Origin: an uncultured Pseudomonadota bacterium
GTDB taxonomy: Bacteria > Pseudomonadota > Alphaproteobacteria > RF32 > CAG-239
Direction of reading: 5' to 3'
Assembly (NCBI GenBank): GCA_949289935.1
Contig: CASEQD010000015.1
Location: 1 to 32,766, forward strand
DNA: 32,766 nt
Shown here: positions 1 through 32,766 of the stretch, piece by piece
Position numbering within the stretch: the stretch's first letter is position 1
How the letters are laid out: the number at the start of each line of letters is the position of its first letter
Notes under the pieces: generated by a model
Seen by the model: only the letters and a program-made list of their open reading frames with translations
The model's database searches: none
Told to the model about the DNA's origin: nothing
Translations under genes and position numbers: made by a program

Positions 1-98
1 GTTATGGCCGCCGTCAACGTGGTCTTCCCGTGGTCGACGTGTCCTATCGTTCCGATGTTGCAGTGCGGCTTGCTCCGCTCAAATTTCTCTTTTGCCAT
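1..98 (-). CDS. tuf: Elongation factor Tu, N-terminal fragment (runs off the window)
   Basis: Only the first 32 codons are inside the window. EF-Tu is the GTPase that carries aminoacyl-tRNA to the ribosome. The fragment starts [20 protein letters not shown] and includes the P-loop [10 protein letters not shown], which is typical of the family. The ATG at 98 is preceded by GGAG with 9 bases of spacing, which supports the start. It is the last visible gene of the str operon (rpsL-rpsG-fusA-tuf), separated from fusA by a 313-base spacer filled mostly by a repeat element. The visible codons are richer in G and C than the flanking spacer, as expected for a highly expressed gene. Confidence 0.97.
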
Positions 99-155
99 TT
101 AGATATTCTCCAAACAAATTTACTAAAACAATAAAATCTCTCTTCATTGTAACCA

Positions 156-403
156 AAGTTTCGTTTTAAAGCGGAAAACAAAGTAATTTCTAACTGCGAG
201 AAAGCGGAGTGTACAAAACAGTACATGAGCATTTCAAGACAGTGTAAAATTGCTTTTGGATTCCCCTTTCAAACACTCAAGTTTCGTTTTAAGGCGGAAA
301 ACAAAGTAATTTCCAACTGCGAGAAAGCGGAGTGTACAAAACAGTACATAAGCATTTCGAGACAGTGTAAAATTGCTTTTGGATTCCCCTTAAAACGAAA
401 CTT
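156..403. repeat. Tandem pair of about 113-bp repeats with 16-bp terminal inverted repeats (MITE-like)
   Basis: Two direct copies lie at 156-268 and 279-391 with a period of 123 bases; by eye they differ at about four positions. The second copy is bounded by a perfect 16-bp inverted repeat: AAGTTTCGTTTTAAGG at 279-294 and its complement at 388-403. The first copy has the same left end at 156 but lacks the right inverted end. Each copy holds a small hairpin, TGTAC-AAAACA-GTACA. The period is a multiple of three, and plus-strand reading gives a repeated peptide (from ISRQCKIAFGFP), but no ribosome site is seen, so coding is doubtful. The element fills the fusA-tuf spacer and would be transcribed with the operon. 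It looks like a non-autonomous repeat element; the family was not recognised. Confidence 0.8.
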
Positions 404-411
404 ACACATTT

Positions 412-2487
412 TTAGGCATTCTTAGCCTTAACCTTATCCGCTACATCCTTAGGTACTTCGGCATAATGGTCAAAAACCATCGTAAATTGTGCACGACCTT
501 GGGAAAGCGAACGCAGGGTATTAACATAACCAAACATGTTAGCCAACGGCACATTGGCATCAATAACGCGGGCATTGGCGCGCTGATCCATACCATTGAC
601 CAAACCGCGGCGGGAATTCAAATCACCGATAATATCACCCATATATTCTTCCGGGGTAACAACTTCAACTTTCATAATCGGTTCCAAAAGCTTTGGATTA
701 GCCTGCCGCATACCTTCACGGAAAGCAGCGCGGGCGGCAATTTCAAAGCACATAACATTGGAGTCGACTTCATGATAAGCACCGTCATAAAGATTGCATT
801 TAACGCCCGTAACCGGATAACCTGCAATAACACCGGCCTCCATTGCGGAACGCAAACCTTTTTCAACACCGGGAATATATTCTTTCGGAACATTTCCGCC
901 GACAACGGTATTTTCAAATTCAAAACCGTTATAGCCTTCAATCGGTTCAAACTTGATTTTAACTCGGGCAAACTGACCGGCACCGCCGGACTGCTTCTTG
1001 TGCGTATATTCAATATCGCAGGGAGCGGTAATGGTTTCGCGGTAAGCAACCTGAGGCTCGCCGACATTGCACTCGACTTTAAACTCGCGTTTCAAACGAT
1101 CGACGATAATTTCCAGATGAAGTTCACCCATGCCTTTAATAATGGTTTGTCCGCTGTCCGGATCGGAAGAAACTTTAAACGAAGGATCTTCCATCGCCAG
1201 ACGAGACAACGCCAAACCCATTTTCTCAACATCGGCCTTGGTTTTCGGCTCAACCGCCAATTCAATAACCGGATCCGGAAATTCCATATTTTCCAAAACA
1301 ATCGGTTTGGACTGATCGCACAAGGTATCTCCGGTTGTTGTATCTTTCAGTCCCGCCAGAGCGATAATATCACCGGCACGGGCTTCTTTCAGATCTTCAC
1401 GCTTGTTGGCATGCATCAAAAGCATGCGGCCGACGCGTTCTTTTTTATCTTTAACCGAATTATAAACATACGAACCGGCAGTCATAACACCGGAATAAAT
1501 ACGGGTAAAAGTCAAAGAACCAACAAAAGGATCGTTCATAATCTTAAACGCCAGGGCAGCCAGCGGCTGATCATCGGAAGGATGTCTTTCCTCCTCTTTG
1601 CCCGTATCCGGATTAATGCCTTTAATCGAAGCAATATCAACCGGAGAAGGCAGATAATCAATAACCGCATCAAGCAAAGGCTGAACACCCTTGTTTTTAA
1701 AAGCCGTTCCGCAGAAAACCGGAACAAAATCTCGAGCCAGCGTTCCCTTGCGGATACATTTTTTCAAAACTTCAACCGAAACATCCTTGCCTTCAAGATA
1801 ATCGTTCATGGCTTCTTCATCTTCTTCAACAGCCATTTCAACCAGCTCATGATGATACTTTTCGGCCTTTTCTTTCAAATCAGCCGGAATTTCCTGAATC
1901 TCAACAGGAGAATCCGCCGTATCGCCGGTATAAACGATTGCATTCATATTCAGCAAATCGACGACGCCGCGAAACTCGGCTTCGCTTCCGATAGGAAGTT
2001 GTAAAGCCATCGGGCGGGCGCCCAGACGATCAACAATCATATCCAGACAACGGTAAAAGTTTGCTCCGATTCGATCCATTTTGTTGCAAAAACAAATACG
2101 GGGAACACCATATTTGTCAGCCTGACGCCAAACCGTTTCCGACTGGGGTTCAACACCGGCAACCGAATCAAAAACGGTAATTGCACCGTCAAGGACACGC
2201 AGGGAACGCTCTACTTCAACGGTAAAATCAACGTGTCCCGGCGTATCGATAATATTGATCCTGTGGCCTTTCCAAAAACAGGTTGTCGCCGCGGAAGTAA
2301 TGGTAATGCCGCGTTCCTGTTCTTGTTCCATCCAGTCCATGGTGGCAGCGCCTTCATGAACTTCACCGATTTTATGAGAAACACCGGTATAATACAAAAT
2401 ACGCTCGGTCGTCGTAGTTTTGCCGGCGTCAATATGCGCCATAATCCCGATATTTCTGTACAATTCCAGTTTATGTGTACGAGCCAT
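412..2487 (-). CDS. fusA: Elongation factor G
   Basis: EF-G is the ribosomal translocase GTPase, which moves tRNAs and mRNA after peptide transfer and helps recycle ribosomes. The 691-residue length is normal for the family. The N-terminal G domain shows AHIDAGKTT (P-loop), [10 protein letters not shown] (switch I end), DTPGHVDF (G3) and NKMD (G4). Domains II to V follow, with the conserved GMGELHLEI segment in domain III and [10 protein letters not shown] near the C-terminus. It follows rpsG by 21 bases in the str operon, so co-transcription from the rpsL promoter is expected. No truncation or unusual residue was noticed. Confidence 0.99.
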
Positions 2488-2508
2488 TTTTTTATTCCTG
2501 TCCTGCTG

Positions 2509-2985
<477 letters not shown>

Positions 2986-2992
2986 TTACTCC

Positions 2993-3364
2993 TTATTTAG
3001 GTCTCTTGGCGCCGTACAAAGAACGACGTTGACGACGTTTAGAAACACCTTGAGTATCCAAGGTACCACGAATGATATGATAGCGAACACCCGGCAAGTC
3101 TTTAACACGGCCGCCTCTAATCAGCACCACTGAGTGTTCTTGCAAGTTATGACCTTCACCAGGGATGTAGCTGATTACTTCAAAGCCGTTTGTCAGACGA
3201 ATACGAGCCACTTTACGCAAAGCGGAGTTCGGTTTTTTCGGGGTTGTTGTATAAACCCTCGTACAAACACCGCGTTTTTGCGGGCACGCCTTCAAAGCCG
3301 GAACTTTGTTTCTCTTGACTTTGGGTGTTCGTGATTTACGAATTAACTGATTAATTGTAGGCAT
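2993..3364 (-). CDS. rpsL: 30S ribosomal protein S12
   Basis: S12 lies at the decoding centre and controls translational accuracy. The 123-residue product begins [20 protein letters not shown] and contains [12 protein letters not shown] and [13 protein letters not shown]. Lys43 and Lys88, the positions where streptomycin-resistance substitutions arise in other bacteria, are the ordinary lysines. A GTG codon one position upstream (3365-3367) would give MMPTINQ. The ATG at 3364 is preferred because it gives the normal family start and sits 8 bases from an AAGGA ribosome site. It is the first gene of the str operon. Confidence 0.98.
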
Positions 3365-3442
3365 CACTATTTTCCTTAAATTATGTTATTTTTTTCAATA
3401 CAAAAAAGCCTTTTAGAAAACAATTTCTAAAAAGTCACACGC

Positions 3443-3472
3443 ATGTTAAGCACACTCCTCTTTCGAAGTCAA
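3443..3472 (-). promoter_or_regulatory. Probable sigma-70 promoter of the str operon
   Basis: Read on the minus strand there is a -35 box TTGACT (3467-3472), an 18-base spacer and a -10 box TAACAT (3443-3448). It would start a leader of about 70 bases before rpsL. The rest of the 370-base spacer between rpsL and the divergent lipoprotein gene (3365-3734) is AT-rich. It holds repeated TTTGAGTC motifs near 3495 and 3607-3625, but no second promoter is convincing. Confidence 0.55.
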
Positions 3473-3734
3473 CACTTTTTTACAAAAAAATCAAATTTGA
3501 GTCTACTTTTTATTAACCCTAGCTTAACCTTTAATCCTTTTGAAAGAGGGAAAACCTTTTTACGATTCGTCTTCCAAGTCGCTGGCAAAACAGATTAGGA
3601 AAGCATTTTTGAGTCAATTTGAGTCTATAACATACTTTAAAAATAAGGAAAATTCATTCCCTTCGACACCTTTTTACACCTGATTAACGAACTTTTAAGC
3701 CCCGCCGGTTAACATTACAAATCAAGGAGAAAAT

Positions 3735-4097
3735 ATGTTTAAAAGACTGTTCGTACTGTCAATCTTGCTGTTAAGTGCATGCACTTCCCGCTTCGCCGAA
3801 TTAGGGGTTGTTTCACCTGACTTAAACCGGCTCGAAATCAAACAGCTTGAAAAGGCAGAATATATAAAGGACATCTCCGCAACTTCCGTACGCCGTACCT
3901 TTTTGTTTTTCACTTTTGGCTCTCCTTCGCTGGAAGAAGCCGTTCGCACGGCTCTTGACCTCTCCGAAACTGACATTTTAGTCAACCTCAAAGCCGACCG
4001 CCGTTTTTCTTTCGGCTTTCCGTTGGGTGAGGAGACTATCACCGTTACGGCCGACGGCATAAAACTCGCCCCGATGTTCGGAGGTTTTAATGATTAA
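3735..4097 (+). CDS. Small predicted lipoprotein, first of a related pair
   Basis: The 120-residue product starts with a lipoprotein signal peptide: positive MFKR, a hydrophobic core, then the lipobox LLSAC with the acylated cysteine at residue 16. The mature part has no recognised domain. It shares a pattern with the next gene: an FLFFTFGSPSLEEAV block, a D-x-L-x-N step and an FSF motif near the end, so the two are probably old duplicates. An AAGGAG site lies just upstream of the ATG. The stop overlaps the next start by 8 bases, implying translational coupling. The function is unknown; an envelope location is inferred from the lipobox. The small tandem-lipoprotein layout recalls TRL-like families, but no match is claimed. 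Confidence 0.8.
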   Translation: MFKRLFVLSILLLSACTSRFAELGVVSPDLNRLEIKQLEKAEYIKDISATSVRRTFLFFTFGSPSLEEAVRTALDLSETDILVNLKADRRFSFGFPLGEETITVTADGIKLAPMFGGFND

Positions 4098-4440
4098 GGC
4101 ATTTCAACTCTTTACCTTGCTTTTTCTGTTAGGCGGATGCACCGTCCGACACGGTACCTATTCTGTTTTATCTTCCCGTCCGATGTCGCTTTATACCCTC
4201 GCGGCCGATAATGAAATCGTCGCAAAAAACGTAAGCAGCGCCCAAACCCGGTACTGTTTTTTAGTCTTTCCGTTCGACCCTTCTCCCAAAATTGACAATG
4301 CTGTTGAAACCCTCTTGCGGCAATATCAGGGAGACTACCTTTCCAATGCCGAAATTTCTCACAGCAAATTCAGCTTTTTAGGCCTTTGGAGCAGAGAGAG
4401 CTGGAAGATTGGCGGCAATGTGGTTCGCATTGCCAAATAA
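4090..4440 (+). CDS. Small predicted lipoprotein, second of a related pair
   Basis: The 116-residue product has a signal peptide ending in the lipobox LLGGC (cysteine at residue 17). Its central block CFLVFPFDPSPKIDNAVETL aligns with FLFFTFGSPSLEEAVRTAL of the upstream protein, followed in both by D-x-L-x-N and FSF. It starts inside the previous gene with GGAGG 5 bases before the ATG. About 100 bases separate it from kdsD; a small hairpin (TGCAG-TATT-CTGCA) lies just after the stop but has no T-run, so read-through into kdsD is possible. The function is unknown. Proximity to LPS-export genes suggests, but does not show, an envelope role. Confidence 0.8.
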   Translation: MIKAFQLFTLLFLLGGCTVRHGTYSVLSSRPMSLYTLAADNEIVAKNVSSAQTRYCFLVFPFDPSPKIDNAVETLLRQYQGDYLSNAEISHSKFSFLGLWSRESWKIGGNVVRIAK

Positions 4441-4540
4441 TGCAGTATTCTGCATCGTGCAAAAAACGCTTGCTTTCTGCACAAGAAAATAATACTTTCT
4501 ATAAAAACGGAATTATTCTCAAAAACATGAGGAAAACATA

Positions 4541-5512
4541 ATGAACACTGTTGAAAATCCGGATATTGCTTCGGCAAAACACACCATAGACAAAGAAATT
4601 GAAGCCCTGCGTATGATGGAAAGCAGTCTCAACGACAACCTTTCCCAGGCTCTTGATCTTATGCAGAAAACCAACGGACGGATTATTGTAACCGGCATGG
4701 GAAAATCCGGTCATGTCGGCCGTAAGATTGCTGCAACCCTGGCATCGACGGGAAGTCCCGCATTTTTCGTTCATCCCGGGGAAGCCAGCCACGGAGACTT
4801 GGGAATGATAACGGATCGGGACTGTGTTTTGGCAATTTCAAATTCCGGAGAAACAATAGAATTGTCCGATATTCTTGTCTATTGCAAACGTTTCAACATT
4901 CCTCTTATAGGCATAACCAAAAACAAAGACAGCGCTCTCGGCAAAGCTTCAGACATCTGGCTGCCTCTGCCGGATGACGGAGAAGCTTGTCCGTTGGGAC
5001 TGGCTCCGACTTCATCCACCACGGCAACCATTGTTTTGGGAGATATTCTGGCCATCGCCCTGCTGGAACGCAAGGGGTTCTCAAAAACAGATTTCAAACA
5101 GCGCCATCCCGGCGGAAAGCTCGGCGCCTTTCTGCAAAAAGCTTCTGACATCATGCACAAAGGAGATGACATTCCTCTCATAAAAGGAAACACTCCCATG
5201 TTGGAAACACTGCAAACCATGTCCTCAAAGATGCTGGGATGCGTCGGCATCGTCAACGCTGACGGAGAACTGGTAGGAATTATCACCGACGGAGACCTGC
5301 GCCGCAATATGTCTGAAGACATTATGAACAAAACCGCACAGGATATCATGACTCATAATCCCAAAACCATTTCCCCCGACACGATGTTAAGCGAAGCTTT
5401 AAACATTATGAACACAACCGGGAAAGGAATCACTCAGCTGTTTATTGTTGAAAACAAACGGCCGGTGGGAATAATTCACATGCATGACTGCTTACGGTTG
5501 GGGGTCGCATAA
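4541..5512 (+). CDS. kdsD: Arabinose-5-phosphate isomerase
   Basis: This enzyme converts ribulose 5-phosphate to arabinose 5-phosphate, the first committed precursor of Kdo in lipopolysaccharide. The 323-residue length fits the KdsD/GutQ family. A SIS sugar-isomerase domain comes first, with GMGKSGHV (52-59), SNSGET (100-105), LAPTSSTT (154-161) and the hallmark FKQRHPGGKLG (185-195). Two CBS domains follow at about 203-260 and 268-323. An AGGA site is 8 bases before the ATG. It heads kdsD-lptC-lptA-lptB, the usual arrangement in which Kdo supply and LPS transport are encoded together. GutQ is the alternative paralogue, but the LPS neighbourhood favours KdsD. Confidence 0.96.
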   Translation: MNTVENPDIASAKHTIDKEIEALRMMESSLNDNLSQALDLMQKTNGRIIVTGMGKSGHVGRKIAATLASTGSPAFFVHPGEASHGDLGMITDRDCVLAISNSGETIELSDILVYCKRFNIPLIGITKNKDSALGKASDIWLPLPDDGEACPLGLAPTSSTTATIVLGDILAIALLERKGFSKTDFKQRHPGGKLGAFLQKASDIMHKGDDIPLIKGNTPMLETLQTMSSKMLGCVGIVNADGELVGIITDGDLRRNMSEDIMNKTAQDIMTHNPKTISPDTMLSEALNIMNTTGKGITQLFIVENKRPVGIIHMHDCLRLGVA

Positions 5513-5515
5513 ACT

Positions 5516-6178
5516 TTGATTAACCGGCAGAAAATAGATTCTTATTTTAACAATACGGGCAGACATCCGGCTCCGAAAAACGAAGATGCCTACACCCGCC
5601 ACACCCGGAGAATCAAACTCATAAAACTCTTGCTTCCGAGCATCGCTGCCGTTCTGCTGGGATTGTTGATTATTTTTCCGAACATAAACGCCCAAAAAGA
5701 CACCATAACGCTGGACATCACTCTTCCCCAAAAAGAAGAGCTCGAAAAACTGCACATGGAAAAAACAAACTTTTTCATTACCGACAAAAAAAATAAAGTA
5801 AATAATTTTATGGCAGAAAAAATTGATGAAACGGCACCCGGATCAAAATTAATCAAATTAATCGAACCGGAAGGAATAATACCTTCCGCAAACAAAACCT
5901 GGTATACCGTCAAAGCCCCCGTCGGATACTTTGACCAAAACAAAAACACATTAAAACTGCTCAAACAGGTTGATGTTTACTACAGTGACGGCATGATTGC
6001 CAAAACCACCGAATTTTTATATGAATTCAACACCGGTACCGGCACGGCTTTAACTCCGGTGGAAGCCGAAGGCGATTTAGGAAAAATAAATGCTGAAGGC
6101 ATGAAATACTACAACGAAAAAAACCTGATAATATTCACCGGAAAAACTCACATCGTTATTGACGATAAAAAACTCTGA
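5516..6178 (+). CDS. lptC: LPS export protein LptC
   Basis: LptC is the bitopic inner-membrane protein that receives LPS from the LptBFG extractor and passes it to LptA. The 220-residue product has a cytoplasmic N-terminus, one membrane helix at about 35-56 (LIKLLLPSIAAVLLGLLIIF) and a periplasmic beta-rich domain with YFDQNKNTLKLLKQVDVYYS, typical of LptC. The start must be the TTG at 5516, 3 bases after the kdsD stop, because no ATG occurs until well past the membrane helix; a G-rich stretch (5498-5504) may act as ribosome site. LptC sequences diverge strongly, so the call rests on topology plus position between kdsD and lptA. Confidence 0.9.
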   Translation: MINRQKIDSYFNNTGRHPAPKNEDAYTRHTRRIKLIKLLLPSIAAVLLGLLIIFPNINAQKDTITLDITLPQKEELEKLHMEKTNFFITDKKNKVNNFMAEKIDETAPGSKLIKLIEPEGIIPSANKTWYTVKAPVGYFDQNKNTLKLLKQVDVYYSDGMIAKTTEFLYEFNTGTGTALTPVEAEGDLGKINAEGMKYYNEKNLIIFTGKTHIVIDDKKL

Positions 6179-6189
6179 GGAAAAACACG

Positions 6190-7032
6190 ATGAAAAAAAT
6201 CTTAATAAGCCTGCTGTTTTCCGTTTTATCTTTCCCGGCATGGGGTGAAGATGTCAACATCTATGCCGATGACAAAGTCGAAGTTCACCAAAACGAACAA
6301 AAAATCATTGCCGTTGGCAACGCCGTTGCCAATAAAAAAGACAACACGATTTACGCAGACGAAATGACAGCTTATTACACCAAAAACGCCGCCGGAAAAA
6401 CCGAATTTACTTCTCTTCATGCCAAAGGCAGCGTTCGGGCTGTTTCTCCCGACAATACGGCATTTGGCAACACCATGGATTATGACTTGAAAAAAGAAGA
6501 AATCGTCCTTATCGGCACGCCGGCCAAAATTGTAACCAGCAAAGGCGAAACCATCACGGCCAAAGACAAAATCACCTATTACCCCGAAAAACAAATGGCA
6601 ATAGCTCTGGGAGATGTTGTGGCTGATGACGGGGAAAACACTGTTTATTCCGACCGGATGATAAGTTATTTCAAAAAAAATGCCGCTGGTGATTTGGAAA
6701 TGGATCATGTTGAAATTTATGACAATGTCAAAATCATAACGCCAAAAGCAACGGCAACATCCCTGCGCGGAAAATATTTTCCGGAAAAATCCATGGTTTA
6801 CCTTTATGACAATGTCGTACTCAACCAGGACGGCAACATTCTGAACGGGGATTACGCCGAAACAAACCTGAAAACAGGCATCAGCCGCATGGTTTCTCAA
6901 AAGAAACGCGTTTCCGGCGTTTTCCATGAAAAAGAAAAAAATGAACCTGAAGAAAAAAACATTTCAAACCCGAAGCAGGAATCTCAGGAAAGCCAACAAA
7001 CAACTCCGAAAGAAAACAAAGATGCAAAATAA
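6190..7032 (+). CDS. lptA: LPS export periplasmic protein LptA (OstA-like)
   Basis: LptA forms the periplasmic bridge that carries LPS from LptC to LptD in the outer membrane. The 280-residue product has a Sec signal peptide (about residues 1-19, ending FPAWG). OstA/LptA repeats follow, with recurrent patterns such as NTIYADEMTAYY and NTVYSDRMISYF. The C-terminal 40 residues are rich in K, E, Q and N and probably disordered. It is longer than the roughly 185-residue E. coli protein, as in many alphaproteobacteria. It lies 11 bases after lptC and overlaps the lptB start by 11 bases. Confidence 0.93.
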   Translation: MKKILISLLFSVLSFPAWGEDVNIYADDKVEVHQNEQKIIAVGNAVANKKDNTIYADEMTAYYTKNAAGKTEFTSLHAKGSVRAVSPDNTAFGNTMDYDLKKEEIVLIGTPAKIVTSKGETITAKDKITYYPEKQMAIALGDVVADDGENTVYSDRMISYFKKNAAGDLEMDHVEIYDNVKIITPKATATSLRGKYFPEKSMVYLYDNVVLNQDGNILNGDYAETNLKTGISRMVSQKKRVSGVFHEKEKNEPEEKNISNPKQESQESQQTTPKENKDAK

Positions 7033-7762
7033 CCAACATACAGCCACTTTGGAAGTCTTCAACATCGGCAAAAAATATAAAAACCGCCCGGTGTTGCGCA
7101 ATGTATCTCTAAACGTCAGACGTGGGGAAGCTGTAGGACTGCTCGGTCCCAACGGTGCAGGCAAAACAACCTGCTTTTATTGTGTAACCGGACTAATCCG
7201 TCCTGACTACGGCGATGTCCATATCGACGGTAAAGACATCACCGACATGCCCATGTACCGACGCGCCCGTATGGGAATAGGCTACTTACCGCAAGAAGCA
7301 TCAATTTTTCGTTCTCTGACGGTTGAAGATAACATCAAAGCTATTCTTGAAATTGTCATTGACAGCATCAGCGAACGCGAAAATCTGCTTGAACAGTTGT
7401 TATCCGAATTTTCCATTGCCCATTTGCGCAAATCCCCTGCCATTGCGCTGTCCGGAGGAGAAAGACGGCGGCTTGAAATTGCCCGCGCTCTGGCCAGCCA
7501 GCCAAACTTCATTTTGCTTGACGAACCTCTGGCCGGAATTGATCCCATTGCCGTCGGAGAAATCCGAACACTGGTTTCCCAACTCAAAAACCGCGGACTT
7601 GGAGTTTTAATCACGGATCATAATGTCCGTGAAACTCTTGATATTATCGATCGAGCTTACATTCTTCACGGCGGTTCAGTGCTGATGGAAGGTACGCCGG
7701 ACGAAATCGTTGCCAGCAAAGAAGTCCGTAAAGTCTACCTCGGCGACAACTTTTCCATGTAA
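7022..7762 (+). CDS. lptB: LPS export ATP-binding protein LptB
   Basis: LptB is the cytoplasmic ATPase that drives LPS extraction by LptFG. All ABC motifs are present: Walker A GPNGAGKTT (42-50), Q-loop Gln91, signature LSGGE (143-147), Walker B ILLDEP (164-169) and H-loop His200 in ITDHNVRET. The frame is open upstream to 6926, but those 32 codons lie inside lptA and are lysine-rich. The ATG at 7022 gives the normal 246-residue protein starting MQNNQHTATLEVFNI. The 11-base overlap with lptA suggests translational coupling. The partners lptF and lptG are not in this window. Confidence 0.97.
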   Translation: MQNNQHTATLEVFNIGKKYKNRPVLRNVSLNVRRGEAVGLLGPNGAGKTTCFYCVTGLIRPDYGDVHIDGKDITDMPMYRRARMGIGYLPQEASIFRSLTVEDNIKAILEIVIDSISERENLLEQLLSEFSIAHLRKSPAIALSGGERRRLEIARALASQPNFILLDEPLAGIDPIAVGEIRTLVSQLKNRGLGVLITDHNVRETLDIIDRAYILHGGSVLMEGTPDEIVASKEVRKVYLGDNFSM

Positions 7763-7794
7763 ATTTCAACAGAAAAGGAGTATAAAACGCGGCC

Positions 7795-9300
7795 ATGGCG
7801 ATAGAGCCTAAATTAGAAATAAAGCAATCGCAGTCGCTTTTAATAACTCCTCAGCTGCGCCAGGCTATAAACCTGCTGCAAATGTCAAACCTTGAACTCA
7901 ACAGTCTGATTAATGAAGAACTGGCAGCCAATCCTCTTCTGGAAAGAGAAGACGGCGATCAACCGGAAGAAGGCGAACCTGCCGAAAAAAACATTGACGA
8001 TTATGATCCGCCTGCCGCCGGCAGTGATGAAGAATCTTTCTCCCCCGACATTGATTACGATAACGAATTTGACGACGACGGCAGCGACCGTGAGGGTTAC
8101 GATATCCCTGAAACATACGGCTGGAAAGATTATGCTCTCAACAAAAATGCCGGAAATTCCCCCTCCCCGGATTTTGATTTTTTTGAACAAAAACTGTCCG
8201 CCGAAAAATCTCTCTACGATATCATTAACGAACAAATCAACACCGCCTTTTCTTCATCCAAAGAAAAGATCATCGCCGCCGTTCTCAAAGAACAACTTGA
8301 TGACAGCGGCTATTTCCGGGGCGATATCGGACAAATTTCCCAAAAACTGCACATCCGGCCGCTCCGAATACAAAAAATCCTAAACCGGATGAAAAGCTTT
8401 GAACCCACCGGAATTTTTGCCGAAAACCTGGCTGAATGCATTGCCCTGCAGCTTCAGGAACAAAATCTTCTGACGCCGGACATGAAAAAACTGCTGCAGC
8501 ACCTCAATCTGCTGGCAGACGGAAAATACAAAGAATTATCAAACATTCTGAAGATTCACCCCGAAGCTCTGACAAAAATGATACGACTCATCCGACAGGT
8601 CAATCCCAAACCGACGGCAGACTATTTTTCTCCGGCTTCTCAATATATCATTCCCGACATTTTTGTCCGCAGAGCTCCAGACCGAAGCTATATCGTAGAA
8701 TTAAACAACATGTCTCTGCCTCGGCTGCTGATTAACCGCCGCTACTATATCCGGATTTCTCAAAGCGAAGATAAAAACAAAAACACCAAACGTTATTTAA
8801 AAACCCAGTTGAACAACGCCGGATTTCTGATAAAAGCGCTCAATCAGCGTGCTTCTGCCATTCTGCGGGTAAGCGAAGAAATCGTTAAAAACCAATATGA
8901 TTTTTTTGAAAAAGGCATTAACTTTCTAAAACCGTTAACTCTGAAAGACATTGCCGATGCGGCGGAAATGCACGAAAGCACCGTCAGTCGGGTAACTACC
9001 GGCAAATACATGCATACGCCACTGGGAATTTTTGAACTGAAATATTTCTTTTCAACGGCAGCCGGCAGCTACCGCGGCGATGAAAACACTTCTGCCCGCA
9101 GCATCTGCCACAAAATAAAAAAATATATAGAAAATGAAAAAACAGACAACATTCTCTCCGATGACAACATTTCCGAACAACTCGCCAGAGAAGGCTTCAA
9201 GGTTGCCCGCCGCACTGTTGCAAAATACCGTGAAAGCATGGGAATTCCGTCATCTTCGCTCCGACGTCGGCAAAAGAAGCTCAAAACCCTTCCTCTCTGA
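7795..9300 (+). CDS. rpoN: RNA polymerase sigma-54 factor
   Basis: Sigma-54 directs RNA polymerase to -24/-12 promoters that need an ATP-driven enhancer-binding activator. The 501-residue product has the glutamine- and leucine-rich region I at 1-50 (QSLLITPQLRQAINLLQMSN). A very acidic region II follows at about 55-110, then the core-binding domain and a helix-turn-helix. The RpoN box ARRTVAKYRE is at about 471-480, followed by IPSSSLRR. It follows lptB by 32 bases; an AAGGAG site is present but 14 bases from the ATG, which is rather far. The order lptB-rpoN-hpf-ptsN is widespread in proteobacteria. No clear -24/-12 sites were seen in the window. Confidence 0.97.
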   Translation: MAIEPKLEIKQSQSLLITPQLRQAINLLQMSNLELNSLINEELAANPLLEREDGDQPEEGEPAEKNIDDYDPPAAGSDEESFSPDIDYDNEFDDDGSDREGYDIPETYGWKDYALNKNAGNSPSPDFDFFEQKLSAEKSLYDIINEQINTAFSSSKEKIIAAVLKEQLDDSGYFRGDIGQISQKLHIRPLRIQKILNRMKSFEPTGIFAENLAECIALQLQEQNLLTPDMKKLLQHLNLLADGKYKELSNILKIHPEALTKMIRLIRQVNPKPTADYFSPASQYIIPDIFVRRAPDRSYIVELNNMSLPRLLINRRYYIRISQSEDKNKNTKRYLKTQLNNAGFLIKALNQRASAILRVSEEIVKNQYDFFEKGINFLKPLTLKDIADAAEMHESTVSRVTTGKYMHTPLGIFELKYFFSTAAGSYRGDENTSARSICHKIKKYIENEKTDNILSDDNISEQLAREGFKVARRTVAKYRESMGIPSSSLRRRQKKLKTLPL

Positions 9301-9421
9301 TGAAACAGCCGAAAGTTTTTATTGACTTTTAGATAAAATTAAGCTTGATATAAACAGAAAAACATATTAAATTTAAGACTCATAAAGAGAAGTTTTTATT
9401 AATAACAATAAGGAAAAAACT

Positions 9422-9994
9422 ATGCAAATTACATTGACAGGAAAACAGGTTGACATTGGCGACCGGCTTCGTAAACATGTTGAAGAAGGCGTTTTGGCTT
9501 CCGTAAACAAATATTTTCCGGCTCCGATAAGCTGCACTGTAGCTTTCTCCAAAGAAGGAGAAGATTTCACGGCCGAAGTAACAGTTCATCCTGCAAAAAA
9601 CATTGTTTTAAAAGGCACGGGCGATGCTTGTGCAGATCCTTATTCTGCTTTTGATTCCGCCAACCAGCACATTGCAACCCGCCTGCGCCGCCACAAAAAC
9701 AAACTGAACAGCCATAAAGGCAAAGCCGGACTGAATGAAGCGGAAATTGCTCATGAAGCGGTGTTTCCTCTGATTGAAAACGACGAAGAATTAGATATTA
9801 ACGTTGATGCTCCCCTGACGATTGCCGAAACCGAAGCCAATATTCCGGTTTGTACGGTCAGCGAAGCCGTTATGCATATGGATTTGGCCGACGAATGTGC
9901 AATTCTGTTCAAAAACAGCGCCAACGGACATATCAGCATGGTATACCGCCGCAAAGACGGAAATATCGGCTGGGTAGAACCCAAAGCTGAATAA
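9422..9994 (+). CDS. hpf: Ribosome hibernation promoting factor, long form
   Basis: HPF binds the 30S decoding channel and, in the long form, pairs 70S ribosomes into inactive 100S dimers during slow growth. The 190-residue product has the N-terminal RNA-binding domain (MQITLTGKQVDIGDRLRKHV to about residue 95) and a C-terminal dimerisation domain at about 130-190 ending SMVYRRKDGNIGWVEP, so it is the long type. An AAGGA site lies 8 bases before the ATG. The 121-base spacer after rpoN contains TTGACT at 9322-9327 and an AT-rich stretch, a possible but weak promoter. The gene lies between rpoN and ptsN, its usual place. Confidence 0.95.
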   Translation: MQITLTGKQVDIGDRLRKHVEEGVLASVNKYFPAPISCTVAFSKEGEDFTAEVTVHPAKNIVLKGTGDACADPYSAFDSANQHIATRLRRHKNKLNSHKGKAGLNEAEIAHEAVFPLIENDEELDINVDAPLTIAETEANIPVCTVSEAVMHMDLADECAILFKNSANGHISMVYRRKDGNIGWVEPKAE

Positions 9995-10022
9995 ATTTTG
10001 CAAATCTGTAAAGGCTTAATTT

Positions 10023-10466
10023 ATGAAAATTTCCGACATAATGAACGAACATTGCGTTTATTGCGGCCTGAAAGCAGCAAACAAAAGACAATTGCTTCAG
10101 GAACTTGCTCAAAAATCATCAGAAATCACGGGCATAAATGAACGTGTTATTTTTGATGCTTTACTGGAACGCGAAAATCTTGGTACAACCGGCTTTGGCG
10201 GAGGCACAGCGCTGCCTCACGCCCGGCTGGCTGACTTGGATAAAATCTATGGATTTTTTACAAGGTTAAATTCACCAGTTGCTTACGAAGCTATTGACAA
10301 CAAAACCGTTGATTTGGTTTTTCTCTTGTTGTCGCCTGATTCCAGCGGCGCCGACCATTTAACGGCTTTGGCTCAAATATCCCGTCTTCTGAAAGACGAA
10401 AACACTTGCGAAAAACTGCGCAATGCATCTAATTCTGAAGAAATTTATGCTTTACTGAACAACTGA
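10023..10466 (+). CDS. ptsN: Nitrogen-PTS enzyme IIA
   Basis: PtsN (EIIA-Ntr) is a phosphocarrier of the regulatory nitrogen PTS; it takes phosphate from NPr and controls targets such as potassium uptake rather than transporting sugar. The 147-residue product has the active-site block FGGGTALPHARL with the phosphorylated histidine at residue 66. Other family features are LLERENLGTTG and the C-terminal HLTALAQISRLLKD. It follows hpf by 28 bases and is the last gene of the block, directly before a strong terminator. ptsO and ptsP are not in the window. Confidence 0.96.
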   Translation: MKISDIMNEHCVYCGLKAANKRQLLQELAQKSSEITGINERVIFDALLERENLGTTGFGGGTALPHARLADLDKIYGFFTRLNSPVAYEAIDNKTVDLVFLLLSPDSSGADHLTALAQISRLLKDENTCEKLRNASNSEEIYALLNN

Positions 10467-10481
10467 GGTAAAACAAATAAT

Positions 10482-10517
10482 AAAAAAAACAGGAAGATGT
10501 TTCTTCCTGTTTTTTTT
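10482..10517. terminator. Two-way intrinsic terminator between ptsN and the convergent gene
   Basis: A 9-bp stem ACAGGAAGA / TCTTCCTGT (10489-10497 and 10502-10510) with a 4-base loop is flanked by A-runs and T-runs on both sides. It would end ptsN on the plus strand and the convergent 10531-11184 gene on the minus strand. Confidence 0.9.
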
Positions 10518-10530
10518 ATGACATCAGTGT

Positions 10531-11184
10531 TCAAAGCTTCAAATGTTTGTGCCAAATCCGCATATACGGATCTTGAATTTTCTTCGGAGGAAGACGATTC
10601 CACAACTCCCGGCTTTCATTACACATGGGCGGATAATAGAGCTCATAATCAATCAACGCTTCCATCACCCAATAGACCACTTCCGGCAAATAATTTTCCA
10701 CGCCAAAAAGCACATGATTAAACTGCATGTAACTTTCAGGAACAGACTTCAGCATCAACAAACCGAAACTATATCCCTTCTCTGCATGACACCAGCCATG
10801 AACATGTCCTTTTCTTTGGATCTCATTCGGCACACACGGCACATAATGAGAATTTGGAAAGACGCCGGCCCAAACCATCTCACTGCGTTTTCCCTGCAAA
10901 AGTTCACAAATTTCCTTCGTTGCATAAAAAACACAATGTCTGTGATCATCCGTCAAAATAAAAGAATTCATCTGCTCATAATGTTTAATATAATCGGAAA
11001 TATAAGCAGCCACTTCTTTAATCTCATCCCCGGACAAAGTAAAACCTTTTTCTGACAAAGATTTTTCGCGCAAATCAAAAATAATCACGGGTCCGTGATA
11101 GGAAACATCGTGAATAATTTTGAACACCACATCTTGTAACGTGTTACTATCCTTCGCACTGTTACCAATATTTTTTGCTTTCAT
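10531..11184 (-). CDS. Unrecognised cytosolic protein
   Basis: The 217-residue product has no signal peptide or membrane helix and no family I recognise. The N-terminal half (about 30-100) has an alternating pattern, VIIFDLREKSLSEKGF then MNSFILTDDHRHCVFYAT, suggesting a mixed alpha/beta fold. The middle has HVHGWCHAEKGYSFGLLM, with clustered His and Cys that could bind a metal; this is a guess. No Shine-Dalgarno is seen before the ATG. It stands alone on the minus strand between the plus-strand lpt/rpoN block and rpoC, converging on the ptsN terminator. Base composition resembles its neighbours, and the length and clean stop support a real gene. Confidence 0.7.
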   Translation of the reverse strand: MKAKNIGNSAKDSNTLQDVVFKIIHDVSYHGPVIIFDLREKSLSEKGFTLSGDEIKEVAAYISDYIKHYEQMNSFILTDDHRHCVFYATKEICELLQGKRSEMVWAGVFPNSHYVPCVPNEIQRKGHVHGWCHAEKGYSFGLLMLKSVPESYMQFNHVLFGVENYLPEVVYWVMEALIDYELYYPPMCNESRELWNRLPPKKIQDPYMRIWHKHLKL

Positions 11185-11293
11185 AATAGATATAAATAAT
11201 AGATTTATAAAAATAACCTACTCCCTATTTTTCCTAAATGCAAGCAATTTAATAGGAATGACAAGCCAAAAAAATTAAACAAATATCTATCAC

Positions 11294-11331
11294 AACAAAA
11301 AAAGAGAAGCCGTTTTTCAAGCTTCTCTTTT
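11294..11331 (-). terminator. Intrinsic terminator of the rpoBC operon
   Basis: Arms AAAAGAGAAGC (11300-11310) and GCTTCTCTTTT (11321-11331) form an 11-bp stem. On the minus strand they are followed by a T-run. It lies 48 bases after the rpoC stop. Confidence 0.85.
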
Positions 11332-11378
11332 CATTCTGTCAAAACATTTTGAAAAACAAAACTTTTGAACAGTCTCAA

Positions 11379-19725
<8,347 letters not shown>

Positions 19726-19903
19726 ATGATTGAATCCCTATGGTTAGAATTCTGCGACTATTCTGTTGGCTTTTGCCACGCCCCGACCGCAGAAGGTTAA
19801 AAAAAATCCAGATTTTAATTCATTCAGAGAACCGTGCCGAACACCGGGTTTTCACCCTCTTGACACAGATTCGCAAAATAATACCCTTTTAAAGTCGCTT
19901 ATT

Positions 19904-19930
19904 TTTATACCCGGGCTTTGTAAATTGCAA
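19904..19930 (-). promoter_or_regulatory. Weak candidate promoter for rpoBC
   Basis: On the minus strand a TATAAA box (19904-19909) lies 15 bases after TTGCAA (19925-19930). The -10 is good, but the spacing is short and the -35 poor. It is the best of several weak candidates between the rplL terminator and rpoB; TTGACT nearby on the same strand lacks a -10. On the plus strand, TTGACA at 19860-19865 is followed 16 bases later by TACCCT, pointing towards the broken gene at 20081. Confidence 0.25.
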
Positions 19931-20080
19931 GTAATTTTTCACAAAATGAGTCAAGAAATTTATTTTTTAATTAACGGATTTTTTATTTTAATTCCCATTC
20001 AGGAGTCGTTTTCCGATTCTCTGTGGCTGGCAATATTTTTCACTTTTTTTGTCATTTAAACAATTTACTCTTCCTTCTTC

Positions 20081-20399
20081 ATGCTGGAACATTTTGCCGA
20101 ACTTGAACAATTACCTTGGAAAGAGCGCATGCAGAAAACCGCTGAACTTATTGAATTATCCGAAACAGAATGTTTTGCAAGCTTATCTCTGCAACAGGAA
20201 GCGTTGAAATATTACTAATCAATACTGCATCTATTCATCACACGCCGATTATAACGTCCGGTTTAAGCACGACATCATACAACTGCCCGATTACACACTA
20301 TTACAACAAAAATACATTTTGAACATGAACAATTTCCTCCGCTTCTGCCCATATTTACAGCGCCGCTTTCAACAGACAACATTTTCCTCACAAAAATAA
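20081..20399 (+). pseudogene. Possible frameshifted small gene in the rplL-rpoB spacer
   Basis: A 45-codon frame from ATG 20081 to TAA 20216-20218 reads MLEHFAELEQLPWKERMQKT and continues as a charged, helical peptide ending ALKYY. Directly after it, one base over, a second frame (20220-20399, 59 codons) stays open to TAA 20397-20399, reading QYCIYSSHADYNVRFKHDII onward. Third positions in the second part are rich in C, like real genes here. Together they look like one roughly 105-residue protein broken by a frameshift. No ribosome site precedes the ATG and no family is recognised. It could also be chance open frame in spacer DNA. Confidence 0.3.
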
Positions 20400-20452
20400 C
20401 GCCAATATCCAATTTTTCAGAACGTAAACTGTTTTTATTCAACACTCTGCAT

Positions 20453-20493
20453 AAAAAAACTCCGACCAGCCGAACTCAATCAAACCGATCGGA
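20453..20493 (-). terminator. Intrinsic terminator after rplL
   Basis: On the minus strand TCCGATCGGTT pairs with GGCTGGTCGGA (11 bp with three to four G-T pairs) followed by seven T. The hairpin lies 26 bases past the rplL stop. It could fully end the rplJL message or act as an attenuator ahead of rpoB, as known between rplL and rpoB in E. coli. Confidence 0.65.
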
Positions 20494-20518
20494 ATTTTAT
20501 ATCAATTTTAAGTTAAAA

Positions 20519-20887
20519 TTACTTCAACTCAACCTTAGCGCCGGCTGCTTCCAGCTTCTTCTTGATTTCTTCGGCTTCAGCCTTGGCAACGCCTTCTTTA
20601 ACAGTCTTCGGCGCACCGTCAACCAAATCTTTGGCTTCTTTCAGACCCAGCTGGGTAATAGCGCGGATTTCCTTAATAACATTAATTTTGTTGGCACCGG
20701 CTTCTGCCAGAACGACTGTAAATTCGTCTTTTTCTTCAGCAGCGCCCGCAGCAGCTCCGCCCGCAGCAACGGCAACAGCGGCAGCGGCAGAAACGCCCCA
20801 TTTTTCTTCCAACATTTTCGCAAGGTCAGCAGCTTCCATAACGGTCAAAGCTGACAAATCATCTACTAATTTGGCTAAATCGGCCAT
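20519..20887 (-). CDS. rplL: 50S ribosomal protein L7/L12
   Basis: L7/L12 forms the flexible stalk that recruits and activates translation GTPases. The 122-residue product has the N-terminal dimerisation domain ([20 protein letters not shown]), an alanine-rich hinge ([17 protein letters not shown], about 35-50) and the C-terminal factor-binding domain with [14 protein letters not shown]. All are standard. It is preceded by rplJ after an unusually wide 160-base AT-rich spacer and followed by a terminator hairpin. Confidence 0.99.
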
Positions 20888-21047
20888 TTTTTTTCTCCAA
20901 TAAAAAATTAAATCTCAAATTAAAATTACTAAAAATTCTCTTTTTGCTCTAAAGCTTCATTTTTTATTATTTCACCCCGGACGCCGCTCTGCTATTTCCG
21001 ATAAATCGCACTAAAATAACAGGCAAAAACCGGATAAAACAACAAAA

Positions 21048-21530
21048 TTATGCAGCTTCCTTTTCGCTGTATGCTTTCGCCAGACGAGCCAGCTGAGCAC
21101 CGGGAGCCTGCAAAAGACCGATAATTTTGGCGCGCAGCTCGTCCATAGACGGAATGCTTGCCAGTTTTTTGATTTCATCGATGGAAATAACGCCGGTTCC
21201 CATGGCGCCGCCGACAATAATCAGTTTTTCGTTTTCTTTTGCAAATTCGACACAGGCTTTGCAGGCAGAGATCGGATCCTTGGCAAACGCAATAGCGGTC
21301 GGCCCGGTGAACAAATCTGTCAAACCTTCAAATTTTGTGCCTTTAAGAGCAAGACGAGTAATGCGATTTTTAGTAACTCTGAAGCCCGCACCGGCTTTTC
21401 TGATTCTGTCTCTCAGTTCGGAAATTTCTTTAACCGACAATCCCTTATAATGGGAAACGACGATGACTTCCGAAGTGGAAAACAGCTCATTCAGCTCGTT
21501 GAGCAACTGTGATTTTTCTTCGCGATTCAC
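21048..21530 (-). CDS. rplJ: 50S ribosomal protein L10
   Basis: L10 anchors the L7/L12 dimers on 23S rRNA. The 160-residue product begins MNREEKSQLLNELNELFSTS and contains VVSHYKGLSVKEISELR and FTGPTAIAF, normal for the family. The C-terminal helix that holds L12 dimers (INIGLLQAPGAQ-like region IIGLLQAPGAQLARLAKAYS) is present. The start is a GTG at 21530, 8 bases after GGAG; no ATG fits. It is preceded by a 422-base leader with several hairpins, consistent with the L10-leader autoregulation known in many bacteria. Confidence 0.98.
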   Translation of the reverse strand: MNREEKSQLLNELNELFSTSEVIVVSHYKGLSVKEISELRDRIRKAGAGFRVTKNRITRLALKGTKFEGLTDLFTGPTAIAFAKDPISACKACVEFAKENEKLIIVGGAMGTGVISIDEIKKLASIPSMDELRAKIIGLLQAPGAQLARLAKAYSEKEAA

Positions 21531-21952
21531 TTGTTTGTCTCCAACAAAAACACTCTCTTTCTCAATTTTTTTTCAAAACCAAGACTTCAAGTGCCGTTAA
21601 CACTTTCTGCCAATTTCTTGGCAGGACCTATATCTGTCCAGGAGAAAAAAGATAAAAATTCTCTACTCCCGTCTGCGCAGGACAATTAAGGACAAAATTC
21701 AAACTCGGACAAACCTTCGTTAAAAATTTCCGCCTGCGGTCTTGGACAGTTTCAAAAACGCTTGCGGCAAAACCGCCTTAAACGTTTCTGAAGAGCGGAC
21801 AGGGCAAAAACACCCCGTCCTAAACTTTTCAAAATAAAGAATGATTTTTTAACAACAAACCATTCCCGGGGAACATCATCTCTGCACCGAAAACTTCTTT
21901 TGCCTTAAAATAAAAAAAGCTCCGAAAGTTCAAAAATGCAAAATGGTTCCTC
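21531..21952 (-). promoter_or_regulatory. Long structured leader of rplJ, probable L10 autoregulatory region
   Basis: The 422 bases between rplA and rplJ hold no gene. On the minus strand I see three hairpins in order. The first has 8-bp arms GGACGGGG / CCCTGTCC with one G-T pair (21797-21820). The second is a GCGG / CCGC group (21764-21776), with a further CCGC / GCGG at 21730-21739. The third is CTGCCAA-GAAA-TTGGCAG (21607-21624), close to the rplJ start. Such a leader is where the L10-L12 complex binds to repress translation in other bacteria; that role is inferred from position. A clear promoter was not found. Confidence 0.45.
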
Positions 21953-22636
21953 TTACAATGCAGAAGCATCAACCTTTATACCAACGCCCATGGTGCTGCT
22001 CAAAGAAATCTTCTTCACATAAGTTCCTTTGGCGCCGGCCGGCTTGGCTTTAATAATGGCATCCATAAATGCTTTGGCATTGTCATAAATCTGTTCTTCG
22101 GAAAAGCTTGCCTTGGCAACACCTGCATGAACAATACCGTTTTTCTCAACACGATACTGAACTTCGCCTGCTTTGGCCTTTTTAACCGCGTTAGCCACAT
22201 CAGTCGTAACCGTCCCCAGCTTCGGATTCGGCATAAGGCCTTTCGGACCGAGGATACGGGCAACCTTACCGGCCAACCCCATCATATCCGGAGTAGCGAT
22301 ACATCTGTCAAATTCAATTTTTCCGCTCAAAATGGAATCAATCAGGTTTTCAGCCCCGACAATATCCGCCCCGGCCGCTTTGGCTTCATCGGCTTTTTCA
22401 TTCTGAGCCAAAACAGCAACACGGACTGTCTTGCCGTTTCCGTGCGGCAAAGAGCAGACGCCTCTGACCATCTGATCGGCATATTTCGGATCGACGCCCA
22501 GATTAACAGCCATATCAATCGTTTCATCAAATTTGGCCGTAGCATTTTCCTTTACGATTTTAACTGCTTCCTTCAGCGAATAAGCCTTGGATTTGTCAAT
22601 CGTTTTGTAAGCATTTACAATTCTTTTTCCCTGCAT
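21953..22636 (-). CDS. rplA: 50S ribosomal protein L1
   Basis: L1 forms the mobile stalk at the ribosomal E site and can repress its own operon by binding the mRNA. The product is 227 residues, starting [20 protein letters not shown], with [17 protein letters not shown]-like [20 protein letters not shown] and [14 protein letters not shown] near the end. The frame is open 8 codons further upstream (to 22660), but that would overlap rplK. The ATG at 22636, 4 bases after the rplK stop and 7 bases after GGAG, is preferred. Confidence 0.98.
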
Positions 22637-22640
22637 CGTC

Positions 22641-23078
22641 TTACTCCACAACCTTAACACCCATGGAAACAGCCTGTCCTTTAACCATATTCATGGCGGA
22701 CTCAACCGTCGAACAATTCAAATCCGGCAGCTTGGCTTCGGCAATTTCTTTAACCTGAGCCATGGTAATCTGCCCGGCAAAAACCTTATTTGGTTCTTTG
22801 GAACCTGATTTAATATTGGCAGCTTTCTTAATATAATAAGAAACGGGCGGCAGTTTTGTTTCAAAAACAAAAGACTTGTCTTCATACGCCGTAATCACGA
22901 CCGGAACGGGAATCCCCGGTTCCATCTTCTGGGTTGCCGCATTAAACTGCTTACAAAAATCCATAATATTCAAGCCCTTTTGGCCCAGAGCCGGACCAAC
23001 CGGAGGAGAAGGATTAGCCTTTCCTGCGGGAATTTGAAGCTTGATTAATCCTAAAATTTTCTTTTTAGACTTAGCCAT
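22641..23078 (-). CDS. rplK: 50S ribosomal protein L11
   Basis: L11 is part of the GTPase-associated centre and is needed for RelA stringent-response sensing. The 145-residue product begins [20 protein letters not shown], with the proline-rich [20 protein letters not shown] switch segment and the C-terminal rRNA-binding domain. It is transcribed with rplA. In most bacteria nusG lies directly upstream; here an oppositely oriented gene and two promoters separate them, so rplKA starts its own transcript. Confidence 0.99.
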
Positions 23079-23200
23079 TTCAAAAACCTCTGGTTAGGTT
23101 TCGTGGTATTTTCAGACGATGGCTCGCCTCCCACGAAATTACGTTAAAACTATGCGATTCTCTCATCAAAGACAGATCCCCGCCTTTTCAGAGTCGCCTC

Positions 23201-23229
23201 TATATAACAGTATTTTTTTTATTTTACAA
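23201..23229 (-). promoter_or_regulatory. Probable promoter of rplKA
   Basis: On the minus strand TTGTAA (23224-23229), a 17-base spacer and TATATA (23201-23206), preceded by TG-T, form a sigma-70-like promoter. The implied leader to rplK is about 115 bases. It shares the 306-base spacer 23079-23384 with a promoter for the divergent gene. Confidence 0.55.
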
Positions 23230-23312
23230 GCATTTTTTCAAAAAAAACATTCCAACCGGTTGATTCGATTCACAAAAACAATATTTTTCCAAAATTTTGT
23301 CGATTTTAACTG

Positions 23313-23341
23313 TTGCATTTCATGTAAAATTATGATATATT
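23313..23341 (+). promoter_or_regulatory. Probable promoter of the S1-like gene
   Basis: TTGCAT (23313-23318), a 17-base spacer and TATATT (23336-23341) lie about 45 bases before the ATG at 23385. Confidence 0.5.
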
Positions 23342-23384
23342 GCTTCGCAGATAAATATTATTAATACAAAAAAATTATTAAACA

Positions 23385-23804
23385 ATGAAAACAACCGGAT
23401 TAAAACAGGGTCAGGTCGTTGCCGGAACGGTAAGACTGATCAGCGCTCAGGCAATAACGCTCAACTACATGGGGTTCAGTATTAAAATCTTTACCAACCG
23501 AACGGATAATTACCAGTTAAATCAAAAAGTTCTGGTAAAGATTGAACGAAAATCGCAAAAATTCTTTATCGGAAAACCGGTAGAAATCAAAAGCCTTCAG
23601 GATTTAATCAACGCTTTCCCGGTCGGCTCCTATGTCAGCGGCGAAATTGTCGAAGTCATCCAGGGCAAAATTGCCACCATTGACATTTATGGCATTTGCT
23701 GCAAACACATGTTGCTTCCGGGAATGGAAATCGGACAGCCTGTTGTTTGCCAAATCCGCGATTACAATCCGTCCCGCCGGGATTTGATTGTTTCTGCCTT
23801 TTGA
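23385..23804 (+). CDS. Small protein with S1-like (OB-fold) repeats
   Basis: The 139-residue product has two similar halves, each like a degenerate S1 RNA-binding domain. The first opens LKQGQVVAGTVRLISAQAIT (6-25) and ends VLVKIERKSQKFFIG (49-63). The second opens FPVGSYVSGEIVEVIQGKIA (78-97) and ends PVVCQIRDYNPSRRDLIVS (119-137). The G-x-V-x-G-x-V opening and closing V-x-x-I-x-x-(N/K) strand are the S1 pattern. An RNA-binding role is inferred. It stands divergent from rplK and converges on nusG, breaking the usual nusG-rplK junction. It has its own promoter and a perfect terminator. No Shine-Dalgarno is obvious before the ATG. Confidence 0.7.
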   Translation: MKTTGLKQGQVVAGTVRLISAQAITLNYMGFSIKIFTNRTDNYQLNQKVLVKIERKSQKFFIGKPVEIKSLQDLINAFPVGSYVSGEIVEVIQGKIATIDIYGICCKHMLLPGMEIGQPVVCQIRDYNPSRRDLIVSAF

Positions 23805-23817
23805 GTTTAAATACTCA

Positions 23818-23850
23818 AATAAGCCCGGAAATTAAATTTCCGGGCTTATT
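23818..23850. terminator. Perfect 15-bp hairpin terminator after the S1-like gene
   Basis: Arms AATAAGCCCGGAAAT (23818-23832) and its exact complement (23836-23850) enclose a 3-base loop, 13 bases after the stop. It may also stop nusG transcription coming from the other side, though the T-tracts are short. Confidence 0.75.
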
Positions 23851-23933
23851 TATATATGACAATACTTTTGTTCAAATAACAAAAAACGCGGCATTCGTCA
23901 ATTCTTATGCTAATACATTAGCTGTACAACAAA

Positions 23934-24467
23934 CTACTTGACTTTTTCAACCTGGCTGAACTCCAGTTCCACCGGCGTCGAACGCCCAAAAATCGAAACC
24001 GAAACTTTCAGCCGCATTTTTTCACTGTCAACTTCTTCCACAAAACCGATAAACGAAGCAAACGGCCCATCGTTAACCCGGACTTGCTCACCCGGTTCAA
24101 AATCAACCGCAGCTCTCGGCCGCTCAACACCTTCAGTCATCTGCTTGATAATCCGCTGGGCTTCCGCTTCCGAAATCGGTTGCGGTTTATTGCGGCTTCC
24201 GAGAAAACCGCTGACCCGGGGCGTATTTCTGACCACATGCCAGCATTCATCCGACATCACCATTTTCACCAGCACATAACCGGGAAAAAACTTCCTTTCC
24301 GAATTGACTCTGGCTCCTTTTTTCAGCTCAACCACTTCCTCGGTCGGCACCAGAACTTCCAGAATTTTATCTTCCATTTTTTTCAAAATAGCCTGCTCCT
24401 TAATAGATTCGGCCACTTTCTTTTCCGAACCGGAGTAGACATTCACAACATACCAGCGGGCTTCCAT
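23934..24467 (-). CDS. nusG: Transcription termination/antitermination factor NusG
   Basis: NusG binds RNA polymerase, lowers pausing, recruits Rho and couples transcription to the ribosome. The 177-residue product has the NGN domain ([20 protein letters not shown], then [12 protein letters not shown]) and a C-terminal KOW domain at about 124-160 ([20 protein letters not shown]). The frame is open to a TTG at 24482, inside secE. The ATG at 24467 is preferred because GGAG lies 9 bases upstream and it falls 4 bases after the secE stop. It is co-transcribed with secE. Confidence 0.97.
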
Positions 24468-24471
24468 AAAA

Positions 24472-24669
24472 CTAAACTCCAAGACCTAATATTAACTGCA
24501 TAACCCATCCGATAATCTGATCAATAAAGAAAAAGAACGTTGCGGCAATAGCAACCAGCACAATGACCATAATTGAGGTTTGGGTAACTTCTTTTCTCGT
24601 CGGCCAGGTAACTTTTTTAACCTCTTGTTTTACCTGTCTGAAAAACTGTATCGGACTAATTTTTGCCAT
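24472..24669 (-). CDS. secE: Preprotein translocase subunit SecE
   Basis: SecE clamps SecY in the SecYEG channel. The 65-residue product is the short single-helix form: an amphipathic N-terminus with the conserved [20 protein letters not shown], then one membrane helix (about 33-60). An AGGAT site precedes the ATG. It is the first gene of a secE-nusG unit. The tRNA-Trp gene often found upstream in other bacteria was looked for and is not present. Confidence 0.97.
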
Positions 24670-24785
24670 GGATCCTATCCATAAAATAAATTACAACAAC
24701 GGCCCTTTCCGGACGCAAACAACCGGGCGCGTCTGCCCACCGCAACCCCGGAGAAACAAACCACTACGCCCAAACTAGTGTTGCC

Positions 24786-24814
24786 AACATATTAAATTAT
24801 TTTTAACATGTCAA
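24786..24814 (-). promoter_or_regulatory. Probable promoter of secE-nusG
   Basis: On the minus strand a perfect TTGACA (24809-24814), 17-base spacer and TATGTT (24786-24791). The leader to secE would be about 110 bases and contains a GC-rich stretch with hairpin potential (24705-24770). The rest of the 323-base spacer 24670-24992 is AT-rich with nothing else recognised. Confidence 0.65.
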
Positions 24815-24992
24815 TAAATATATTCTCCGTTTACCCAAATAATCCGGACAAGCTTCTCCCCAAACGCTCTTTTCGCCTCTGCCTTCCTTCACAAAAAAAC
24901 ATTTTTACAACTTTTTTATTGCCTTTTATCAAAGAACCTTTACAATACCGCTTCAGATAAAAATTATTATAACCCCCTAAAATTATACTATT

Positions 24993-25622
24993 ATGAACAT
25001 GAAAATCAACTTCCGACAACCGTCAATCATCGGCTGGAAGACAAAAAAAACAGAGCTCCTTTTGCCTCCCGGTGTAAAATCAATCATCGTTGAACCTTTA
25101 GAGCCGCCATGTCCTTTCTGCGGTTCTCTGCTGAATAACGCCGGATGCCGCTGCCCGGAATTCTCAAAAGCGCTGCGGCATTTCAAAATTAATCGTTATG
25201 GAACGGAAGAAATAGACATCCGCGCTTATAAGGTTAAAACAAATTTTCTGCTTGATTTTGACATCAATCATACAAAAATCAAAAAGGCGCCGCTAAACGA
25301 CGCTTTGCTGGCGCAAATCACGGGCGGAAGCGAATTTTGTCTCCGGGGTATTGGCAAATGGCTGCTGTCCGAGGCTCGTTTTGACAAAGGCATTTTAACC
25401 TTCTGGTTTACCCAAACCGGCAGTCCGAACATCTGGCAGTGCGAAATGGAATTGCCGGACTTTAACATTCCGCAATATAGGAATGTTAATGCCTGGAAAA
25501 CCGAAACAAACTGTAAAACGCGCCCTTTTAGCTCCAAAAGGATAGGAGGATATTCAATTGAGCATACAGCAAAAATCATCGAAACAATTGCATATTCCGA
25601 ATTTCTGACAAAGCTGCAATAA
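24993..25622 (+). CDS. Unrecognised protein with a zinc-ribbon-like cysteine cluster
   Basis: The 209-residue product has C40-x-x-C43 and C52-x-C54 in PPCPFCGSLLNNAGCRCPEF, a spacing suggestive of a zinc knuckle; metal binding is inferred. The remainder (about 70-209) is mixed, with FLLDFDINHTKIKKAPL and WFTQTGSPNIWQCEMELPD. No signal peptide, membrane helix or known family is seen. No Shine-Dalgarno precedes either ATG (codon 1 or codon 3). It is divergent from secE and followed by a good terminator, so it is a single-gene unit. It marks the end of the conserved cluster; the DNA beyond is accessory. Confidence 0.65.
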   Translation: MNMKINFRQPSIIGWKTKKTELLLPPGVKSIIVEPLEPPCPFCGSLLNNAGCRCPEFSKALRHFKINRYGTEEIDIRAYKVKTNFLLDFDINHTKIKKAPLNDALLAQITGGSEFCLRGIGKWLLSEARFDKGILTFWFTQTGSPNIWQCEMELPDFNIPQYRNVNAWKTETNCKTRPFSSKRIGGYSIEHTAKIIETIAYSEFLTKLQ

Positions 25623-25633
25623 TCCCCCCGAAA

Positions 25634-25673
25634 AAAACGACCGGCAAAAATCAGTCCTCCGGCCGTTTTTCTT
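25634..25673 (+). terminator. Intrinsic terminator
   Basis: Arms AAAACGACCGG (25634-25644) and CCGGCCGTTTT (25659-25669), with one mismatch and a 14-base loop, are followed by T. It lies 11 bases after the preceding stop. Confidence 0.8.
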
Positions 25674-25683
25674 ATGGAAAATA

Positions 25684-25829
25684 TTACCACAGAGAATGCA
25701 TCTCCCCAAATTCTTTCCAGGTTTTCATTGATGTATCTATTTTTTTGCAAATGGTCACGGAAATATAAGCGTTGATAAAAGCAATCCTAAAGTAATAAAT
25801 ACTTTCTTTATCGTTATCATAAATATCAT
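25684..25829 (-). pseudogene. Internally deleted copy of the membrane-protein gene at 29186
   Basis: The stretch 25673-25867 matches two separated parts of 29175-29838. Its left 76 bases match 29175-29249, which carries the 3' end of that gene. Its right 119 bases match 29720-29838, which carries the upstream region and first codons. The 470 bases between are missing. The junction falls on a shared TGC, so a short-homology deletion is likely. In addition, the codon after FP in the start region is TGA where the full copy has TGG, so the copy is doubly dead. The remaining start reads MIFMITIKKVFITLGLLLST. Confidence 0.9.
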
Positions 25830-25857
25830 CCCATAGTTAATTTTTTATAAAATATAA

Positions 25858-25894
25858 ACAAAAAAATGACACCGGCTCAACACCGATGTCATTT
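25858..25894 (-). terminator. Intrinsic terminator ahead of the dead membrane gene
   Basis: Arms AAATGACACCGG (25864-25875) and CCGATGTCATTT (25883-25894) pair with one mismatch; on the minus strand a run of seven T follows. It occupies the same place relative to the dead copy as the different hairpin at 29836-29861 does to the intact copy. Confidence 0.75.
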
Positions 25895-25975
25895 GCTCAA
25901 TTCTTCCGCTTGACTTACATCCCTCAGGGGATTTTCTTTTTTTATCCACTTTCTGGGGTACAGATCAATCAGGAG
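25889..25975 (-). pseudogene. Possible C-terminal remnant of a lost gene
   Basis: An open frame ending in TGA at 25889-25891 reads LLIDLYPRKWIKKENPLRDV then SQAEELSK, and its stop lies at the edge of a terminator, as a real gene end would. Upstream it runs directly into the cassette hairpin half at 25976, so the 5' part appears to have been replaced. The family was not recognised. Confidence 0.35.
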
Positions 25976-26015
25976 GGGAACCGCCGCTTTTTGTTGCAAT
26001 CTGTTACACAGAATT

Positions 26016-26669
26016 TTAGAATTCGGAAATGGTGATATAAACCTCTCTATCAGCTTCTTTGACGTGAAAAATTTTTGCATCTTTTACGCCTTTGGCTGTT
26101 GCGATCCAACCCTTTCCTTTGAGGATACTAGTTCCATAACTTTCCGTTACGTTTTTAACTTCCGTAGAGTCCATGGTTTTTGGTATTATATACCAATAAG
26201 CTTTTTGAAATCCGTTTCCTATAACACGGCATTCTTTTACCACCATTCCTTTTTTTGAAGGCTTTAGCATTACTTCATTAGGATAGTGTTCAATGGCAAA
26301 TTTGCGTCTGGTATTTTCGTCAGCATATATGTATACCTCGCAATTATTGTAGATTTTATACACTTCCGGTATCAGATGCGGAGGAATTTGAAACATTTCT
26401 GGTAAATCCGGCAAATCCGGCCTTTGTGGCGGCGAAATTATGTCGGGAGTTCTTTTCAGCCATGTTTCATAGTCCATTATTGCTTGATTTTTAAGACTTT
26501 TTGCTGTGTCTAATTCATCAGAAATAATGAACCTGAACGGTACATTTTGTGGCGGATTTTTCAGTATTTCTCCGTCCGGCATCACAAACAGAGGATATCC
26601 CATGGCTTTGCCTTGGTTGTTTATCCTGTTTAACAGTTCTTCCAATTTTTTTTCTAGCGTTTTTCCCAT
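26016..26669 (-). CDS. Cassette family protein 1 (unrecognised family)
   Basis: The 217-residue product belongs to no family I recognise. It has no signal peptide or membrane helix. The N-terminus (1-110) is almost identical to cassette gene 2: a short helix, then GKAMGYPLFVMPDGEILKNP and a proline-rich link (DIISPPQRPDLPDLPEMFQI). The middle (about 135-195) differs from gene 2. The last 20 residues (KIFHVKEADREVYITISEF) are again shared. The ATG at 26669 has no Shine-Dalgarno, as in gene 2. A near-consensus promoter lies 44 bases upstream. Its own hairpin terminator is cut in half at 25976. Confidence 0.75.
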   Translation of the reverse strand: MGKTLEKKLEELLNRINNQGKAMGYPLFVMPDGEILKNPPQNVPFRFIISDELDTAKSLKNQAIMDYETWLKRTPDIISPPQRPDLPDLPEMFQIPPHLIPEVYKIYNNCEVYIYADENTRRKFAIEHYPNEVMLKPSKKGMVVKECRVIGNGFQKAYWYIIPKTMDSTEVKNVTESYGTSILKGKGWIATAKGVKDAKIFHVKEADREVYITISEF

Positions 26670-26712
26670 AATATAACATAATTTTTAAATTAATAATTAG
26701 TAACTGACAGCA

Positions 26713-26740
26713 ATTATAGAAGTTTTTTAATTTTTGTCAA
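26713..26740 (-). promoter_or_regulatory. Near-consensus promoter of cassette gene 1
   Basis: On the minus strand TTGACA (26735-26740), a 16-base spacer and TATAAT (26713-26718): both boxes are perfect. The start would be about 37 bases before the ATG. The same sequence precedes cassette 2 and the dead cassette. Confidence 0.85.
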
Positions 26741-26782
26741 TATTTTTGGAGATAAGCAGAGAAAAATATTATATAAAGTGTA

Positions 26783-26858
26783 TATGCAAAAAAGCGGGGT
26801 TCCCTCGGAACCGCCGCTTTTATGCAAAAAAGCGGGGTTCCCTCGGAACCGCCGCTTT
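26783..26858. repeat. Two perfect tandem copies of a 38-bp hairpin unit (terminator of cassette gene 2)
   Basis: Unit 1 is 26783-26820 and unit 2 is 26821-26858, identical. Each unit, starting TATGCAAAAAAGCGGGGTTC, forms a 14-bp hairpin: AAAAGCGG plus GGTTCC against GGAACC plus CCGCTTTT, with one bulged G and a CTC loop. A- and T-runs flank it, so it would terminate in both directions. It lies 25 bases after the stop of cassette gene 2. Confidence 0.9.
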
Positions 26859-26883
26859 TTGTTGCAATCTGTTACACAGAATT

Positions 26884-27567
26884 TTAGAATTCGGAAATGA
26901 TGATATAAACTTCTCTATCAGCTTCTTTGACATGAAAAGTTTTTACTTCTTCTACGCCATGGGCTGTTGAGCCCCAATCCTTTCCTACGTTGGCAAAATC
27001 TCCAGAACTTCCCGTATTGAGCATTGGAATAAAGTCAGAACTCTGTCTGCACATCAGTTCAGTGTCTTTAACTTCCGCAAAGTCTGTTATATAAAAATAA
27101 ACTTTTCGAAATCCGTTTTCTATAACAATGCATTCTTTTACCACCATTCCTTTTTTTAAATGCTTTATTTTTACTTCATCAGGATAGTGTTCAATGGTAA
27201 ATTTGCGTCTGGTATTTTCGTCAGCGTATATATATACCTCACCATTGTAGATTTTATACACTTCCGGTATCAGATGCGGAGGAATTTGAAACATTTCTGG
27301 TAAATCCGGCAAATCCGGCCTTCGCGGCGGCGAAATTATGTCGGGAGTTCTTTTCAGCCATGTTTCATAGTCCATTATTGCTTGATCTTTAAGACTTTTT
27401 GCTGTGTCCAATTCATCAGAAATAATAAACCTGAACGGTACATTTTGTGGTGGATTTTTCAGTATTTCTCCGTCCGGCATCACAAACAGAGGATATCCCA
27501 TGGCTTTGCCCAGGTTGTTTATCCTGTTTAACAGTTCTTCCAGTTTTTTTTCTAGCGTTTTTCCCAT
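26884..27567 (-). CDS. Cassette family protein 2 (unrecognised family)
   Basis: The 227-residue product is a close relative of cassette protein 1: the first 105 or so residues differ at only a few positions, and the end (FHVKEADREVYIIISEF) is shared. The middle differs: after FRKVYFYI it has DFAEVKDTELMCRQSSDF then MLNTGSSGDFANVGKDWG, a segment shared instead with gene 3. So the gene looks like a mosaic. It is preceded by a perfect promoter (27611-27638), has no Shine-Dalgarno, and ends at the tandem hairpins 26783-26858. The function is unknown. Confidence 0.75.
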   Translation of the reverse strand: MGKTLEKKLEELLNRINNLGKAMGYPLFVMPDGEILKNPPQNVPFRFIISDELDTAKSLKDQAIMDYETWLKRTPDIISPPRRPDLPDLPEMFQIPPHLIPEVYKIYNGEVYIYADENTRRKFTIEHYPDEVKIKHLKKGMVVKECIVIENGFRKVYFYITDFAEVKDTELMCRQSSDFIPMLNTGSSGDFANVGKDWGSTAHGVEEVKTFHVKEADREVYIIISEF

Positions 27568-27610
27568 AATATAACATAATTTTTAAATTAATAATTAGTA
27601 ACTGGTAACA

Positions 27611-27638
27611 ATTATAAATGTTTTTTAATTTTTGTCAA
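27611..27638 (-). promoter_or_regulatory. Near-consensus promoter of cassette gene 2
   Basis: TTGACA (27633-27638), a 16-base spacer and TATAAT (27611-27616) on the minus strand, in a block nearly identical to that of cassette gene 1. Confidence 0.85.
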
Positions 27639-27680
27639 TATTTTTGGAGATAAGCAGAGAAAAATATTATATAAAGTGTA

Positions 27681-27735
27681 TATGCAAAAAAGCGGGGTTC
27701 CCTCGGAACCGCCGCTTTTCGGAACCGCCGCTTTT
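27681..27735. repeat. Hairpin unit with a duplicated arm (terminator region of cassette gene 3)
   Basis: A complete 38-bp hairpin unit (27681-27718) is followed by a 16-bp tandem copy of its right arm, CGGAACCGCCGCTTTT at 27704-27719 and 27720-27735. A stretch shared with the other cassettes (TTGTTGCAATCTGTTACACA) follows. Then 60 bases of unrelated sequence separate it from the gene 3 stop, unlike in cassette 2. Confidence 0.85.
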
Positions 27736-27817
27736 TGTTGCAATCTGTTACACAGAATTTCTCTTTTTCACAAGTAAAAGCTAATGGTTTTCATAAGCGT
27801 TTTTATGGCCAAAAATT

Positions 27818-28324
27818 TTAGAATTTGTAATTGGCGACAAAAACCTCTCTATCACCTTCTTTGGCGTGAAAAATTTTTGCATCTTTTACACCAGTGGCCG
27901 CTACACTCCAATCCTTTCCTTTGTGGATAAGATTTCCAGAACTTCCCGTATTGAGCATTGGGTTAAAATCAGAGCTCTGTTTGTGCATCAGGTCGGTGTC
28001 TTTAACTTCCGTAAAGTCTGCGTCTTCCAATTCGGGCTTTCCAAAAAAAGAGTTGATTTTCTGCTTTGTTCTAGTCCAAAAATCGTCTTTTTTCTGAACT
28101 TCCCGGCAAGGAGGAACCGGATAATTGTCCTGATTTGATGTCAGCCGGCGTTGATGTGCCGGATTGGTATCTATCGGACCTTCAACCGTAAATAATACTT
28201 GCTTTCCATAAAGCCGCGTTGAAGCGTATGTGCCATCGGAAAAAACATAAATCGGATAGCCGTATTGGCGACCGAATTCATTAAATATTTCTGCTGTCAT
28301 GGTTTTAGTTTTTTTTATAGACAT
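27818..28324 (-). CDS. Cassette family protein 3, divergent N-terminus (unrecognised family)
   Basis: The 168-residue product shares its C-terminal part (about 100-168: FTEVKDTDLMHKQSSDFNPM then LNTGSSG, GKDW, KIFHAKEGDREVFV) with cassette protein 2. Its N-terminus is different at the DNA level but shows a weak match in protein: FGRQYGYPIYVFSDGTYAST against GKAMGYPLFVMPDGEILKNP. It therefore seems a shorter, older relative. It has no promoter block of its own; the block at 28586-28614, left over from a dead cassette, is the nearest. No Shine-Dalgarno is seen. The function is unknown. Confidence 0.65.
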   Translation of the reverse strand: MSIKKTKTMTAEIFNEFGRQYGYPIYVFSDGTYASTRLYGKQVLFTVEGPIDTNPAHQRRLTSNQDNYPVPPCREVQKKDDFWTRTKQKINSFFGKPELEDADFTEVKDTDLMHKQSSDFNPMLNTGSSGNLIHKGKDWSVAATGVKDAKIFHAKEGDREVFVANYKF

Positions 28325-28347
28325 AAATATAATCTTTTTGTGCTCTG

Positions 28348-28541
28348 CTCATTATTGCTTGATTTTCAAGACTTTTTGCTGAGTCCAATTCATCAAAAAT
28401 AATGAACTTGAAGGTACACCTTGCAGTGTTTTTTCAGTATTTCCCTGTCCGGCATCACAAACAGAGGATATCCCATGGCTTTGCCCTGGTTGTTTACCCT
28501 GTTTAACAGTTCTTTTAGCTTTTTTCTAGCGTTTTTTTCGT
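28348..28541 (-). pseudogene. 5' remnant of a fourth cassette gene
   Basis: The DNA matches the first 190 or so bases of cassette genes 1 and 2, including the stretch encoding GYPLFVMPDGE. The start ATG has become ACG (28539-28541), small deletions shift the frame (giving a TAA in the fifth-to-seventh codon region), and the rest of the gene is absent. It stops at about 28348, 24 bases before cassette gene 3 begins. The promoter of this dead gene survives at 28586-28614. Confidence 0.85.
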
Positions 28542-28585
28542 AATATAACATAATTTTTAATTTTAATAATTAGTAATTGATGGTA

Positions 28586-28614
28586 ATCATAGATGTTTTT
28601 TTGATTTTTGTCAA
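28586..28614 (-). promoter_or_regulatory. Surviving promoter of the dead cassette, probably serving gene 3
   Basis: TTGACA (28609-28614), a 17-base spacer and TATGAT (28586-28591) on the minus strand. It is one substitution and one base of spacing away from the perfect promoters of cassettes 1 and 2. Transcription would pass through the remnant into cassette gene 3. Confidence 0.7.
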
Positions 28615-28644
28615 TATTTTTTTGATTTTTTGCAAAATATTTTA

Positions 28645-28715
28645 TGAGTTATGCAGACCGCCGATGCATGCTCTTCGTTCTCCCGGGCTTTATCCAGAAT
28701 CAACAGGCCTGACGA
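28645..28715 (-). pseudogene. Short remnant of a DUF1566-like gene
   Basis: On the minus strand the peptide LLILDKARENEEHASAV matches RLILDKVRENKDHAPAA of the intact gene at 30256-30948, and the DNA matches closely over about 60 bases. No longer part of a DUF1566-like gene surrounds it in order. A nearby IIVVSLPPG (about 28750) recalls the VVVSL motif of the intact gene but on the wrong side, so it may derive from a second copy. Confidence 0.6.
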
Positions 28716-28842
28716 CAAAAAAAACATAGTGTCAAATTTCCTACCCGGCGGCAAAGATACAACTATTATATTAAACATTCTCCTGATGTCAAATAAACTT
28801 AATAATCTCAAGAAGCTACAGAATTAAAAAAACATTATACAA

Positions 28843-29046
28843 CTAATCAAATCTTCCTTTGCAAATTTCCAAAGAGTGTCCTGTTTCTACACATTGATCG
28901 ATAATTTCAGGCTTTTCAATATATTCATATATCAAAAAAGAAACCATTAAATAAAGAAAAAAAATAAAAAATATTATACCAATTAGAATTACGGTTTTTT
29001 TTAATATATTACCACCTTTTGTTAATATATCTTTGTACAATCTCAT
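28843..29046 (-). CDS. Small single-helix membrane protein
   Basis: The 67-residue product has a short basic N-terminus (MRLYKDILTKGGNILKKT), one membrane helix (about 18-40, ILIGIIFFIFFLYLMVSF) and a C-terminal tail with two cysteines (DQCVETGHSLEICKGRFD). The frame is open up to 29211, but the ATG at 29046 is chosen because GGAG lies 6 bases upstream. It follows the membrane protein at 29186 by 139 bases on the same strand, so the two may be co-transcribed. The function is unknown; the tail probably faces the periplasm by the positive-inside rule. Confidence 0.6.
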   Translation of the reverse strand: MRLYKDILTKGGNILKKTVILIGIIFFIFFLYLMVSFLIYEYIEKPEIIDQCVETGHSLEICKGRFD

Positions 29047-29185
29047 CACAATCTCCGTTAGGATATTTCGTCCCAAGTAACCTGCCTGTTTTATTAACGT
29101 ATTGGTCTGCTTGACTACTGTCAACAGCATTGTCGCCTGATGAAATATCTTTATCTTCTTAGAAAAAGCAATAGTATGGAAAATA

Positions 29186-29791
29186 TTACCACAGAGAATG
29201 CGTCTCCCCAAATTCTTTCCAGGTTTTCATTGATGTATCTATTTTTTGCTGAATTTCCGAAGGAATAAAACAACTTTCATTATCTGAACAAGCCATTTGA
29301 AAACTATCATAATCAGAACTCTCTGGAGAAATACTCATAAGATATACCAAACGCCATGCAGATATTATCGCTATAAATATGACAGTAATAATGCTCCATT
29401 TAATTTTTGGGAAAGGCATAAAAATTTTTGGCTGCCATACCCAAATCATAGCCATATAAGCAACTATTCTTAACATTAATATGAGTGAGGCAATAATCAA
29501 AACAGAAAACAAAAAGTTTTTAGGTAAATACGCTAAAACAGCCAGAGTTAAAATTTCCTCCAGAGCTAAAACCAAATTGAAAATAATAATAACCGGAATT
29601 TTCCAGATCAAAGAACATTTTGAAATATCTTTCAAATTGCCGTTAAAAACAAATTTCCAAATCAAAAAAGGAACAACAAATCCGACATAAATCGGAGGAA
29701 TAATCAAAATAAAAAATGCAAATGGCCACGGAAATATAAGCGTTGATAAAAGCAATCCTAAAGTAATAAATACTTTCTTTATTGTTATCAT
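29186..29791 (-). CDS. Multi-pass membrane protein of unknown function
   Basis: The product is about 201 residues with roughly five hydrophobic segments: near the N-terminus (VFITLGLLLSTLIFPW), then FAFFILIIPPIYVGFVVPFL, IPVIIIFNLVLALEEIL, FSVLIIASLILMLRIVAYMA and IITVIFIAIISAWRLVYLM. A C-terminal soluble tail follows with two cysteines (MACSDNESCFIPSE). Two in-frame ATGs exist, 29800 and 29791. The second is preferred because GGGA lies 8 bases before it. No family is recognised. A damaged second copy lies at 25684-25829. The 470 bases missing there are present here, so this is the intact version. Confidence 0.7.
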   Translation of the reverse strand: MITIKKVFITLGLLLSTLIFPWPFAFFILIIPPIYVGFVVPFLIWKFVFNGNLKDISKCSLIWKIPVIIIFNLVLALEEILTLAVLAYLPKNFLFSVLIIASLILMLRIVAYMAMIWVWQPKIFMPFPKIKWSIITVIFIAIISAWRLVYLMSISPESSDYDSFQMACSDNESCFIPSEIQQKIDTSMKTWKEFGETHSLW

Positions 29792-29830
29792 AAATATCAT
29801 CCCATAGTTAACTTTTTATAAAATATAAAC

Positions 29831-29870
29831 AAAAAAATAGCCGATTCGTCAATCGGCTATTCGTTTTTTA
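29831..29870. terminator. Two-way intrinsic terminator
   Basis: Arms AATAGCCGATT (29836-29846) and AATCGGCTATT (29851-29861), perfect 11 bp with a 4-base loop, are flanked by seven A on the left and six T on the right. On the minus strand it would end the frameshifted gene at 29868-30106. Confidence 0.85.
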
Positions 29871-30106
29871 AGGAATTAAGTGCTTATAATTATTCGGTAA
29901 ATAATCACGACACACTTGAGTATCTCCAGATTGATACCCCCGCCAGGCAGATTGAACATCATTATTAAAGTCTTTCAAATTATCCTTTAATATACCAATC
30001 ACCCCGCCATATTGTTTTCTTAATTGTGGTCGACACCGTAACTATCCCGCTGGTCATCTCCGACCGAATAACCTAATGCCGACTTATAACCCGGATACAC
30101 ATCCAT
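29868..30106 (-). pseudogene. Frameshifted small gene
   Basis: From ATG 30106, 7 bases after a very good GGGGGAG ribosome site, the frame reads MDVYPGYKSALGYSVGDDQR and ends at TAA 30020-30022 after 28 codons. In the neighbouring frame, a peptide CRPQLRKQYGGVIGILKDNL, then KDFNNDVQSAWRGYQSGDTQ, runs on to TAA 29868-29870, just before a terminator. Together they make one protein of about 80 residues broken by a single frameshift near 30030-30050. No slippery sequence is seen, so decay or a sequencing error is likelier than programmed shifting. The family is not recognised. Confidence 0.6.
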
Positions 30107-30205
30107 AATTTTTCTCCCCCTGAAATTATCAAACATCACACTGCAATAAAAAACTTTGCGGCTCCACCATAAACAATTTCATTAGTAAAATCAATATGTT
30201 GCAAC

Positions 30206-30241
30206 AAAAAAAATCCCGGCTGTCGAACATGACAAACCGGG
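30206..30241 (-). terminator. Intrinsic terminator of the DUF1566-like gene
   Basis: On the minus strand CCCGG (30237-30241) and CCGGG (30215-30219), with further inner pairing TGTC/GACA, are followed by eight T. It lies 15 bases past the stop. Confidence 0.75.
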
Positions 30242-30255
30242 CAAAATGAAAATGT

Positions 30256-30948
30256 CTAAAAAGCAAAAAAACAACGGACTAATCGTTTATAACCTTTATC
30301 TTCGGAGGAACAGCTGCCGCTGCGTAGACTGACAACCACTGCTTCGCAATAATTTTTAGTCTCAGTCGAAGTCCAATAAAACTCCCCTATATAATGATAG
30401 TCCATATACAGCCTCAAAGGTTTACCGAGTTTTTTTAAAGTTTTCTGAATGGCTCTAAGATTTGGATATACTTTAAGCCACTCACTTTGACTGGGTAAAA
30501 ATGCATCTCCGGATTGAACGCCGTCATAATCATACATAGCACACCACTCGGCTGCCGGTGCATGATCTTTGTTCTCCCGGACTTTATCCAGAATCAAACG
30601 GGTATTTCCCTTGCCGCTTTCCCTCCAGGATAAAACAGCAGAATCACTATCACTACACTGCGATACCTGGTTTGACCACGCCAATGCTTCTTCTCGCAAC
30701 CCGACAACCAATCCATGTCTGCCTGTCTCGTCAACCCAGCCGACAACTCCGGAAATTTGTTTATTAAGAAGCTTGTCCGTAACTGTTCCGTCTGAATAAT
30801 AATACATTCCAGGACGGGCAATAAATGTAAGTTTTGCTTTTTCTGTCATAGCAGAAACCCCGCCAAGATACCTGATAACCTCTTCCGCTGTCAAATCAAG
30901 CCCTTTAGCCACTGCTTCTAGCAATTTTAATTTTTCATTTTTCTCCAT
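30256..30948 (-). CDS. DUF1566/Lcl-like (C-type-lectin-like fold) protein
   Basis: The 230-residue product has a short helical N-terminus (MEKNEKLKLLEAVAKGLDLT), then a domain of the DUF1566 / FISUMP type: GVVGWVDETGRHGLVVGL (67-84), DAFLPSQSEWLKVYPNL (138-154), FYWTSTET (180-187) and a terminal GYKRLVRCFFAF. These Trp/Ser-rich motifs belong to a C-type-lectin-like fold used for binding and display in many bacterial and phage proteins. No signal peptide is seen. The frame is open to 31092, but those 48 codons are hydrophobic, upstream of the promoter, and unlikely to be translated. No Shine-Dalgarno precedes ATG 30948. Confidence 0.7.
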   Translation of the reverse strand: MEKNEKLKLLEAVAKGLDLTAEEVIRYLGGVSAMTEKAKLTFIARPGMYYYSDGTVTDKLLNKQISGVVGWVDETGRHGLVVGLREEALAWSNQVSQCSDSDSAVLSWRESGKGNTRLILDKVRENKDHAPAAEWCAMYDYDGVQSGDAFLPSQSEWLKVYPNLRAIQKTLKKLGKPLRLYMDYHYIGEFYWTSTETKNYCEAVVVSLRSGSCSSEDKGYKRLVRCFFAF

Positions 30949-30982
30949 AATTATAACGTTTAATAATAAATACTTGCTAAAA

Positions 30983-31011
30983 ACTTTAAAACATAACATC
31001 CGTTTTGTCAA
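30983..31011 (-). promoter_or_regulatory. Probable promoter of the DUF1566-like gene
   Basis: TTGACA (31006-31011), a 17-base spacer and TAAAGT (30983-30988) on the minus strand, giving a leader of about 28 bases to ATG 30948. This also argues for the shorter start. Confidence 0.65.
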
Positions 31012-31198
31012 TAGAAAATAGACAAAAAAATCCAATTTTACAATAAATACCGTCATTTCGATAAGATATCGATCATGTAAAAAAAATAACAATACAAGCT
31101 TGATTTATAAAGAAAAAATTAGCCGCAGCAAAACTAAGTTGTTCGCGCAAGTAGAAAGCTTATAGGATAATACACGGACTACTATCTTATAAAAATCA

Positions 31199-31227
31199 TT
31201 TACTTTTACAAAACGCTAATATATAAA
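31199..31227 (+). promoter_or_regulatory. Possible promoter of the LD-carboxypeptidase gene
   Basis: TTTACT (31199-31204), a 17-base spacer and TATAAA (31222-31227) lie about 40 bases before the ATG at 31266. Confidence 0.45.
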
Positions 31228-31265
31228 GTTTATAGGAAAATATTTTCCATAATTAGGAGTTGTCG

Positions 31266-32258
31266 ATGATTTATCCAAATAAATTAAAGCCCGGATCTCA
31301 TATTCGAGTTATTGCACCATCAAGAAGTTTCAAAATTATTTCCGAAGAAACACGCGAAATTGCGAAAAAACGTTTTGCAGATATGGGAATTTCGGTAAGT
31401 TATTCCAAACATTGTGATGAAATTGACGATTTTGTTTCATCATCAATAGCTTCAAGACTTGAAGATTTACATGAAGCGTTTGCGGATAAAAGCGTTGACG
31501 GTATTTTAACAGCTATTGGCGGATTTAATACTAATCAGTTAATTGACAAAATTGATTATACTCTTATTAAAAACAATCCTAAAATTTTATGTGGATTTTC
31601 AGATATTACTTGCCTTTGCCATGCCATAACAGCAAAAACAGATGTTGTAACCTATTCAGGTCCGCATTTTTCAAGTTTTGGAATGCTTCATGGTTTTGAT
31701 TATACATTGGACTATTTCAAAAAGTGTCTAATTGAGAGCAAGCCCTATCAGGTTATCCCGGCCCAAGAGTTTAGCAATGATGAATGGTTTATGGATCAAG
31801 AGAAACGTAATTTTACACCCAACAGCGGCTTTTGGGTCATTAACAAAGGAAAAGGGAGTGAATTTGAGGGAAAATTAGTTGGCGGGCATGTTCGCTGCCT
31901 GAGTTCATTACAAGGTACGGAATTTTGGCCGTCTTTGGAAAATACTATTTTGTTTTTAGAAGAAGATGAGGAAACAAACGCCGTTTTATTCGATCGTTTG
32001 TTGCAATCTTTGATTCATCAAGCAGATTTTAAACATGTTAAAGCGCTAATTATTGGCCGTTTCAAACCTGAATCCAAAATTGACAGAAATTTGCTTGAAC
32101 AAATCATTCATACCAAAGAAGCCTTGAAAGAGTTACCTGTAATTGCCAATTTTGATATTGGACACTCGACTCCGATTATTACCTATCCAATCGGGGGACG
32201 GATTTCTCTTAAAATGCGGGAAGACGAGTTGCCAATTATTGAAATACTGGAGCATTAA
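31266..32258 (+). CDS. S66-family LD-carboxypeptidase (LdcA/MccF-like)
   Basis: S66 serine peptidases remove the terminal D-residue of muropeptide tetrapeptides during cell-wall recycling; the MccF branch cleaves microcin C and gives self-immunity. The 330-residue product has the nucleophile elbow CGFSDIT (Ser112), the acidic block LFLEEDEE (Glu at 232-233) and the histidine in IGHSTPI (His300), the family's Ser-Glu-His set. N-terminal KLKPGSHIRVIAPS is also typical. The ATG at 31266 is preferred over a TTG at 31260 because AGGAG lies 6 bases before the ATG. The sequence alone does not decide between LdcA and MccF roles; no microcin genes are near. Confidence 0.9.
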   Translation: MIYPNKLKPGSHIRVIAPSRSFKIISEETREIAKKRFADMGISVSYSKHCDEIDDFVSSSIASRLEDLHEAFADKSVDGILTAIGGFNTNQLIDKIDYTLIKNNPKILCGFSDITCLCHAITAKTDVVTYSGPHFSSFGMLHGFDYTLDYFKKCLIESKPYQVIPAQEFSNDEWFMDQEKRNFTPNSGFWVINKGKGSEFEGKLVGGHVRCLSSLQGTEFWPSLENTILFLEEDEETNAVLFDRLLQSLIHQADFKHVKALIIGRFKPESKIDRNLLEQIIHTKEALKELPVIANFDIGHSTPIITYPIGGRISLKMREDELPIIEILEH

Positions 32259-32293
32259 AAAAATAGCGGGAAGTAAACTTCCCGCTATTTTTA
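32257..32293. terminator. Perfect 15-bp two-way terminator
   Basis: Arms AAAATAGCGGGAAGT (32260-32274) and its complement (32277-32291) with a 2-base loop are flanked by A- and T-runs. It ends the peptidase gene and the convergent gene at 32291. Confidence 0.9.
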
Positions 32294-32641
32294 TCTCGAT
32301 AATTTATTTTGTGTTAATGTAAAGATTATTGAATTGGAAGAGTTCTCCCCTGTTTGTTTTTGTTGGTTTTCTATAACTTCTGTATTGGACTTTTGATTTT
32401 GAGATGTTGTACATATAAAGTCCATAATTTTTTGAGTATACTCTCCTTTATTAGATCCGTACTCTAATAATTCGTATTGATGTAATGTCTTTCTTAACAC
32501 CTCTTTGGGAAGATTGGTTTTATCGGCACACGCTTTCATTATCTCAAGATATTTTTTCATTAGACGATTGGTGTTGCCCTTATTAGACGGTTCCAATCCA
32601 TCATTATATAAAGCCATGCTCGTTACAATCGTGTCTTCCAT
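32291..32641 (-). CDS. Unrecognised small protein
   Basis: The product is 116 residues from ATG 32641, mostly helical and charged (NRLMKKYLEIMKACADKTNL, then PKEVLRKTLHQYELLEYGSN). The C-terminal tail is rich in N, Q and S, which suggests disorder. The frame is open to a TTG at 32674, which is not favoured; a later ATG at 32617 is also possible and would nearly remove the overlap with the fragment at 32604-32765. No Shine-Dalgarno is convincing. It converges on the peptidase gene with a shared terminator. No family is recognised. Confidence 0.5.
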   Translation of the reverse strand: MEDTIVTSMALYNDGLEPSNKGNTNRLMKKYLEIMKACADKTNLPKEVLRKTLHQYELLEYGSNKGEYTQKIMDFICTTSQNQKSNTEVIENQQKQTGENSSNSIIFTLTQNKLSR

Positions 32642-32765
32642 TTTTACTCGGATATACAGTATTTCTGGTGACAAAACAGCCTTTCTTTTTCTTAACTCTG
32701 GTATATAGACCTAATTCTTTAGCCAAACACCAAACAGATTTGATAGTATGCAGTCCTGTTGCATA
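32604..32765 (-). pseudogene. Possible transposase fragment at the window edge
   Basis: An open frame entering from the window edge reads GLHTIKSVWCLAKELGLYTR then VKKKKGCFVTRNTVYPSKNG and ends at TAA 32604-32606. The L-A-K-E-L-G-L-x-T-R-V-K-K-K-K pattern resembles the N-terminal segment of IS3-family OrfB transposases, which would make this a broken end. The match is by memory of the pattern only. It overlaps the start of the unknown gene at 32291-32641 in another frame. Confidence 0.3.
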
Positions 32766-32766
32766 T

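What the first reader, a model, noticed from the sequence alone, without database searches (positions are those of the whole stretch)
25976..28614. Array of promoter-gene-hairpin cassettes encoding an unrecognised protein family
Three related genes and one remnant lie in tandem on one strand. Cassettes 1 and 2 repeat with a period of about 870-900 bases and keep the promoter (TTGACA-16-TATAAT), the first 105 codons, the last 20 codons and a strong hairpin. Each has its own consensus promoter and its own terminator, so each gene could be expressed independently. None shows a signal peptide, membrane helix or family I know. This layout suits a locus that copies, varies and discards members, such as a variable surface, immunity or anti-phage repertoire. 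The function is open.
Basis: partly seen in the sequence, partly recalled or inferred. Interest (0 to 1): 0.78.

Follow-up and report, generated by a model that had tools for sequence, protein, structure and literature searches.

The report
Mosaic cassette array of unknown proteins
A gut bacterium carries a small, horizontally acquired row of self-contained genes for an undescribed protein family; the genes keep a constant front end while their back ends change quickly, and in related bacteria the same family has grown to dozens of copies, as in repertoires that track fast-changing partners.

Summary
The array is real, but its anatomy differs from the first description. It derives from a three-gene operon (A-B-C) found in another genus (G067). 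Cassettes 1 and 2 are in-frame A::B fusions. Cassette 3 is a broken A, an intact B and a stub of C. Promoters are perfect for cassettes 1 and 2; the hairpin recurs three times, but cassette 1 keeps only half of one. All proteins share a ~50-residue N-terminal domain, confidently predicted (pLDDT ~95), with no family or solved-structure match. Among genomes searched it occurs only in one alphaproteobacterial family: 16 of 152 genomes, with 12 to 30 domain matches per genome in six genomes of one genus, often in tandem, with copy number differing at the same chromosomal site. 'Promoter, AT-rich leader without Shine-Dalgarno, gene, terminator' is family-wide (leader in 56 of 68 domain genes against 9 of 371 neighbours). 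Cassettes 1 and 2 are conserved up front (dN 0.012, dS 0.095) but not behind (dN 0.48, dS 0.08). B is far closer to a gene in another genus (dS 0.34) than housekeeping genes are (saturated). Best reading: a birth-and-death repertoire of constant-head, variable-tail proteins, probably recognition or effector proteins. The molecular target is unknown.

The parts
26016..26669 (-). Cassette 1: in-frame A::B fusion gene, 217 aa (N-domain, middle beta-rich domain from A, C-terminal domain from B)
26713..26740 (-). Promoter of cassette 1, TTGACA-16-TATAAT; leader with AATTATT follows (leader match 26692-26740)
25975..26000 (-). Half of the hairpin unit behind cassette 1; does not fold as a terminator
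25864..25894 (-). Alternative terminator-like hairpin about 120 bases behind cassette 1
26884..27567 (-). Cassette 2: in-frame A::B fusion gene, 227 aa; junction ...YFYI|TDFAEVKD
27611..27638 (-). Promoter of cassette 2, TTGACA-16-TATAAT (leader match 27590-27638)
26790..26859 (-). Two head-to-tail copies of the terminator hairpin behind cassette 2 (26790-26821 and 26828-26859)
27688..27719 (-). Terminator hairpin behind cassette 3
27818..28324 (-). Cassette 3: intact B gene (168 aa as listed; likely start at 28300 by comparison with relatives)
28330..28551 (-). Remnant of the A gene upstream of B: frameshifted, and deleted after about codon 70
28586..28614 (-). Promoter of the A remnant, TTGACA-17-TATGAT; the only promoter in front of B (leader match 28565-28614)
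27735..27817 (-). Remnant of the start of gene C; its CTGTGTAACAGATTGCAACAAAA end also precedes the hairpin of cassettes 1 and 2
30256..30948 (-). Neighbouring gene with the same leader (leader at 30962-31011); its product matches the C-terminal part of N-domain proteins in genus g4; probable start ATG 30948, 230 aa

Best explanation
The locus is a recently acquired fragment of a birth-and-death multigene family. Each member is meant to be a self-contained transcription unit: a near-consensus promoter, an AT-rich leader without Shine-Dalgarno, a small modular protein and an intrinsic terminator. The protein has a constant N-terminal domain (about 50 residues, one helix and short strands) and a changeable C-terminal part (beta-rich here; helical repeats or an Lcl_C-like domain in other members). 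Members multiply by tandem duplication, change by fusion, end-swapping and fast amino-acid replacement in the C-terminal part, move between genomes, and decay. Shown: anatomy, fusion, decay, duplication, varying copy number, inter-genus closeness, conserved head with changing tail. Inferred: the constant domain docks to one common partner while the tail recognises a fast-changing target, most likely a protein of another organism (a eukaryotic host cell, a competing bacterium or a phage).
For: Ancestral A-B-C operon in G067 with remnants of A and C in the window. Fusion junctions visible base by base. N-domain in 16 of 152 genomes of the family and in no genome outside it among 385 drawn from the class. 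Copy number differs at shared sites: the site between the Era-like and LepB-like genes has 2, 3, 2 and 1 in G070, G065, G068 and G072. Cassette layout is family-wide: TTGACA-T....T in 85% against 12% of neighbouring genes, terminator in 81% against 37%, Shine-Dalgarno-like site in 1.5% against 43%; full leader in 56 of 68 against 9 of 371. Cassette 1 vs 2: codons 1-105 dN 0.012, dS 0.095; codons 161-206 dN 0.48, dS 0.08, heterogeneity p = 5e-4. An independent cassette pair in G125 has the same constant ends and changed middle. In g4 pairs the N-domain is much less diverged than the rest. B, window vs G067: dS 0.34, whereas nusG is saturated between G000 and g4 genome G066 and is 1.6 within the genus.
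Against: No partner, substrate or phenotype is known. The site test for excess amino-acid change rests on 31 aligned codons of one pair in a gapped region, with segment borders partly chosen after seeing the alignment (p = 0.017, uncorrected). In G125 and g4 pairs dS rises together with dN in the variable part, which points to recombination or age rather than selection. In the window genome the leader also precedes other small genes (9 matches in about 420 kb sampled), so it is not exclusive to this family. All genomes are metagenome bins or single genomes of separate species, so within-species variation is not shown.
Confidence: 0.6

Rival explanations
1. Effector family: the proteins are delivered into eukaryotic cells (gut protists or host) or neighbouring bacteria, with the N-domain as a shared docking or export domain and the tails as effector parts. 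It would work like the expanded families of Parachlamydiaceae.
For: Constant N-domain with helical repeats or other tails, tandem arrays, large copy differences between close relatives, as reported for Parachlamydiaceae (PMC4209131). A single VirB4 gene is present in 113 of 136 genomes of the family, including the window's genome next to VirB-like genes. No signal peptide visible.
Against: VirB4 is also present in most genomes without the N-domain, and was not found in G125 and G065, which have it. No secretion signal was tested. T6SS VipB is absent from all 136 genomes.
Confidence: 0.35
2. Internal defence or immunity repertoire: small cytosolic proteins that neutralise toxins of competitors or act against phages, kept as a changing set.
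For: Small soluble-looking products, individual promoters, patchy distribution, inter-genus closeness, changing C-terminal part.
Against: No match in PADLOC, NCBIfam, Pfam or PHROGs, none in phage or plasmid records or viral contigs. No toxin or known defence gene seen beside the arrays; in g4 they sit between housekeeping genes. The long repeat proteins of g4 do not look like immunity proteins.
Confidence: 0.25
3. Neutral decay: an acquired operon that is duplicating and falling apart without present function.
For: A and C are already broken, cassette 1 has lost half its terminator, and none of the ten genus relatives has the genes.
Against: All three remaining ORFs are open, indels in cassettes 1 and 2 keep the frame, both promoters are perfect, and the first 105 codons are under clear constraint (dN/dS about 0.12).
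Confidence: 0.2
4. Assembly artefact of a metagenome bin (repeat collapse or chimaera).
For: The source is probably a bin (67 contigs) and the repeats are long.
Against: Copies differ by many substitutions and in-frame indels; completeness 100%, contamination 0.19%; the same layout occurs independently in G125.
Confidence: 0.04

Closest known systems
Expanded NEX/PEX families of Parachlamydiaceae (PMC4209131)
   Same: Lineage-restricted family, constant N-terminal domain, variable repeat-rich C-terminal part, tandem arrays, large copy differences between relatives, birth-and-death evolution.
   Different: Those have eukaryote-like F-box or BTB domains and were exported by a type III system in an assay. 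Here the N-domain matches nothing known, most genes have their own promoter-leader-terminator, and export is untested.
Antigenic-variation loci with silent cassettes (such as pilS or vls; from general knowledge)
   Same: Tandem homologous cassettes with constant ends and a variable middle.
   Different: Here cassettes have their own promoter and start instead of one expression site with silent donors, and no surface signal was seen.
Integron gene cassettes (from general knowledge)
   Same: Small self-contained units of unknown function, rearranged as units.
   Different: The units have their own promoters, the hairpin is a short intrinsic terminator present only here in the genome, and no integrase ORF was recognised in the window.
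Lcl_C / FGE-like proteins (PF07603)
   Same: The neighbour P0006, and the C-terminal part of some g4 N-domain proteins, resemble it weakly.
   Different: Score 14.2 bits against a cut-off of 34.9; the array proteins do not match it at all.

Membership tests
Any described family (Pfam, NCBIfam, PHROGs, PADLOC) | Match above the curated cut-off, or E below 0.001 | tested here: not met
   no such match for the array proteins
Any protein with a solved structure | Sequence-profile or fold match | tested here: inconclusive
   No sequence match with E below 0.05; Foldseek none below E 0.001; VIA-align best Z 3.7. Models hold several domains, so single domains are only weakly tested
Antigenic-variation silent-cassette locus | Silent cassettes without promoter beside one expression site | tested here: not met
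   Cassettes 1 and 2 each have a 12-of-12 promoter; 85% of N-domain genes family-wide have one
Diversity-generating retroelement target | Adenine-directed substitutions in the variable region | tested here: not met
   Codons 105-206 of cassette 2 vs 1: 13 of 45 changes at A, where A is 38% of bases; indels present
Diversity-generating retroelement target | Reverse transcriptase and template repeat nearby | not tested
   No such ORF recognised in the ORF list, but no dedicated search was made
Integron cassette array | Integrase and attC sites; promoterless genes | tested here: inconclusive
   Genes have promoters and the hairpin is a short terminator; attC models were not run
Parachlamydiaceae-like effector expansion | Constant N-domain, variable C-terminal part, tandem arrays, copy number varying between relatives | tested here: met
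Parachlamydiaceae-like effector expansion | Export by a secretion system | not testable with these tools
   Only the presence of VirB-like genes was seen
Known anti-phage defence systems | Match to a PADLOC model | tested here: not met

The most novel reading that the evidence does not exclude
A previously undescribed repertoire system of one alphaproteobacterial family: dozens of single-gene cassettes per genome, nearly all with the same promoter-leader, a constant head domain and exchangeable tails under pressure to change, serving as exported effectors or as an internal recognition set against other organisms.
Probability: 0.35. Interest if true: 0.8.

Novelty: new variant of a known kind. 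Interest (0 to 1): 0.56.

Why it matters
If right, this is an undescribed protein family that a poorly studied group of gut bacteria uses as a fast-changing repertoire. The window shows, at base level, how such members are made: operon, fusion, duplication, decay. A shared head domain and a common promoter-leader give direct handles to find the whole set in any genome of the group, and the head domain is a single target for finding the common partner.

Tried and rejected
Family and structure searches gave nothing usable; a missing fold match is not evidence for a new fold. Phage, plasmid and viral-contig searches gave nothing. No Rfam match near the array. Rejected: mutagenic-retroelement origin (substitutions not adenine-directed); T6SS delivery (no VipB in 136 genomes); silent-cassette switching (cassettes have promoters). 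The hairpin as a genome-wide repeat was rejected: three copies, all here. The leader as an exclusive signature was weakened: 9 matches in about 420 kb of the same genome, several before other small unknown genes. A recent foreign donor for cassette 1's tail was considered: dS is nearly uniform along the pair, so replacement in place fits better, whereas in g4 pairs and G125 the dS jump fits end-swapping. Literature on this bacterial group gave no account of the family.

Full report
What is there. The window is a complete 32,766-base contig of a 1.7-Mb alphaproteobacterial genome in 67 contigs. Next to nusG and secE, on the minus strand, lie ORFs 26016-26669, 26884-27567 and 27818-28324 and a remnant at 28330-28551. 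Repeat spacings are 868-901 bases between cassettes 1 and 2 and 934-977 between 2 and 3. Cassettes 1 and 2 have exact TTGACA-16-TATAAT promoters; the remnant has TTGACA-17-TATGAT. The hairpin occurs three times, only here in the genome, and folds much better than shuffles behind cassettes 2 and 3, but cassette 1 keeps only half.

What it came from. Relatives were found in other genera of the same bacterial family. G067 has an operon of three genes, A (170 aa), B (160 aa) and C (119 aa). Base-level alignment shows that cassettes 1 and 2 are A joined in frame to the last ~65 codons of B. Cassette 1 still holds the AAAACCATG of the old A-stop/B-start junction; cassette 2 does not. Cassette 3 is A with frameshifts and a deletion, an intact B and a stub of C. 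The short CTGTGTAACAGATTGCAACAAAA before every hairpin is also a piece of C. The array is therefore a rearranged and duplicated operon.

Horizontal movement. None of ten genus relatives has a match. Window B and G067 B have dS 0.34; nusG between the window genome and another genome of that genus (G066) is saturated, and within the window's own genus nusG dS is 1.6. The B genes are thus far closer than their genomes, which points to transfer. The place beside secE holds different genes in each genus relative.

The proteins. All share an N-terminal domain of about 50 residues with the pattern LNxxGxxxGYPxYxFxDG. AlphaFold predicts it at pLDDT about 95 in B, followed by a poorly predicted linker and a four-stranded C-terminal sheet; the fusion has the N-domain, a middle beta-rich region and the B-type sheet. 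The middle region of A and protein C can be aligned (VYIYAEPxIRxxF), so they may be related; this was not tested further. No curated family, PDB sequence or confident fold matches.

A larger family. The N-domain profile finds 16 of 152 genomes of the bacterial family and none outside it among 385 genomes drawn from the class. Six genomes of genus g4 hold 12 to 30 domain matches each, many proteins having two domains; tails are helical repeats, an Lcl_C-like part or others. The genes sit singly or in tandem between housekeeping genes, and copy number differs at the same place: between the Era-like and LepB-like genes 2, 3, 2 and 1 (G070, G065, G068, G072); between the GrpE- and LptF-like genes 4-5, 2, 2 and 3 (G070, G065, G068, G071); near the AsmA-like gene 3, 2 and 1 (G066, G072, G070). 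The names of these neighbours are my reading of their sequences.

The cassette layout is family-wide. Of 68 N-domain genes, 85% have TTGACA with a T....T box at the right spacing 45-110 bases before the start, against 12% of 304 neighbouring genes; 81% against 37% have a terminator hairpin; 1.5% against 43% have a Shine-Dalgarno-like site. A motif ATTATT lies in the leader of 81% against 11% of other genes and 17% in shuffles; the full leader is in 56 of 68 against 9 of 371, and several of those nine look like further family members. In the window the leader occurs four times, expected 0.07: three in the array and one before the gene at 30256-30948, whose product resembles the tail of g4 N-domain proteins. 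A sample of other stretches of the genome has nine matches in about 420 kb, so the leader is enriched, not exclusive.

How it changes. Between cassettes 1 and 2, dS is about 0.08-0.10 along the first 206 codons and 0.18 in the last 21, while dN rises from 0.012 (codons 1-105) to 0.126 and 0.478, then falls to 0.083. The excess of amino-acid over silent change in codons 161-206 gives p = 0.017, and the contrast with the front p = 5e-4; the segment is short and the borders were partly chosen by eye. G125, in a third genus, has an independent pair with identical promoter, front and end and a changed middle; one copy carries an early stop. In g4, adjacent pairs have a little-diverged N-domain and a strongly diverged rest with higher dS, as expected from end-swapping or conversion of the front.

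What it does. Shown: duplication, fusion, decay, inter-genus closeness, constant head, changing tail, autonomous transcription signals. Inferred: the head binds a common partner and the tails meet fast-changing targets. The closest analogue is the expanded effector families of Parachlamydiaceae (PMC4209131). A VirB4 gene is found in 113 of 136 genomes, with VirB-like neighbours in the window's genome, so an export route exists, but its presence does not follow the N-domain and export is untested. T6SS is absent. A defence or immunity role is open but has no positive hit.

Verdict. The molecular function is not known.

Noticed in passing
25673-25867 and 29175-29838: A copy of the membrane-protein gene at 29186-29800, lacking about 470 internal bases, lies on the other side of the array in the same orientation (98-99% identical in two blocks), so the array is bracketed by direct repeats that could delete it by recombination.
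   Followed up: partly
30256-30948: The gene listed as 30256-31092 probably starts at ATG 30948; it shares the array's leader, and its product resembles C-terminal parts of N-domain proteins of genus g4.
   Followed up: yes
28660-28703: A 44-base piece, 91% identical to the inside of the 30256-30948 gene, lies between the array and its right flank.
   Followed up: partly
24563-29800, secE side: The place beside nusG-secE carries different accessory genes in each genus relative, a variable insertion place next to ribosomal-protein genes.
   Followed up: partly
L149 (G000:C1:68500-88000): VirB3, VirB4, VirB6 and VirB8-like genes beside a secretin-like gene in the window's genome; VirB4 is single-copy in most genomes of the family.
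   Followed up: partly
L158:6666-, L160:7722+, L160:481-, L157:7160+: The same promoter-leader without Shine-Dalgarno precedes several small genes of unknown function elsewhere in the genome.
   Followed up: no
L042, L044, L045, L049: Proteins of about 355 aa without the N-domain but with the full leader; possibly another branch of the same cassette set.
   Followed up: no
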